A DNA stretch of 64,000 nucleotides from Sphingomonas sp. (GTDB taxonomy: Bacteria > Pseudomonadota > Alphaproteobacteria > Sphingomonadales > Sphingomonadaceae), in NCBI RefSeq assembly GCF_017304615.1, contig NZ_JAFKLZ010000001.1, positions 1,533,957-1,597,956 on the forward strand. Reading direction: 5' to 3'. The notes under the pieces are model-generated. The model saw only the letters and a list, made by a program, of their open reading frames with translations, was not told the DNA's origin and searched no databases. Shown piece after piece: positions 1 to 64,000 of the stretch; position 1 is the first letter of the stretch, and the number at the start of each line of letters is the position of its first letter. The position numbers were made by a program, and so were the translations under genes.

Positions 1-1995
1 CTGCAGCATCGCGGTATATTTGAACGTGTGCCCCGGCACGACGCGGTCGTCGGTATCGGCGGTCGCCGCGAGGATCGCCGGATAGGGCGTGCCCGCCTTG
101 ATGTTGTGATACGGCGAATATTTGAGCAGCACGCGGAAATCGGCCTCCTTCGACGGATAGCCGTAATCGTCCACCCAATAGCGCCCCGCGGTGAAACGGT
201 CGAAGCGCAGCATGTCCATCACGCCCACCTGCGGCAACGCAGCGGCGAACAGGTCCGGCCGCTGGTTCACGACCGCGCCAACCAATAACCCGCCGTTCGA
301 CCCGCCCATGATCGCGAGCTGGTCCTTGCCGGTATAGCCCTTGGCCTTCAGGAACTCGCCCGCCGCGATGAAGTCGTCGAACACGTTCTGCTTGCTCGTC
401 AGCCGCCCGCCGTCGTGCCATTCCTTGCCATATTCGCCGCCGCCCCGAATGTTGGCGACGGCATAGACTCCGCCTTGTTCCAGCCAGGCGATCCGCGTCG
501 CGGAGAAGGCCGGCTCCATCGTGATGTTGAACCCGCCATAGCCGTAAAGCAGAGTCGGCGCGGGGCCGCTCGCCCCCTTCTTGCGGACGATGAACATCGG
601 TACTCGCGTCCCGTCCTTCGACGCGTAGAAGACTTGGCTAACTTCATAGTTCGCCGGGTCGAACGCCACCTTTGGCTGCGCCCAGATCGAGGATTTGCCC
701 GTCGCGACGTCATAGCGATAAATCGTCGCCGGCCGATTATAGCTGGTGAAGCTGTAGAAGGTCTCGGGATCGTCGGCCTCGCCACCGAACCCGCCGACCG
801 ACCCGATGCCGGGCAGCGCCACAATCCCGTCGGGCTTGCCGTCGAGCGTGAAGCGGCGGACCTCGCTCTTCACGTCGACCAGATAGGTCGTGATCAGCTT
901 GCCGCCGATGATCGCCGCGCCGTCGAGCACCGCCTTGTCCTGCGGCACCACCTCGACCACCGGCACTTCGGCCGAGCGCGCATAGAGGTTGGTCGCGACG
1001 ATCCGCATCCGCGGCGCGTCCTTGTTCGTCACCCAGTAGAAATTGCCACCGACATTGCCGGCGAAGTTCCACTGATAGTCGAGCCCCTTGAAGATCGTCC
1101 GCGGCGTCGGCTTGGGCGCGGTCAAGTCGATGACGGTGATCTCATAGCGATTGTCGGTGCCCTCCGTGGTGGTGATCACCAGCCACTTGCCGTCGTCGGT
1201 CACTTGCGCGCCGTGCCCGCGCTTCGGCTGGTCGGGGGTCGCGTAGATCAGGCTGTCCGCCGATTGCGGCGTGCCGAGCTTGTGGAAATAGACCGCCTGG
1301 TTTTCGTTGAGCGACTGAAACTTCTGGCCCTCGGGCGGCGCGGGGAAACGCGAATAATAGAAGCCCGACCCGTCCTTCGCCCAGGAGAGGCCGGAAAACT
1401 TCACCCATTCGACGCTGTCATCGAGCACCTTGCCGCTGCCGACGTCGAGCACCTTGACCGTGCGCCAGTCGCTGCCGCCGTCCTGGATCGCATAGACGAT
1501 CCGCTTGCCGTCCTCGCTCGGCGCCCATTCGCCCAGCGCGGTCGCGCCGTCCTTCGCCCAGGTGTTGGGGTCGATCACCACGCGCCCGGTGCCGTCCAGC
1601 CCGTCGCGCACGAACAGCACCGCCTGGTTCTGCAGTCCCGAATTGTGCATGTAGAAATAGCGCCCGCCCTTCTTCGCGGGCGCGGCGAAGCGCTCGTAAT
1701 CGATCAGCGTCTTCAACCGCGCCTTGAAGATGTCGCGGCCCGGCAACGTCGCCAGATAGGCGTCGGTCAGCTTGTTCTCCGCCTCCACCCACGCCGCGAC
1801 CTTCGGATCGGTGCGAACGTCGTTTTCCAGCCAGCGATACGGATCGGCGACCTTTACGCCGAATTGCTCGTCCACGGTCGTGCCGCGCTCGGTCGCGGGA
1901 TAGGTGATGGCGGTCATGTCGGTTTTCTGGGAACTCGTCTGGGCAAGAGCGGGAAGGGTCAGGGCGATCAGGGTCAGCGGCAGGAATTGGCGCAT
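1..1995 (-). CDS. Prolyl oligopeptidase family S9A serine peptidase, partial (C-terminus beyond window)
   Basis: Secreted serine peptidase that cleaves short proline-containing peptides. The reading frame starts at an ATG at 1995 and runs off position 1 without a stop, giving 665 codons. Residues 1-19 form a signal peptide (MRQFLPLTLIALTLPALAQ), so the enzyme should act in the periplasm. An N-terminal S9 segment (TYPATERGTTVDEQFGVKV) is followed by a beta-propeller region and then the alpha/beta-hydrolase domain. The nucleophile motif GGSNGG places the catalytic Ser at about residue 566 (codon 298-300), and DTDDRVVPGH near the truncated end holds the catalytic Asp. The catalytic His normally lies about 40 residues further on and is outside the window. 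It is transcribed away from the glycine-zipper gene at 2129. Family assignment is firm; substrate range is inferred from the family. Confidence 0.93.
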   Translation of the reverse strand, partial: MRQFLPLTLIALTLPALAQTSSQKTDMTAITYPATERGTTVDEQFGVKVADPYRWLENDVRTDPKVAAWVEAENKLTDAYLATLPGRDIFKARLKTLIDYERFAAPAKKGGRYFYMHNSGLQNQAVLFVRDGLDGTGRVVIDPNTWAKDGATALGEWAPSEDGKRIVYAIQDGGSDWRTVKVLDVGSGKVLDDSVEWVKFSGLSWAKDGSGFYYSRFPAPPEGQKFQSLNENQAVYFHKLGTPQSADSLIYATPDQPKRGHGAQVTDDGKWLVITTTEGTDNRYEITVIDLTAPKPTPRTIFKGLDYQWNFAGNVGGNFYWVTNKDAPRMRIVATNLYARSAEVPVVEVVPQDKAVLDGAAIIGGKLITTYLVDVKSEVRRFTLDGKPDGIVALPGIGSVGGFGGEADDPETFYSFTSYNRPATIYRYDVATGKSSIWAQPKVAFDPANYEVSQVFYASKDGTRVPMFIVRKKGASGPAPTLLYGYGGFNITMEPAFSATRIAWLEQGGVYAVANIRGGGEYGKEWHDGGRLTSKQNVFDDFIAAGEFLKAKGYTGKDQLAIMGGSNGGLLVGAVVNQRPDLFAAALPQVGVMDMLRFDRFTAGRYWVDDYGYPSKEADFRVLLKYSPYHNIKAGTPYPAILAATADTDDRVVPGHTFKYTAMLQ

Positions 1996-2128
1996 CGGTC
2001 ACTCCGCGGGTCGGGATGACGCATATCTAACAGCGGTCATTGCAGGTTCAACTGGAGCGATTAAACCCGATACGGACCCGTATCGACATTCAAGCGTTGT
2101 GCCGGGACCTATTCTAAGGAGAAGATCC

Positions 2129-2677
2129 ATGTTGCGTACCCTACCCCTCGCCCTGTCGGCGGCAGCCATCGCGGTATCCGCGGTCGCCGTGCCCAGCAGC
2201 GCGCAAACCTACTCCGAACAGCGTCGCTTCGACGCCGCGCAGCGCCGGTTCGATAATGAACAGCGCATCTATGATCAGGAACGCGCGCTTTACGAACAGG
2301 CGCAGCGCCGCGATCAGCGCCGGTCGAGCTACAACGACCCGCGCTATCCCAATTCGAGCTATAACGACCCGTACAACGATCCGCGCTATCGCACCGATTA
2401 CGACGCGTCGCGCTATTATAGGGACGATCCCCGCTATCAGGAGCGCGTCCTGACCTCGAACGACCAGGTCTATCGCGGGTCGGACGGGCGCTATTACTGC
2501 AAGCGCAACGACGGCACGACCGGCCTGATCATCGGCGGCGCGGCCGGCGGCATCCTCGGCAACGTAATCGACGGTGGCCGCAATCGCATCGGCGGCACGC
2601 TGATCGGCGGCGCGCTGGGCGCGTTGCTAGGCAAGTCGGTCGATCAGAATAGCGGCGACCAGTATCGATGTCGCTAA
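2129..2677 (+). CDS. Glycine-zipper 2TM-domain envelope protein
   Basis: Protein of 182 aa with an N-terminal signal peptide (about residues 1-26, ending PSSAQ). A charged Gln/Arg/Tyr-rich middle follows, with a repeated SYNDPRY-type motif at about residues 60-95. A C-terminal glycine-zipper hairpin (GLIIGGAAGGILGNVIDGG, then GGTLIGGALGALLG) resembles the 17 kDa surface antigen / Rickettsia 17kDa family. These proteins insert in or associate with the outer membrane; the exact role is unknown. The start at 2129 is preferred over an upstream in-frame start at 1904 because it begins the signal peptide and has an AAGGAG ribosome site at 2116-2121. It is convergent with the ribosomal cluster and shares its terminator. 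Confidence 0.85.
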   Translation: MLRTLPLALSAAAIAVSAVAVPSSAQTYSEQRRFDAAQRRFDNEQRIYDQERALYEQAQRRDQRRSSYNDPRYPNSSYNDPYNDPRYRTDYDASRYYRDDPRYQERVLTSNDQVYRGSDGRYYCKRNDGTTGLIIGGAAGGILGNVIDGGRNRIGGTLIGGALGALLGKSVDQNSGDQYRCR

Positions 2678-2777
2678 GGCACACGGCGTTAGCGTAAGCA
2701 GACGCCGATGCTTGGATGGCGGATCAGAAGCCCGACCGGTGGCGCGGATTTTCTCCGCGCCGCACCGCCAAAAAAGA

Positions 2778-2811
2778 AAGGGCCGCGCTTCCCAACAGAA
2801 GCGCGGCCCTT
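2778..2811. terminator. Bidirectional intrinsic terminator after rplQ and the glycine-zipper gene
   Basis: A perfect 13-bp stem (2778-2790 pairing with 2799-2811) with an 8-base loop. On the minus strand it is followed by a run of six T residues, so it should end the long ribosomal transcript after rplQ. On the plus strand it is followed by a weaker T-rich stretch. Confidence 0.85.
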
Positions 2812-2833
2812 CTCTTATCTATCACCGACCGGC

Positions 2834-3256
2834 TTACGCGGCCTGATCGAAATCCTCGTCCACGATCACCGGACCCGAATCCTGGCCCTTGGCGCTGGTG
2901 TCGCGATCGACGAACTCAATCACCGCCATCGGTGACGCGTCCGAGGCGCGGATGCCGGCCTTGATGACGCGGGTATAGCCGCCGTTGCGGCTAGCGTAGC
3001 GCGACGCCAGCACGTCGAACAGCTTCGCCAGCTGCGCGTCGTCGAGCAGACGGGCGTGCGCGAGGCGACGGTTGGACAAGCCGCCCTTCTTCGCCAGCGT
3101 GATCAGCTTCTCGACGTACGGGCGAAGTTCCTTCGCCTTGGCGAGCGTGGTGGTGATCTGTTCGTGCTTGATCAGCGCGGCCGACATGTTGCGGAACAGC
3201 GCAGCACGGTGCGCCGAGGTACGTTGAAGCTTACGACCGCCTACCTTGTGGCGCAT
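2834..3256 (-). CDS. rplQ: 50S ribosomal protein L17
   Basis: Large-subunit protein L17, 140 aa. The N-terminus [20 protein letters not shown] is the family signature, and the core region ends near residue 120. An acidic tail ([15 protein letters not shown]) extends it beyond the roughly 125 aa of E. coli L17. It is the last gene of the str-S10-spc-alpha run, 115 bases downstream of rpoA, and is followed by a strong terminator. It is co-transcribed with rpoA in the usual alpha-operon order. Confidence 0.98.
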
Positions 3257-3371
3257 GTATCATTCCTTCGTTCGTAGGGGGGCCGTGTAAGGTACCCCGA
3301 TCCAGGCGGCGCGAAACGGGCCACCGCCCAAAGCCCGAGAGGTTTGTCGAAAGTTAGGCCAAGAATAGGGC

Positions 3372-4436
3372 TCAGCCCATGATTTCCTGCTCAAGCTTCT
3401 TGGCCATTTCCTCGATGTTCTCAGGCGGCCAACCCGGGATTTCCATCCCGAGGCGCAGCCCCATCGACGACAGCACTTCCTTGATCTCGTTGAGCGACTT
3501 GCGGCCGAAGTTCGGCGTGCGCAGCATCTCGGCTTCGGTCTTGCCGACCAGATCGCCGATATAGATGATGTTGTCGTTCTTGAGGCAGTTGGCGGAGCGC
3601 ACCGACAGTTCGAGCTCATCGACCTTCTTGAGCAGGTAACGGTTGATCTGCTGCGTGTCGCCCGCAGCACCACCGGTTTCGGCGGGAGCAGCCGCGAGGC
3701 CGATCGGAGCCGATCGGGTGATCGCCGAATCGTCGAAATGGACGAACAGCGCGAGCTGGTCCTGCAGGATGCGCGCGGCATAAGCGAGCGCGTCCTCCGG
3801 GGTCACCGTGCCGTCAGTCTCGATCGACAGCGTCAGCTTGTCGTAGTCGAGTTCCTGCCCGACGCGGGTGTTCTCGACCTTGTACGACACTTGGCGAACC
3901 GGGCTGTACAGCGCATCGACCGGGATCAGGCCGATCGGCGCATCGGCCGGACGATTGGCAACCGCCGCAACATAGCCCTTACCGACATCCGCGGTCAGTT
4001 CCATGTTGAGCGTCGCGCCCTCGTCGAGGTGGCAGATCAGCAGATCGGGGTTCATCACCTCGATATCGCCCGACACCGCGATGTCGCCCGCGCGGACGTC
4101 GGCCGGACCGGTCGCCGAAAGCTGGAGACGCTTCGCACCTTCGCCCTGCATCTTGAGCGCGATCTGCTTCACGTTGAGCACGATGTCGGTGACGTCCTCA
4201 CGGACACCCGCCAGCGAGCTGAACTCGTGGAGCACGTTCTCGATCTTGATCGAGGTCACCGCCGCGCCCTGCAGCGACGACAGCAGTACGCGGCGCAGCG
4301 CGTTGCCGAGCGTCAGGCCAAAGCCACGCTCCAGCGGTTCGGCGACGAACGTCGCCTTCGACTTGCCCTCGCCGCCCTTCTTTTCGAGCGCGTTGGGCTT
4401 CTTCAGTTCCTGCCAGTTTTTTGCGTTGACGGACAA
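3372..4436 (-). CDS. rpoA: DNA-directed RNA polymerase subunit alpha (TTG start)
   Basis: Alpha subunit of RNA polymerase; it dimerises to nucleate the core enzyme and contacts UP elements and activators through its C-terminal domain. The N-terminal domain (about 1-235) carries the signature [20 protein letters not shown]. The C-terminal domain (about 265-340) has the helix-hairpin-helix segment [19 protein letters not shown]. No ATG fits: the first in-frame ATG at 4517 would add 27 atypical residues and overlap the region just after rpsK. A TTG at 4434-4436, with a GGGGACGAG ribosome site just upstream, gives [15 protein letters not shown] and 354 aa, the normal size. I prefer the TTG start; this start is an inference. 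Confidence 0.95.
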
Positions 4437-4526
4437 GGCTCTCGTCCCCTGGGTTGGGCCGCTCTCGGGGTTGAAGCGGCCGGGTATCAAAAATCGCACC
4501 GGCGCGTCCGCCGGCACGTAACAAAA

Positions 4527-4916
4527 TCAGACGCGGCGGCGCTTCGACGGGCGAACGCCGTTGTGCGGGATCGAGGTCACGTCGCGGATCGACGTGATCT
4601 GGAAACCGACCGCCTGCAGCGCACGCAGCGCGCTCTCGCGGCCCGAACCCGGACCCTTCACCTCGACCTCGAGCGTGCGGACACCATGTTCGGCGGCCTT
4701 CTTGCCGGCGTCTTCCGCGGCGACCTGGGCGGCGTACGGCGTCGACTTGCGCGAGCCCTTGAACCCCATCATGCCGGCGGACGACCACGAAATGGCGTTG
4801 CCCTGGGCATCGGTGATGGTGATCATGGTGTTGTTGAAGCTAGCGTTCACATGCGCGACGCCGGCGGTGATGTTCTTGCGTTCACGGCGCCGAATGCGCT
4901 GCGGTTCACGTGCCAT
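4527..4916 (-). CDS. rpsK: 30S ribosomal protein S11
   Basis: Small-subunit platform protein, 129 aa, the usual length. Recognised by [20 protein letters not shown] near residues 22-41 and the C-terminal [21 protein letters not shown]. It lies between rpsM (57 bases upstream) and rpoA in the standard alpha-operon order. No separate promoter is apparent in the short gap. Confidence 0.98.
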
Positions 4917-4973
4917 TTTGTAATTCCTGACCTGATTTTCAAGGAAGCGAGCCGCCCGAAGACGGCTGCGAGC

Positions 4974-5342
4974 TTACTTCTTCTTACCGGCGATCGGCTT
5001 GGCCTTGCCCTTGCGGGTGCGTGCGTTGGTGTGCGTACGCTGGCCGCGGACCGGGAGACCTTTGCGATGGCGTAGGCCGCGATAGCAGGCCAGGTCCATC
5101 AGGCGCTTGATGTTCATCGCCGTCTGGCGACGAAGATCACCCTCTACCGTGTAACCGGCGTCGATCGCTTCGCGGATCTGCAGCACTTCCTGATCGGTCA
5201 GGTCCTGCACGCGAGTCGCGTCCGCGATGTTCAGCTTCGCGGTGATTTCCTTGGCCTTGGCCGGACCGATACCGTGGATATAGGTCAGCGCGATCACCAC
5301 GCGCTTGTTGGTCGGGATGTTGACACCCGCAATACGTGCCAT
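4974..5342 (-). CDS. rpsM: 30S ribosomal protein S13
   Basis: Small-subunit head protein contacting tRNA and the central bridge, 122 aa. The N-terminus [20 protein letters not shown], the helix-two-turn-helix region [12 protein letters not shown], and the basic C-terminus ([21 protein letters not shown], ending KPIAGKKK) are diagnostic. It opens the alpha-operon part. A 269-base gap separates it from adk and contains a probable promoter at 5476-5504, so rpsM-rpsK-rpoA-rplQ can be transcribed on their own as well as by read-through. Confidence 0.98.
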
Positions 5343-5475
5343 GAAACTTTTCTCCTAGCTCCACAGGGAACGGCATGGCTGCCACGTTCCCCATCTCATC
5401 GCGTTAGCCCGAAACGCACGACAGCGGCGGACGCGAGAAAGCGCCGCCGGACAGCCGGGGTATCGGAAGAACGCT

Positions 5476-5504
5476 TAATTAGGTGCGAGTCGTGACACTG
5501 TCAA
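5476..5504 (-). promoter_or_regulatory. Probable sigma70-type promoter for rpsM-rpsK-rpoA-rplQ
   Basis: On the minus strand a perfect TTGACA (-35, bases 5499-5504) is followed either after 17 bases by TAATTA (5476-5481) or after 15 bases by CCTAAT (5478-5483). It lies about 135 bases upstream of the rpsM start in a gap with no gene. The -35 is clear; the -10 is weak, so this is a moderate call. Confidence 0.5.
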
Positions 5505-5611
5505 GCGCAGGTAGACCCTACCTCGCCAAGGGTACCGGGCCTTCCGCTGCAGCCCTCAATCCCGTAGTCATTTTTCCCCCAAGTAAGAACGGGGGGGATA
5601 CGATATAGGTG

Positions 5612-6262
5612 CTATTTTCCGTCCAACGTCTCAGCAATCGCCGCGCTGACCGCGTCCATGTCACCCATGCCGTCGATCCGTGTCACCAGACCACGCGCTT
5701 CGTAAATTGGAATGATCGGCGCGGTCTTGGCCCGATATTCGGCCATACGCGTGCGGACGGTTTCCTCGTTGTCGTCAGGGCGGCGCTTGAACTCGTGGTG
5801 GCCGCAGACGTCACAGGTACCGTCGACCTTCGGGCGGTGGAATTTATCGTGATAGTTCGCGCCGCAATTCGCGCATGAGAAACGCCCGACGATCCGCTCG
5901 ACCAGCGCGTCCTCGTCAACCTCGAGCTCAATCACGCGGTCGAGCTCGCGGCCGTGGTTGCTCAGGATCGCATCGAGCGATTCCGCCTGCGCGGCCGTCC
6001 GCGGATAGCCGTCGAAGATCGCGCCCTGATCGTCGCTCATCGTCGCCAATTTGTCGTCGATCAGCGCGGAGACGATCTCGTCCGACACCAGCTCGCCAGC
6101 GTCCATCACCGCCTTGGCCTTCAGCCCGACCGGGGTGCCGGCCTTCACCGCCGCGCGCAGCATCTCGCCCGTCGACAGCTGGACCATGCCCCGCGACTGC
6201 ACAAGCCGCTCGGCCTGAGTCCCCTTGCCCGCGCCCGGCGGTCCCAGAAGGATGATGTTCAC
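5612..6262 (-). CDS. adk: Adenylate kinase with Cys4 zinc-type lid
   Basis: Catalyses ATP + AMP to 2 ADP in the cytoplasm. 216 aa. The P-loop GPPGAGKGT occupies residues 7-15, the AMP-binding region includes LSTGEMLRAAV, and FDGYPRT is present. The lid (about residues 122-165) is of the long type and contains CANC and CDVC, a four-cysteine set expected to bind zinc as in Gram-positive and many alphaproteobacterial enzymes; the E. coli enzyme lacks this site. It sits 30 bases downstream of secY in the classical spc-operon position. Confidence 0.97.
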   Translation of the reverse strand: MNIILLGPPGAGKGTQAERLVQSRGMVQLSTGEMLRAAVKAGTPVGLKAKAVMDAGELVSDEIVSALIDDKLATMSDDQGAIFDGYPRTAAQAESLDAILSNHGRELDRVIELEVDEDALVERIVGRFSCANCGANYHDKFHRPKVDGTCDVCGHHEFKRRPDDNEETVRTRMAEYRAKTAPIIPIYEARGLVTRIDGMGDMDAVSAAIAETLDGK

Positions 6263-6292
6263 GGCAGTCCTCTCCCCTGTCGTAGCGTTCCG

Positions 6293-7660
6293 TTATGGAC
6301 GGAGACGTCCACCCTTCAGTTTCGCCTTCTTGATCAGGTCGCCATACTGATGCGCCAGCAAGTGCGACTGAATCTGCGTCACGGTATCCATTGTCACGTT
6401 GACGACGATCAGCAAGCTGGTGCCACCAAGGTAGAACGGGATCTTCAACGCCGAAACCAGATATTCCGGCACCAGGCAGATGAAAGCCAGGTACGCCGCG
6501 CCGATCACCGTGATGCGAGTCAGCACGTAGTCGAAATAGACTTCGGTGTTCTTGCCCGGGCGGATGCCGGGGATGAAGCCGCCATAGCGCTTCAGGTTAT
6601 CGGCGGTCTCTTCCGGGTTGAACACGACCGCGGTGTAGAAGAACGCGAAGAAGATGATCCCCGCGCCGTAGAGCGTCATGTACAACGGGCTACCGTGCTG
6701 CAGATACTGGTTGAGCGTGATGATCACGTCGCCCCACCAACTGTCACCTGCGGTCTTGTTGCCAGCGAATTGCGTGATCGTCAGCGGCATCAGCAGCAGC
6801 GACGAGGCGAAGATCGGCGGGATAACGCCCGCAGTATTGAGCTTCAGCGGCAAGTGGCTGCGATCCGACTGCACGCCGCGCGCGGTCTGGCGCTTGGGAT
6901 ACTGGATCAGGATGCGGCGCTGCGCGCGCTCCATGAAGCAGATCAGCAGGACGATGCCAACCACGGCGACGATGATGCCGATCAACTGGAAACTGTCCAT
7001 GCTGCCGGTGCGGCTGCCGTTGACGAGGTTATAGATGTTGGTCGGCATGTTCGCGACGATACCAGCCATAATGATGAGGCTGACGCCATTGCCGATACCG
7101 CGACTGGTGATCTGCTCGCCCAGCCACATCAGGAACATGGTGCCGCCGATCAGCGAGATGACCGCGCCGGCGCGGAACATCATGCCGGGCTCAACCACCG
7201 CCTGGATACCCTGCGTCGCGCCGAAGCTTTCGAGCCCGACGGCGATGAAATAGCCCTGGATCGCGGTCAGCGCGACCGTACCGTAGCGGGTATATTGGTT
7301 GAGCCGCTTGCGCCCGCTCTCGCCTTCCTTCTTGATCGCCGCCAGCGTCGGCGACAGCGAGGTCGCGAGCTGCACCACGATCGAGGCGGTGATATAGGGC
7401 ATCACGCCAAGCGCGATCAGCGACATCCTCTTAAGGGACCCGCCCGAGAAATTGTTGAAGAAGTCCAGCACGCCGCCCGTCGTCTTGTCGCCGAGGATGC
7501 CGAGCGCGGTCGGATCGACCCCGGGCAGCGGGACATAGCTCAGCAGGCGGAACACGATCAGCGCGCCGATCGTGAACCAGAGCCGCTTTCTGAGGTCGGT
7601 CGCCTGCGCGAACTTCGATAGGTTGAGCCCGGAGGCGAGACTGTCGGCTGCGGATGCCAT
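6293..7660 (-). CDS. secY: Preprotein translocase subunit SecY
   Basis: Channel subunit of the SecYEG translocon in the inner membrane, 455 aa with ten predicted transmembrane helices. Family features seen: the N-terminal cytoplasmic segment then WFTIGALIVFRLLSYVPLPG (helix 1), the plug-side motif FNNFSGGSLKRMSLIALGVMP, and the conserved cytoplasmic loop PKRQTARG near residue 255. It follows rplO with a 99-base gap and precedes adk, the usual spc-operon order. Its partners SecE and SecG are not in the window; SecB is at 58481. Confidence 0.98.
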   Translation of the reverse strand: MASAADSLASGLNLSKFAQATDLRKRLWFTIGALIVFRLLSYVPLPGVDPTALGILGDKTTGGVLDFFNNFSGGSLKRMSLIALGVMPYITASIVVQLATSLSPTLAAIKKEGESGRKRLNQYTRYGTVALTAIQGYFIAVGLESFGATQGIQAVVEPGMMFRAGAVISLIGGTMFLMWLGEQITSRGIGNGVSLIIMAGIVANMPTNIYNLVNGSRTGSMDSFQLIGIIVAVVGIVLLICFMERAQRRILIQYPKRQTARGVQSDRSHLPLKLNTAGVIPPIFASSLLLMPLTITQFAGNKTAGDSWWGDVIITLNQYLQHGSPLYMTLYGAGIIFFAFFYTAVVFNPEETADNLKRYGGFIPGIRPGKNTEVYFDYVLTRITVIGAAYLAFICLVPEYLVSALKIPFYLGGTSLLIVVNVTMDTVTQIQSHLLAHQYGDLIKKAKLKGGRLRP

Positions 7661-7759
7661 TATGCGTTTACGTCCTGAAAACTGAAACGGCGGCGAGCGC
7701 TTAGCATCGCCCCCCGCCGCTCATATAGTCACGTGTCCCGGCTTGTCACCGGGTACGCC

Positions 7760-8326
7760 TCACTTCTTCGCCGCGGCAGCCTGCTTGGCTTCCTTGTCGG
7801 CCTTGCGCGCCTTGTACTGCACGCCCTTCTTGGCGGCGGCCTTTTCGGCGGCGGGAACGACGTGGATCACATCGACCTTGCCGCCCGCCTTCTCGACCGC
7901 TTCAATCGCGCTCTTCGACGCGCCGGCGACGGTGAAGTTCAGCTTGGCCGAGAACTCGCCCTTGCCGAGCAGACGGACGCCATCCTTGCCGCCACGAGCG
8001 ACACCGGCTTCCTTCAGCGCGGCGTGATCGAGCGTCGCGCCTGCCTTGATCTTCTTCGCGTCGACCAGCTTCTGGATCGTGCCCAGATTCACCTCGGCAT
8101 AATCCTTGGCGAAGATGTTGTTGAAGCCACGCTTCGGCAGACGCATGTGGAGCGGCATCTGGCCGCCCTCGAAGCCGGCGATCGAGACGCCCTCACGGCT
8201 CTTCTGGCCCTTCTGGCCACGGCCGCCAGTCTTGCCCTTGCCCGAGCCGATGCCGCGTCCGACGCGGATCTTGGACTTGCGGGCGCCCGCATTGTCGCGG
8301 AGTTCGTTCAGTTTCATTCTATGCAC
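7760..8326 (-). CDS. rplO: 50S ribosomal protein L15
   Basis: Large-subunit assembly protein, 188 aa, longer than the 144 aa of E. coli. The Gly/Lys-rich N-terminus ([20 protein letters not shown] and [16 protein letters not shown]) and the [19 protein letters not shown] motif identify it. The extra length is an Ala/Lys-rich C-terminal tail ([20 protein letters not shown]). It lies between rpmD and secY. Confidence 0.97.
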
Positions 8327-8388
8327 TCGCTTTCGCTTTTGTCGCGCTGATAGGGGTAGGCCGCCCCAAAAGAGCGGCCCGGATGAGG

Positions 8389-8565
8389 TTAGCCCTCGAC
8401 ACTCACCATGTGAGCGACCTTCTTGATCATGCCGCGCACCTCGGGGGTGTCCTCGAGCTCGGAGACCCGGTGCATCTTGTTCAGCCCGAGACCGATCAGG
8501 GTCGCGCGCTGGTCCTTGGTGCGGCGGATCGGCGAACCGGTCTGCTTGATCTTGATCTTCGCCAT
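8389..8565 (-). CDS. rpmD: 50S ribosomal protein L30
   Basis: Small large-subunit protein, 58 aa, the normal length. Translation of the minus strand from the ATG at 8565 gives [19 protein letters not shown], then [20 protein letters not shown] and a TAA stop at 8389-8391. The GLGLNKM signature and the position between rpsE (6 bases upstream) and rplO make the call secure. It is one of the shortest genes here and easy to miss. Confidence 0.97.
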
Positions 8566-8571
8566 GTCAGC

Positions 8572-9294
8572 TTACTCCGCGATCGCGGCCGCATCGGCCT
8601 CGGCGGTCTGCGACCCACCACGGCCGAGCAGGTCGGCGATCTTCTTGCCGCGGCGCTGCGCAACGCTCTTGGGCGAGGTCTGCTCGCCGAGCGCTTCGAA
8701 GGTCGCACGGATCATGTTGTAGGGGTTCGACGTGCCGACCGACTTGGTCACCACGTCGGCGACGCCCAGGCTTTCGAACACGGCGCGCATCGGACCGCCG
8801 GCGATGATGCCGGTGCCCTGCGGCGCCGAACGCAGCGTGACCTTGCCGGCGCCGAAGTGACCGTTGCCGTCATGGTGCAGCGTGCGGCCTTCCTTCAGCG
8901 GAACGCGGACCATCTTCTTCTTGGCCGACGCGGTCGCCTTCGAAATGGCTTCCGGCACTTCGCGCGCCTTGCCGTGACCGAAGCCGACGCGGCCCTTGCC
9001 GTCGCCCACGACGACGAGCGCCGCAAAGCCGAAGCGCTTGCCGCCCTTCACCGTCTTCGAGACGCGGTTGATGTGGACCAGCTTTTCGATCAGCTCTTCG
9101 CCGCCGTCCTCGGTCGGGCCGCCACGGCCACGATTGTCACGACCGCCACGGCCGCCGTCGCGACCACCGCGACCGCCACCGCCACCCGGTCCGCCACGGC
9201 CACGGCCGCCGCGCGCACCGCGCGGAGCGTCGCCCGCCGGAGCGTCGACCGGTGCGCCGACCGGCGCTTCCGTCTGGTTGGTTTCGTCAGCCAT
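8572..9294 (-). CDS. rpsE: 30S ribosomal protein S5 with RG-rich N-terminal extension
   Basis: Small-subunit protein needed for decoding accuracy, 240 aa against about 165 in E. coli. The conserved core begins near residue 62 with [19 protein letters not shown] and includes [21 protein letters not shown]. The extra N-terminal about 60 residues are low-complexity Gly, Arg and Asp with repeats of GRGG/GGRD. This extension resembles those of other sphingomonads and is not a frameshift, because it stays in frame with the ribosome site and the core. It lies between rplR (2-base gap) and rpmD. Confidence 0.97.
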
Positions 9295-9296
9295 TC

Positions 9297-9647
9297 TTAG
9301 AACTCCAATCCGGCTTCGCGCGCGGCGTCGGCCAGCGCCTTGACGCGGCCGTGGTAGAGAAAGCCGCCACGGTCGAACACGACCTGCTTGATGCCGGCCT
9401 TCACCGCGGCTTCCGCCACGCGCTTGCCGACCGCGGTCGCGGCTTCGATGTTGGACGTCGCGCCGTCATGACCCGACAGCGTCGAGGCCGAGGCAACGGT
9501 CGTGCCCTTCTCGTCGTCGATCACCTGGGCATAGATGTGCTTGCCCGAGCGATGAACCGAGAGACGGGCGCGCGTTCCGCCCCGCGCACGGAGCGCGGTG
9601 CGATTGCGGCGGCGCCGCTTTTCGAACAGTGAAAGACCCTTGGTCAT
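9297..9647 (-). CDS. rplR: 50S ribosomal protein L18
   Basis: 5S rRNA-binding protein, 116 aa. Signatures: [17 protein letters not shown] at the N-terminus, [18 protein letters not shown], and the C-terminus [28 protein letters not shown] split across the last 30 residues. Its ATG overlaps the rplF stop codon by one base (TAATG at 9645-9649), which implies translational coupling. Confidence 0.97.
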
Positions 9648-10180
9648 TACTTCTTCTTCCCTTCCTTACGGAAGATATACTCGCCGTCGTACTTGATGCC
9701 CTTGCCCTTGTACGGTTCCGGCTTGCGCCAGCGGCGGATCTCGGCGGCGAGCTGGCCGACCTTCTGCTTGTCGGCGCCCGAAATCTCTACCGTGGTCTGA
9801 TCCGGGGTCGCCACCGTCAGACCTTCCGGCACGTCGATGTCGACGTCATGCGAATAGCCGAGCTGCAGCTTGAGCTTCTTGCCCTGCGACGAAGCGCGAT
9901 AGCCGACGCCGGTGATCAGCAGCTTCTTTGAGAAGCCGGTGGTCACGCCAGTCACCAAGTTCTGCACCAACGTGCGCTGCATGCCCCAGAACGCGCGAGC
10001 GCGCTTGGTGTCGTTGGCCGGCGTCACGCCGATCGAATCGGCCTGGACGTCCCACTTGACCTCGTCGGCCATCGGCATGGACAGGGTGCCCTTCGGACCC
10101 TTCATGCTCAGCACGCCGCCCTCGACCGTGGCGGTGACACCGCTCGGGATCGCGACCGGCTTCTTACCGATGCGGCTCAT
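9647..10180 (-). CDS. rplF: 50S ribosomal protein L6
   Basis: Large-subunit protein near the sarcin-ricin region, 177 aa, the usual length. [15 protein letters not shown] at the N-terminus and the C-terminal signature [23 protein letters not shown] (in two parts) are diagnostic. One-base overlaps with both rpsH upstream (TGATG) and rplR downstream (TAATG) show tight coupling. Confidence 0.98.
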
Positions 10181-10575
10181 CAGAACACCTCCGCCAGCAC
10201 TTCGCCGCCGACGTTCTGGTCGCGCGCTTCGGCATCCGAAAGCACGCCACGCGGCGTCGAGACGATGGTGATGCCCAGGCCGTTCATCACGCGCGGCAGT
10301 TCCTGCGAACCGCTGTACACGCGGCGGCCCGGCTTGGAGACGCGCGCGACGTGCTTGATGGCCGGCTGGCCTTCGAAATATTTGAGTTCGATCCGGATGC
10401 CCTTGGCGGGCCCCATCTCTTCCTCGCTATAACCGCGGATGTAGCCCTCACGCTGGAGAACGTCGAGCACGCGGACGCGCAGCTTCGACGCTGGCGAAAG
10501 GACCGAGTCCTTGCGCGCGCGCTGGCCGTTGCGGATGCGGGTGAGCATATCACCCAGGGGATCGGTCACTGCCAT
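10180..10575 (-). CDS. rpsH: 30S ribosomal protein S8
   Basis: 16S central-domain binder, 131 aa. In E. coli S8 is the repressor of the spc operon; whether it does so here cannot be seen. The N-terminus [20 protein letters not shown] and the C-terminal [20 protein letters not shown] are the family signatures. Ten bases separate it from rpsN. Confidence 0.98.
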
Positions 10576-10585
10576 CTTCGTGTCC

Positions 10586-10891
10586 TTACCAGCTCGACTT
10601 CGTGACGCCGGGAATCAGGCCCTTGTTGGCCAGTTCGCGCAGCTGCACACGGCAGAGACGGAATTTGCGGTAGTAAGCGCGGGGACGGCCCGTCACTTCG
10701 CAACGATTGCGGATGCGGGTCGGGTTACCGTTACGCGGCAACTCGGCCATCTTCAGCCGCGCGATCAGGCGCTCGGTTTCGTCGAGCGACTTGTCGTTCG
10801 CCTGCGCCTTCAGCTTCGCCAGCTTGGGAGCGGTCTTCGCCACCAGCTTCTTGCGACGCTCGTTCTTGTTCACGGAACTCAGTTTCGCCAT
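10586..10891 (-). CDS. rpsN: 30S ribosomal protein S14, zinc-independent long form
   Basis: Small-subunit head protein, 101 aa. The C-terminal block [20 protein letters not shown] with the ending [11 protein letters not shown] is conserved. Only two cysteines are present, not the CxxC pairs of the short zinc-binding form, so this is the zinc-free (C-minus) type usual in proteobacteria. It lies between rplE and rpsH in spc-operon order. Confidence 0.97.
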
Positions 10892-10910
10892 GACTTAAGT
10901 TCTCTTTCCC

Positions 10911-11498
10911 TTATGCCGCTTGCTTCTGCTCGCCGTCCGCATCCTGCGGGAACGGGAAGCCGAACAGACGCAGAAGCTCGCGAGCCTCGTCGTCGGTCTT
11001 TGCAGTGGTGGTGACGATGACGTCCATGCCGCGCACCTTGTCGATGCGGTCATAGTTGATCTCCGGGAACACCAACTGTTCCTTGAGACCCATCGCGTAA
11101 TTGCCGCGACCGTCGAAACTCTTCGGGTTCAGCCCGCGGAAGTCGCGAACGCGCGGCAGCGCGATCGTGATGAAGCGGTCGAGGAACTCGTACATGCGCT
11201 CGCGGCGAAGGGTGACCTTCACGCCGATGGGCATGCCTTCACGCAGCTTGAACTGCGCGATCGACTTCTTCGCCTTGGTGACGACCGGCTTCTGGCCCGC
11301 GATCAGCTCCATTTCAGAAGCGGCCTGTTCGACCTTCTTCTTGTCCTGGGTCGCTTCGCCCACGCCCATGTTCAGAACGATCTTTTCGATCTTCGGAACT
11401 TCGAGCGCGTTCTTGTACCCGAACTTGTCGGTCATCGCCTTGACGATCTTGTCGTCGTAGATGCCCTTCATGCGGGGCTTGTAAGCTTTATCAGCCAT
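10911..11498 (-). CDS. rplE: 50S ribosomal protein L5
   Basis: 5S rRNA-binding protein of the central protuberance, 195 aa. Signatures: [38 protein letters not shown] and [20 protein letters not shown]. The start is set at 11498 ([14 protein letters not shown]); a longer in-frame version from 11597 adds 33 Arg/Ser-rich residues that are only the shadow of rplX. The ATG lies inside the end of rplX (8-base overlap, ATGGCTGA). Confidence 0.97.
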
Positions 11499-11808
11499 CG
11501 ATCTTCTTCCCGGTCTTGACCGCGACGCGGACCTTCTTGCCGTCCTTGCCCGTTTCGAAACGGACGCGGGTCGGCTTGCCGTCGACGACGTGGGCAACCT
11601 TCGAAATGTGGAGCGGCGCTTCCGAGCGGTCGAGACCGCCCTGGGGGTTCGCCTGGCTCGGCTTCACGTGGCGCACATGGACGTTCACGCCCGACACGAT
11701 GACCTTGCTGTCCTTCGGCATCGCCTTGGTGACTTCGCCGGTCCGGCCCTTGTCCTTGCCGGACAGGACGATGACTTGGTCACCCTTCTTGATCTTCGCG
11801 GCAGCCAT
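11491..11808 (-). CDS. rplX: 50S ribosomal protein L24
   Basis: Assembly-initiating large-subunit protein, 105 aa. The KOW motif [20 protein letters not shown] spans about residues 7-26, followed by [19 protein letters not shown]. The start at 11808 ([11 protein letters not shown]) is chosen because it overlaps the rplN stop by one base (TAATG). A longer upstream in-frame start at 12117 is a shadow of rplN. The 3' end overlaps rplE by 8 bases. Confidence 0.97.
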
Positions 11809-12176
11809 TACAGCACCTCCGGCGCGAGCGAGATGATCTTCATGTGCTTCTTGGCGCGCAGCTCGCGGACGACCGGGCCGAAGATACGGGTGCCGATCGG
11901 CTCCTCGTTCTTGTTGACCAGGACGGCAGCGTTGCTGTCGAACCGGATCACCGTGCCGTCGGCGCGGCGAATGTCCTTGCGGGTCCGCACGATGACGGCG
12001 CGATGAACGTCGCCCTTCTTCACGCGGCCGCGCGGTTGCGCTTCCTTGATGCTGACGACGATGATGTCGCCAACGCCGGCCGTGCGGCGCTTCGAGCCGC
12101 CCAGCACCTTGATGCACTGCACCCGCTTCGCGCCGCTATTGTCAGCGACGTCGAGATTGGACTGCATCTGGATCAT
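11808..12176 (-). CDS. rplN: 50S ribosomal protein L14
   Basis: Intersubunit-face protein, 122 aa, exactly the standard length. [20 protein letters not shown] is the diagnostic N-terminus, and the core [20 protein letters not shown] is intact. It is coupled to rplX by a one-base overlap. An 84-base gap without a gene separates it from rpsQ. Confidence 0.98.
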
Positions 12177-12260
12177 CGATCCGCTTCCTTCTCTCTTGGC
12201 CTACCGGGACACGCCCGGGGGTTCCGACTAAACTACCAGCCCCTGGCAGGGCCGACCTGA

Positions 12261-12554
12261 TTACGCGCCCGCGGCGGCTTCCTCGCCCGCGAGATCGACC
12301 CGCTCCGGCGTCGCGTGGGTGTTCACCCGCTCGATCACCTTCCAGGTCTTGAGCTTGGAGATCGGCGCGGTCTCTTCGATCCGCACGGTCTCGCCGGCCT
12401 TGTACTCGTTCGCCTCGTCATGGGCGTGATACTTCTTCGAACGGCGGATGATCTTGCCGTAGAGCGCATGCTTGACCTTGCGTTCCACGTTCACGACCAC
12501 CGTCTTGTCGCCCTTGTCCGAGACGATCTGCCCGGTCAGCACGCGCTTCGGCAT
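12261..12554 (-). CDS. rpsQ: 30S ribosomal protein S17
   Basis: Early-binding small-subunit protein, 97 aa. [20 protein letters not shown] and the motif [12 protein letters not shown] identify it. The start at 12554 is preferred over an in-frame ATG at 12647 because the 31 added residues would be translated out of frame across rpmC. The C-terminus has a short Ala-rich tail (AGEEAAAGA). It lies 10 bases after rpmC. Confidence 0.97.
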
Positions 12555-12564
12555 TGCTTCTTCC

Positions 12565-12792
12565 TTACTTCGCGGCCGCGGCGGCTTTCGCACGCGCGGA
12601 CTGCTGGGTCTTGATACGGGCGATGTCACGACGGACTTCGCGCACACGGCTCGGCTTTTCGAGCTGGCTGGTCGCCGCCTGGAAGCGGAGGTTGAACGCT
12701 TCGCGCTTCAGCTCGCCCAGGGACTCGTTCAGCTGGTCGTCGCTCTTGCCGGCGACGTCGAGCTTGCTCGACTTGGTTTCTTTCTTGGCCAT
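12565..12792 (-). CDS. rpmC: 50S ribosomal protein L29
   Basis: Exit-tunnel-rim protein, 75 aa. The two-helix core ([20 protein letters not shown], then [19 protein letters not shown]) is typical. I place the start at 12792 ([11 protein letters not shown]); ten further in-frame residues back to 12822 lie inside the end of rplP. It is one base downstream of rplP. Confidence 0.95.
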
Positions 12793-12793
12793 C

Positions 12794-13228
12794 TTATTCG
12801 CCTCCGAGGTGCGACGTGTCACCCAGACGCGCCACGACCTTGACCTTGATCGGCAACTTCATCGCCGCTCGGCTGAACGCTTCCGCCGCGAGCGGGCCGG
12901 GAACGCCGTCCAGCTCGAACAGGATGCGGCCGGGCTTGACGCGGGCTGCCCAATATTCCGGCGAACCCTTGCCCGAGCCCATGCGGACTTCGGCCGGCTT
13001 GCCCGACACTGGCACGTCCGGGAACACGCGAATCCACAAACGCCCCTGGCGCTTGATGTGACGCGTGATCGCGCGGCGGGCCGCTTCGATCTGGCGCGCG
13101 GTGATCCGGTCCGGCTCCATCGCCTTCAGCCCGTACGAGCCGAAGTTGAGGGTCGCGCCACCCTTGGCGTCGCCATGGATGCGGCCCTTGAAGGCCTTGC
13201 GGAACTTGGTGCGCTTCGGTTGCAACAT
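12794..13228 (-). CDS. rplP: 50S ribosomal protein L16
   Basis: Large-subunit protein next to the peptidyl transferase and A-site tRNA, 144 aa. [19 protein letters not shown] is the signature start, followed by [20 protein letters not shown] and [19 protein letters not shown]. It lies between rpsC (12 bases) and rpmC (1 base). Confidence 0.98.
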
Positions 13229-13240
13229 TGCTCTTATTCC

Positions 13241-13948
13241 TTAGCGGCGGTCGTCGCGCGCGGGGCGCACGCCGGAGGTCTGGGCCTCCATCATCAACCG
13301 GTCCTGCGCCATCGGGTCGTGACCGAGGATCTCGCCCTTGAACACCCACACCTTGACGCCGCAGACACCGTAAGCGGTGTGCGCCTGCGCTTCGGCGTAA
13401 TCGAGGTTGGCACGCAGCGTGTGACGCGGCACGCGACCTTCACGATAGCTCTCGGTCCGGGCGATTTCGGCACCGCCGAGGCGACCGCCGCACATCACGT
13501 GGATGCCGTCGGCACCCAGACGCATCGCCGACTGCACCGCACGCTTCATGGCGCGACGGAAGGCGATACGACGCTCGAGCTGGTCGGCGATACCCTGCGC
13601 GACGAGCTTGGCATCGATTTCCGGCTTGCGGATCTCGACGATGTTCAGCGACACGTCGGACGAGGTCATCGTGCCGAGCTTCTTGCGAAGCTTCTCGATG
13701 TCGGTGCCCTTCTTGCCGATGATCACGCCGGGGCGCGCGGCATAGATCGACACGCGGCACAGCTTGGCCGGACGCTCGATCACCACCTTCGAAATCGCGG
13801 CCTGCGGCAGCGTGTCGAGGATGTACTTGCGGATCTTCAGATCCTCGAGCAGCAGCTTGCCGTAATCCTGGCCTTCCGCGAACCAGCGGCTGTCCCAGGT
13901 ACGGTTGATCTGCAGGCGCAGGCCGATCGGATTGCTCTTGTGACCCAT
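13241..13948 (-). CDS. rpsC: 30S ribosomal protein S3
   Basis: Small-subunit mRNA-entry-channel protein, 235 aa. [20 protein letters not shown] is the diagnostic N-terminus, the KH domain carries the GKKG loop (about residues 75-80), and the C-terminal domain holds [18 protein letters not shown]. One-base overlap with rplV (TAATG). Confidence 0.98.
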
Positions 13949-14325
13949 TATGCTTCTTCCTGCTCGCGGACGACGATGCGAAGACGCGAGAACGGCTTCA
14001 GGATGCGGGTGGACTTGCCACGGCCGCGGGTCGCGAAGCGCTTCATCGTGATCGACTTGCCGACCGACGCCTCAGACACGACAAGCGCGTCGACGTCGAG
14101 GTTGTGGTTGTTTTCCGCGTTCGCGATCGCAGACGCGAGAACCTTGCGCGCGTCCACCGCCATCGCTTTCTTCGAGAAAGCGAGGATGTTGAGCGCGTCA
14201 CCGGCCTTGCGGTTGCGGATCAGGCCCGCGACCAGGTTCAGCTTCTGCGCCGAACCGCGGATCTGCGTCGCGACGGCCAGCGCTTCCTTCTCGCCGACCT
14301 TGCGGGGGGATTTAGCCTTCGACAT
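13948..14325 (-). CDS. rplV: 50S ribosomal protein L22
   Basis: Exit-tunnel protein, 125 aa from the ATG at 14325 ([18 protein letters not shown]). The beta-hairpin region reaching into the tunnel is recognisable as [19 protein letters not shown] near residues 95-113. The frame is open far upstream (to 14700), but that part shadows rpsS and rplB. Its start overlaps the rpsS stop by one base. Confidence 0.97.
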
Positions 14326-14600
14326 TAGCGCTTGCCCTTCTTGTCGGCGGCGTGGCCCGGGAAATACCGGGTCGGCGCGAACTCGCCGAGCTTCATGCCA
14401 ACCATGTCCTCGTTGACCGACACCGGCACGAACTTGCGGCCGTTGTAGACGCTGAAGGTCAGGCCGACGAAGTCGGGCAGGATGGTCGAACGACGCGACC
14501 AGGTCTTGATCGGCGCGCGAGCGTTGGTTTCCTGCGCGGTCTGCGCCTTCTTGAGAAGGCTCAGTTCGACGAACGGGCCCTTCCAGACTGAACGAGCCAT
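14325..14600 (-). CDS. rpsS: 30S ribosomal protein S19
   Basis: Small-subunit head protein, 91 aa. [19 protein letters not shown] and [19 protein letters not shown] are diagnostic. It is 3 bases downstream of rplB and overlaps rplV by one base, the conserved S10-operon arrangement. Confidence 0.98.
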
Positions 14601-14603
14601 GGT

Positions 14604-15458
14604 TTAGCCCTTCCTCTTGGTCGAATGACGCGACCGGATGATCATCTTGTCGGTCGATTTGTTGTGACGAGTGCGCGCACCCTTGGTCGGCTTGCCCCAT
14701 GGGGTGACCGGATGACGGCCGCCCGAGGTCCGGCCTTCACCACCGCCGTGTGGGTGGTCGACCGGGTTCTTGGCGACACCGCGGGTCAGCGGACGGATGC
14801 CCTTCCAGCGGTTGCGGCCAGCCTTGCCGAGATTGGTGTTCTGGTTGTCGGGGTTCGACACCGCACCGATCGTACCCATGCAGTTTGCGTGGATGTAACG
14901 CTGCTCGCCCGAATTGAGACGAACGATCACCATCCCGCGGTCTCGGCCGACGACCTGCACGTAAGTGCCCGCCGAACGCGCGATCTGACCGCCCTTGCCC
15001 GGCTTCATCTCGACATTGTGGACGATCGTGCCGACCGGCATCTGGCCCAGTTCCATCGCATTGCCCGGCTTCACGTCGGTCTTCTTGCCGGCGATCACCT
15101 TGTCGCCGACGCCGAGACGCTGCGGAGCGATGATATAGGCCAGTCGATCCTTGCCGTCCTCGCCCGCGCCGTAGTTGACGAGCGCGATGAACGCGGTGCG
15201 GTTCGGGTCATACTCGATCCGCTCGACCGTCCCCTCGACGTCCCACAGGCGACGCTTGAAGTCGACGATGCGATACTTCTGCTTGTGGCCGCCCGCGATG
15301 CCGCGCGACGTCACATGGCCCTTGTTGTTGCGGCCGCCGGTCTTCTGCTTGCCTTCGGTCAGCGCCTTGACGGGCCGACCCTTGTAGAGCGCCGAGCGGT
15401 CGACGAGGATCAGGCCGCGGCGGGCCGGACTCGTCGGGTTATAGTGCTTGAGTGCCAT
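14604..15458 (-). CDS. rplB: 50S ribosomal protein L2
   Basis: Core large-subunit protein needed for peptidyl transferase assembly and subunit joining, 284 aa. [20 protein letters not shown] starts the protein at 15458. [20 protein letters not shown] and the highly conserved [20 protein letters not shown] (including the functional His) are present. The start overlaps the rplW stop by one base; an upstream in-frame start at 15557 is inside rplW. Confidence 0.98.
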
Positions 15459-15781
15459 TACGCGCTGACCCCTTGCGTCACGTCGATGGACTGGCCGTCC
15501 TTCAGCGTCACGATCGCCTTCTTGATGTCGGAGCGCGTATAGTCCGCACCCTTCCACTTCTTGGTCTTGCCCTTCTGGACGATCGTATTGACGCCGGTCA
15601 CGCTGACATTGAACAGCGCCTCGACGGCAGCCTTGATCTCGGGCTTGGTCGCGTCGCGCGCGACCTTGAACACCACCGCATTCTGTTCCGACATCATCGT
15701 CGACTTTTCGGTGATGTGCGGGGCGACGATCACGTCATAGTGACGGATGTCGACCGCGCCGTTGCTCGGCTTCTTAGCCAT
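15458..15781 (-). CDS. rplW: 50S ribosomal protein L23
   Basis: Exit-tunnel protein that forms the docking site for signal recognition particle and trigger factor, 107 aa. [20 protein letters not shown] at about residues 13-32 is the family signature. An eight-base overlap with rplD (ATGGCTAA) and a one-base overlap with rplB show tight coupling. Confidence 0.97.
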
Positions 15782-16403
15782 TGAAACGCGCCTCCAGCTT
15801 TTCGACCGCGGCGCGCGTCAGCACCAGCGTATCATGCTTCAGGATGTCGTAGACGTTGGCGCCGGCGGCCGGGAGCACGTTGAGGTGACCCAGGTTGCCC
15901 GCCGCCAGCGCGAAGCTCGTCTCGACCGCGTCGCCGTCGATGAACAGCACAGACTTGCCGAAGCCCGCTTTGGCCAAGTCGCCCTTAAGCGTCTTGGTCT
16001 TACTGTCCTTCACTGACAGGCTGTCCATGATCACCAGCGAACCCGCCTTGGCGTGGCTCGACAGCGCCATCTTCAGGCCCAGCGCGCGGATCTTCTTGTT
16101 CAGCGACGGGTTGAAGTCGCGGACGCGAGCGCCGTGCGCCTTACCACCGCCGATGAACACCGGGGCGCGGCGATCGCCGTGACGGGCGGTACCGCCGCCC
16201 TTCTGGCGACCGAACTTCTTGCCGGTGCGGGCAACGTCGGCGCGCTCACGCGTGCCGCGTGCGGTCGCACGACGCTTTTCGAGCTGCCAGGTGACGACGC
16301 GGTGCAGGATGTCGGCGCGCGGATCGAGGCCGAAGACCTCGTCGTTGAGCTCGACGTCCGCCGCTTTCGCCTTGGCGTCGAAGGAGGAAACCTTGACCTT
16401 CAC
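15774..16403 (-). CDS. rplD: 50S ribosomal protein L4 (GTG start)
   Basis: Large-subunit protein lining the exit tunnel, 209 aa; in E. coli it is also the autogenous repressor of the S10 operon. The start is GTG at 16401-16403 with an AGGAGG ribosome site just upstream, inside the end of rpl[21 protein letters not shown] and the tunnel-loop region [20 protein letters not shown] are characteristic. The 3' end overlaps rplW by eight bases. Confidence 0.97.
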
Positions 16404-16405
16404 GT

Positions 16406-17161
16406 TCAGCCCTCCTGGCCTTCGGTCGCCTCAGGGGCGTCCACCGTCTCGGCGGGCGTCTCTGCGGGAGCGTTGTTGGTGTTGGCGGCCTGCTTCAGCC
16501 CGGCCGGGAACGGCGCGTCGGCGTGGCGGGCGACCTTGACGGCGTCCTTGACGAACAGCCAGCCGCCCTTCGAGCCAGGGACCGAGCCCTTGACGAAGAT
16601 GAGGCCGCGCTCGACGTCGGTGCCGACGATCTCGAGATTCTGCTGGGTGCGATACTTGTCACCCATGTGACCGGCCATCTTCTTGTTCTTGAAGACCTTG
16701 CCCGGATCCTGGCGCTGACCGGTCGAACCGAGCGAACGGTGCGAGACCGAGACGCCGTGCGTCGCGCGCAGACCGCCGAAGCCCCAACGCTTCATGCCGC
16801 CGGCAAAGCCCTTGCCCTGCGTACGGCCCTGAATGTCGACGATCTGGCCGGCGACATAATGGTCGGCCGAGATTTCGGCGCCGACGTCGAGCAGGCCGTC
16901 TTCATCGACACGGAATTCGTGGATGATCGCCTTGGGCTCGATCTCGGCCTTGCCGAACGCGCCGCGCTGCGGCTTGGCGACGTTCTTCACCTTGGCGCTG
17001 CCAGCGCCAAGCGCGACGGCGGTGTAGCCGTCCTTGTCCTTTTCGCGACGGGAAACGACCTGCGCGCCTTCAAGGCTCAGGACGGTGACGGGCACGTGGC
17101 GGCCGTCGTCCTGGAACAGGCGGGTCATCCCCAACTTCTTCGCGATCACGCCGGTACGCAT
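16406..17161 (-). CDS. rplC: 50S ribosomal protein L3 with extended C-terminus
   Basis: Early-assembly large-subunit protein, 251 aa against about 209 in E. coli. [20 protein letters not shown], the [20 protein letters not shown] loop (including the Gln region methylated by PrmB in other bacteria) and [20 protein letters not shown] are present. The extra 30-40 residues are an Ala/Pro/Glu-rich tail (ending [10 protein letters not shown]). A 211-base gap without a gene separates it from rpsJ; nothing recognisable was found there. Confidence 0.97.
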
Positions 17162-17372
17162 GATCCATACTCCTCACAGAGGCACATCGCGGAATTGCGA
17201 AGTGCGTGTCAGCCCGGAAATGCGAAGCGTGGCCCCCGTCCCGGGCTGGTTGTCCATCTGGCATGAAGCCGTTTGAACGTGACGGGAGACGCTGTCCTGG
17301 CTGCGAGCAGCCAGCGGTATCTCTATTTGTCAGCGTCCCGCGAGACCGGAGTCGATCGCGGGAGCGGTGCCG

Positions 17373-17681
17373 TTAGGCGAGTTTGATCTCGACGTCAACG
17401 CCTGCGGCGAGATCGAGCTTCATCAGCGCGTCGACCGTCTGCGGGGTCGGCTGAACGATGTCCAGCATGCGCTTGTAGGTGCGAACCTCGAACTGCTCGC
17501 GCGACTTCTTGTCGATGTGCGGGCCGCGGTTCACGGTGAACTTCTCGATCCGCGTCGGCAACGGAATGGGACCACGGATCATGGCGCCGGTGCGGCGCGC
17601 GGTGTCGGCGATGTCGCCGGTCGCCTGATCGAGCACGCGATGGTCGAACGCCTTCAGGCGAATGCGGATATTGCTGTCCAT
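17373..17681 (-). CDS. rpsJ: 30S ribosomal protein S10
   Basis: Small-subunit head protein, also NusE in transcription antitermination, 102 aa, the standard length. [20 protein letters not shown] and the loop [20 protein letters not shown] are diagnostic. It heads the S10 part of the cluster. A probable promoter lies 85-110 bases upstream, which fits its position just downstream of an unrelated ORF and beyond the tuf terminator. Confidence 0.98.
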
Positions 17682-17764
17682 GGTTCCTACCGATGCGAAA
17701 GAGCGGGGCAGCTAGCCCTTGCGGGGGCCACCTCTTGCTGGTTCATACGAAAACTGAAGGCGGG

Positions 17765-17793
17765 CCACTACACAGAGTGGCGCTGGGGATCAA
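17765..17793 (-). promoter_or_regulatory. Candidate promoter upstream of rpsJ
   Basis: On the minus strand TTGATC (17788-17793) and TAGTGG (17765-17770) are separated by exactly 17 bases, about 85 bases before the rpsJ start. The -10 match is poor, but a promoter is expected here because tuf ends in a terminator and the ORF between them is unrelated. Confidence 0.4.
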
Positions 17794-17887
17794 CCCCTGT
17801 TCGTCGCATCTTCGCGAGAAAGTGCCCGGTTGGGTGCGTTAACGCGCGAGGGTGATAAACCCTGAAGGCCAAAACACGGCAGCGATC

Positions 17888-18547
17888 CTAATCTGCAGTA
17901 GCGGTGCCATTCGCCAGTTCATCCATGTCATCGAAATCGACTCTTCGCTGAGCTTCAACCAACATCGCCTGCGAAGCCGTGCGTGCCAATTCTTGGATTT
18001 TTGTAAGATTGGTGTTTTCTAAGGAACCTTCACACTCATTCGGAAGCAATGCTCGCATTTGGCTCATCCAATTTGCAGGCGCGTCTTCAAGCGATGTGAA
18101 AGTCGCAAACTTCTGAAAACAATCAGTCAAGCGCTCTCCTTCGCTCAACACGGCGGAAATCTTGACAACCGTGCCTTTGGACCATGGCGTCGCAGCCTTG
18201 GATACTTGCGCGCTGAAATCCCCGATCGCCTGCAAAATCGGGCGAGCCTTACGCGCCGCTTCCATGTAATCGTTATCCGTTTTCGCGGCGTATGATCCGG
18301 GATCTTTGACCCAGTCGGGCATGTCGATCCGCACACGATCATACCGATCGTAAAATTGCGACATAGCAAACGAGAAATCAGCCGAAGACTGCCAGCGAGC
18401 TTGATACAACGCCGCCTCGAATGGCACCCTCGACTGAGAGCAGGAAACGCCGAGCGCGGCGAATGCCGCCAAAGCGCTGGCAATCGCAGCAATCGTCGCT
18501 GCGCGTTCCGCCGTCAGCCAAGTCATGGTTGTAAGCTTAATGCCCAT
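17888..18547 (-). CDS. Uncharacterised membrane-anchored protein inserted between tuf and rpsJ
   Basis: I do not recognise this protein. It has 219 aa from the ATG at 18547 (MGIKLTTMTWLTAERA); alternatives are a GTG at 18562 or an ATG at 18526, and no start has a good ribosome site. One hydrophobic segment at about residues 16-34 (AATIAAIASALAAFAALGV) is followed by a soluble, mixed-charge domain of about 180 residues, so the bulk is probably periplasmic. A Cys follows the segment, but the preceding residues are a poor lipobox. Two 60-base stretches counted by hand gave 53% and 40% GC, against 73% in a stretch of neighbouring tuf. It interrupts an otherwise conserved ribosomal run in the same orientation, which suggests later insertion. 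Confidence 0.7.
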   Translation of the reverse strand: MGIKLTTMTWLTAERAATIAAIASALAAFAALGVSCSQSRVPFEAALYQARWQSSADFSFAMSQFYDRYDRVRIDMPDWVKDPGSYAAKTDNDYMEAARKARPILQAIGDFSAQVSKAATPWSKGTVVKISAVLSEGERLTDCFQKFATFTSLEDAPANWMSQMRALLPNECEGSLENTNLTKIQELARTASQAMLVEAQRRVDFDDMDELANGTATAD

Positions 18548-18653
18548 GGCCGAAGATTGCACACGAAACGAGGCGGTTACAATCCGTTGTCTTCCGCTTC
18601 ACGCCCGACTCAACTATCGACGCTCGTCCAAACGCGCCCACCCCAAATGCAGA

Positions 18654-18683
18654 AAAGCCCGACCTCTTGCGAGGCCGGGCTTT
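18654..18683 (-). terminator. Intrinsic terminator after tuf
   Basis: A 13-bp GC-rich stem with one G-T pair (18654-18666 with 18671-18683) and a 4-base loop, followed on the minus strand by TTTT. It lies 25 bases past the tuf stop and separates str-operon transcription from the downstream ORF and rpsJ. Confidence 0.8.
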
Positions 18684-18707
18684 CCGCTCAGTCCGTGAGG
18701 ACCAATC

Positions 18708-19904
18708 TTACTTGGTGATGCCCGAGACGATGCCCGAACCGACCGTGCGGCCACCCTCGCGGATGGTGAAGCGCTGGCCGACGTCCATAGCGATCGGCGC
18801 GATCAGCTTCACGCCCAGCGCGACGTTGTCGCCCGGCATGACCATTTCGGTGCCGGCCGGCAGCTCGACGGTGCCGGTCACGTCCGTGGTGCGGAAGTAG
18901 AACTGCGGACGATAGTTCGCGAAGAACGGCGTGTGACGGCCGCCTTCGTCCTTCGACAGGACGTACACTTCCGACGCGAAGTCGGTGTGCGGCGTGATCG
19001 AACCCGGCTTGGCCAGAACCTGGCCACGCTCAACCTCTTCACGGCCAACGCCGCGGATGAGCGCGCCGATATTGTCGCCGGCCTGGCCCTGGTCGAGCAG
19101 CTTGCGGAACATTTCGACGCCCGTGACGGTGGTCTTGCGGACGGTCGGTTGGATGCCGACGATCTCGACTTCCTCACCGACCTTGACGACGCCGGTCTCG
19201 ACGCGGCCGGTCACGACGGTGCCGCGGCCCGAGATCGAGAACACGTCTTCGATCGGCATCATGAACGGCTTGTCGAGCGGACGCTCCGGCTGCGGCAGGT
19301 ATTCGTCCACCGCCTTCATCAGCTCGAGCACGGCGTCCTTGCCGAGCTTGTCGTCGCCGCCGTTCAGCGCGGCGGTGGCCGAGCCCGGGATCACGGGAAT
19401 GTCGTCGCCTGGGAAGTCGTACGAGCTGAGCAGCTCGCGGATTTCCAGCTCGACCAGCTCGAGGATTTCGGCGTCGTCGACCAGGTCGACCTTGTTCATG
19501 AACACGACCATCGCCGGCACGCCGACCTGACGGGCGAGCAGGATGTGCTCGCGGGTCTGCGGCATCGGGCCGTCGGTCGCCGACACGACCAGGATCGCGC
19601 CGTCCATCTGCGCGGCGCCGGTGATCATGTTCTTCACATAGTCGGCGTGGCCCGGGCAATCGACGTGCGCATAGTGGCGGTTCTCGGTCTCATACTCGAC
19701 GTGCGCGGTCGAGATGGTGATGCCGCGCTCGCGCTCTTCCGGTGCCTTGTCGATGTTGGCGAAGTCGACCGCCGCGTTGCCGGCGACGTTTTCGGCCAGA
19801 ATCTTGGTGATCGCTGCCGTCAGCGACGTCTTGCCATGGTCGACGTGACCGATGGTGCCGATGTTCATGTGCGGCTTGTTCCGCTCAAACTTTGCCTTCG
19901 CCAT
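18708..19904 (-). CDS. tuf: Elongation factor Tu
   Basis: GTPase that delivers aminoacyl-tRNA to the ribosome, 398 aa. G1 motif GHVDHGKT at residues 19-26, G3 DCPGHADY at about 82-89, and G4 NKVD at about 137-140 are intact; domains 2 and 3 follow with the C-terminal [17 protein letters not shown]. It lies 110 bases after fusA and ends in its own terminator. Whether the genome has a second tuf copy cannot be judged here. Confidence 0.98.
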
Positions 19905-20014
19905 TTTTTCCTACCTTCTGGGAAATTCGTTTCGTGGGTCCGCCGGGGACCACCGCGAAGGCGGCCCCATAGCGAGAGTTTTTAACTAATGCCAGCCCTG
20001 CGCGCCGAAGCGCC

Positions 20015-22108
<2,094 letters not shown>

Positions 22109-22130
22109 GACGTGCTTTCCTTAGCGATGT

Positions 22131-22177
22131 GGGAGGCCGGACAATCCGACCTCCCGTATGTAGGTAATTTTATTACC
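22131..22177 (-). promoter_or_regulatory. Two tandem hairpins between rpsG and fusA
   Basis: Bases 22131-22141 pair with 22145-22155 (11 bp, one G-T pair, 3-base loop). Next to it, GGTAAT (22163-22168) pairs with ATTACC (22172-22177) around a TTT loop. Neither is followed by a U-run on the minus strand, so they look more like mRNA structure or processing sites than terminators. Function not shown. Confidence 0.5.
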
Positions 22178-22209
22178 GATGCTAGACCGCCACGAGGACG
22201 GTCGAGCGA

Positions 22210-22680
22210 TTACCAGCGGTAGTGCGAGAACGCGCGGTTCGCTTCCGCCATGCGGTGCGTGTCTTCGCGCTTCTTCACCGCGTTACCGCGATTGTTCGAC
22301 GCATCGAGCAGTTCGCCCGACAGACGCGCCGACATGGTGTTCTCGCTGCGCGCACGTGCGGCGGAGATCAGCCAGCGAATCGCCAGCGCCTGGGCGCGCT
22401 CCGGGCGCACTTCGACCGGAACCTGGTACGTCGCACCGCCGACGCGGCGCGAACGGACTTCGATGCCCGGCTTGATGTTGTTCAGCGCATCATGGAACAC
22501 GCCGAGCGGATCCTTCTTGGCGCGAGTCTCGACGGTTTCCATCGCCGAATAGACGATGCCTTCCGCGACCGACTTCTTGCCGTCCAGCATGACGCTGTTC
22601 ATGAATTTCGACAGAACCTCATCACCAAACTTGGGATCAGGCAGGATTTCCCGCTTCTCGGGACGACGACGACGAGCCAT
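22210..22680 (-). CDS. rpsG: 30S ribosomal protein S7
   Basis: 16S 3'-domain nucleator, 156 aa; in E. coli it represses the str operon. [40 protein letters not shown] and the C-terminal [20 protein letters not shown] are diagnostic. It lies 29 bases after rpsL and 101 bases before fusA. Confidence 0.98.
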
Positions 22681-22709
22681 GCTCTATATTCCTTCTAAAA
22701 CCGAGTAGC

Positions 22710-23081
22710 TTACTTCGGACGCTTCGCGCCGTACTTCGAACGGCTCTGCTTGCGATCCTTGACACCCTGCGTGTCGAGCACGCCGCGCAGCACGTGGTAG
22801 CGCACACCGGGAAGGTCGCGCACACGGCCGCCACGGATCAGGACCACCGAGTGCTCCTGAAGGTTGTGTCCCTCGCCGGGGATGTAGCTGATGACTTCGC
22901 GCTGGTTGGTCAGGCGAACCTTCGCCACCTTGCGCAGAGCCGAGTTCGGCTTCTTCGGGGTCGTCGTATAGACACGGGTGCAGACGCCGCGCTTCTGCGG
23001 GTTCTGCTCCATCGCAGGGACCTTCGACTTGGCCTTCTGCGGGTCGCGGCCCTTGCGGACCAGCTGGTTGATCGTTGGCAT
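22710..23081 (-). CDS. rpsL: 30S ribosomal protein S12 carrying Arg at position 88
   Basis: Decoding-centre protein of the small subunit, 123 aa from the ATG at 23081 ([14 protein letters not shown]); a start 4 codons upstream is less likely. TTPKKPNSA holds the normal Lys43. In the second loop the sequence is [14 protein letters not shown], so residue 88 is Arg (codon at 22818-22820, CGC) where E. coli has Lys. In other bacteria the K88R change is a known streptomycin-resistance allele, and sphingomonads are often naturally resistant. First gene of the super-cluster, with a strong promoter about 170 bases upstream. Confidence 0.98.
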
Positions 23082-23250
23082 GAAGCCCTTCACCTTTTGC
23101 GTTACCCGAAAACCGGGCGGTTACTTTGCCGGGAGCCTTTGGAAAAAACGAAAAGGGTCGTTGGGCGCCTCTCGGCACGTCCCATGACCCACGTCTTCCG
23201 GCAGCGTTCAGCTCTACCCGGCAGACGAAAGTGCCTGTCGAGCGGGCGCG

Positions 23251-23279
23251 CCTATAGAACGGTAGTCGGAAACGGTCAA
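23251..23279 (-). promoter_or_regulatory. Strong sigma70-type promoter for rpsL and the str operon
   Basis: On the minus strand TTGACC (23274-23279) and TATAGG (23251-23256) are separated by exactly 17 bases, about 170 bases upstream of rpsL. This is the best promoter match in the window. It lies in the 361-base gene-free stretch 23082-23442 that also serves the divergent bactofilin gene. Confidence 0.75.
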
Positions 23280-23442
23280 CGGGGGTGTGGGCCGTGGGCG
23301 ACAGGCTCTTAGGCGCCGCGCGCCCTCGCCTCGCCAGCCAATGACAACGGTCTGCCGCTAAACTCCCCGCGTCATTTTCGGCCCGGCGTCTCTCACTGAT
23401 AGGATCGCGCGCGAATCGGGGAACCGCAACTGGGGGCCTTCC

Positions 23443-23868
23443 ATGTTCAACAAGCGTGCCGGCGCAACCACGCCTTCTACCCATCCCGCGGCCAAGCGCG
23501 CCGCTCCCGGCGGCTTTTCGGTCATCGGACCCGACGTTCTGATAACTGGCAACGTGCAGGCGACTGCCGACCTGCATATCGAGGGTCGGATCCAGGGCGA
23601 CCTGAACTGTGGCAACCTGGTGCTCGGCCCCGACGCCGTGGTGAACGGCCAGGTCCGCGCCGAAACAGCGCGTATCGGCGGCACGATCGAAGGATCGGTC
23701 GCGATCCGCCAGCTAATCGTCGAGTCGGGCGCCCGGATCACCGGCGACGTCGAATATGAAAGCGTATCGCTCGAAAACGGCGCGCAGATCGACGGCCGCA
23801 TGAAGCACACCACCGCCAGGCCGACTGAACTCAAGGTTGTCGATACCGCAAGCGGCCAAGCCGCCTGA
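23443..23868 (+). CDS. Bactofilin (polymer-forming cytoskeletal protein)
   Basis: Self-polymerising beta-helix protein, 141 aa. Bactofilins build membrane-associated scaffolds that localise cell-wall enzymes. The DUF583 domain covers about residues 25-130 with right-handed beta-helix repeats such as TADLHIEGRIQGDLNCGNLV, AVVNGQVRAETARIGGTIEG and ARITGDVEYESVSLENGAQI. The N- and C-terminal tails are short and disordered, as is typical. It diverges from rpsL. No M23 peptidase partner is next to it. Confidence 0.93.
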   Translation: MFNKRAGATTPSTHPAAKRAAPGGFSVIGPDVLITGNVQATADLHIEGRIQGDLNCGNLVLGPDAVVNGQVRAETARIGGTIEGSVAIRQLIVESGARITGDVEYESVSLENGAQIDGRMKHTTARPTELKVVDTASGQAA

Positions 23869-23940
23869 CTACCGCGGCCGCGGCTGCCTAGGCGACCTCC
23901 AAATCTGGCGCAGACGGCGCTCGGCCCCACACCCTACCGC

Positions 23941-25104
23941 TCAACGGCAGGGCGGCAGCGCCACCTTTTCGCGCGCCGCCCCGGAAACGGTGTAGATCCG
24001 TTCGGCCGGAAACTTAACCCGCAGACCGGTCCTGGGCAGGTCGAAGTCATAGACCCCGCCCTTCAGCTCCGCCATCCGCCCGCCGCACACCGGCTTGCCC
24101 AGCGCCGCGAAGCCGACCGCCAGCCCCTCGCCCATGCTCCCCGTCCAGCGCCCCGCGCGCACGCTGACCGGGCCGGGATGATATTTGCCGCGGCGCGGCA
24201 GGACATATTCGACCCATTGCCGCTTGATCCCGGTCTCGCGTTCTTCGGACGGCAATTGGTGCATCTGATACGGCATCGGCCTGGTGACGAACCAGCCCAT
24301 CACCGCCCGCGCGATCGCGGTCGTGCCGCCGGAGGGAACGTCGCTCACGTCGATCATCACCGGCGCCTTCGCCGGCACCTTGGCCATCGCCGCGTCGAAC
24401 GCCTTGATCGTATCGAGGTCGCCGATCGAATTGTTGAAGCGGATCGTCGTCACGCCCTTCGCGCTCGTCACTGTCAGCGCGGGACGATCGGGCTGGTCTT
24501 TGTAGAGGCTGTCCATCGTCAGCGTGCGCTCGCCGGCGGGCCCGGCGAAGGTCAGCACACGCGCACGATCCCGCCGCCCCGCCGCGATGACGCGCGCGGC
24601 GTAGGGCGCGCGCTCGCCGACCGGCCGCAGCCCCATCCGCGACCAAAATGCAGCGACCGCGACGTCGATCGGCTGCCCGTCGGCTTTCACCAGCCGCTCG
24701 CCCGCGCGCACGCCGGCCCGCGCCGCGATGCTGCCGTCCTTGACCGCGTCGACGATGTACGTGTCGCCCTTCTTGACGACCCAGATATCGGCATAACTGG
24801 GCACGATCGCCCAATCGTCCTTGAATGACGCGCCGGTCAGCGCATGATGATCGGCCAGCGCCGCGATCATGTCCTCGGCATAATGGAGCAGCGAATCGCG
24901 GTCGCGCACCGCGTCGCGCTCGGCATTGAGTTGCGGCGAGGACGGCACCACGCCGCCCGGCAGGTCGTCCATGTACGCGTAATTGTCGCGGATCAGCCCT
25001 TCGAGGGCCCGTGCGTCCGACGCATAATCATCGGCGCTGAATTTGTCCGCCGGCGCCGCGCCGACCAACAGCAGTATCGGCGCGAGCATCAGATATTTGA
25101 GCAC
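23941..25104 (-). CDS. Secreted PDZ-containing S41-like peptidase
   Basis: 387 aa from a GTG at 25104 with the ribosome site GGGGAGGG; this start gives the signal peptide MLKYLMLAPILLLVGAAPA. A PDZ-like segment lies at about residues 120-175 (IAARAGVRAGERLVKADGQP). The S41 core follows, with a stretch TTIRFNNSIGDLDTIKAF and the probable nucleophile motif WTGSMGEG in the last quarter. The usual CtpA-type Lys is not obvious, so it may belong to a tricorn-like or divergent branch. It lies 30 bases downstream of lpdA in the same direction and may be co-transcribed with it. Substrate unknown. Confidence 0.75.
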   Translation of the reverse strand: MLKYLMLAPILLLVGAAPADKFSADDYASDARALEGLIRDNYAYMDDLPGGVVPSSPQLNAERDAVRDRDSLLHYAEDMIAALADHHALTGASFKDDWAIVPSYADIWVVKKGDTYIVDAVKDGSIAARAGVRAGERLVKADGQPIDVAVAAFWSRMGLRPVGERAPYAARVIAAGRRDRARVLTFAGPAGERTLTMDSLYKDQPDRPALTVTSAKGVTTIRFNNSIGDLDTIKAFDAAMAKVPAKAPVMIDVSDVPSGGTTAIARAVMGWFVTRPMPYQMHQLPSEERETGIKRQWVEYVLPRRGKYHPGPVSVRAGRWTGSMGEGLAVGFAALGKPVCGGRMAELKGGVYDFDLPRTGLRVKFPAERIYTVSGAAREKVALPPCR

Positions 25105-25133
25105 GACGAACCCTCCCCTGGCGTCATTCCCCA

Positions 25134-26528
25134 CTAAATGTGAATCACCCGCCCATAGGCCGCGAGCACGCTTTCGTGCATCGTCTCGCTGATCGTCGGG
25201 TGCGGGAAAACGGTTTCCATCAGTTCGGCCTCGGTCGTCTCCAGCGTCTTGCCGACGACATAGCCCTGGATCATCTCGGTCACTTCGGCGCCGATCATGT
25301 GCGCGCCGAGCAACTCGCCCGTCCTGGCGTCGAAGATCGTCTTCACGAAGCCCTCCGGTTCCCCCAGCGCGATCGCCTTGCCATTGCCGATGAACGGGAA
25401 GGTGCCGACCTTGAGCTCGTAACCCGCTTCCTTCGCCTTCGCCTCGGTCAGGCCCACGCTCGCGATCTGCGGGTGGCAGTAAGTGCAGCCGGGAATGTTG
25501 CGCGGGTCCATCGCGTGCGGATGCAGGCCCGCGATCGCCTCGGCCGCGATCACGCCCTCATGGCTCGCCTTGTGCGCCAGCCAAGGCGGCGCGGTGATGT
25601 CGCCGATCGCATAGACGCCCTTCACGTTGGTCTGACAGTCGGGACCGGTCTTCAGGAACCCGCGGTCGGTTTCGATCCCAAGCGCCTCCAGCCCGATATT
25701 CTCGGTATTGGGCACGATGCCGATCGCGACGATGACGTGGCTGAATTCGGTCGTGGTCGCCTTGCCGTCCTTGTCCTTGATCGTCGCCTTCACGCCCGAC
25801 GCGCCGACCTCGAGCTTGTCGACCCCGGCCTTGGTCATGATCGTCATGCCCTGCTTCTTCAGCGCCTTTTCGAGGTGCGCGGAGACATCGACATCCTCGA
25901 CGGGCACGATCCGGTCGAGCATCTCGACCACCGTCACTTCCGCGCCCATGTCGCGGTAGAAGCTCGCAAACTCGATTCCGATCGCGCCCGATCCGATCAC
26001 CAGCAGCTTGGTCGGCATTTCCGGCGGCACCATCGCATGGCGATAGGTCCAGATGCGCTTGCCGTCGGCGGGCGTGCCCGGAAGGTCGCGCGCCCGCGCG
26101 CCGGTCGCGAGGATGATGTTCTTCGCGGTCAGGACGTCCTTGCCCTTGTCGCCGGTCACTTCGAGCTTGCCGCCACCGAGCAGCTTGCCGGTGCCCATGT
26201 GCACCGCGATCTTGTTCTTCTTCATCAGGTGCGTGACGCCCTGATTGAGCTGCTTGGCGACCCCGCGCGACCGCTTCACCACCGCGTCGAGATCGGCCGA
26301 GATCTTCTCCGCGACCAGCCCGTAATCCTTGGCGTGCTGCATGAAATGATAGATTTCCGCCGAGCGCAGCAGCGCCTTCGTGGGAATGCACCCCCAGTTG
26401 AGGCAGATCCCGCCGAGCAGTTCGCGCTCGACGATCGCGGTCTTCAGCCCGAGCTGCGCCGCCCGGATCGCCGCGACATAGCCGCCGGGCCCGGAGCCGA
26501 GAACGATGAGGTCGTAAGTGTCAGCCAC
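25134..26528 (-). CDS. lpdA: Dihydrolipoyl dehydrogenase (E3)
   Basis: FAD enzyme that reoxidises dihydrolipoamide with NAD+ in 2-oxoacid dehydrogenase complexes, 464 aa. The FAD motif GSGPGG is at residues 11-16, the redox-active disulfide GGICLNWGC gives Cys42 and Cys47, an NAD-binding GSGAIG motif lies near residue 180, and the C-terminal HPHPT-type active-site region reads VFPHPTISETMHE. It belongs to the pdhC cluster upstream, so pyruvate dehydrogenase is its likely complex. Confidence 0.97.
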   Translation of the reverse strand: MADTYDLIVLGSGPGGYVAAIRAAQLGLKTAIVERELLGGICLNWGCIPTKALLRSAEIYHFMQHAKDYGLVAEKISADLDAVVKRSRGVAKQLNQGVTHLMKKNKIAVHMGTGKLLGGGKLEVTGDKGKDVLTAKNIILATGARARDLPGTPADGKRIWTYRHAMVPPEMPTKLLVIGSGAIGIEFASFYRDMGAEVTVVEMLDRIVPVEDVDVSAHLEKALKKQGMTIMTKAGVDKLEVGASGVKATIKDKDGKATTTEFSHVIVAIGIVPNTENIGLEALGIETDRGFLKTGPDCQTNVKGVYAIGDITAPPWLAHKASHEGVIAAEAIAGLHPHAMDPRNIPGCTYCHPQIASVGLTEAKAKEAGYELKVGTFPFIGNGKAIALGEPEGFVKTIFDARTGELLGAHMIGAEVTEMIQGYVVGKTLETTEAELMETVFPHPTISETMHESVLAAYGRVIHI

Positions 26529-26576
26529 TGGAGAGGTGTCCTTGCTGGATTCGAACGGAAATATGGGGACGCTCGC

Positions 26577-26942
26577 TCACCGCTCCATCCCCACGAACAC
26601 GAAATTGCCCTCGGCGACCTTGGCGACCGCCTCGCCGTGCCGGTCGCGCTTCCACGCCTGGGTCGCGACGGTCATCGAGGTATTGCCCTGGCGCGCCACC
26701 TCGGCCCAGACCGACAGTTCATCGCCGATCGCCGCCGGCGCGGTGAATTTGAAGTCATCGGCGGCGACCACCGGCGCGCGCTTGCCGGTCAGCCGTGACG
26801 CGAGGCTCCCCCCAGCCAGCGCCATCTGGCCGAACAGCCAGCCGACGAATGCGGTGCCATAGGGATTGGCGTCGGCCGCCATTACCGTCACGCGGATTTC
26901 GGGCATGCGGTCTGGCGGACCGGCGGGCGGCGCGTCGCTCAT
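26577..26942 (-). CDS. Hot-dog fold thioesterase-like protein with degenerate active site
   Basis: 121 aa, 4HBT/YciA-like fold. It aligns along its whole length with its upstream neighbour: ADANPYG against ADANAYG, VAARQGNTSMTV-type against VKVGRTSMTI, and TQAWKRDRH against VQTWARDRH. Where the neighbour has YGDIFGGW and MDSAAG, this one has YGTAFVGW and MALAGG. The Asp expected at the helix start is therefore Ala, and it may be inactive or act as a partner in a mixed oligomer. The two genes overlap by four bases (ATGA). It lies in the pyruvate dehydrogenase cluster 48 bases before lpdA. Confidence 0.85.
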   Translation of the reverse strand: MSDAPPAGPPDRMPEIRVTVMAADANPYGTAFVGWLFGQMALAGGSLASRLTGKRAPVVAADDFKFTAPAAIGDELSVWAEVARQGNTSMTVATQAWKRDRHGEAVAKVAEGNFVFVGMER

Positions 26943-27334
26943 TCCGCCGCCGCGTCCTCGGTCACAGGGCGCGGCTTGCGGTCCTCGTCGATCGCGACAA
27001 ACGTGAAGCGCGCCTGCGTCACCTTGCGCGGATCGTCGCGGTGGCGATCCCGAGCCCAGGTCTGGACATCGATCGTCATCGAGGTGCGGCCGACCTTCAC
27101 GAGTTCGGCATAGACCGACACCTCGTCCCCTATATGCACCGGCGCGTGGAACTGCATCCCGTCCATCGCGATCGTGACCGCGCGGCCATGCGAGTGGCGC
27201 GCCGCGATCAAGCCCGCGGCGGAATCCATCAGGCTCATCAGCCAGCCGCCGAAAATGTCGCCATACGCATTGGCGTCGGCGGGCATCGCCGTCACGCGGA
27301 TCGACGGCTCGCGGTTCGGCGGAGCGTCAGTCAT
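26939..27334 (-). CDS. Acyl-CoA thioesterase, YciA-like hot-dog fold
   Basis: 131 aa cytoplasmic enzyme of the 4HBT family, expected to hydrolyse acyl-CoA to CoA and free acid. Residues 18-42 contain ADANAYGDIFGGW and SLMDSAAG, which hold the Gly-Asp and the catalytic Asp of the YciA/Acot group. QFHAPVHIGDEVSVYAELVK follows as the central strands. It overlaps the small membrane protein gene upstream by eight bases and its own paralogue downstream by four. Placement between the E2 and E3 genes suggests a link to acyl-CoA balance; that is inference. Confidence 0.9.
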   Translation of the reverse strand: MTDAPPNREPSIRVTAMPADANAYGDIFGGWLMSLMDSAAGLIAARHSHGRAVTIAMDGMQFHAPVHIGDEVSVYAELVKVGRTSMTIDVQTWARDRHRDDPRKVTQARFTFVAIDEDRKPRPVTEDAAAE

Positions 27335-27548
27335 CGCGGCGCTGCACGGCGCTCAACTTGTCGATCCGCCACGAATCCCAGAACGGCTTGAACCCCAGCG
27401 CCAAGACGATCGCGATCGACGCCCAGCCGATCGGCCAGATCGTGTGCGCACCCTGCGGATAGCTCCACGCCGAACCCCAGGTGATCAGATACGTCACCCC
27501 GGCGCTGGCAAGCATGTAGCAGAATTCAGCGATCGTCCGCCAAGACAT
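27327..27548 (-). CDS. Small two-helix membrane protein in the pdh cluster
   Basis: 73 aa, not recognised by function. Two hydrophobic segments are visible: about residues 6-24 (IAEFCYMLASAGVTYLITW) and about 38-52 (IGWASIAIVLALGFK). The basic C-terminus (WDSWRIDKLSAVQRRDD) would be cytoplasmic by the positive-inside rule if the protein crosses twice. It starts 3 bases after pdhC ends and overlaps the thioesterase gene, so it is almost certainly translated from the same message. The tight packing argues that it is a real gene. Confidence 0.75.
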   Translation of the reverse strand: MSWRTIAEFCYMLASAGVTYLITWGSAWSYPQGAHTIWPIGWASIAIVLALGFKPFWDSWRIDKLSAVQRRDD

Positions 27549-27551
27549 CGC

Positions 27552-28835
27552 TCAGGCCAGCATGCCCAGCGGGTTTTCGATCAGCGCCTTGAACGCCTGC
27601 ATCAACTCGGCGCCGTCGGCCCCGTCGATCGCCCGGTGATCGAAGCTGCCGGTCGCCGACATGATCGTCGCGACGGCCAGCGCATCATCGATGACGTACG
27701 GCCGCTTCTCGCCCGCGCCGATCGCCATGATCATGCCCTGCGGCGGGTTGATGACCGCCTCGAACTGCTTGATCCCGAACATGCCCATGTTCGACAGTGA
27801 CGCTGTGCCGCCCTGATATTCATGCGGCGCTAGCTTGTTGTCACGTGCGCGTGCCGCCAAGTCTTTCATCTCGGTCGAGATCGCCGCGACACCCTTGTTG
27901 TTGGCGTCGGCGATGATCGGCGTGATCAGGCCCGACGGCGTCGACACCGCGACCGAAATATCGGCGCGGCTGAACGAAATGAGCTGGTCGGGCGTAAACA
28001 TCACGTTGCACTTCGGCACCTGGATCAGGCTGACCGCCAGCGCCTTGATGATCAGGTCGTTGACCGACAGCTTCACGCCGCGCGCCTCAAGGCTCTTGTT
28101 GAGGTCACCGCGCAGCTTGAGCAGCGCGTCGAGCCGGATGTCCACCGTCAGGTAGATGTGCGGAACCGTTTGCTTCGATTCGGTCAAGCGGCGCGCGATC
28201 GTCTTGCGCACGTTCGACAGCTTGGTGGCTTCGTGCGGGATGTCCGGGATCGCCGCGGGCTTCGTGGGGGTGACCGGAGCCGGAGCCTGGCCCACCGACG
28301 TCGTGCCGGCCTGGGCCGGCGCGGCACCGGGCTTGGCACCCTCGACGTCGGCCTTGACGATCCGGCCGTTGGGACCCGATCCGCTCAGCGCCGAAATCTC
28401 GACGCCCTTTTCGGCGGCAAGACGGCGCGCGAGCGGCGAGGCCTTCACGCGGTCGCCCGACGCCGCGGATGCTGAAGCCGGGACTTGAGCAGGCGCAGGC
28501 GGAGGAGCCTGTTTTGCCTCTTCCTTCGGCGCTTCGGTCTTGGATTCTTCCTTCTTCGGCGCAGGCGCGGCCTTCGCGGCGGAAGCGTCCTCGCCCTCGC
28601 CCGCCAGGATAGCGATCACCGCGCCGACCTTCACGTTGTCGGTGCCCTCGGGCACGACGATCTCGGCGATTACGCCCTCGTCGACCGCCTCGAACTCCAT
28701 CGTCGCCTTGTCGGTCTCGATCTCGGCCATCAGATCGCCCGACTTGACCGTGTCGCCCGCCTTGACCAGCCACTTGGCCAGCGTCCCTTCCTCCATCGTC
28801 GGGGACAGCGCAGGCATCTTGATCTCGATCGGCAT
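27552..28835 (-). CDS. pdhC: Pyruvate dehydrogenase complex E2, dihydrolipoamide acetyltransferase
   Basis: 427 aa from the ATG at 28835 ([18 protein letters not shown]); an open frame back to 29012 is not used. The single lipoyl domain is at residues 1-80 with lipoyl Lys43 in ETDKAT. An Ala/Pro/Lys-rich linker follows, then a peripheral-subunit-binding domain ([16 protein letters not shown], about 145-180), then the catalytic domain ending with the active-site motif DHRAIDG. E3 (lpdA) is downstream in the same cluster; the E1 genes are not in the window. It diverges from the universal stress protein gene. Confidence 0.96.
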
Positions 28836-28978
28836 CCTTCGTCCTTTTGGCGATCGTCCCGGGGAGGCGGACTGTTGGCGACCGCTTTCGCGCCGCGACC
28901 GGTTCGGGTCAAGACCGGGACGCTTGCGCAGGGGCCGGTTCCGTCCCACGTATCGCCTGAGCGAGAGGGTCCAACGCG

Positions 28979-29434
28979 ATGCGCATCTATCTGGTCGTAA
29001 TCGACGATACACCGGAGGCCGAAGTGGCGCTGCGTTTCGCGGCGCGGCGCGCGGTCAAGACCGGCGGCGGCGTGGAAATCCTGGCGCTGATGCCGCCACA
29101 GGAATTCATCGCCTTCGGCGGCGTCCAGGCAACGATCGAGGAAGAAGCGCGCCAACATGCCGAGGCGCTGGTCGCGGGCGCGGCGGGCACGCTGTTCGAG
29201 GAATCGGGGCTGAAGCCCGGCATCACCGTCCGGGAAGGCGACGGCCCGAAGATCATTCTGGAGATGATCGACAACAATCCCGACATCGCCGCTCTGGTGC
29301 TGGCGGCGGCGGCAAGCGGTGCGCCCGGCCCTTTGATCGCTCACTTCGCGGGCGCCGATGCCGGCAAGCTGAGCGTGCCGCTGATGATCGTGCCGGGCAG
29401 CCTGGACCGCGAGGCGATCGATCGACTGAGCTGA
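28979..29434 (+). CDS. Universal stress protein (UspA fold)
   Basis: Single-domain UspA-type protein, 151 aa. [20 protein letters not shown] forms the first strand and helix, and the C-terminal VPLMIVPGS is the typical last strand. The usual ATP-binding motif GxxGxxGS before the last strand is not evident ([13 protein letters not shown]), so this may be a non-nucleotide-binding form. It is transcribed divergently from pdhC across a 143-base gap. Role in stress tolerance is inferred from the family. Confidence 0.88.
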
Positions 29435-29472
29435 ATTCCGCTATACTATTGCCTCGGCCCGCCCCGACAGCA

Positions 29473-29508
29473 AACCGCCCGCCGCCAAGGGAGAGGCGAC
29501 GGGCGGTT
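29473..29508. terminator. Hairpin between convergent usp and RcnB-like genes
   Basis: A 14-bp GC-rich stem with one mismatch (29473-29486 with 29495-29508) and an 8-base loop lies between two convergent genes. The flanking T-runs are weak on both sides, so it is a plausible but not classical intrinsic terminator. Confidence 0.5.
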
Positions 29509-29529
29509 CCCCCCTTCAAGGGAGAAGGC

Positions 29530-30438
29530 TTAGCTGCCGCGGATCGGGGCCGGGGCGCAGGTGCAGCGCGGCTTGGGCCGGGGCTTCCACGTGCGCTTGA
29601 CGATCTTGCGATACACCCGCTTCGGCGCGACGTAGGTGCGTTCCTCGATATATTCGGTGACGGTCGTCGTGGTCGTAACCGCGCCCGGCATCGTCACCGT
29701 CACCACCGAACCCGGCGACACGTAATAGCTCTCGCCATAGGCGATGCGCGGCATCGGGCCGGCCGGATACCCGCCGCCATAAACCCCGCCGGTCGTGTAG
29801 GTGTAGGTCGTGGTCGACGATGACGAACCGCCATAGCCAGGCGCGGGATAAGGCGCGCCATAGGCGGGGCCAGGTCCGCCCGGCGGCGGGGGCGGATAGG
29901 CACCATAACCGCCGGCGCCGGCATAATCCTCATCATAGGCGTAGCCGCCCTGATACCGGTCCCAATCGACGCTGCCGATCGTATCGTAAACGACGCCGTT
30001 GCCGTCGATCAGCACGGCATCATTGTAATAGCGGCTCCAGCGATAACCCGCGGGCGGCGCGCCCAGGCCGAACGCCTGCCAGTCGTTGATGACGTAGTAG
30101 GGCGAGAGCCAATAGCCGGGCAGCCGCTTGCCGCGCTTGAGCCGCACATAGCCGTTCCAGCCGCCGGGCGCCTGCACCCCTGCCCACCAGTAGCCACCGA
30201 TGCGACCGCCCCAGCGGCTGCGGCCGTTCCACTGCCCGCGATTGCCGCCCCGCCACTGTCCGCCGGTCCAGCCGCCGGGATTGGGCCGCGGCATCGGCTG
30301 CCCCTGCGGCGGCACAGGCACGGGGTTGGGCATCGGCATCGTTCGCTGGCCGCCCTGGGGCCCGAGTCGCTGCGCTTCGGCGGCAGTTCCGCTGAATGCC
30401 ATTGTGGCCACAACCGCAGCAATCACGAGGCTTCGCAT
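29530..30438 (-). CDS. Secreted RcnB-family protein
   Basis: 302 aa from the ATG at 30438, which has a GGGAG ribosome site and starts a signal peptide (MRSLVIAAVVATMAFSGTAA). A Gly/Pro/Arg/Trp-rich segment follows, then the RcnB-like domain at about residues 110-165 (YWLSPYYVINDWQAFGLGAP and SRYYNDAVLIDGNGVVYDTI). The rest is Gly/Pro/Tyr-rich low complexity, with a basic Pro-rich end. RcnB in E. coli is a periplasmic modulator of nickel/cobalt efflux; no metal transporter is adjacent here, so a metal role is only a family inference. Confidence 0.8.
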   Translation of the reverse strand: MRSLVIAAVVATMAFSGTAAEAQRLGPQGGQRTMPMPNPVPVPPQGQPMPRPNPGGWTGGQWRGGNRGQWNGRSRWGGRIGGYWWAGVQAPGGWNGYVRLKRGKRLPGYWLSPYYVINDWQAFGLGAPPAGYRWSRYYNDAVLIDGNGVVYDTIGSVDWDRYQGGYAYDEDYAGAGGYGAYPPPPPGGPGPAYGAPYPAPGYGGSSSSTTTYTYTTGGVYGGGYPAGPMPRIAYGESYYVSPGSVVTVTMPGAVTTTTTVTEYIEERTYVAPKRVYRKIVKRTWKPRPKPRCTCAPAPIRGS

Positions 30439-30571
30439 GGTTAACACTCCCTGTTTCCCGCGCTGGCCGTTAACCACGACTGCTCGGTTCTTCATGGGCA
30501 GTGTTACCAAAAGTCGCAGTTTTCCGCCAGTTTCGGGGCGGATCGAATCACGTCCCGATCTGGATCAGGAT

Positions 30572-31057
30572 TCAGCCCTTAACCCTTTTGCTTAGGATTT
30601 TGGCGATCGCTTCGATTCCCGCGGCGTCCTCGACGTCGAACCGCGCGGGTTTCGGACTATCGAGATCGATCACTGCGATGACGCGCTCACCGTCGATGAT
30701 CGGCACGACTAGTTCCGACCGGCTGGCCGCGTCGCAGGCGATGTGGCCGGGAAAGGCGTGGACGTCCTCCACCACTTGAGCCTCGCGCGTCGCGGCCGCC
30801 GCGCCGCACACACCCTTCCCGATCGGGATACGAATGCACGCCGCCTTGCCCATGAACGGGCCAAGCACGAGTTCATCGCTTACATTGCGATAGAAGCCCG
30901 CCCAATTGAGGTCGGGCAGATACTCCCACAGGATCGCCGCCGCGTTGGCCATGTTGGCGACAGCATCCGGCTCGTCCGCGGTGATCGCGTCGATCGCCGA
31001 CAGCACGTCGCGATAGAGAGCGGGTTTGGAATCGGTGGCGACTTCAAAGGCGTACAT
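30572..31057 (-). CDS. msrC: Free methionine-(R)-sulfoxide reductase (GAF domain)
   Basis: Reduces free Met-R-sulfoxide with thioredoxin, a cytoplasmic oxidative-repair function. 161 aa, one GAF domain. The three catalytic-site cysteines of the YebR/fRMsr family are present in ACIRIPIGKGVCG and HIACDAASRSE, and the family segment DLNWAGFYR is near residue 50. Flanked by single-gene units; a palindromic repeat sits just upstream of the start. Confidence 0.93.
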   Translation of the reverse strand: MYAFEVATDSKPALYRDVLSAIDAITADEPDAVANMANAAAILWEYLPDLNWAGFYRNVSDELVLGPFMGKAACIRIPIGKGVCGAAAATREAQVVEDVHAFPGHIACDAASRSELVVPIIDGERVIAVIDLDSPKPARFDVEDAAGIEAIAKILSKRVKG

Positions 31058-31068
31058 TCATTTCCTTC

Positions 31069-31095
31069 CGTCATCCTGAACTTGCTTCAGGATCC
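31069..31095. repeat. Palindromic repeat unit beginning CGTCA
   Basis: CGTCA is followed by an 8-bp inverted repeat (31073-31080 with 31086-31093, 5-base loop). It resembles in layout the units at 39324-39399 and 61659-61687 and is probably a dispersed REP-like element. Confidence 0.6.
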
Positions 31096-31165
31096 ATCGT
31101 GCAGCGGCCGACGCCATATGTGAGGCGCGGTGGATGCCGCAACTAGTCCGGCATAACGGACGGCC

Positions 31166-31591
31166 TCAGTCGAGCCGCACCTTCCCCCGCCCCGCCTTCA
31201 CCGAACTCCGCCCCTTCTTCTCGTCCACGCGCCGCGCCTTGGCAGCCTTGCTCGGCTTGGTCGGGCGACGCTTCTTCGGCACGATCGTCGCTTCGCGAAT
31301 CAAGTCGAGCAGCCGGTCGCGCACTTCCTGACGGTTGAGCAACTGCGACCGTGCGCCTTCGCTACGCAGAACCAGCACGCCCTCGTTCGTCATCCGTGAT
31401 CCGGCCAGCAGCGCTAGCCTCACCTTCACCGCCTCCGGCAGATTGATCGATGCGGCGACGTCGAAGCGCAGGATCACCGCGCTGTCGGTCGTATTGACGT
31501 GCTGACCGCCGGCCCCGCCCGATCGCGTGAAGCTTTCCTCCAACTCCTCACTATCGATACTGATCGAGCGTGTGACGGGAATCCGCGGCAT
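31166..31591 (-). CDS. arfB: Alternative ribosome-rescue factor ArfB (peptidyl-tRNA hydrolase)
   Basis: Releases peptidyl-tRNA from ribosomes stalled on truncated mRNA, 141 aa from the ATG at 31591. The GGQ motif occurs as GGAGGQHVNTTDSAV near residues 25-39, as in YaeJ/ArfB and release factors. A basic C-terminal tail (KKRRPTKPSKAAKARR through KAGRGKVRLD) is the part that enters the empty mRNA channel in known ArfB. A longer frame upstream to 32257 overlaps the pseudouridine synthase and is not used. It lies 8 bases downstream of that gene, likely one operon. Confidence 0.95.
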   Translation of the reverse strand: MPRIPVTRSISIDSEELEESFTRSGGAGGQHVNTTDSAVILRFDVAASINLPEAVKVRLALLAGSRMTNEGVLVLRSEGARSQLLNRQEVRDRLLDLIREATIVPKKRRPTKPSKAAKARRVDEKKGRSSVKAGRGKVRLD

Positions 31592-31599
31592 GGGTCGCC

Positions 31600-32250
31600 C
31601 TATGAGTCCCCGAAGCCGGCCTTCGCGAACCGGTCCGGCAACGGCGCGGTCGCGGCGATTTCGTCTTTGCCTTCGCGCGGTACGACCAATTCGGCCGCGT
31701 GGAGCAGCATCCCCAGCGGGCCAGCCTTGCCATATACGGGGTCGCCGACCACCGCCGCGCCCAGCCCCTCGATCGCGTGGACGCGGATCTGGTGCGTCCG
31801 CCCGGTCTCGGGCCGGAACTCGACGAGCGTACGCCCGTCCTGCACGCGCAGCGACTTCCACGCCGTCCGCGCCGCCTTGCCCTTGGGGTCGCCGGTCATC
31901 CGCCAGCCTTTCTCGCGCGACGATACCTTGGCGAGCGGCAAGTCGATCACCCCTTCCCCTTCGACCACGCCTTCGAGCACCGCGATATAGCGCTTCTTCA
32001 CCAGATTCTGCTCGAACGCTTGCTGGAACCGCGCATGCGCCTTCGGATTGCGCGACAGCAGCAGGCACCCCGACGTGTCCTGATCGAGCCGATGCACCGC
32101 CATCGGCCAGCGCTTGAAGCCAAAGGTCAGGCTGTCGAGATGGTTCTCCAGGCTGATCGCGCCGTTGCGCGGGCGATCGACCGGCAAGCCCGCAGGCTTG
32201 TCGATGACCAGCGCTTCGCCGTCGAGAAACAACACTTTGTCCGCAAGCAT
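31600..32250 (-). CDS. RluA-family pseudouridine synthase
   Basis: Converts uridine to pseudouridine in rRNA or tRNA, 216 aa. The start at 32250 (MLADKVLFLDGEALVIDKPA) has the ribosome site AAGGGGTGG. The catalytic motif HRLDQDTSGCLLL holds the essential Asp, followed by KRYIAVLEG and PETGRTHQIRVH, all RluA-type. The protein lacks an N-terminal S4 domain, as in short RluA and TruC-type enzymes, so the exact target cannot be given. It precedes arfB by 8 bases. Confidence 0.93.
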   Translation of the reverse strand: MLADKVLFLDGEALVIDKPAGLPVDRPRNGAISLENHLDSLTFGFKRWPMAVHRLDQDTSGCLLLSRNPKAHARFQQAFEQNLVKKRYIAVLEGVVEGEGVIDLPLAKVSSREKGWRMTGDPKGKAARTAWKSLRVQDGRTLVEFRPETGRTHQIRVHAIEGLGAAVVGDPVYGKAGPLGMLLHAAELVVPREGKDEIAATAPLPDRFAKAGFGDS

Positions 32251-32317
32251 GACCCACCCCTTGCCACTCCGCGCGCCGCTATGCCAGTGACCGTCGCGCT
32301 TTGTCGGGAGCGTGTGG

Positions 32318-33097
32318 ATGCGAGTGCGGTGGCTGGCGTGGGTGTTGATGGTGCTGCCAACTGTCGCGATGGCGCTCACCCCGGTCACGCTTTGCCCCGG
32401 TCAGACCGTCGAGCCGATGGCCGATGGCCGAATGCTCGGCCACTTGCCCTATGCCGAGGCAAACCCAGCCGATCTCGTCACGATCCCCGGCGATTTCGGA
32501 GTCGGTAGGCCGTGCGTCATGCACAGGGATGCCGCCGCCGCGATGGTGCAGTTGCTCGCCGCCGCCGATCTCCAGCCAGCCGTAAAGGGCAAGCTGCGCG
32601 GAATTTCCTGCTTCCGTACGATCGAGCGTCAGCGCCAGATCTTCTGCAGCCAGATCGGCCCCAAGAAACGCTGCGCCAATGCCGCGGAGCGCGCCAAATC
32701 CTCCGGCCCGCCGGGGTATAGCGAGCACGCCACCGGCTATGCGCTCGACTTCGCCATCCGCCCGCTGACCAAGGGGTGCGGCGACGTCAGTGACTGCATC
32801 GCGCGCACGCCGCCGGGAAAATGGCTCTTGCAGCATGCGCCGGAATTCGGCTTCGAATTGTCCTTCCCGGCGGGCAATGCACAGGGCGTGACGTGGGAAC
32901 CGTGGCACTGGCGCTGGGTCGGCACCAGCGCGACCGCGCCAGGTGCGTCCGCGGCGCGCGCGCTGTTCACGACTGCTCGTACACGCTTTCCCGCGCAACC
33001 TGCCGTCCGCGACGTGACTCTGCCGCCCGAGTGGCAGAAGGCGATTGCGCCCTCGCCGGTGCCAACACCCGGCCCCACGCCAGCCTGGCCGAAATAG
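32318..33097 (+). CDS. VanY-type D-alanyl-D-alanine carboxypeptidase (M15B)
   Basis: 259 aa exported zinc peptidase that trims the terminal D-Ala from peptidoglycan stems. The ATG at 32318 has a GGAG ribosome site and starts a signal peptide (MRVRWLAWVLMVLPTVAMA). The M15 metal and catalytic motifs are seen as YSEHATGYALDF (His and Asp ligands) and WEPWHWRWVG (catalytic Glu and second His). Several cysteines (LCPG, ISCFR, IFCSQ, KRCAN, GCGDVSDC) suggest disulfides. A Pro-rich tail (PSPVPTPGPTPAWPK) ends the protein. It diverges from the rluA-like/arfB pair. Confidence 0.9.
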   Translation: MRVRWLAWVLMVLPTVAMALTPVTLCPGQTVEPMADGRMLGHLPYAEANPADLVTIPGDFGVGRPCVMHRDAAAAMVQLLAAADLQPAVKGKLRGISCFRTIERQRQIFCSQIGPKKRCANAAERAKSSGPPGYSEHATGYALDFAIRPLTKGCGDVSDCIARTPPGKWLLQHAPEFGFELSFPAGNAQGVTWEPWHWRWVGTSATAPGASAARALFTTARTRFPAQPAVRDVTLPPEWQKAIAPSPVPTPGPTPAWPK

Positions 33098-33100
33098 AAA

Positions 33101-33128
33101 AGGGCCCGAGCCGACTGGCCCGGGCCCT
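33101..33128 (-). terminator. Terminator of the DUF2171 gene (convergent with the VanY gene)
   Basis: An 8-bp stem (33101-33108 with 33121-33128) around a 12-base loop, followed on the minus strand by TTTTCTATTTC. It starts only 4 bases beyond the stop of the plus-strand VanY gene, so it may serve both genes, but the T-run favours the minus strand. Confidence 0.65.
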
Positions 33129-33151
33129 GCCCCGCAAACGGGTAAAGCTCC

Positions 33152-34084
33152 TCAGTAGGTGCCCGAGAAGCTGCGGTTAAGGATGCGACCCTGAGCATCC
33201 TGATCACGATCGGTGTTGCCGTCACCGAAAAACGCGCCACGCTCCTCGTCGCGCCAATGAGCCTTGGCTTCTTCGGCGGTTTTGCGCACGGTCACCTTGT
33301 CATCGACGCTTTGGATCCATCGCGAGGGAATCGAATGGTGCCGCCCGCCAGCGTCGGGATCGCTCTTGGTAAGGATGATGCGGTCGCCGCGTACTTTATC
33401 CACGGTGCCGATATGTTCACCGTCGGATCCGACCACATCCATATGTTCCGTGACGCGGCTCAACGACGTCCGCTGGCCCTGTCGTTCGGTACGCCACGAT
33501 CCGAACTCGTTGGAGAACCTCTGCTGATTCTCGCGGCGATATTCGTCATAGTCGCGGTCCAACGCGGCGATCTGGCCCGATCGCCACGTGTCGTAATCGC
33601 GATCTCGCGAATATTGCGCGTCAAGCTCGCGGCGGCGTTCCGCCTCGTCGTCGCCGAACCACGAACGGACTTCATCGCCCGCGCGATCGAAGAAACCGCG
33701 GTTTCGATAGTCGTAGCCCTGAGGTTCACGACCATACGTGCGGTTGCCGCCATACCCGCCGCCACTGAAACCACCATAGCTCCGGTCGCGGCCATATTCG
33801 CGGTTACCGCCATAGCTCGACCCGTACGAGATCGAATTGTAATCGTTATACCCGGGCTCGGTGGCGCCTCGGCGATAGTCATCGCCGTATTGGCCGCCGC
33901 GGTCCGCGAATTCCTGCGAACGGTTGCGGCTGTAATAGCCCCGCTCGCCATGATCGTCGCGACCATAGCCGGGGTTGCTGCCGGCGCCGTAATCGCGCGC
34001 TGCTGCCTCTTCGTCATCGCGATTGAAACGGCTGCCACGCCAATCGTCTTGTGATCGTCCGCGCGGATAACGTTCATAGCCCAT
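33152..34084 (-). CDS. DUF2171 protein with SWFGD motif and disordered N-terminus
   Basis: 310 aa from the ATG at 34084 (MGYERYPRGRSQDDW), preceded by an AGGAGATAGGAG ribosome site. Residues 1-165 are low complexity, rich in Arg, Gly, Tyr, Asp and Asn, with repeats such as GYGGNRTYGREP. SWFGDDEAERRR at about residues 170-181 is the SWFGD motif found in sphingomonad stress proteins. The DUF2171 domain is C-terminal at about 225-290 (DVVGSDGEHIGTVDKVRGDR). No signal peptide, so it is likely cytoplasmic. Function unknown. Confidence 0.85.
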   Translation of the reverse strand: MGYERYPRGRSQDDWRGSRFNRDDEEAAARDYGAGSNPGYGRDDHGERGYYSRNRSQEFADRGGQYGDDYRRGATEPGYNDYNSISYGSSYGGNREYGRDRSYGGFSGGGYGGNRTYGREPQGYDYRNRGFFDRAGDEVRSWFGDDEAERRRELDAQYSRDRDYDTWRSGQIAALDRDYDEYRRENQQRFSNEFGSWRTERQGQRTSLSRVTEHMDVVGSDGEHIGTVDKVRGDRIILTKSDPDAGGRHHSIPSRWIQSVDDKVTVRKTAEEAKAHWRDEERGAFFGDGNTDRDQDAQGRILNRSFSGTY

Positions 34085-34336
34085 CGAAACGGCTCCTATC
34101 TCCTGGTTGGGAAGGCGGCGCGGCCAAGGGGAAGACCGCGTCCGCCCAAACCAGAAACGGCGAGGAATCGGGCCTAGTTCCGCCAATTCGTCGCAACTTG
34201 ACGCAGGTTAGCTACTCTCCGCGGCGGCGCGGCGTGAGATGGGGCAGAAGCGCGGCGAAGCGCGTGTTGCAAAGGCCGGAAATGGTCGTTAGAGGCCACC
34301 GCTCCCGACGGCCAAAGCCGCCTTCGGGGGTGGAGC

Positions 34337-34412
34337 GGGGCTGTAGCTCAGATGGGAGAGCGCTGCAATCGCACTGCAGAGGTCAGGGGTTCGATTCCCC
34401 TCAGCTCCACCA
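34337..34412 (+). tRNA. tRNA-Ala (anticodon CGC)
   Basis: A 76-base tRNA with encoded CCA. Acceptor GGGGCTG pairs with CAGCTCC (one G-T pair), the D-arm is GCTC/GAGC, the anticodon stem is CTGCA/TGCAG with loop ATCGCAC (anticodon CGC, reading GCG), and the T-arm is AGGGG/CCCCT with loop TTCGATT. The codon GCG is frequent in these genes. Confidence 0.95.
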
Positions 34413-34432
34413 ACCTCCCTGGCCGATAATCG

Positions 34433-35302
34433 TCATGTTGCCGGGGCCAGCTTATCCTGAGTCTTGGTCTCGAAATCGCTGGCGTCGTGGCGTTCCCACA
34501 ACTGGGTTTCTGGCTCGCCCATCACCTTGTTGACCATGCGTCCGCGCTGCACGGCGGGTCGGGCAAAGATCTGGTCGGTCCAGCGGATGACGTTCTTGTA
34601 TTCGTGCGCCGACAGGAATTCGGCGGCGTCGCCATACGCCAGCCCCTTGACTACCGCGCCATACCAAGGCGCGGCCGCGATGTCGGCGATCGTGTAGTCC
34701 GGCCCGCCGAGATATTCGCTCTCGGCCAGCCGCCGGTCGAGCACGTCCAACTGGCGCTTCACCTCCATCGCATAGCGATCGATCGCATATTCGATCTTGG
34801 TCGGGGCGTAGGCATAGAAATGGCCGAACCCGCCGCCCAGGAACGGCGCAGAGCCCATCTGCCACATCAGCCATGACAGCACTTCGGCGCGCGCCGGATA
34901 ATCGGGCGGCAGGAACGCGCCGAATTTCTCCGCGAGATAGATCAGGATCGCACCCGATTCGAACACCCGCACCGGCGTGTCGCTGCTGTGATCGACCAGG
35001 GCCGGAATCTTCGAATTCGGATTGGCCGCGACGAAGCCGCTGCCGAACTGGTCCCCCTGGTTGATGCGGATCAACCAGGCGTCGTACTCCGCCCCTGCGT
35101 GGCCGAGCGCGAGCAGTTCCTCGAGCATTACCGTCACCTTCACCCCGTTGGGCGTGGCGAGCGAGTAGAGTTGCAGCGGATGCTTGCCGACCGGCAATTC
35201 CTTGTCGTGGGTCGCGCCAGCGATCGGGCGATTGATATTGGCGAAGGCCCCGCCATTCTCCTTGTTCCAGGTCCAGACCTTGGGCGGCGTATAGTCGGTC
35301 AT
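34433..35302 (-). CDS. yghU: YghU-type glutathione transferase-like disulfide reductase
   Basis: 289 aa GST-fold protein of the Nu class, which shows glutathione-dependent disulfide-bond reductase activity in E. coli. Typical features: the N-terminal extension YTPPKVWTWNKENGGAFANI, the thioredoxin-like domain LYSLATPNGVKVTVMLEELL, INQGDQFGSGFVAANPNSKI, and the helical domain including PFLGGGFGHFYAYAP. The tRNA-Ala gene lies 20 bases past its end on the other strand. Confidence 0.93.
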   Translation of the reverse strand: MTDYTPPKVWTWNKENGGAFANINRPIAGATHDKELPVGKHPLQLYSLATPNGVKVTVMLEELLALGHAGAEYDAWLIRINQGDQFGSGFVAANPNSKIPALVDHSSDTPVRVFESGAILIYLAEKFGAFLPPDYPARAEVLSWLMWQMGSAPFLGGGFGHFYAYAPTKIEYAIDRYAMEVKRQLDVLDRRLAESEYLGGPDYTIADIAAAPWYGAVVKGLAYGDAAEFLSAHEYKNVIRWTDQIFARPAVQRGRMVNKVMGEPETQLWERHDASDFETKTQDKLAPAT

Positions 35303-35392
35303 GCGGGTCTCCTCGATCGCTCGCCCGGGAGATAGTAACGCCCCGGCCGTTCGGTAAGCGGAACGAGTTGCGCGCTCGCAAATTTAACGTGA

Positions 35393-36622
35393 GTGACTTC
35401 ATCATCTTCGCAACACATCGGTCTTACCGAGCATCGCAACCTGCGCGGCGGGCAGCCGTGCTGGACCGCCGATCAAACCAACCCGCCCGTGCCGGATCCA
35501 TTGCCCGACAGGGTCGAGATCGCGATCGTAGGCGCGGGCGTCGTCGGCGCAATGCTTGCGGAGCGACTGACCCGCGACGGGCGCGAGGTCTTGCTGCTCG
35601 ACCGCCGGTCGCCCGCGCATGGCGCAACCGCCGCATCGACCGCGCTCGTGATGTGGGCGCCCGACGTGCCGCTGACACACCTGGCGAAGCAAATCGGCGA
35701 GAGCGAAGCGGCACGGCGCTGGTGCCGCGTCCAAACCGCGATGCGCAATCTCGCCTCACACATCGACGCGACCGGAATCGATTGCGCGCGCATCGATCGG
35801 CCCGAACTGTATCTTGCGGGCACGCTGCTCGAACAGGAGGGCTTGCACGTGGAGGGCGAAATGCGGCGGGCGCACGGACTTCCCTCGACCTTCCTCGATG
35901 CCGAAACGGTCGCCCGGCGGTTCGACATCGCGCCGCGCGCCGCGTTGCTGTCCGACGGCTGTTACGAAGTCGATCCGGTACGGCTAACCCTGGAATTGCT
36001 GTCGCGCGCCCGATCGCGCGGCGCGAGGGCGTATTTCCCATGCGATGTCGTCGCGCTCGACGGCACGACGTTGGTCCTGGACGATGGCCGCACGGTGAGG
36101 GCCGACCATGTCGTACTCGCCTCGGGGTACGAGTGCGCTCGTCTGTTCCTGCCGCCCGCCTTCACGATAGGGTCGAGCTACGCGATCGCCACCGCGCCCG
36201 GCACCGCGCCGCTATGGGGCGGCAATGCGATGATATGGGAAGCGGCCTCCCCCTATCTCTACACCCGCGCCACCGCTGACGGGCGGATCATCGCCGGAGG
36301 CGAGGACGAGGATTTCGCCGATGCCGACGCCCGCGACGCGTTGATCGGGCCCAAAAGCGGAACGATCGCCGCGAAGCTCGCCACGATGATCGATGTGCCA
36401 GACATCGCGATCGATTGCGCCTGGGCGGCGTCGTTCGGCGGCTCGCCAGACGGTCTCCCCGCGATTGGGCGCGCGGCGAATCACGACGGGTTGTGGCTGG
36501 CAAGCGCGTTCGGCGGCAACGGCGTGTCGTTCGCGGCGCTGGCGACCGAGATCATAGCTGGGGAATTGGCGGGCACGCCCGACCCCGACGCCGCGTGCTT
36601 CGATCCGTATCGGTTCGGCTAG
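35393..36622 (+). CDS. FAD-dependent oxidoreductase, D-amino-acid-oxidase (DAO) family
   Basis: 409 aa from a GTG at 35393; no convincing ribosome site is seen, so the start is uncertain. The Rossmann motif IAIVGAGVVGAMLAERLTRD lies near residues 43-62, followed by the acidic strand end VLLLDRRSPAHGATAAS that binds the FAD ribose. The C-terminus has the DAO-type DGLPAIGRAANHDGLWLASA and FGGNGVSF segments. Members oxidise amines such as glycine or D-amino acids; the substrate is not predictable. The stop overlaps the end of the convergent dinB by four bases. Confidence 0.87.
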   Translation: MTSSSSQHIGLTEHRNLRGGQPCWTADQTNPPVPDPLPDRVEIAIVGAGVVGAMLAERLTRDGREVLLLDRRSPAHGATAASTALVMWAPDVPLTHLAKQIGESEAARRWCRVQTAMRNLASHIDATGIDCARIDRPELYLAGTLLEQEGLHVEGEMRRAHGLPSTFLDAETVARRFDIAPRAALLSDGCYEVDPVRLTLELLSRARSRGARAYFPCDVVALDGTTLVLDDGRTVRADHVVLASGYECARLFLPPAFTIGSSYAIATAPGTAPLWGGNAMIWEAASPYLYTRATADGRIIAGGEDEDFADADARDALIGPKSGTIAAKLATMIDVPDIAIDCAWAASFGGSPDGLPAIGRAANHDGLWLASAFGGNGVSFAALATEIIAGELAGTPDPDAACFDPYRFG

Positions 36623-37695
36623 TCGACCGGCAGCGCCAGTTGATCGGCTTCGTCGAGTGGCACCATCGATGCCAGCGTCACGCCGACCAGCCGGATGCCC
36701 GCGCGCAGAGGAAACAGGGTGGCGATCAGTCGCTCCGCCACCGCGATCAGGTCCGCCCTGCTCGCGACCGTACCGCCCAGCGTCTTGCTGCGCGTGACGA
36801 TGCGGAAATCGGCATAGCGCGCCTTCACGACCACCGTCTTGCCGCTGGTCCGCGTGCGCTCCACCCAATCCCACACTTGGTCCGCCATTCGCCGCACCGC
36901 CGCCAGAACCTCATCCGGTGTCGTAAGATCATGCGCGAAGGTTGTCTCCGACCCGGACGATTTGCGCGGGCGGTCGGGCGTCACCTCGCGGTCGTCCTCA
37001 CCCCGCGCGATCCTGTGATACCACGCGCCAGACTTGCCGAAATGGCTGGTGAGGAAGGAGAAATCACGCGCGCGGAGGTCTGCACCCGTCACGATCCCAA
37101 GCCGATTGAGTTTTTCCGCTGTCTTTGGCCCGATGCCGTGAAACCGCCCGACCGGCAGACCCGCAACGAAATCCGCCCCCTGTCCCGGCGGGATGACGAA
37201 CTGGCCATCGGGCTTGTTCTGGTCGGACGCCAGTTTCGCGAGGAACTTGTTGTACGAAATCCCCGCCGACGCGGTCAGCCGCGTCGCCTCCAGAATCCGC
37301 GTCCGTATCTCGCTCGCTGTGGCAGTTGCCGACGGCAAACCCTTGAGATTGTTCGTGACATCCAGATACGCTTCATCGAGCGACAGTGGTTCGACCAGGG
37401 GAGTGTAGTCGTGGAATATCTCACGAATCTGGCGGGAGACATGACGATAGACGTCGAACCGGTGCGGCACGAACACCAGGTCGGGGCAACGTCTGAGCGC
37501 CACCACGGAGGGCATCGCGGATCGCACGCCGAACTTGCGCGCTTCATAGCTCGCCGCCGCGACTACGCCGCGCCCGCTCGCCGATCCCACCGCCACCGGC
37601 CGCCCGCGCAACCCAGGGTCGTCGCGCTGTTCGACCGACGCGAAAAAGGCATCCATGTCGACGTGGATGATCTTGCGGGACACGCCGAAAAGCAT
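36619..37695 (-). CDS. dinB: DNA polymerase IV (Y-family translesion polymerase)
   Basis: 358 aa from the ATG at 37695 (MLFGVSRKIIHVDMDAFFAS). The catalytic carboxylates are in DMDAFFASVEQ and SLDEAYLDVT, with the steric-gate region included; helix-hairpin-helix GIGPKTAEKLNRLGI and the little-finger domain (KSSGSETTFAHDL) follow. It lacks an obvious C-terminal beta-clamp QLxLF motif; the end is ADQLALPVD, where QLALP may be the equivalent. No LexA-type GTTC-N7-GTTC box was found upstream. Confidence 0.95.
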   Translation of the reverse strand: MLFGVSRKIIHVDMDAFFASVEQRDDPGLRGRPVAVGSASGRGVVAAASYEARKFGVRSAMPSVVALRRCPDLVFVPHRFDVYRHVSRQIREIFHDYTPLVEPLSLDEAYLDVTNNLKGLPSATATASEIRTRILEATRLTASAGISYNKFLAKLASDQNKPDGQFVIPPGQGADFVAGLPVGRFHGIGPKTAEKLNRLGIVTGADLRARDFSFLTSHFGKSGAWYHRIARGEDDREVTPDRPRKSSGSETTFAHDLTTPDEVLAAVRRMADQVWDWVERTRTSGKTVVVKARYADFRIVTRSKTLGGTVASRADLIAVAERLIATLFPLRAGIRLVGVTLASMVPLDEADQLALPVD

Positions 37696-37718
37696 GGCCG
37701 TTGCCGCCCCGCAACACA

Positions 37719-37752
37719 ATCGAAGTTAACGGAAACACTATCGAAGTTAACG
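37719..37752. repeat. Two 13-base direct repeats, 21 bases apart, in the dinB/protease divergent promoter region
   Basis: ATCGAAGTTAACG occurs at 37719-37731 and 37740-37752. The period of 21 bases is two helical turns, so a protein dimer could bind both copies on one DNA face. The repeats lie 24 bases upstream of dinB and 84 bases upstream of the protease gene. Confidence 0.6.
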
Positions 37753-37835
37753 CTATTGCCCCAATTCGACCGCTTTGCTGTTGGTTAAGCGCGCGGCAAC
37801 GAATCCCCCCAAAGGCCGCGTAAAGTGAGGCAGTG

Positions 37836-39314
37836 ATGCGAGTAACCCGGTTCGGACGCGCGATGAGCACCATCGCAGCTCTGTCCATGCTGGCCGGTTG
37901 TGGCGGCGGCGGTTCCACCACCGGGTCGGGCATCGCCGTGGTCGCGCCGACGAGTTCGAGCGGCAGCACACCAGCAGCCGACGCCAACGGCAATGCCAAT
38001 ATCGAGATCGCCGGTTGTTCGCTTCGCGAGCGGCAGGACTGGGCCTTCGCGCAGTTGAAGGAATGGTATCTGTTCCCCGACACGCTGCCCGCCAGCCTCG
38101 ATCCTTCGGGCTATTCGACCGTCCAGGCCTATGTCGATGCTCTCACTGCCACCGCGCGCGGCCAGCGCAAGGATCGCAACTTCACCTACCTCACCTCGAT
38201 CAAGAGCGAGGATTCCTACTACGGCACCGGCGCGAATGCCGGGTTCGGCGTGCGCCTGTCGTACGAGACCGCGGGCCGGGTGTTCGTGGCGGAAAGCTTC
38301 GAAGGCGCGCCCGCGCTCGCCGCCGGGATCGACCGCGGCACCGAAATCCTGGCGGTCGGCACCACGCCCGACAATCTGCAGAACGTCGGCGACTTGATCG
38401 CCGCGAACGGCGCGCAGGGCGTCACCGACGCGCTCGGCCCGACGACGGCGGGGACCAGCCGCGTGCTTCGCGTCTCGACGGGCGGCGTCGTCAGCACGGT
38501 CACACTCACCAAGACCGATTATTCGATGACCCCGGTGTCGAACCGCTACGGAGCGAAGATCATTACCGAGGGCGGCAAGCAATACGGCTATGTCAACCTG
38601 CGCACCTTCATCTCGACCGCCGACCCGGCGTTGCGCGACGCCTTCGCGCAGTTCCGCGCGGCGGGTGTCACCGACATCATCGTCGACCTGCGCTATAACG
38701 GCGGCGGGCTGGTGTCGATCGCCGAACTGATGGGCGATTTGATGGGTGGCAACCGCGACGCATCCGATACGTTCGACTGGACGATGTACCGCACCGAAAA
38801 GCAGACCAGCAATTCGACGCGCTATTTCAAGAATCAGCCGCAATCGATCGCGCCGACCCGCATCGCCTTCATCGGCAGCGGCGGCACCGCGTCGGCGAGC
38901 GAACTCGTGATCAACGCGATGCGCCCGTATCTGCGCAGCAATGCGGCGCTGATCGGCACCAACACCTATGGCAAGCCGGTCGGCCAGATCGCGGTCGACA
39001 AGTCGACCTGCGACGACCGGCTGCGCGTGGTCGCCTTCTCGCTCAAGAACGCGGATCGCGACGGCGATTATTATGACGGCCTCGCGTCGAAGATGGAGGC
39101 GAGTTGCCAGGCGGGCGACGACCTGGCCTATCCGATGGGCGACCCGCGCGAAGCCTCGACTCGCTCGGCGCTCGACTTCCTGCAGGGCAAGAGCTGCACG
39201 CGGATCGGCGCGAGCGGGGGGATCGGCACACTGGCGATCAAGGCCAAGCCGCGCGAACTGATCGTCCCCGCCGACGCCAGCACCGCACAACGCGAGACGC
39301 CCGGATTGTTCTAG
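37836..39314 (+). CDS. Lipoprotein S41-family (C-terminal processing type) peptidase
   Basis: 492 aa, ATG at 37836 (a GTG sits one codon earlier). The signal ends in a lipobox-like MLAGC, giving an envelope lipoprotein, followed by a Gly/Ser linker. An N-terminal helical S41 segment (RERQDWAFAQLKEWYLFPDT) leads into a PDZ-like domain (FVAESFEGAPALAAGIDRGT, about residues 150-240). The peptidase core follows with DIIVDLRYNGGG, the nucleophile motif SGGTASASELV and the general-base Lys in TNTYGKPVGQ. Both catalytic residues are present, so it should be active. It stands alone, divergent from dinB. Confidence 0.93.
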   Translation: MRVTRFGRAMSTIAALSMLAGCGGGGSTTGSGIAVVAPTSSSGSTPAADANGNANIEIAGCSLRERQDWAFAQLKEWYLFPDTLPASLDPSGYSTVQAYVDALTATARGQRKDRNFTYLTSIKSEDSYYGTGANAGFGVRLSYETAGRVFVAESFEGAPALAAGIDRGTEILAVGTTPDNLQNVGDLIAANGAQGVTDALGPTTAGTSRVLRVSTGGVVSTVTLTKTDYSMTPVSNRYGAKIITEGGKQYGYVNLRTFISTADPALRDAFAQFRAAGVTDIIVDLRYNGGGLVSIAELMGDLMGGNRDASDTFDWTMYRTEKQTSNSTRYFKNQPQSIAPTRIAFIGSGGTASASELVINAMRPYLRSNAALIGTNTYGKPVGQIAVDKSTCDDRLRVVAFSLKNADRDGDYYDGLASKMEASCQAGDDLAYPMGDPREASTRSALDFLQGKSCTRIGASGGIGTLAIKAKPRELIVPADASTAQRETPGLF

Positions 39315-39323
39315 CAGTCGGGC

Positions 39324-39399
39324 GTCACCCCAGCGCACGCTGGGGTCTCTCACCGCATTGCATCGCCGCCTGAGATCCCGGCGTGCGCCGGGATGACGC
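39324..39399. repeat. Pair of palindromic CGTCA repeat units in inverted arrangement
   Basis: Unit 1 has perfect 9-base arms (39327-39335 with 39338-39346) and unit 2 has perfect 9-base arms (39375-39383 with 39386-39394), each around a 2-base loop. The outer ends are CGTCA and TGACG and the inner ends TCTC and GAGA, so the two units face each other. This resembles REP/BIME-type mosaic elements. Confidence 0.7.
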
Positions 39400-39417
39400 T
39401 TTTGATATTGCGCCGCC

Positions 39418-40179
39418 ATGTCCGACACTCCGCAACCCGCCATCCCCGCCGCGACGCTCGTCCTGATCCGCGACCGCGCGGGGGCGCCGCCCGACCTGCT
39501 GATGGTCGAGCGCGCCAAGGCGATGGCGTTCGCGGGCGGCATGCTGGTGTTTCCGGGCGGCCGGGTCGATCCCGGCGACCATGCACTGGCGGCGCGGCTG
39601 GGCGGCGATGCGGAGGATGCGCCCGCGCGCATCGCCGCGATCCGCGAGACGATCGAGGAAGCGGGCGTGCCCGTCGGCCTGACGCCGATGCCTGATGCTA
39701 CAACGCTGGCCGCGATCCGCGCCGGGCTGCACGGCGGGGCGGGCTTCGCCGTATTGCTCGACACGCACGGCCTGACCATCGACCTCGACGCCCTCACCTG
39801 GTTCGCGCGCTGGCTCCCCGCGCACGCGCACATGCGGATTTTCGACACGCGCTTCTATCTCGCCCGCTGGCCCGATGGCGCGCCCGAGCCGGAGGTCGAC
39901 GATACCGAAAACGTCCGCTTGCTCTGGGCGAGCGCCGCGCAAGTGCTCGCCGATTGCGACGCGGGCCGCGCGAAGGTGATCTTCCCGACCCGCCGCAACC
40001 TCGAACGGCTCGCGCAATATGCGGATTACGACCACGCCGTCGCGGAAGCGCTGGCCTATCCGCCGCGCACGATCACCCCGTTCACCGAGGAACGCGACGG
40101 CGTCCCCCACCTCTGCATCCCCGACGACCTCGGCTATCCGGTGACGAGCGAAAAGCTGACGGGGGCGTTGCGGGGATGA
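39418..40179 (+). CDS. Nudix hydrolase, NUDT19-like
   Basis: 253 aa. The Nudix box is split by an insertion, as in the NUDT7/19-type subgroup: FPGGRVDPGDHALAARLGG, then about 15 residues, then IRETIEEAGV with the metal-binding REXXEE. Residues 8-30 (PAIPAATLVLIRDRAGAPPD) form the first strands. The substrate could be CoA derivatives or other nucleoside diphosphates; I cannot choose. Its stop overlaps the ATG of the next gene by four bases. Confidence 0.9.
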   Translation: MSDTPQPAIPAATLVLIRDRAGAPPDLLMVERAKAMAFAGGMLVFPGGRVDPGDHALAARLGGDAEDAPARIAAIRETIEEAGVPVGLTPMPDATTLAAIRAGLHGGAGFAVLLDTHGLTIDLDALTWFARWLPAHAHMRIFDTRFYLARWPDGAPEPEVDDTENVRLLWASAAQVLADCDAGRAKVIFPTRRNLERLAQYADYDHAVAEALAYPPRTITPFTEERDGVPHLCIPDDLGYPVTSEKLTGALRG

Positions 40180-40562
40180 GACCCTGGAGATCTCGGTGCG
40201 GGGCGATCGCAGCGGCCATTGTGTCTGCCTGCTCGTCCCCCGCACGCGTCACCTATGATGCAAGCGTCGATTGCTACGCGAACGAGATAGCTTGGCATCA
40301 ATTTGTCGATCAGCAATCCGATCCTAGATTCATGCTCCCGGGCGATAGCAATCGACTGGCGGTTTTGCGTTCGCGCGCTAGCCAAGCCGGCGAGGCGTTA
40401 GGCATCTCTAGCCGTGACGTCGATAGAGACCTCAAAGCGCGATCCGGGCGAGAACTGGCGCGCGATCCCACACGCGAGATGGATGCCGCTGCGGGGACGC
40501 GACTCCAGAAGGCCAGGCAATGTCTAAGAACCCCCGGCGGGTCGGCTTGGTATCAGCCCTGA
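40176..40562 (+). CDS. Uncharacterised putative lipoprotein
   Basis: 128 aa, not recognised. The ATG at 40176 overlaps the Nudix stop (ATGA), so it is probably translationally coupled. The signal MRPWRSRCGAIAAAIVSACS ends in a lipobox-like VSAC, predicting an outer or inner membrane lipoprotein. Four further Cys/Trp-containing features are visible (SVDCYANEIAWHQFVDQ, QCLRTPGGSAWYQP). The middle is hydrophilic and the codon usage looks less GC-rich than its neighbours. Confidence 0.6.
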   Translation: MRPWRSRCGAIAAAIVSACSSPARVTYDASVDCYANEIAWHQFVDQQSDPRFMLPGDSNRLAVLRSRASQAGEALGISSRDVDRDLKARSGRELARDPTREMDAAAGTRLQKARQCLRTPGGSAWYQP

Positions 40563-40595
40563 TCCCTGGCGATCAGCTCCAAGGCCTCACATAGC

Positions 40596-41150
40596 TCAGT
40601 TCGACAACGCCGCCCCGTTGTCGACCTTTTCCACCCAGGCAGGGAAGAAGCTCGGCTGGCGGTTCGACCAGCCGGACGCGGTCGCCGCGGCTTCGCTGAT
40701 CGACTGGAGCAGTTTGCGGCGCAGTTCGGGGTGCAAGTGCGGCAGCGCCGCCGCCGCGCAAAACGCGCCGGGCAGCCACGGACGGGCCTCCGCGCCGATC
40801 AGCCGCTCGTAGAGGAAGCGATAGGCCGAGAACGACGTCAGCCGTCCCTGCCCTAGGTCGAACGCGGTCACGGTGATCAGAGGCGCCACAAACATCTCGA
40901 TCGCGTCGAGGCCGCTGTCGTCGGGCACCATCTGGCGGATTTCCTCCAGCCGGTCGTAAATCCGGGCCTGGGCGCGGATGCTCGCGGCTTCGACCGCGTC
41001 GCGCGACCAGCGCAGCATTGCGTCCTCACGTTCCAGTCCGACATCTAGGCTGCGCCGGATATAACGCTGAGTCGATGCGGCGAATCCCGCAAATTCCTTC
41101 ATCTCGGCCAATGTCATCGCGCCGTCGGCCGGTCTCTTGCTGGCACTCAT
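40596..41150 (-). CDS. Conserved hypothetical protein, mostly helical
   Basis: 184 aa, no function recognised. The sequence is predicted to be largely alpha-helical: MKEFAGFAASTQRYIRRSLD, DAVEAASIRAQARIYDRLEE and HPELRRKLLQSISEAAATAS. No signal peptide or transmembrane segment is obvious. It is a single-gene unit, followed by the convergent putative lipoprotein gene. An ATG at 41150 gives the longest protein; a start at the second Met (about 33 bases later) is possible. Confidence 0.7.
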   Translation of the reverse strand: MSASKRPADGAMTLAEMKEFAGFAASTQRYIRRSLDVGLEREDAMLRWSRDAVEAASIRAQARIYDRLEEIRQMVPDDSGLDAIEMFVAPLITVTAFDLGQGRLTSFSAYRFLYERLIGAEARPWLPGAFCAAAALPHLHPELRRKLLQSISEAAATASGWSNRQPSFFPAWVEKVDNGAALSN

Positions 41151-41362
41151 TCGAACACCCCACCCGCTACCAATGCGAGAGAGATGATGCGCCGATATGG
41201 TTAACGCATTGCTTAACGCATCAGTCGCCCCGCGTTCAGGAAGGAATCATGGATCGTGCTGCGACGCAACACGGATTGCGACGAAGCGAGTCCTGAATGC
41301 GGATCGGTTAAGAGGTGAGGGATTTCGGCAACATCGGCATAGCCAGGCGCAGCGCTGCCTGA

Positions 41363-41629
41363 CTATGCGTCCTGCTGCCGTTCGGCCTCCGCCGCCTCAT
41401 CGAACCCCGACGATTTCGGAGGCTCGCCGTTGTCGCCGGGGCGCGTGGCAGAGGGTGGGTCGGAGGCGTCCATCGACTCGTCGAGCCCGCGGTCGAGTTG
41501 CGCGTCCGGGTTTTCGGGGTTCTTCTTCAGTCGCTTTTCGATCGACTTGTCCTGGCCCGCGTCCTGCGCCGGAGCCTGCGCGACGCTTTCCTTGCCGGCG
41601 TCGCTGCCCGAGAGGGAATGGTCGCTCAT
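41363..41629 (-). CDS. Small acidic hydrophilic protein, hypothetical
   Basis: 88 aa, MSDHSLSGSDAGKESVAQAP at the start, rich in Asp, Glu, Ser, Pro and Gln. No hydrophobic segment is present and it is likely disordered. The ribosome site GAGGAGAG lies just upstream. The 212-base gap to the next upstream gene (41151-41362) holds nothing I recognise. Composition resembles small stress-associated disordered proteins; function is not known. Confidence 0.6.
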   Translation of the reverse strand: MSDHSLSGSDAGKESVAQAPAQDAGQDKSIEKRLKKNPENPDAQLDRGLDESMDASDPPSATRPGDNGEPPKSSGFDEAAEAERQQDA

Positions 41630-41721
41630 GATGCTCTCCTCGTAAACGTTTCGGATGCGAAAACGTCCGCCGGGAAATCGTGTTCCAGCTTTTCTCGCTA
41701 ACCCTGATCAAGCAACAAAAG

Positions 41722-41744
41722 GCCCGGCGGTTTCTCCGCCGGGC
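41722..41744 (-). terminator. Intrinsic terminator after the BI-1 gene
   Basis: A 9-bp GC stem (41722-41730 with 41736-41744) with a 5-base loop, followed on the minus strand by TTTTGTTG, 26 bases after the BI-1 stop codon. Confidence 0.8.
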
Positions 41745-41770
41745 TCCTCGTGTTGCCGTGATCGCCGGGA

Positions 41771-42514
41771 CTAGTTGCGGCTGCTGCCGAACAGGCGGAG
41801 GACGAACAGGAACATATTGATAAAGTCGAGATACAGGTTCAGCGCCGACATGATCGTGGCGCGTCCCTCGGCCTCGGTCCCGGCAACATAGGAGTAGATG
41901 CTCTTGGTACGCTGGGTGTCATAGGCCGTGAGGCCGGCGAAGATCAGCACGCCGATCACGCTGATGATCAGCGACAGCGGACCCGACTGCAGGAACACGT
42001 TGACCAGCATCGCCACGATCAGGCCGATGAGGCCCACGATCAGGAAACTGCCCATCGCGCTCAGGTTGCGCTGCGTCGTGTAGCCATAAAGGCTCAGCCC
42101 GGCGAAGCCCGCCGCCGTCGCGAAGAACGCGCCCGCGATCGACGAGTTGGTATAAGCGAGGAACAGCGTCGAGAACGACGCACCGAGCAGGGTCGCATAG
42201 GCCCAGAACAGTATCTGAAGCGTGCCGGTCGACATGCGGTTCTGGCCGAAGCTCATCGCAAACACGATGCCGAGCGGCGCCAGCGTCACGATCCAGCCGA
42301 GCGGCGACAAACCCGTCTCTGAGATCAGCGCGGTATAGGCGCCGGAATAGAACACGCCCATCGCGACGATACCGGTGAGCAGCACCGCCGAGGCCATGTA
42401 GTTATAGACCGAAAGCATATAGGCGCGAAGCCCCGCGTCATACGCGACGCCTCGCGCGTCGGTCGCGGCGCCGACGGGCGCGAGACCGGGACGGGGATCA
42501 GACCAATTGGCCAT
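41771..42514 (-). CDS. Bax inhibitor-1/YccA family membrane protein
   Basis: 247 aa with seven transmembrane segments. The start is the ATG at 42514 (MANWSDPRPGLAPVGAATDA); an in-frame ATG at 42571 adds an atypical N-terminus. BI-1 features: Arg/Tyr-rich helix YDAGLRAYMLSVYNYMASAV, the later helix GFAGLSLYGYTTQRNLSAMG, and the conserved C-terminal LTAYDTQRTKSIYSY with the Asp of the di-aspartyl calcium-sensing site seen in YetJ. In E. coli YccA modulates FtsH; bacterial BI-1 members can also conduct calcium. Single-gene unit ending in a terminator. Confidence 0.93.
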   Translation of the reverse strand: MANWSDPRPGLAPVGAATDARGVAYDAGLRAYMLSVYNYMASAVLLTGIVAMGVFYSGAYTALISETGLSPLGWIVTLAPLGIVFAMSFGQNRMSTGTLQILFWAYATLLGASFSTLFLAYTNSSIAGAFFATAAGFAGLSLYGYTTQRNLSAMGSFLIVGLIGLIVAMLVNVFLQSGPLSLIISVIGVLIFAGLTAYDTQRTKSIYSYVAGTEAEGRATIMSALNLYLDFINMFLFVLRLFGSSRN

Positions 42515-42634
42515 CGAAAAACTCCTTGTGACGGCCCCGATGGCCGTTCGCCGATAATATCGTAGTTCCACGAGACGAGTTCAAGCAAAACACGACGCGA
42601 GCAACATTCCGACATAATCGGTTAAGAGGTGATG

Positions 42635-43177
42635 ATGCACCGCCTGTTCGTAGCGCTCCGTCCGCCATCCGCGATCCGCGCCTTGCTAGCAGGCACGCAA
42701 GGCGGCGTGCGGCACGCGCGGTGGCAGTACGGCGATCAGTTCCACCTCACTGTGCGCTATATCGGCGAGGTCGAGCGGCCGGTGGCGGAGGATGTCGCGA
42801 TAGCTCTCGGCCAAGTCCATGTACCGGCGCCCACCGTCGCCCTCGCGGGCGTCGGCGCATTCGACAAGCAGGGCCGAGTCGATGCGCTATGGGCGGGCGT
42901 TAAGCCGCACGATGCGCTGACCGCACTTCACAAGAAGGTCGACCAGGCGCTGGTGCGGATCGGACTGGAGCCTGAACGCCGCGCCTATCTGCCGCACATC
43001 ACGCTCGCCCGTCTGCCCCGATCGGCCGGCGGCGATCCGGCGATCGAGCAATGGCGGGCGCGCCACTCTGCACTGACGAGTGATCCGTTCACGTTCGACG
43101 CGCTGATTCTGTACGAAAGCCATCTCGGCCGCGATGGCGCAAGCTACGCACCGGTCGCGCGCTATCCGCTCGCCTAA
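42635..43177 (+). CDS. thpR: RNA 2',3'-cyclic phosphodiesterase (2H family, formerly 2'-5' RNA ligase)
   Basis: 180 aa from the ATG at 42635, which has AAGAGG at the best spacing; GTG and ATG codons at 42629 and 42632 are alternatives. The two HxTx motifs of the 2H superfamily are HLTV at residues 37-40 and HITL at 121-124. Known ThpR enzymes open 2',3'-cyclic phosphate ends in RNA; a biological role is not settled. Its stop overlaps that of the convergent sodC. Confidence 0.93.
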   Translation: MHRLFVALRPPSAIRALLAGTQGGVRHARWQYGDQFHLTVRYIGEVERPVAEDVAIALGQVHVPAPTVALAGVGAFDKQGRVDALWAGVKPHDALTALHKKVDQALVRIGLEPERRAYLPHITLARLPRSAGGDPAIEQWRARHSALTSDPFTFDALILYESHLGRDGASYAPVARYPLA

Positions 43178-43707
43178 CCCGCGACCAGCACGCCGCACGC
43201 GATGCGAGCACCGCTATTTCCGGATGGGTCGGTCATCATATCATCTACGTCGGCGTGGATCACCATCGCCGCGCCGTCGGCGTCGAGCAACGCGTCAAAG
43301 CTCGCCCCGGGCAAGTTGATCCCCAGCGTCCCGCGCCCGTCCGCGCCGATCGACAGGTTGGGCAAGTCGCCGCCGTGCGGCCCCTGCGGGTTCATCGTCC
43401 CGTGCTTCATGTTGGTCGGGTTCCAGTGCGGCCCGGCGCTGGCGAAATCGGGTGCGTCGCAGCGGCCGACGGTATGCAGGTGCGCGCCGTGCATCCCAGG
43501 CGGCAGGAAGCGCGCGTCGACCGTCACGCGCAGCCCGCCAGCAACCTCTCGTACCGTCGCGCGGCCGACTTCCTTGCCCGCCGGCGTACGCAGCATCGCC
43601 ACGGCGACTCGCCCGCCCGCGATCGGCGCGCCGACCTTCGGCTTTTCGTCGCAACCCGCCAGCGCAATAACCGCCGCAGCCGCCACTGTCATACCGATGA
43701 TCCGCAT
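43174..43707 (-). CDS. sodC: Copper/zinc superoxide dismutase, periplasmic lipoprotein
   Basis: 177 aa. Lipobox LAGC with Cys19, so it is likely anchored in the envelope, where it removes superoxide. Copper ligands His76 and His78 in GMHGAHLHTVGRC, the bridging His94 in GPHW, and the zinc-loop MKHGTMNPQGPHGGDLPN are present. The C-terminal VIHADVDDMMTDPSGNSGAR contains the last His and the Arg that guides superoxide. Cys83 and the Cys in RIACGV can form the structural disulfide. A longer upstream frame to 44319 is not used. Confidence 0.96.
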   Translation of the reverse strand: MRIIGMTVAAAAVIALAGCDEKPKVGAPIAGGRVAVAMLRTPAGKEVGRATVREVAGGLRVTVDARFLPPGMHGAHLHTVGRCDAPDFASAGPHWNPTNMKHGTMNPQGPHGGDLPNLSIGADGRGTLGINLPGASFDALLDADGAAMVIHADVDDMMTDPSGNSGARIACGVLVAG

Positions 43708-43795
43708 GCCGTCCTCCGATAGTCGTTTCGGATGCAACCCTCGACTTGTCGGCGCGGTTCCGCAAGACTGTAGCGCACGAAATGAGGGGCCGGTG

Positions 43796-45292
43796 ATGAC
43801 GCGATGGATGCTGGGGCTGGCGTTGCTGCTCGCGGCGTGCAGCCGCGACACGGGCGACATTCCTAGGCGAGTCGATACCGCTCCCGATATGCCGCGACAG
43901 TCATCGACCATCGTGGTGCCAGTGTCGGCCAAGCTCGCCGACCTGGCGGCGGAGATCAACCGCGCGACGCCGCAGACCCTCTGGGCGATCGACAAGCGCG
44001 AGGAGGCGTGCGTGCCCGCGCAGCGCATTACCGCCTGCGCTATCAAGCGCGAGGACGGGTCGTGCCGCATCGGCATCAAGAAGCTTAAGGTCACGCCCAA
44101 CCTGTCGTGCCGGATCGTCGGCCAGGCGGTGCGCGGGCCGATCGCCTTGTCGGGCAACGGGTCCGTGCTAACCCTCACCCTGCCCGTGCGTGCAACGGTC
44201 AGCGCGCAGGACATCGGCCACCTGATCAAGCGGGAGACCGCAACCGGCGCGGCGAACGTCCGCGCCACCGTCAAGCTGTCGCTGACCCGCGACTGGACCC
44301 CCACCGCGACGGTGCGCATCGCTTACGACTGGACCAACCCGCCCGGCATCGACATTCTCGGCAAGCGCGTGGTGTTCGTCGACAAGGCCGACGCCAAACT
44401 GAAGGGCGTGATCGCCGGTCTGGAGCGCAGCTTGCCCGCACAACTCGCCAAACTGCATGTGCGGGACAAATTGGCGATGGCGTGGCGGCAAGGGTTCACC
44501 GTGCTTCAGCTCAACCGCGAAAAGCCACCGGTGTGGATGCGCACCACGCCGCAGGCATTGGGGTTCGGCGGCTATCGGGTGCGGGGCGGCGACTTGCTGC
44601 TCGACGTGCAGGCAAAGACCTTAACCGAAACCTTTGTCGGCGATCGACCGAACGATCCCAAGCCTACCGCGCTCCCGCCGCTGGCCTCGAGCCTCGGGCA
44701 GCAAGGCCTGGCATTCAACATTCCAGTCCTCGCACAGTTCGACCAGCTCGAACCCGTGGTGCTGCGCGCCTTGGAGAAGCGCGCGGCGAAGGGCATCACC
44801 CTCCCCAAGCTCGGCGCTGTCGATGCCCAGTTTGGCAAGGTCACGATCTACGCGACCGAGGGTGGGCGGTTGGCGGTCGGTATTCGCGTCAAGGCGACGC
44901 TGCATAGCGGCCTGATCGGCGAGACGCACGGCGAAGTGTGGCTGTCAGGGTTGCCGGTCAACGCACCCAATTCGGAACGCATCGGCATCGAGGATCTCAA
45001 GATCGCGACGCGCACCAACAGCAAGGCGATCAACCTGCTGATCGCTCTGTTCAACGATCCCGTGACGCTCGAGGCCATCCGCACCGCGCTGACCGAGGAT
45101 TTCGCGAAGGACTACGCCAAGGTTCTGACCGCCGCCCGCACCGCGATCGCCAGTCGGCGCGAAGGCGACATCTTGATGTCAGCCGCGATCACCAAGGTCA
45201 CCCACGGCAAGATCACGGTAACCGGCCAGGGGCTGTTCCTGCCGGTCCAGGCCTATGGCACCGCATCGATCGCTTATCGGCCGGGACGATAG
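43796..45292 (+). CDS. DUF4403 lipoprotein
   Basis: 498 aa from the ATG at 43796, which has GAGGGG just upstream; an open frame reaching back to 43202 is antisense to sodC and is not used. The signal MTRWMLGLALLLAACS ends in the lipobox LAAC. The rest fits DUF4403: STIVVPVSAKLADLAAEINR near the N-terminus, WTNPPGIDILGKRVVF in the middle, repeats of alternating charged strands, and VTVTGQGLFLPVQAYG-like C-terminal text. Envelope localisation is likely; the function is unknown, though the repeat pattern resembles lipid-binding BPI/TULIP-type proteins. Confidence 0.85.
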   Translation: MTRWMLGLALLLAACSRDTGDIPRRVDTAPDMPRQSSTIVVPVSAKLADLAAEINRATPQTLWAIDKREEACVPAQRITACAIKREDGSCRIGIKKLKVTPNLSCRIVGQAVRGPIALSGNGSVLTLTLPVRATVSAQDIGHLIKRETATGAANVRATVKLSLTRDWTPTATVRIAYDWTNPPGIDILGKRVVFVDKADAKLKGVIAGLERSLPAQLAKLHVRDKLAMAWRQGFTVLQLNREKPPVWMRTTPQALGFGGYRVRGGDLLLDVQAKTLTETFVGDRPNDPKPTALPPLASSLGQQGLAFNIPVLAQFDQLEPVVLRALEKRAAKGITLPKLGAVDAQFGKVTIYATEGGRLAVGIRVKATLHSGLIGETHGEVWLSGLPVNAPNSERIGIEDLKIATRTNSKAINLLIALFNDPVTLEAIRTALTEDFAKDYAKVLTAARTAIASRREGDILMSAAITKVTHGKITVTGQGLFLPVQAYGTASIAYRPGR

Positions 45293-45301
45293 CCACGAAA
45301 A

Positions 45302-45331
45302 AGGGCCGCCAGTCCCTCGACCGGCGGCCCT
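45302..45331. terminator. Bidirectional terminator between DUF4403 and PEP-CTERM genes
   Basis: A perfect 9-bp stem (45302-45310 with 45323-45331), 12-base loop, with TTTTT after it on both strands, lying between two convergent genes. Confidence 0.85.
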
Positions 45332-45353
45332 CCTTTTTCGGAATTCGGATGCG

Positions 45354-46142
45354 TCAGGCGAACCGGACGCGCGCGCCGACCGTGGCGCGGCGGCGCATGG
45401 CGTAGCCCATGCCGCCAAAGCCGAGCATCATCATCGCCCAGGTCGCCGGCTCAGGTACGCCAGCCGTCGCCGCCTGCGTGGTGAACTGCACCACGGGCAC
45501 GCTGTAGAGCTGCGTGTACGTCCCCAACGGGTTGATGTTGGACGCGCTGTCTACCCCGCCAGCGCTATACGGCGTGCCGTCGAGCGTCGTGGTGACCGTA
45601 TTCGACGTAACGTAGCTCAGCGTCAGCAACAGGTTTCCGCCGGTGTAGGTGAACGGCGTCGTGAAATTGATCGTGTAGAACGGGTTAGGCGTCGGCGTCG
45701 GGCTAGCCTGGAATGGCTGTGAGACCAGCGAACCGACCGGAATCGTCAGAGCGCCAGTGCGAACGACGGCGGTGCCAGCAGCCTGATTGGCGGCGAAATT
45801 GGTGGTCAAGTTGCCGACCGCCTGCGTCGAACCGCCCAGGCTGATCTGGTAGTTGGAATAGTTCAGGGCAGAGACCGGGGCCAGGCTGTTGACGTTGATC
45901 CGGAAACCGATCGCAGTGATGACGCTTCCGATCGGCAGGTCGCCGAGTTGCGCCGTGCTGAACAGAAATTGCGAGGTGACGTTGGTGGCGCTGCCATTGC
46001 CCAACGGGATCGAGGTGGACCCCACCCCCTCGGTCGTGGCGCTGCCGCCGGCGACATAGGTCGACTGGGCCGATGCGCTGTTGACGCAAGCGGCAATTGA
46101 AATAGCAGCCAATGCAGCCTTGGCCGCGAACTTGAATTGCAT
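45354..46142 (-). CDS. PEPxxWA-CTERM sorting-domain secreted protein
   Basis: 262 aa. Signal peptide at residues 1-25 (ending NSASAQ), a Thr/Ser/Asn-rich beta-type body, then the sorting signal VPEPATWAMMMLGFGGMGYA followed by MRRRATVGAR. The PEPxxWA form is typical of sphingomonads and other proteobacteria that use an exosortase (EpsH/XrtA type) and is usually linked to exopolysaccharide. No exosortase gene is in the window. Upstream ribosome site AGGGGAAC supports the start. Confidence 0.9.
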   Translation of the reverse strand: MQFKFAAKAALAAISIAACVNSASAQSTYVAGGSATTEGVGSTSIPLGNGSATNVTSQFLFSTAQLGDLPIGSVITAIGFRINVNSLAPVSALNYSNYQISLGGSTQAVGNLTTNFAANQAAGTAVVRTGALTIPVGSLVSQPFQASPTPTPNPFYTINFTTPFTYTGGNLLLTLSYVTSNTVTTTLDGTPYSAGGVDSASNINPLGTYTQLYSVPVVQFTTQAATAGVPEPATWAMMMLGFGGMGYAMRRRATVGARVRFA

Positions 46143-46272
46143 GATGTTCCCCTGATTCCCTAAGTGCTAGAGGACCATAGGCTACCGACCCAAGGCTTCA
46201 TTAACAAACGTTAAGGATGTGTCCGAAGCCCGATTCCCGATGCAGGACAAAAACGTCGCTAGGAGTGGAGAT

Positions 46273-46653
46273 TTGACCGACAGGACGCCGTCAGACCTGA
46301 TCGACCAACGCATCGCCGATCTCGGCGACTGGCGCGGCGCGATGCTCGCCCGACTGCGCGCGATCATCAAGCAGGCTGTGCCTGGGGTGGTGGAAGAATG
46401 GAAATGGCGTGGGGTACCGACCTGGTATTGCGACGGCATGATCTGTACCGGCGAAACCTACAAGGCGGTGGTCAAGATGACGTTCGCGAAGGGCGCGTCG
46501 CTCAATGATCCAAGCAAATTGTTCAATGCCAGCCTGGACGGGAATGTCCGCCGCGCGATCGATTTCCGCGAAGGTGACGAGATCGACGAAGCCGCGTTGG
46601 AGGAGTTGATCAAGGCAGCCGTTGATCTCAACAGGGCGGGATCGAGGAAGTAG
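46273..46653 (+). CDS. DUF1801 domain protein (TTG start)
   Basis: 126 aa from a TTG at 46273 with the ribosome site AGGAGTGGAG at 46261-46270, giving the family start MTDRTPSDLIDQRIADLGDW. A longer frame from a GTG at 46219 lacks a ribosome site. DUF1801 features: EEWKWRGVPTWYCDGMICTG and FAKGASLNDPSKLFNASLDG. Its fold is related to YdhG-type small proteins; function not established. Convergent with the next gene, 4 bases apart. Confidence 0.85.
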   Translation: MTDRTPSDLIDQRIADLGDWRGAMLARLRAIIKQAVPGVVEEWKWRGVPTWYCDGMICTGETYKAVVKMTFAKGASLNDPSKLFNASLDGNVRRAIDFREGDEIDEAALEELIKAAVDLNRAGSRK

Positions 46654-46657
46654 CCGA

Positions 46658-47689
46658 TCAGCCGCCGAACGGCCCGCATTCCCCGTCGCGCACACCGCTG
46701 ACGCTGCCGACGCCGAGCACGATCTTGGCGCGCCGCTCGAACGCCAAAGCCTGCCAGCGCCCCGAATTGCCGATCGCCGTACGGCTTCTGAGGAAGGTCA
46801 GGCTCATCAGTTCGTATTGCTCGGGATCGACCCGTCCGGCGTCGATCAGGCAGTTCCATGCCGCAACGTTCCAGGGCGCATCGCGCGACACGCCGTCCTG
46901 ATCGATCGTCCGCGCGATCGCGCCGTACCAGTCGATGATCGCGCGCAACCGCGGCCAGCGATCGGCCTCGGACATCGCCGCCAGCTTGGCGCGGAGCCGC
47001 GCAATGTCCTCATCCCCCGGCAGGAACCCCTGCTGCACCCGCGTATCGATCGCCCAGCGCACCTTGCGCGGCGTCATCGGCCCGTTCGGAAAGACACGCA
47101 GCAGGTCTAGCCGCACTTGATCGAGCAACGCGACATAAGCGTCCGTCTGCACCTGAAGCATCGCATCGTTTTCGAACAGAGCGGTCAGTTCCGCGGCGAG
47201 CACGGGGTTAAGCCGCCCCTTGTCATCCTCCGCCGCCAGGATCGCCGCACGACACTTATCGGCCACCGGCACTGCCCGGCAATCCTTCGAAAACAGCAGC
47301 TTGCCATAGGTTGGCGCCACGGCGTCACGCATGCGCCTGAAATCGCGTTTATGCCGGAACTGCTTGCGCCAAGCGGTCAGCACCGGTTGCAGGCTGCCCG
47401 TCCCCAAATTCCACTGCGCCATCCCGACCGAGATTAGCTGGCTGTCGAAATTGCCCGTCGGCATCGCCCAGCAACCCATCGTCTCCGGTATCGACGTCTC
47501 CGCCATTCGCGCAAAAACGCCGACGCGATCGAGTCCGATTTCGGCGAGGCGGACTGCAGCATCCGGGGCAATACGGATGGAGGGCACGTCACCGACCCGG
47601 CGGCAATCTGGAGGCGCCGTCTGTGCATGCGCCGACGCCGCGAACAGCGTGGACGCCCCAAGCACCAGCATTGCGAAACCCCGCGGCAT
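46658..47689 (-). CDS. Secreted protein resembling lysozyme-like/chitosanase-type muramidases
   Basis: 343 aa with a signal peptide (about residues 1-22, ending SAHAQ). The stretch NFDSQLISVGMAQWNLGTGS near residues 80-99, with a preceding Glu, resembles the active-site loop of proteins annotated as peptidoglycan-binding or lysozyme-like; this is recognition from memory, not a search. Five cysteines including C71, C133-C145 and one near the C-terminus may form disulfides. Role in cell-wall turnover is inferred. It diverges from the Nudix-DUF47 gene with 18 bases between starts. Confidence 0.6.
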   Translation of the reverse strand: MPRGFAMLVLGASTLFAASAHAQTAPPDCRRVGDVPSIRIAPDAAVRLAEIGLDRVGVFARMAETSIPETMGCWAMPTGNFDSQLISVGMAQWNLGTGSLQPVLTAWRKQFRHKRDFRRMRDAVAPTYGKLLFSKDCRAVPVADKCRAAILAAEDDKGRLNPVLAAELTALFENDAMLQVQTDAYVALLDQVRLDLLRVFPNGPMTPRKVRWAIDTRVQQGFLPGDEDIARLRAKLAAMSEADRWPRLRAIIDWYGAIARTIDQDGVSRDAPWNVAAWNCLIDAGRVDPEQYELMSLTFLRSRTAIGNSGRWQALAFERRAKIVLGVGSVSGVRDGECGPFGG

Positions 47690-47707
47690 ACCGCTAGTTT
47701 CACAGGA

Positions 47708-48913
47708 GTGTCACAATCAAGCAATAGAGGCTCGGATGCCGCGCCGCCCGCTATCGGGGGATTTTCGGAGCGCGTCCCGGGGAGCCGTTTCATTCGTCAG
47801 ATCGCCGCCTTGCCGTATCGGGTCGACGGGCCGTCGATCGACGCGCCCGTCCGGGTGCTGTTGATCACCAGTCGCGAGAACAAGCGATGGGTGATCCCCA
47901 AAGGCAACCCCACGCCCGGCATGGCGATTCACGCCGCCGCCGCCCTGGAGGCCGACGAGGAAGCGGGCGTGCGCGGCCTGGTGTGTCCGACGCCGCTAGG
48001 CTCGTACCGCTACCGCAAGCGCCAGCGCAACGGCGCTTCGTTGATGGTCGACGTCGATGTCTTTCCGCTCTCGGTCAATCGAGAGTTGGATAATTGGAAG
48101 GAACAGGCGGAGCGCGAGCGCCGCTGGGTCTCGCTGTCGGAAGCCGCCGAGATGGTCGAGGAGCCGGATCTCGCCGATCTCATCCGGTCGTTCGGCCCGA
48201 CCGAATTCAAAGCCGCGACCAAGCGGCTCGGCGTGATCGCCGCCACCCAATCGAGGATCAGTCCTATGTTCGCCTGGTTTCAGCGCCTCTTGCCCAAGCA
48301 GGGCAATTTCTTCGAGATGTTCGAGGCGCATGCGGTCACAATCGTCAGCGCCGCGGACGCGATGGCGCGGCTCGTCGCCGGAGAGGGCGGCACGGTGAAC
48401 GACCATGTCCGCGAAGTGATCGAACGCGAACACGATGCCGACAACATCACGCGCGAGGTGCTGAAGACCGTCCGCGAAACCTTCCTGACGCCGTTCGATC
48501 GCAGCGCGATTACCGCGCTGATCGGATCGATGGACGACACGATCGACGAAATGCAGGCCGCTGTGCTCGCGATGGACCTTTATGAGGTCAGGGATTTCGA
48601 TCAGGAAATGAAGGACATGGCGGCGATCATCGTCGATGCCGCACGACTGACGGCGGAAGCGATGCCGCTGCTGCGCGATGTCGGCCGCAACGGCGCCCGG
48701 CTTCACGAATTGACCGAGCGGCTGGTGCGGATGGAAAGCCATGCGGACGAAATCCACCGCGCGGGGTTGAAGCGCGCCTTCACGCAATATGGCCCCAAGG
48801 ATCCGATGCGTTTCTCCGTCGCGCGCGAGATATTCAAGCATCTCGAGCGGATCGTCGACGCGTTCGAGGATGTCGCCAACGAGATCGACGACATCGTAAT
48901 CGATCACGCCTGA
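47708..48913 (+). CDS. Nudix domain fused in frame to DUF47 (PhoU-like) domain
   Basis: 401 aa from the GTG at 47708, the first plausible start after the divergent gene. Residues about 30-180 are a Nudix domain of the diphosphoinositol/diadenosine polyphosphate type: KRWVIPKGNPTPGMAIHAAA then ALEADEEAGV. In the box Glu, Glu-Glu and Gly are kept, but the usual Arg before the first Glu is Leu. From MFAWFQRLLPKQGNFFEMFE (codon 48266) the protein continues as DUF47, the PhoU-like partner of phosphate transporters. There is no stop codon between the two parts. A ribosome site precedes the internal ATG, so a free 215-aa DUF47 protein may also be made. pit follows 15 bases downstream. Confidence 0.8.
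   Translation: MSQSSNRGSDAAPPAIGGFSERVPGSRFIRQIAALPYRVDGPSIDAPVRVLLITSRENKRWVIPKGNPTPGMAIHAAAALEADEEAGVRGLVCPTPLGSYRYRKRQRNGASLMVDVDVFPLSVNRELDNWKEQAERERRWVSLSEAAEMVEEPDLADLIRSFGPTEFKAATKRLGVIAATQSRISPMFAWFQRLLPKQGNFFEMFEAHAVTIVSAADAMARLVAGEGGTVNDHVREVIEREHDADNITREVLKTVRETFLTPFDRSAITALIGSMDDTIDEMQAAVLAMDLYEVRDFDQEMKDMAAIIVDAARLTAEAMPLLRDVGRNGARLHELTERLVRMESHADEIHRAGLKRAFTQYGPKDPMRFSVAREIFKHLERIVDAFEDVANEIDDIVIDHA
48253..48268 (+). promoter_or_regulatory. Internal ribosome-binding site and ATG for the DUF47 part
   Basis: GAGGA at 48253-48257 lies 8 bases before the ATG at 48266 inside the Nudix-DUF47 reading frame. Translation from here gives a 215-aa protein of normal DUF47 length, so this site decides whether the two domains are made fused, separately or both. 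Confidence 0.5.
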
Positions 48914-48928
48914 TCGATCGCTCACCAC

Positions 48929-49942
48929 ATGCACGAACTCGCCCTCCCCCTGCTGATCGGCCTGATCTTGGTCGCGCTGGCGTTCGATTTCCTGAACGGC
49001 CTGCACGACGCGGCGAACTCGATCGCCACGGTCGTATCGACTCGGCTGCTCAAGCCCGTTCACGCGGTCCTGTTCGCCGGCGTATTCAACTTCGCGGCCT
49101 ATTTCCTGACGCTCGCCTTCCCCGCCTTGCACAAGGTTGCAGAAACGATGGGTAAGGGATTGATCGATAAGAACTTGGTGACACCCGGTGTTGTGTTCGG
49201 CGCGCTTGGCGGGGCGATGTTCTGGAACGTCATCACTTGGCTGAAGGGCATTCCGTCATCCTCCAGCCATGCTTTGGTCGGCGGAGTGATCGGCGCGGGC
49301 GTGGCACATGCCGGCTTCGGCGCGATTCAGTGGGGCGGGCTCAACAAGACATTGCTGTTCATCGTCCTGTCGCCGCTGATCGGCATGGCGGTGTCGATGT
49401 TCGTCATGCTGGTGAGCAGCTGGCTGTTCAGGAGCGCCACCACCAAGACATCCGAACGAAGTTTCCGTTTCCTGCACTTGCTGTCCTCCGCCGCCTTTTC
49501 GCTAAGTCACGGCCTCAACGACGCGCAGAAGACGATGGGCATCATCACCGTTCTGTTGTTTTCGACCGGCCACCTGGCGGGCAAGTTCGAGATTCCGCAC
49601 TGGGTCGCGATCAGCTGCTACCTCGCAATGGGGCTCGGTACGCTGTCGGGTGGGTGGAAGATCATCGAGACGATGGGCAGCCGCATCACCAAGCTGTCGC
49701 AGCATCAGGGGTTCAGCGCGTCGCTCGGCGGGTCGATCACCATCTTCGGCGCGAGCCTGCTCGGCATCCCGGTATCGACCACTCATACCATAACCGGCAG
49801 CGTGATCGGAGCCGGCGTCGCGCGGCGTGCGTCGGCGGTGCGCTGGGGCGTGGCGCAGAACGTCGTGATCGCGTGGATTATCACCATCCCCGCCAGCGCC
49901 GCCGTGGGCGCGATGTTCTACCTGCTCACGCGCATCTTCTAG
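48929..49942 (+). CDS. pit: Inorganic phosphate transporter, Pit family
   Basis: 337 aa inner-membrane carrier for metal-phosphate symport with about ten hydrophobic helices. The duplicated PHO4 signatures are present: FDFLNGLHDAANSIATVVST near residues 21-40 and SHGLNDAQKTMGIITVLLFS in the second half, along with GIPSSSSHALVGGVIGAG and GIPVSTTHTITGSVIGAG. It starts 15 bases after the Nudix-DUF47 gene. DUF47 partners are commonly encoded next to Pit and are thought to adjust its activity. Confidence 0.95.
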   Translation: MHELALPLLIGLILVALAFDFLNGLHDAANSIATVVSTRLLKPVHAVLFAGVFNFAAYFLTLAFPALHKVAETMGKGLIDKNLVTPGVVFGALGGAMFWNVITWLKGIPSSSSHALVGGVIGAGVAHAGFGAIQWGGLNKTLLFIVLSPLIGMAVSMFVMLVSSWLFRSATTKTSERSFRFLHLLSSAAFSLSHGLNDAQKTMGIITVLLFSTGHLAGKFEIPHWVAISCYLAMGLGTLSGGWKIIETMGSRITKLSQHQGFSASLGGSITIFGASLLGIPVSTTHTITGSVIGAGVARRASAVRWGVAQNVVIAWIITIPASAAVGAMFYLLTRIF

Positions 49943-49989
49943 CCGGCGAACGGCATCGCAGCGCTCCTTTTCCGCGACGCCCGAATGCC

Positions 49990-50298
49990 TCAAGACAATT
50001 TCGCGACCAGGTGATCAAACACCGCCGGGTGTAGCGGATGGTTGAACTTGCAGCCGACCACGTCGCGATTGCGCCACATGACGGTCGCCTCCAGCCCCTG
50101 CAATCCCGGTATCGTCAACCACACGATCGCGCCCGGATCGAGCGAAGGATGCGCTTCCGCCTGGAAACCGGTGGTCGACAGGTTGACCAGGTGTACGTGA
50201 AACTTGTTCGACCGTCGGTCGCGCAGCATTGCCGCCGTGCGGAAGGGCGCGCGGCGGCGACTTCGATTGTCCCCCCCGGCGTCGTCAGGCTCAGTCAC
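49990..50298 (-). CDS. PilZ-domain protein
   Basis: 102 aa from a GTG at 50298. The c-di-GMP-binding signature is present: RRRAPFR (RxxxR) at residues 14-20 and NLSTTGF ([D/N]xSxxG) near residue 39. The remaining strands (PGAIVWLTIPGLQGLEATVM) fill a single PilZ domain, so this is a stand-alone PilZ protein. A GGDEF/EAL protein is encoded at 53980-55662. The 184 bases 50299-50482 hold no feature I recognise. Confidence 0.9.
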   Translation of the reverse strand: MTEPDDAGGDNRSRRRAPFRTAAMLRDRRSNKFHVHLVNLSTTGFQAEAHPSLDPGAIVWLTIPGLQGLEATVMWRNRDVVGCKFNHPLHPAVFDHLVAKLS

Positions 50299-50482
50299 CC
50301 GAAACGGTCCCTCGGTTGTCGCTAACTCTGCCGTACGGCAGCATCGATACCAGTCCGGGCAGAGTTACCATCGCGCCGGCTCCGCGAACCGGGCCACGCC
50401 GATCCGGGGAGAAAACGCGATCATACAAATTACTCAACAATTGCCGGCGGCGCGCAGTTCCCCCTAGCGTTGCCCGCGCCGA

Positions 50483-50914
50483 TCACTGCCTCGAATTATA
50501 TCGTTGGCAAGCCACTTTGTCACCCGCGACGCACGCCTTGTAAAGCGCCATGCGTTCTTCGTTGCGGCGTCGGATTTCGGCGTTCCTCGCCTCATTGTCG
50601 CGCACTTGGCGGCGATAGGCCTCCATCTTGGCATCGTAGTCGGAAATCGATTTATCGACGCTCGCCTTGTACGCCTCCTTGTCGCCGATGATCTTGCGAG
50701 TCTGGGCGTCGGCGGCGGCGGCCGCATCGGCGTTCGCCGCAGCGGCCCCCGCGCTGTCGTCGGACTTGGGCGGCGCGACCGGCGCCGAGGCGGAGGCGCC
50801 GGAGCCGCCCTGCCGGATCGCGGGCTCGGTCTGTTGCGCCCGGAGCGGCGGCGACGCGACGAGAATGACCGCACTCATAACGGCAGCGGCAAAGAGCATG
50901 ACCGGTTTCCGCAT
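50483..50914 (-). CDS. Exported hypothetical protein with coiled-coil C-terminus
   Basis: 143 aa from the ATG at 50914 ([20 protein letters not shown]); a start nine codons upstream lacks the ribosome site GAGGGGGAA seen here. Signal peptide at about residues 1-26. An Ala/Ser/Pro-rich linker (residues 30-75) precedes a charged coiled-coil stretch ([20 protein letters not shown] and [20 protein letters not shown]). Two Cys lie near the end ([14 protein letters not shown]). Function unknown. Confidence 0.7.
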
Positions 50915-51285
50915 ATTCCCCCTCACCGAAGCCAAGCACACCGCGCGCTCGTCGTATGCTTAACGCCGCTTTTCCGATCACCGAGCGACGAGTCAAGGCG
51001 GCTGCGCGGGCCGTGCGCTTGCGGCCTCCCCGATCAGGGAATCCGCTATGGCTCCCCCAAGCAAGTGAAGACTGGATAATAGTGGTCCGGTTACCGAACT
51101 TCGCTGTTTTGCTCCCGATACTCGCCTCCCCAACCCTTCCCCTCCCTCCACCCCCCTGCTATCGGCCCCCTCGACTCTCGCATTCGCCCGTCCGGGCGCG
51201 CCCGCGCGAGGGGCCGGCCATGCGCCTCAGCCCCCGCCTCCCCGCCGCGCTCGCGATTGGCCGCATCTCAGGGGAAAGGACCCGC
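50915..51285 (+). other. Gene-free region upstream of acnA
   Basis: 371 bases between the hypothetical gene and acnA. The acnA frame stays open back to 50956, but this upstream part does not resemble aconitase and I treat it as leader. A GGATAAT at about 51074-51080 could be part of a -10 element, but I see no matching -35. Confidence 0.4.
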
Positions 51286-53976
<2,691 letters not shown>

Positions 53977-53979
53977 CGA

Positions 53980-55662
53980 TCAGCCTGCCATCGCCTCGTC
54001 GTCCTGGTCGCCGCTGCGCGACCAGGCGATCAGCGTATCCTCGGCCATCGGTGCGGCCAACGCAAAGCCCTGAACGACATCACAGCCGATGATCCGTAGG
54101 ATCTGGGCCTGGTCGACCGTTTCGATGCCCTCGGCAACGGCCTCGCAGCCCAGGCCGTGGATCAGCCCGATCATCGACTGCGCGATCTGACGCGCCTCGG
54201 CCCGGGAAGCGATGTGTTCGATCAGGCTGGCGTCGAGCTTGATCCGGTCGATCGGCAAAGTGCGAAGGCGCGCGACGCTCGAATTGCCGGTGCCGTAATC
54301 GTCGATCGTGATCGTCGCCCCGTCGGCGCGCAAAGCCGCGATCGCTTCGATCACGTCGTTGCTGCAGTGCATCGCCAGCGTTTCGGTGATCTCCAGTTCG
54401 AGCAGCCGCGCGGGTGCCCCCGCCGCGTGCATCGCGTCGCGCAGGCGGCGGAAGAACATTGCATGGTCAAGCTGGCGCTGGCTGATGTTGATCGCCAGCC
54501 TTTGCTCGATACCGGCATCGGCCCAGCGACGGATCGTCCGCGCGACCTCCGCGCTCACCCATTCGCCGATCTCGACGATCAGCCCGGTCTCTTCCGCACG
54601 CTGCAGGAAGCTGGCGGGCAGCTTGATCCCCTCAGACGGGTGGTGCCAGCGCAACAGCGCTTCCGCCGCGACGATCCGGCCGTCCGTGAGCGCCATTTGC
54701 GGCTGATAGACCAAAGTAAACTGGCCGCGGTCGATCGCATTGCGCAGATCGATCTCGAGTTGCGCCCGGTCGGTGAGCTGAGCCGCAAGTTCGTCGGAGA
54801 AATGTTCGGCGCGGCCACGGCCGCCCGCTTTGGCGTGGTACATTGCCGCGTCGGCGGCGCACATCAAGTCGTGAAGCGTTGTGCCGTGAGCCGGGCGTAG
54901 CGCGATGCCGATCGACGCGCCGATTTCGACATCGGCGCCGGCCAGATCGAACGCTTCAGTCAAGGCATAAAGCACGCCGCGCGCGATCCGCGCCGCCTGG
55001 TTCGCGTCGTCGAGCTTGGGAAACAGCATGGTGAATTCGTCGCCCGCCAGCCGCCCGATCAACGGCTTGCCGATCCCGCCGCCCGCCGTCACGCTGTCGG
55101 CGACTGCGCGCAACCGGTTGGCGACCATGCCGAGCAGCACGTCGCCCGTCGCGTGACCCATCGTGTCGTTGACCGCCTTGAACCGATCGAGGTCGATGAA
55201 CAGCAGCGCCGCGACATCGCCCCTCGGCATTTCGGACAATTGACGTTCCGCGACTCGCCGGAAATGCGTGCGGTTGGGCAGGTTGGTGACTGGGTCGTAC
55301 ATCGCGAGTCGGTGTACGCTGTCGAGATTGGCGGCGACTTGCTGGAACAGTCCGTCCATGGCCTGCGCCAGATGCGGCACGACGACGCCCACTTCGGGCG
55401 GCACGGGGCTTTCCAGATCTCCCCTCGCCGCTTCCGCGATGCGTTCGATCGCCGAGTCGAGCGCACCTGCCGTGGTGCCGATCGCCCGCTCCGCGGCCGC
55501 CCAGGAAAACACGGCGCACACGATCGCCGGGGCCAGCGCGCGAGTCATGTTGTCGAGGCTGAGCGACCCCTGCGATGTCGCGAGCACGGCGAGGATGAAC
55601 ACCACCGCGCCGGCGCACAAAGCGAAGGTGATCGCCCGGCCTTTCAGCGATGCTGATTCCAT
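53980..55662 (-). CDS. Membrane GGDEF-EAL dual-domain c-di-GMP protein
   Basis: 560 aa. Two N-terminal hydrophobic segments (about residues 10-28 and 42-60) precede a short helical linker. The GGDEF domain (about 110-285) has its signature as RLAGDEFTML, that is AGDEF, so diguanylate cyclase activity is possible but reduced or lost; no RxxD inhibitory site is seen. The EAL domain (about 300-550) has AEALLRW, EITETLAMH, DDYGTGNSS and EGIETVDQ with all usual metal and catalytic carboxylates, so phosphodiesterase activity is likely. Its neighbours do not suggest a specific target. Confidence 0.95.
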   Translation of the reverse strand: MESASLKGRAITFALCAGAVVFILAVLATSQGSLSLDNMTRALAPAIVCAVFSWAAAERAIGTTAGALDSAIERIAEAARGDLESPVPPEVGVVVPHLAQAMDGLFQQVAANLDSVHRLAMYDPVTNLPNRTHFRRVAERQLSEMPRGDVAALLFIDLDRFKAVNDTMGHATGDVLLGMVANRLRAVADSVTAGGGIGKPLIGRLAGDEFTMLFPKLDDANQAARIARGVLYALTEAFDLAGADVEIGASIGIALRPAHGTTLHDLMCAADAAMYHAKAGGRGRAEHFSDELAAQLTDRAQLEIDLRNAIDRGQFTLVYQPQMALTDGRIVAAEALLRWHHPSEGIKLPASFLQRAEETGLIVEIGEWVSAEVARTIRRWADAGIEQRLAINISQRQLDHAMFFRRLRDAMHAAGAPARLLELEITETLAMHCSNDVIEAIAALRADGATITIDDYGTGNSSVARLRTLPIDRIKLDASLIEHIASRAEARQIAQSMIGLIHGLGCEAVAEGIETVDQAQILRIIGCDVVQGFALAAPMAEDTLIAWSRSGDQDDEAMAG

Positions 55663-55727
55663 TACGCTTCTAATTTCCCCGCTACGCGCGAAACACGCCC
55701 AATTGCGGGGATTTAGGCCTGAAAGGG

Positions 55728-56285
55728 TTAAAATTTCGGTGAAGCGCGGGGACGTCTCAGCACGATATAGAGCGCACCGACGCCGCCATGCAGAGGACTC
55801 GCCCCGCGCACCGCGGCGATCGCGTCGGCATGACGCGAAGCGTGGAGCCAGTCACCCACCGCCGCGCGAATCGCGCCGCGCCCGTGGGGCCGCTCGCTGT
55901 CACGCCGCGGCGGCTTCCCCGTTATGAGCAGGATCACGCGGTCCCCGCGCATGCGCGAGCGCTCCAACGCCTGATCTAGAATCGCATGTGCGGAATTCAG
56001 CGTGTGGCCGTGTAGATCGACGGTCGCGTCCGGCTCAATCGAGCCGCGCGCAAGGCGGCGGTCCCAGGAGGCGTCCAGGGTAACGCCGGGCGCGCGCGAC
56101 TTGCTATTCGCTGGCGGAGGTTGGACCGTAGGTGCCTTCCTTGCGGGCGGCGTCAATTTGCCGCGGGATTTGACGCCCGGGTCGATGTCGATCGGCTTGA
56201 CCGCCTGCCCGGGCAACGGCGTCACGGTTGCCATCACGCGCGCCCACAGCGCCGCTTCGTCAGGGCTGAGGCGTCGTCCCGCCAC
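55728..56285 (-). CDS. Smr-domain nuclease-like protein
   Basis: 185 aa from a GTG at 56285 with the ribosome site GGGAGGGG. The first about 85 residues are Pro/Lys-rich and likely disordered. The C-terminal Smr domain (about 90-180) has VDLHGHTLNSAHAILDQALE, ILLITGKPPRRDSERPHGRG, and GGVGALYIVLRR, the motifs of the MutS2-type small endonuclease domain. It lies after mltA, with a 26-base overlap of coding regions, the order seen in many alphaproteobacteria. Confidence 0.92.
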   Translation of the reverse strand: MAGRRLSPDEAALWARVMATVTPLPGQAVKPIDIDPGVKSRGKLTPPARKAPTVQPPPANSKSRAPGVTLDASWDRRLARGSIEPDATVDLHGHTLNSAHAILDQALERSRMRGDRVILLITGKPPRRDSERPHGRGAIRAAVGDWLHASRHADAIAAVRGASPLHGGVGALYIVLRRPRASPKF

Positions 56286-57501
56286 TCGCCCCTCCCTGCA
56301 ACCGTGCCAGCGTACCGCGCGGCACTAGGATAAAAGCCGTGCCGCGAGCGGACATGCCGCCCGCAATCGCTTCCGCCTCCCGCCCGCTGCCCCAGAAGGT
56401 ATCGATTCGGTTGCTGCCCTTGATCGCCCCGCCGGTATCCTGGGCGATCCACAGCCCGGTCGCGTCGATCCGGTCCATCGACAGGAAGACTGGCGCGCCG
56501 AGGGGGATGAACTTGGCGTCGGCGGCGACGGTGATGCCGCCGGTGACGGGCAAGCCCAGCGCGCCCAGCGCGGGGCCGTCGAGCACGCGAAAGAACACGT
56601 AGGATCTGTTCTCGCGCATGATGTCGCGGCCCTGCACAGGATTGGCGCGCAGCCAGGCAACGATGTCCTGCATCGACGCGCGGCCCGGCTGGAGCAGACC
56701 GCGATCCTTCATCAACTTGCCGATACCCGTGTAATCGCGCCCGTTCTGGCTGTCATATCCGATACGGAAGGTCGATCCGTCGGGTTGGCGGACGTCGCCA
56801 GAACCTTGCACCTGCAGGAAGAACAGCGCGACCGGATCGGCAGCCCAGCCGATGATCGGCGCATTGGTCATCGCGCCACTCTCGATCTGCGCGCGGTCGT
56901 AATAGGGAACGAAATTCCTGCCATCGACGCGCCCGCGGATCGACTTTCCCTTCAGTGAGTCCGAGAACTTGCCGAGATCGACATCGATCAGGTCGGTCGG
57001 GCGGCCGTAGATCGGCACGTCATAGCCCTTGCGCCGCTCGCGCGAGCCGAGGATTTCGGGAATATAATAGCCCGTCGCGAACGCCTTGCCGTCGCCGACC
57101 TGCACCGTTTCGAAGTTGGTGGCGAAGAAGGCCTGAGGGTCGCTCGCAGTCTGCGCCGCGGTGCAGGCGGGCTGCCAGTCGGCACCGCGCGTCAGGCCCG
57201 ACTGGTCGGCGCGCCGCATCAGTTCGCGGCAACTCAGACGGAATGCGGCGAGCGCCTTCGCTGCCCGCACCCGGTCGAGGCCGAGTGAAGACACCGCCGG
57301 CCCGGCGATGAGTCCAGCGCCTGCCGCATTGGTGCCGCCCGCTACGGCGTTGTTGTTGGTGATCGGCGGCAACGGGGTCGAGGCGACCGGCCTACGAACC
57401 GGCGCCGGAACGGACGCGCTCGGCGACCCGGGCGGCACGATCCGGCCGCTACAGGCCGAAAGCAACGCCGCCGAAACGAGAACAATGGACCATTTCGACA
57501 C
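56260..57501 (-). CDS. mltA: Membrane-bound lytic murein transglycosylase A
   Basis: Cleaves glycan strands of peptidoglycan with 1,6-anhydro ring formation, 413 aa. I prefer a GTG at 57501, with GGGAGCGGA upstream, giving MSKWSIVLVSAALLSACS with the lipobox SAC; an ATG at 57519 is possible. The MltA domain begins near residue 80 and has GYYIPEILGSRERRKGYDVP. The C-terminal 3D domain has IAQDTGGAIKGSNRIDTFWG with the catalytic Asp. It is a lipoprotein of the outer membrane. The end overlaps smr by 26 bases. Confidence 0.93.
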   Translation of the reverse strand: MSKWSIVLVSAALLSACSGRIVPPGSPSASVPAPVRRPVASTPLPPITNNNAVAGGTNAAGAGLIAGPAVSSLGLDRVRAAKALAAFRLSCRELMRRADQSGLTRGADWQPACTAAQTASDPQAFFATNFETVQVGDGKAFATGYYIPEILGSRERRKGYDVPIYGRPTDLIDVDLGKFSDSLKGKSIRGRVDGRNFVPYYDRAQIESGAMTNAPIIGWAADPVALFFLQVQGSGDVRQPDGSTFRIGYDSQNGRDYTGIGKLMKDRGLLQPGRASMQDIVAWLRANPVQGRDIMRENRSYVFFRVLDGPALGALGLPVTGGITVAADAKFIPLGAPVFLSMDRIDATGLWIAQDTGGAIKGSNRIDTFWGSGREAEAIAGGMSARGTAFILVPRGTLARLQGGASGGTTPQP

Positions 57502-57651
57502 GCTATCCGCTCCCATCATGCCCGGCAGCTAATGACCGGACATGGAGTCCGACACAAGGTTTCGGGAGTGACGGGAGGCCAAAGCTCTCGGCCCGGGTCG
57601 TCGTTTCCGCGAGGCCAGGTGAAGCGGACGTGGGCGACGCTAACGTAGCGC

Positions 57652-58302
57652 CTACGCTTCGTCGGTGTCCGCGAGCTTCCAGTTCGGATCGCCGCTCTTT
57701 AGCGTGCGTGAGAACGTCCAGACATCGTGCGTCACCGTCGCATCGGTCAGCGATCCGGCGATTAGCTTACCCTCGGCATCGCGCGTCACCGCTGCGATGT
57801 CGGCGTCGAACGCCACGGTGATCCGTACGCTCCGGCCGGACACGGTCGCTTCGGTAATCAATGCGCGATCGATCGACACCAGGCGATTCTCCAGCACATG
57901 CCCAGCCTCGCCGCGCGCCTTGATCGCGTCACCGAATGCGTCGCGGACGTGGTCCTCGGTCAGCCAGTCAAGCGTTTCCGTATCGCCCTTCCAGAACGCT
58001 TCGAGGATCATGCGATAGGCGTTCTTCGCTCCGTCAAGGAAGCCGGCGACGTCGAACGACGGATCGGCCGCGATCAGCGCGCGAAGGCCCGATTGTGCCC
58101 GCGATTCAATCGCTTGCGGCCCTTGGTCACGCGCCTCCGGGGCGGCGTCGGCAACGCGCGGGATCGTCAGCGGCGGGGCCGGACGATCGTCGGTCGGGTT
58201 TCGCAGGACCTGCTCATGCCCGGTACGTTTCCCGAGCACGGCATAGAGGCGCAGCCCCAAGAAGACGGCAACCATCGCGAGTATGACGATATAAACGAGC
58301 AC
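57652..58302 (-). CDS. Tim44-like domain membrane-anchored protein
   Basis: 216 aa from a GTG at 58302 with AAGGTGGAG at good spacing; the same frame could start at ATG 58356. One N-terminal transmembrane segment (MLVYIVILAMVAVFLGLRLY), a Pro-rich linker, then a Tim44/TimA domain (about residues 90-210: FLDGAKNAYRMILEAFWKGD and DHVRDAFGDAI). It is the bacterial homologue of a mitochondrial import component; its bacterial function is not settled. It diverges from secB. Confidence 0.9.
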   Translation of the reverse strand: MLVYIVILAMVAVFLGLRLYAVLGKRTGHEQVLRNPTDDRPAPPLTIPRVADAAPEARDQGPQAIESRAQSGLRALIAADPSFDVAGFLDGAKNAYRMILEAFWKGDTETLDWLTEDHVRDAFGDAIKARGEAGHVLENRLVSIDRALITEATVSGRSVRITVAFDADIAAVTRDAEGKLIAGSLTDATVTHDVWTFSRTLKSGDPNWKLADTDEA

Positions 58303-58480
58303 CGGAACTCCACCTTGACCAGAGTCCAACATAGGCACAAGAAACGCGCGATTCAAATACTGGGTCCAACGACCCGGCGTTGAAACGCTGCGAAGCGGCT
58401 GCTAGGCGCAGCGCACTTTGCGTTCTCGCGCATCACGCTGACACGAATTCACCAATTCACCTAGGAAAGTAACAGGGCAA

Positions 58481-58981
58481 ATGGACGATCAAGTTAACGC
58501 CGACGCGAACCTTCCTAACGGCGCCGACAATCTGCCGGCGATCGGCATGATCTCGCAATATGTGAAGGATCTGTCGTTCGAAAGCCCGAGCGCGCCGGCG
58601 ATCTTCCAGCAGCCGACCCAGCCCAATATCGACGTCGAGTTCGGCATCGCGGTCAATAAGGTGGCCGACGAAGTGCACGAAGTGACCGTCAAGATCGAGG
58701 TCAAGGCAAAGTCGGACGCGATGACCGCGTTCATCGTCGACCTGACCTATGCCGGCCTGTTCGGCGTGCGCAACGTGCCGGACGATCAGCTCCAGCCGTT
58801 CATGCTCGGCGAAGCGCCGCGCCTGATGTTCCCGTTCGCCCGCCGCATCGTGGCGGACGCGGTGCGCGATGGTGGCTTCCCGCCGCTGCTGCTCGACCCG
58901 ATCGATTTCGGCTCGCTCTATCTGCAGCAGTTGCAGGCGAAGGAAGCGGCCGAGGCCGAGGGTGCCGCGGGCAACGCCTGA
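58481..58981 (+). CDS. secB: Protein-export chaperone SecB
   Basis: Cytoplasmic tetrameric chaperone that keeps presecretory proteins unfolded and hands them to SecA, 166 aa. YVKDLSFESPSAPAIFQQPT near residues 27-46 and VDLTYAGLFGVRNVPDDQLQ with the C-terminal VADAVRDGGFPPLLLDPIDF are the SecB signatures. The end is an Ala/Glu-rich tail. secB is divergent from the Tim44-like gene and 27 bases upstream of murJ. Confidence 0.97.
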   Translation: MDDQVNADANLPNGADNLPAIGMISQYVKDLSFESPSAPAIFQQPTQPNIDVEFGIAVNKVADEVHEVTVKIEVKAKSDAMTAFIVDLTYAGLFGVRNVPDDQLQPFMLGEAPRLMFPFARRIVADAVRDGGFPPLLLDPIDFGSLYLQQLQAKEAAEAEGAAGNA

Positions 58982-59008
58982 CACCCTTCGGTCGTAAGGG
59001 ACCGTAAC

Positions 59009-60604
59009 ATGAACCTGACTAAGGCGCTGGGATCGGTTGGCGGGCTGACGCTCGCCAGCCGCGTGCTGGCGCTGGTCCGCGACACGCTCCAGGCGACCTA
59101 TGTGGGCGCGAGTTTCGCGTCGGACGCGTTCTTCGTCGCGTTCCGCTTGCCCAACATGTTCCGCGCGCTGTTCGCCGAAGGAGCATTCTCGGCTGCTTTC
59201 ATCCCGATGTTCAACCGCAAGGTTGGCGAGGAAGGCGAGCTGAGCGCGGGGATCGCGTTCGCCGAGGCAGCGCTTGCTGTGCTGCTGCCGGTGCTGGCGA
59301 TTTTCACCGCGGCGATGCTGATCGCGGCGTGGCCGGTGACGGCGGCGCTGTCGGGCGGTTTCACCAAGCAGCATCCGACGCACGAGCAATTCGCCTTTGC
59401 GGTCGAACTGTCGCGTTGGACGATCCCGTACCTGATGCTGATCAGCCTGGCGTCATTGCTCGGCGGCATCCTCAATTCGCTCAACAAATTCTGGGTCAAC
59501 GCGGCAGCACCCATCCTGCTCAACATCGCGATGGTCGGCGGGCTGTGGTTCTTCCACGGCGCCGACGCCTACCAGACCGCGCGGGTGCAGGCGATTTCGG
59601 TGACGGTCGGCGGCGCGATGCAACTCGTCTGGTTGATGGTCGCGTGCCGCCAGGCCGGGGTCAGCCTGAAGCTGCGCCGTCCGCGCTTTACCCCCGACAT
59701 GCGGCGGTTGCTCAAGCTGATCCTCCCCGCCGCGCTCGGTGCCGGAGCTGTGCAGGTGAACTTGGCGATCTCGACCGCGCTGGCCGGCGGGCTGCTCGAC
59801 CAGGGCTCGATCTCCTACATCTATTACGCCGACCGGCTGAACCAGTTGCCGCTGGGACTGATCGGCATCGGTCTGGGTACGATCCTGTTACCGACCGTCT
59901 CGCGCCTGCTTTCGACGGGCAAATATGACGAGGCGATGGATACGCAGAATCGCGGGATCGAACTAGCGCTGTTCCTAACTCTGCCCGCGACCGTCGCGTT
60001 CATGGTCGCAGCGCAGCCGATCATCCGCGGGCTGTTCGAGCATGGCGCGTTCAAGGCGGCCGATACCGTGGCATGCAGTTGGGCACTGGCGGCATTTTCG
60101 GTCGGCTTGCCCTCCTACGTGCTGGTCAAGGTGCTGACCCCGGGTTTCTACGCGCGCGAAGACACCAAGACTCCGGTTCGGTTCGCGCTGGTCTCAGTGG
60201 TTGTCAATCTGGTCGGCAACCTCATCCTGATCCCGACCTTGCATCAAGCGGGTGCGCCGCTCGCCACCGCGATCTCGTCAAGCGTCAACGTCGCGATGCT
60301 CTACTGGACACTGCGCCAGCGCGGGCATTTCATGACCGACGCGCGGTTGCGGCGTCGCATCCCCCGGCTGTTGCTGGCGGCGATCGCAATGGGCGTAGCG
60401 CTGTGGTTCCTCGGCCCATTGTTCAACCCCTATCTGACCGGCAGCATCGTGCGGCGGGGCCTCGCGCTGATGGCGTTTGTGTCGGGCGGCGGCGCGGTCT
60501 ACGCGCTGGCGTGCTTCGCCACGGGCGCGTATCGGCTCAGCGATTTGAAGACGCTGCTCGGCCGTCGCCGCGCCGGCAAGCCGACCGGCCAGGAACAGCT
60601 CTAA
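59009..60604 (+). CDS. murJ: Lipid II flippase MurJ
   Basis: 531 aa inner-membrane protein with about 14 transmembrane helices. MurJ flips the peptidoglycan precursor lipid II to the periplasm. MNLTKALGSVGGLTLASRVL, FASDAFFVAFRLPNMFRALF and AEGAFSAAFIPMFNRK near the N-terminus are the family signatures, including the conserved Arg/Asp residues of the cavity. It lies between secB and trpS with short gaps, suggesting one transcript. Confidence 0.97.
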   Translation: MNLTKALGSVGGLTLASRVLALVRDTLQATYVGASFASDAFFVAFRLPNMFRALFAEGAFSAAFIPMFNRKVGEEGELSAGIAFAEAALAVLLPVLAIFTAAMLIAAWPVTAALSGGFTKQHPTHEQFAFAVELSRWTIPYLMLISLASLLGGILNSLNKFWVNAAAPILLNIAMVGGLWFFHGADAYQTARVQAISVTVGGAMQLVWLMVACRQAGVSLKLRRPRFTPDMRRLLKLILPAALGAGAVQVNLAISTALAGGLLDQGSISYIYYADRLNQLPLGLIGIGLGTILLPTVSRLLSTGKYDEAMDTQNRGIELALFLTLPATVAFMVAAQPIIRGLFEHGAFKAADTVACSWALAAFSVGLPSYVLVKVLTPGFYAREDTKTPVRFALVSVVVNLVGNLILIPTLHQAGAPLATAISSSVNVAMLYWTLRQRGHFMTDARLRRRIPRLLLAAIAMGVALWFLGPLFNPYLTGSIVRRGLALMAFVSGGGAVYALACFATGAYRLSDLKTLLGRRRAGKPTGQEQL

Positions 60605-60613
60605 AGGAATCCC

Positions 60614-61603
60614 ATGCGCATCCTCTCCGGCATTCAAACCACCGGCAACCTGCACCTCGGCAATTATCTGGGGGCGATCAAGCAATGGGTGGCGATGCAG
60701 GATCAGGGCGAGTGTCTGTTTTTCCTCGCCGATCTTCACTCGCTGACCGGCAACATCACGCCGACAGAGCGCACCGCGACTACGCTGGAGATGGCTGCAA
60801 CCTTGCTCGCCGCCGGGATCGACGACCGCTCGATCCTGTTCAATCAGGCGCGCGTGCCCGAACATAGCGAGCTGTGCTGGATACTTCAGGGCACCGCCCG
60901 CATGGGCTGGCTGAACCGCATGACGCAATGGAAGGACAAGGCCGGCAAGAACCGCGACGGCGCACCGGTCGGCCTCTTCACCTATCCCGTGCTTCAGGCC
61001 GCCGACATCCTCGTCTATCAAGCGACGCACGTTCCGGTCGGTGAGGACCAGAAGCAGCATCTGGAGCTGACCCGCGATATCGCTGAAAAGTTCAACGCCG
61101 ACGCCGGGATCGACCTGTTTCCCCTGCCTGAGCCGCTCATCTCGAAGGCCGCACCGCGAATCATGTCGTTGCGCGACGGATTGGCAAAGATGTCAAAGTC
61201 CGACCCTTCCGACCTCTCGCGGATCAACCTGATCGATTCTGACGATACGATCGTGTCGAAGATCAAGAAGGCGAAGTCGGATGCGGACGTGCTGCCGGGT
61301 GATGTCGATGGGCTGGAGGGTCGGCCCGAGGCGAAGAACCTGGTGACGATCTACGCGGCACTGGCGGACGTGACGCCGGCCGAGGTAGTGGCGCAGTTCG
61401 GCGGCCAGGGCTTCGGCCAGTTCAAGCCGGCGCTGGCCGATCTCGCGGTCGCCAAGCTCGCGCCGATCCGCGAGCGGCTGACAAAACTACTGGACGATCG
61501 CGCGGCTGTGGCGGGGGCGCTGGAAAAGGGGGCGGAGAAAGCCCGCGCCCTCGCCGCGCCGACCTTGCGCGCAGCGCAGCAGGCGATCGGATTGCAAGTT
61601 TAA
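60614..61603 (+). CDS. trpS: Tryptophanyl-tRNA synthetase
   Basis: 329 aa class I enzyme that charges tRNA-Trp. The HIGH-like motif is GNLHLGNYLGAIKQW near residues 12-26, the KMSKS motif is LAKMSKSDPSD near residue 195, and DLHSLTG is in the active site. The ribosome site AAAGGAA lies 6 bases before the ATG. Last gene of the secB-murJ-trpS run; a palindromic region follows before the convergent dnaA. Confidence 0.97.
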   Translation: MRILSGIQTTGNLHLGNYLGAIKQWVAMQDQGECLFFLADLHSLTGNITPTERTATTLEMAATLLAAGIDDRSILFNQARVPEHSELCWILQGTARMGWLNRMTQWKDKAGKNRDGAPVGLFTYPVLQAADILVYQATHVPVGEDQKQHLELTRDIAEKFNADAGIDLFPLPEPLISKAAPRIMSLRDGLAKMSKSDPSDLSRINLIDSDDTIVSKIKKAKSDADVLPGDVDGLEGRPEAKNLVTIYAALADVTPAEVVAQFGGQGFGQFKPALADLAVAKLAPIRERLTKLLDDRAAVAGALEKGAEKARALAAPTLRAAQQAIGLQV

Positions 61604-61624
61604 TCCTCCTCACACCGACTCGAT

Positions 61625-61687
61625 CCGGGGTCTCGCTTATTCATGGATTGGCCAAAACGGGACCCCGGCTCGGAGGGCGGGGTGACG
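61625..61687. repeat. Palindromic repeat region between trpS and dnaA
   Basis: CCGGGGTC (61625-61632) pairs with GACCCCGG (61661-61668). Read on the minus strand, 61687-61659 is another unit starting CGTCACCCCG and ending CGGGGTCCCG, like the units at 39324. The 91-base gap between the two convergent genes may also use it as a terminator. Confidence 0.55.
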
Positions 61688-61694
61688 AGGGATG

Positions 61695-63077
61695 TTATCC
61701 TTCGAGCTGCCTAATCAGCGCCTTCACCGCGCCGTCAATCTCGTGGTCCGACCCGCGCAGTTCCTCGATCCGGCGCACCGCGTGGATGACCGTCGAGTGA
61801 TCGCGTCCGCCGAACTTGCGGCCGATTTCCGGCAGCGAGCGCGTCGTCAGGCGCTTGGCAAGATACATCGCGATCTGGCGCGGGCGAGCGACTACGACGG
61901 CGCGGCGCGCGGAGACAAGGTCCACCGGCTTGAGATCGTAATGCGCCGACACCGCGCGTTGGATCTCGTCGATCGTGATGCGCTTGGTCCCGCCGCGCAG
62001 CACGTCGCCGAGCGTCGCTTGCGCGAAGTCGAGATCGATCGCCTCGCCCGTCAGTTGCGCATAGGCGACGAGGCGGTTGAGCGCGCCCTCGACTTCACGC
62101 AGCGACCCCGTGATCTTGAGCGCGAGCAGGTCGAGTACGTCCGACGGGACCTTCACATCGGCCAGTTCGCCCAGCCGGTGGTCGAGCAGCGCGCGGCGCA
62201 GTTCGGCGTTCGGCGCCTTGATGTCGGCGACTAGGCCCATCGACAGCCGCGACACGATCCGCGCCTCGACATCGTCCAGCCCGTGCGGATGACGATCGGC
62301 GGTGATGACCAGCCGCTTTCCCGCCGCAGTCAACTCGTTGATCGTGTGAAAGAATTCGTCCTGCGTCGGCTTCTTGCCCGAGATGAAGTGCAAGTCGTCG
62401 ATCATCAGCAGGTCGGCCGAGCGCAGCCGGTTCTTGAAGCCATGCGTGTCGTTGGCGCGGATCGCCGCGACGAACTCGAACATGAAGCGTTCGGCCGACA
62501 TCAGGATAACGCGCGCGTCGGGGACGGCAGCGAGATAGGCATGGCCGATCGCGTGCATCAGGTGCGTCTTGCCCAGACCGGTCGCCGAATGGAGGAAGAG
62601 CGGGCTGAAACGGGGCACGCCCGGTTCGGCCAGCGCGCGCGCGGCGTTGAACGCGACGCGATTCGAGGCATCGACGACGAAGCGGTCGAAGGTCAGCCGC
62701 GAATCGAGCGCGGGGCGGTCCGCCGGCACTGCGGCGGGCTTGGCCGGCTCGGGCTTTTCCTCGGCGACGATGGCGCGAACCGGCGCGGCCGCCGAGCGGA
62801 CCTCGATCGACACGGCGCGAATCGCCGGGACCGCGTGGCGGAATTCCTGAAGCAGACGGTCGGCGTAATGATTGCGGACCCAGTTGGCGGTGAAGGCCGA
62901 CGGCAGCGTCAGGCGGACGGCGGTCGCGTCATCGCTGTCACCGAGTTCGATCGGCTTGAGCCACTGCTCGAACAGCCGCGCGCCCGCTGATTCGCGCAGG
63001 TTCTTGCGGATGCGCGCCCACGCATTGAGCACTTCCCCCGGCACGCCGCCATCCCTCGCTACCGAAACCGCCACCAC
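61695..63077 (-). CDS. dnaA: Chromosomal replication initiator DnaA
   Basis: AAA+ initiator that binds DnaA boxes at the origin, 460 aa at the longest. The start is a GTG at 63077 or 63074; the second gives better spacing to the AAAGGA site. Domain I begins with NAWARIRKNLRESAGARLFE; the AAA+ domain has Walker A HSATGLGKTHLMHAIGH, Walker B LLMIDDLHF, and sensor motifs. The C-terminal helix-turn-helix includes GRKFGGRDHSTVIHAVRRIE. Gene order dnaA-rpsT is typical of sphingomonads. The origin itself was not identified here. Confidence 0.97.
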   Translation of the reverse strand: MVAVSVARDGGVPGEVLNAWARIRKNLRESAGARLFEQWLKPIELGDSDDATAVRLTLPSAFTANWVRNHYADRLLQEFRHAVPAIRAVSIEVRSAAAPVRAIVAEEKPEPAKPAAVPADRPALDSRLTFDRFVVDASNRVAFNAARALAEPGVPRFSPLFLHSATGLGKTHLMHAIGHAYLAAVPDARVILMSAERFMFEFVAAIRANDTHGFKNRLRSADLLMIDDLHFISGKKPTQDEFFHTINELTAAGKRLVITADRHPHGLDDVEARIVSRLSMGLVADIKAPNAELRRALLDHRLGELADVKVPSDVLDLLALKITGSLREVEGALNRLVAYAQLTGEAIDLDFAQATLGDVLRGGTKRITIDEIQRAVSAHYDLKPVDLVSARRAVVVARPRQIAMYLAKRLTTRSLPEIGRKFGGRDHSTVIHAVRRIEELRGSDHEIDGAVKALIRQLEG

Positions 63078-63531
63078 GATCCTTTCCCGTCGCGGACCAC
63101 GCGCCCCCGCGCGAGGTCCGGCCCCTCAATCCCAGGGCAGACGATTCCCCCAGCCGGAACCACGGTCCGTCTGACGTTCCATCTGCTATAGGTCGGCCAC
63201 GGCGCGAACGGCGTGACAAGCAAGGTTTAGGAACAGCCGCGTGAGTCGATCAAGGGGGTAAGCGTGACAAAAATGTGAAATAAAGAAGTTGACTCGCCGA
63301 ACTGACGGAAAACCGTCATTCCTATCTTATGCTATTGATATATTGTTGTTTTTAAACCGTAACATTTCTTAACCCTGCCGAATCGCGCGGATTTCGGCGG
63401 ATCGGCGATTCGCTTCGAATGCGCGGTATGTTCGGCTCAGATTCGGCGACCGATCGATGTGCGCCAAACGCGAAAAACCCGCCGGCGATATGATCGCCGA
63501 CGGGCCGCGTTTTGGTCGAAACCGGATGCTT
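63078..63531. other. Gene-free AT-rich region between rpsT and dnaA
   Basis: 454 bases without a gene. The part 63268-63375 is AT-rich, unusual for this DNA, and includes TGACGG/CCGTCA (63303-63308 with 63313-63318, AAAA loop) and a TATTGTTGTTTTTAAA stretch. I looked for TTATNCACA boxes on both strands and found none, so I do not call it an origin. It most likely holds the dnaA promoter and control sites. The rpsT terminator is at 63473-63504. Confidence 0.5.
63473..63504 (-). terminator. Intrinsic terminator after rpsT
   Basis: A 12-bp stem with one G-T pair (63478-63489 with 63493-63504), 3-base loop, followed on the minus strand by TTTTT, 27 bases past the rpsT stop. Confidence 0.85.
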
Positions 63532-63792
63532 TTAGAGCGACGCGAGTCGCTTGGTCAGCCGCGAGAATTTGCGGCTCGCCGTGTTCTTGTGAAGTACGCC
63601 CTTGGCGACGCCGCGCTGCAGTTCGGGCTGGACGGCCGCCAGAGCCGCAGTCGCCGCTTCCTTGTCGCCCGACGCCAGCGCCGCCTCGACCTTCTTCACG
63701 AAGGTGCGGATGCGGCCGACGCGGTTGCCGTTGATTTCGGCGCGGCGCTCGTTGCGACGGATACGCTTCTTGGCTTGCGGCGTGTTCGCCAT
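63532..63792 (-). CDS. rpsT: 30S ribosomal protein S20
   Basis: 16S 5'-domain binder, 86 aa, the standard length. The start is the ATG at 63792 ([20 protein letters not shown]); a frame back to 63888 adds 32 atypical residues. [20 protein letters not shown] at the C-terminus is diagnostic. Single-gene unit with its own terminator, upstream of dnaA on the same strand. Confidence 0.97.
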
Positions 63793-63936
63793 TGAATGGA
63801 CCTCTGAATTTCGCAAAAAATGGAACGGGCACAGCCAAAGCCGCGCCCGGAAGCGGTGGCCCTTAGCGAGCGATCCGGATTCGGTCAACCTAGGACTGGC
63901 TATTTGTGGTTCGGCAAGCCGAACCGCGCGGCACCG

Positions 63937-64000
63937 GCCCGCTCCCCCATCCGACCGCCCAATCAGAATATTCTATGGGCGGTCGGATGGGGGAGCGGGC
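63937..64000. repeat. Large inverted repeat at the window end
   Basis: Two perfect 25-base arms (63937-63961 and 63976-64000) flank a 14-base centre that itself contains the palindrome AGAATATTCT (63965-63974). The whole element is 64 bases and may continue past the window edge. It is downstream of nothing known, 144 bases upstream of rpsT. Confidence 0.85.

Follow-up and report, generated by a model that had tools for sequence, protein, structure and literature searches.

A Nudix-DUF47 fusion gene ahead of pit in sphingomonads probably starts at AUU and may give two products

The gene that directly precedes the phosphate transporter gene pit in Sphingomonas sp. joins a Nudix hydrolase domain to a DUF47 domain, which raises the questions of where its translation begins, how many proteins it gives and what they would do at the transporter. 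An earlier note on the 64,000-nucleotide stretch of DNA analysed here (the window) had the Nudix domain running without a stop into DUF47, with pit 15 bases further on, and the reading frame and the Pfam profiles confirm this. The stop-free frame 47627..48913 (+) in the open reading frame list carries both domains, matched by PF00293 (Nudix; E 1.1e-7, 32.3 bits against a cut-off of 21.1) and PF01865 (DUF47/PhoU_div; E 2.5e-37), and pit (PF01384; E 1.1e-91) starts 15 nt past the stop (Table 1). The DUF47 domain is identified by both the PF01865 match and a PhoU-like helical fold; the window protein stays below the equivalog cut-off of TIGR00153, a DUF47 subfamily (50.3 bits vs 104.3). Since DUF47 immediately precedes pit and shares its strand, the layout is that of a Pap-Pit operon. 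Coupling to an upstream gene was rejected because the neighbouring ORF in the window, 46658..47689, is divergent. A search for a sigma-70-like promoter over 47600..50000 gave no match. Upstream of the locus, ORF 45354-46142 (-) carries a PEP-CTERM sorting motif (PF07589).

Table 1 Features of the Nudix-DUF47-pit locus, in positions of the window
Feature	Position	Strand	Basis
Proposed long form, Nudix-DUF47 CDS including stop, 373 aa	47792..48913	+	Start from 125-locus comparison; domains from Pfam
ATT, proposed long-form start codon	47792..47794	+	Codon-1 counts and substitution switch
GGGGAG, Shine-Dalgarno-like, 7 nt ahead of ATT	47779..47784	+	SD energy across loci
Nudix domain, DIPP-like, residues 1-135	47792..48196	+	
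Nudix box G38-V60 with E53, E56, E57	47903..47971	+	Glu conservation in fused domains
Flexible linker, residues 138-155	48203..48256	+	pLDDT <50 (model mean 90.5)
GAGGA, Shine-Dalgarno-like, ahead of the internal DUF47 start	48253..48257	+	Position and signal across loci
Putative short form, DUF47 alone from ATG 48266-48268, including stop, 215 aa	48266..48913	+	Met conservation, GC3, AAA
pit, inorganic phosphate transporter, 337 aa	48929..49942	+	PF01384

The fusion is real and not an assembly artefact. The same domain order was found in other sphingomonads: among 397 Sphingomonadaceae genomes, 154 gave some match, 122 a full-span match and 20 a DUF47 match without a joined Nudix domain, the last two figures being hand counts of the search-match rows. 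In the window's own genome and 40 relatives, the match ran across both domains in 9 of the 41 (the own genome among them), was confined to DUF47 in 8 and was absent from 24. Identity of the fusion to the window copy falls to 46-50%. In a scan of species genomes, 54 of 60 loci were full-span, with fused genes in Sphingomonas, Sphingosinicella, Stakelama, Croceibacterium, Chakrabartia, Sandaracinobacteroides and several metagenome bins. An assembly error or a missed stop at the junction was rejected because 139 of the 207 loci compared read through; 55 others have DUF47 without a fused Nudix domain and 13 have Nudix without DUF47, proportions that are not frequencies since the loci, repeats included, were mostly picked for a match to the query. 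The stop flagged in six full-span rows of the 397-genome search (G313, G363, G279, G123, G411 and G391) does not separate the two domains, each of the six having its Nudix and DUF47 profile matches in a single stop-free frame. Exact de-duplication reduced the 139 fused loci to 126 distinct ones, which are related and still include near-copies; 125 of these could be anchored for the analysis of the start (L182, without an anchor, was dropped). One full-span locus among the 122, L189 (G283), has its frame broken inside DUF47, by decay or a sequencing error. In the family member L165, the two genes lie apart with a stop and a new ATG between them.

In a FastTree tree of the DUF47 domain (162 rows, 120 fused and 42 unfused), the fused label needs at least four changes, three of them forced by well-supported branches. 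We read this tree as pointing to an old fusion that was later lost in some lineages. No decayed Nudix domain was detected ahead of the free DUF47 genes, the 900 nt upstream of 42 loci giving no profile hit at E <5. Outside the sphingomonad family, a class search of 385 genomes found the fusion in three genomes of a single genus of another order (L107 in G472, L108 in G695 and L109 in G599). These three genes, 62-65% identical, keep ATT or ATC at codon 1 and, since they are nested among sphingomonads in the DUF47 tree, were probably transferred. Among the matches listed for 299 genomes of the phylum, none outside the family was full-span, and phyla beyond Pseudomonadota were covered by short peptide patterns only. 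A plasmid search gave 530 records, of which one covers at least 80% of the query, and it is unfused. On plasmid NZ_CP053711.1 of Lichenicola cladoniae (L277), a Nudix gene is followed by a DUF47 gene annotated in two pieces, near transposases; the pair may be an unfused version in decay. In a fold search among viruses, the significant rows were all ordinary Nudix matches.

The strict Nudix box is G-x5-E-x7-R-E-U-x-E-E-x-G-U. The window protein departs from it in having Met instead of Glu at position 7 and Leu in place of Arg, and it keeps E53, E56, E57 and both glycines; its membership rests on profile and fold. The Leu had been taken earlier as a possible sign of altered activity, an idea that we rejected: this residue is ordinary in the family (Leu in 29 and Arg in 14 of 122 fused domains), and the three catalytic Glu positions are kept (Glu in 122/122, Glu in 119 with Asp in 3, and Glu in 122/122). 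The first Glu of G-x5-E is replaced by Leu or Met in 86 of the 122. The typing as DIPP-like has stood, DIPP and DDP1 being the closest proteins in sequence and fold. The PDB hydrolases DIPP, DDP1, Ndx1 and MutT1 provide the best sequence and structure matches and share with the window protein the fold and the catalytic Glu of the Nudix box; the latter differs in being bacterial, fused to DUF47 and devoid of the first Glu of G-x5-E. The predicted structure has a mean pLDDT of 90.5 and a pTM of 0.82. The structure alignment excluded L103, L104 and L189 and drew on 81 of 123 usable proteins after filtering to <88% identity.

An inositol pyrophosphate, one of the phosphate-rich signals that had been suggested, is not supported, and we judge it an unlikely substrate: the window's genome gave no match to an IPK-family kinase, and according to PMC5389931 no use of PP-InsP5 is known in bacteria or archaea. 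Polyphosphate or ApnA is the likelier predicted substrate, for these two reasons and because the genome has a polyphosphate kinase (PPK) match and DDP1 is described as cleaving polyphosphates and dinucleotides as well (PMC8064635).

The connection of this Nudix subfamily with Pit was assessed by gene linkage. In an even sample of 106 genomes of the class, PF01384 was matched in 37, and the 40 regions around the matches (674,274 bases in total, some cut by contig ends) contained 11 Nudix profile hits, all of them fused to DUF47 or adjoining pit or DUF47 with at most 384 nt between profile edges; part of the training set of the profile consists of loci found again in these regions, and the adjacent hits L211, L218, L221 and L234 lie outside that set. 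No Nudix profile hit lay away from pit and DUF47 in these regions. Once the two fused loci, one of them that of the window, are set aside, an unfused Nudix gene stood beside pit in 9 of 38 regions. Gene orders vary and include Nudix-pit without DUF47, DUF47-pit-Nudix, unfused Nudix-DUF47-pit, and convergent and divergent arrangements. Other alphaproteobacterial families have the order DUF47-pit-Nudix (L197, L198, L199 and L200) or Nudix-pit (L123, L124, L129 and L135), and the coordinates in the phylum search revealed at least four more unfused DUF47-Nudix neighbours (G1086, G1181, G1157 and G1145). The subfamily is not confined to the neighbourhood of pit, as six Nudix relatives have no pit within 1.5 kb. 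The link to Pit drawn in the earlier note appears to be borne out by this linkage, the subfamily being found beside pit also when unfused. It might be argued that the Nudix domain serves housekeeping NTP or ApnA pools and was joined solely so as to be co-expressed with pit, with no part in regulation, and Ap6A and Ap4A hydrolases and MutT1 are indeed among the closest folds. However, the place of the subfamily beside pit in several families and orientations, even without DUF47, and its physical joining to a Pit accessory domain make this explanation unlikely.

The internal ribosome site that had been proposed for free DUF47, GAGGA at 48253-48257, is followed by ATG 48266, and the comparison of loci upholds the proposal: the ATG carries an initiation signature and the gene could give two products. 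The DUF47 start codon is ATG in 115 of the 126 fused loci (in 117 of 125 when slightly shifted positions are counted). Lysine codons just before it are AAA in 86 and AAG in 58 cases, as against 163 AAA and 1107 AAG elsewhere, and GC3 in this stretch is 0.55-0.59 vs 0.83 elsewhere. The energy of the internal Shine-Dalgarno (SD) pairing is -5.9 vs -4.4 for synonymous shuffles, whereas 1147 other Met codons gave -2.7 vs -3.1 expected; locus by locus, the internal SD is stronger than its own synonymous expectation in only 64%. RNA structure at the site is ordinary (z -0.31). Among the 42 loci with DUF47 and no Nudix domain, which include repeats and five that could not be anchored, 30 have ATG and 4 have GTG at this position, and the SD energy is -6.6.

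If the fusion, started at AUU, were the sole product, the internal ATG would be the retained first Met of DUF47 and the GAGGA a leftover ribosome site. Eight of 125 loci have indeed lost the ATG, with none within three codons, so not every locus needs the short form, and their SD is little changed (-5.45 vs -5.73 where the ATG is kept), as if the motif persisted for other reasons. On the other hand, the AAA-rich codons of low GC3 and the SD ahead of the ATG hold across loci down to about 50% identity, and GC3 is higher where the ATG is lost (0.73 vs 0.56, on 8 loci only). We therefore consider a single product improbable and prefer initiation at ATG 48266 as well. Loss of the internal ATG is somewhat commoner in loci with a canonical first start (4 of 24 vs 4 of 101; Fisher p 0.044, a test that ignores relatedness). 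Three of the eight loci carry ATC and one ATT instead; in L175, L176 and L178 the codon is ATC, ATC and ATT, respectively, GAAAGG is kept ahead of it, and these are perhaps non-canonical internal starts.

As to the long form, the start previously placed at GTG 47708 is probably wrong, since the comparison of loci places it at ATT 47792 (AUU in the message). Codon 1, which precedes the conserved R-Q-I-A-A-L-P-Y-R, is ATT in 69, ATC in 36 and ATA in 3 of the 125 loci, the remainder being ATG (12), GTG (2), CTG, GCG and AAG (1 each). Later Ile codons in the same genes are ATC 2394, ATT 228 and ATA 50 times; relative to these, ATT is heavily over-used at codon 1. Codon 4, where it encodes Ile, is also rich in ATT (ATC 71, ATT 38, ATA 3), so a part of the excess is a trait of early codons. 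A FastTree tree built without codon 1 requires no fewer than 10 switches of the canonical or non-canonical state and 30 of the codon class, which argues against one inherited accident. ATG accounts for only 12 of the 120 ATN codons at this position, in GC-rich genes, and we take this to suggest that a weak start is favoured. No ATG, GTG or TTG is present at codon 1 or up to five codons upstream in 101 of the 125 loci, nor anywhere from the upstream stop through codon 15 in 23 of the 108 with ATT, ATC or ATA. The remaining 24 of 125 do have a canonical codon at or within five codons upstream of codon 1, in some cases upstream and without an SD, so the weak start is not universal.

The strongest evidence for a start at codon 1 is the boundary in the substitution pattern, which points to coding from this codon onward. 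Rates at the three codon positions are flat before it (0.623/0.611/0.592 at -30..-1; 436 pairs from all 125 loci), drop to 0.023/0/0.438 at codon 1 and are 0.048/0.006/0.308 over codons 2-10 and 0.206/0.159/0.427 over the following ten. The 101 strict loci (381 pairs; 0.713/0.732/0.718 at -60..-31) show the same switch; in this subset the absence of substitutions from the first and second base of codon 1 is a product of locus selection, and the 125-locus set repeats the result. GC content by codon phase likewise shows a coding pattern from codon 1 onward and none upstream. Gaps in the early coding part are probably alignment artefacts (22 of 23 are not multiples of three), and gap lengths were therefore left out of the analysis. 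SD energy averages -6.56 ahead of codon 1 (n=125), whereas upstream windows average -2.02 (n=1125) and the sites ahead of other Ile codons -2.64 (n=2622); positions -12 to -9 are G-rich in base frequencies, and simple SD motifs are absent in 18 of 125 loci. A conserved near-cognate codon thus lies at the coding boundary with an SD, as in starts of the infC type. None of 200 shuffles folds as poorly as the RNA of the ATT region, which might fit an open initiation site. A start further into the frame would cut the protein fold, given that the first strand of the predicted structure spans residues 2-11 and that the alignment with DIPP structures begins at model residue 1.

The same approach was applied to genes with expected starts. 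For pit of the same loci, 91 of the 122 that could be anchored have a canonical codon (ATG in 85) at a single fixed position and 20 more have one a codon before it, with a switch from a flat 0.696/0.626/0.670 to a codon-like 0.162/0.018/0.420; on a lenient count, all 122 have a canonical codon somewhere in a 24-codon stretch. The SD energy of pit is weak (-2.3), so SD strength by itself is no start marker here. Of 24 distinct unfused Nudix loci (30 rows less 6 repeats), all but L234 have a canonical codon no more than 20 codons ahead of the conserved part, and fused loci have one at or up to 20 codons upstream of codon 1 in 44 of 125, although the presence of such a codon is no proof of its use. 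Of 29 sphingomonad infC loci (L248-L276), 15 could be parsed; 14 of these have ATA or ATC where the start is expected, and only 2 are without any canonical option. A long-form start at a canonical codon further upstream (in the window, GTG 47708 or ATG 47627), with the ATT an ordinary Ile codon, is very improbable: such a canonical codon occurs within 12 codons upstream in 21 of 125 loci and only farther upstream in 27, but no codon pattern is seen upstream in substitutions or GC, 63 of the 108 ATT, ATC or ATA loci have no in-frame ATG, GTG or TTG upstream at all, and ATG 47627 falls inside the divergent ORF.

The start of infC is under IF3 proofreading, and E. coli pcnB reportedly also has an AUU start. 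A long form translated from AUU or AUC with a good SD should likewise be initiated weakly and be subject to IF3 proofreading. We propose that, in one sphingomonad gene ahead of pit, a DIPP-like Nudix hydrolase is joined through a flexible linker to DUF47 as the Pit accessory protein, and that a second, ordinary in-frame AUG would give free DUF47. The weak AUU start would make Nudix-DUF47 scarce and plain DUF47 more abundant; the scarce form would take hydrolase activity to the DUF47-Pit complex and remove a phosphate-rich molecule there, most likely a short polyphosphate or a dinucleoside polyphosphate, so that phosphate uptake might be tuned. That both starts are used and that the weak one keeps Nudix-DUF47 scarce relative to DUF47 at Pit seems to us reasonably probable. 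We hold more tentatively, and with somewhat less than even confidence, that AUU or AUC has been kept across a large clade so that IF3 proofreading and the internal AUG fix the ratio of Nudix-armed to plain DUF47 on Pit, linking the state of initiation to phosphate import. The ratio of long to short form might be set by the same logic as in Streptomyces sigR, where an IF3-repressed non-canonical start is described as setting the ratio of two partners in one operon (PMC5472188).

Operons of the pap-pit (DUF47-Pit) type are described in Sinorhizobium meliloti and, as pap-pitH1, in Streptomyces (PMC7866108; the DUF47 label is that of PMC8269224). There too the DUF47 gene stands directly before pit, with which it is co-transcribed in those bacteria; DUF47 is alone in the operons as described, whereas the sphingomonad DUF47 bears an N-terminal Nudix domain. 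The nearest prior observation is the Streptomyces supercluster with a separate nudA (PMC7866108), in which a Nudix gene is likewise tied to phosphate uptake and polyphosphate genes, but as a gene of its own, several genes off and, in the arrangement given there, unfused to DUF47. Regarding the start, infC begins with ATT in E. coli and ATC in Streptomyces, and Streptomyces sigR with an IF3-repressed GTC (PMC5472188); in S. aureus, cvfC1 starts with AUU and infC and ccpN with AUA (PMC13009471). The sphingomonad case resembles these in its near-cognate codon with an SD, and cvfC1 and sigR, as reported, also in conservation across a genus; it concerns another gene and, unlike the cases as described, adds an in-frame internal AUG that could give two forms. 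No description of the fusion or of its start was found in the open-access literature searched, nor were papers combining a Nudix hydrolase with the Pit family and PhoU, or Sphingomonas with an AUU start or initiation codon. PMC12210691 was rejected as a report on DUF47 and Nudix since the domain in its text is DUF4743.

Very few non-canonical start codons have been characterised, according to PMC5472188. If our reading is true, the sphingomonad gene would place such a start in nutrient transport, in about 100 distinct loci, and gene callers limited to ATG, GTG and TTG would presumably put the beginning of Nudix-DUF47 in the wrong place. DUF47, a long-known but ill-understood partner of Pit, would gain a concrete, putatively enzymatic companion, and the occurrence of the Nudix subfamily beside pit even when unfused would make the control of Pit directly testable.
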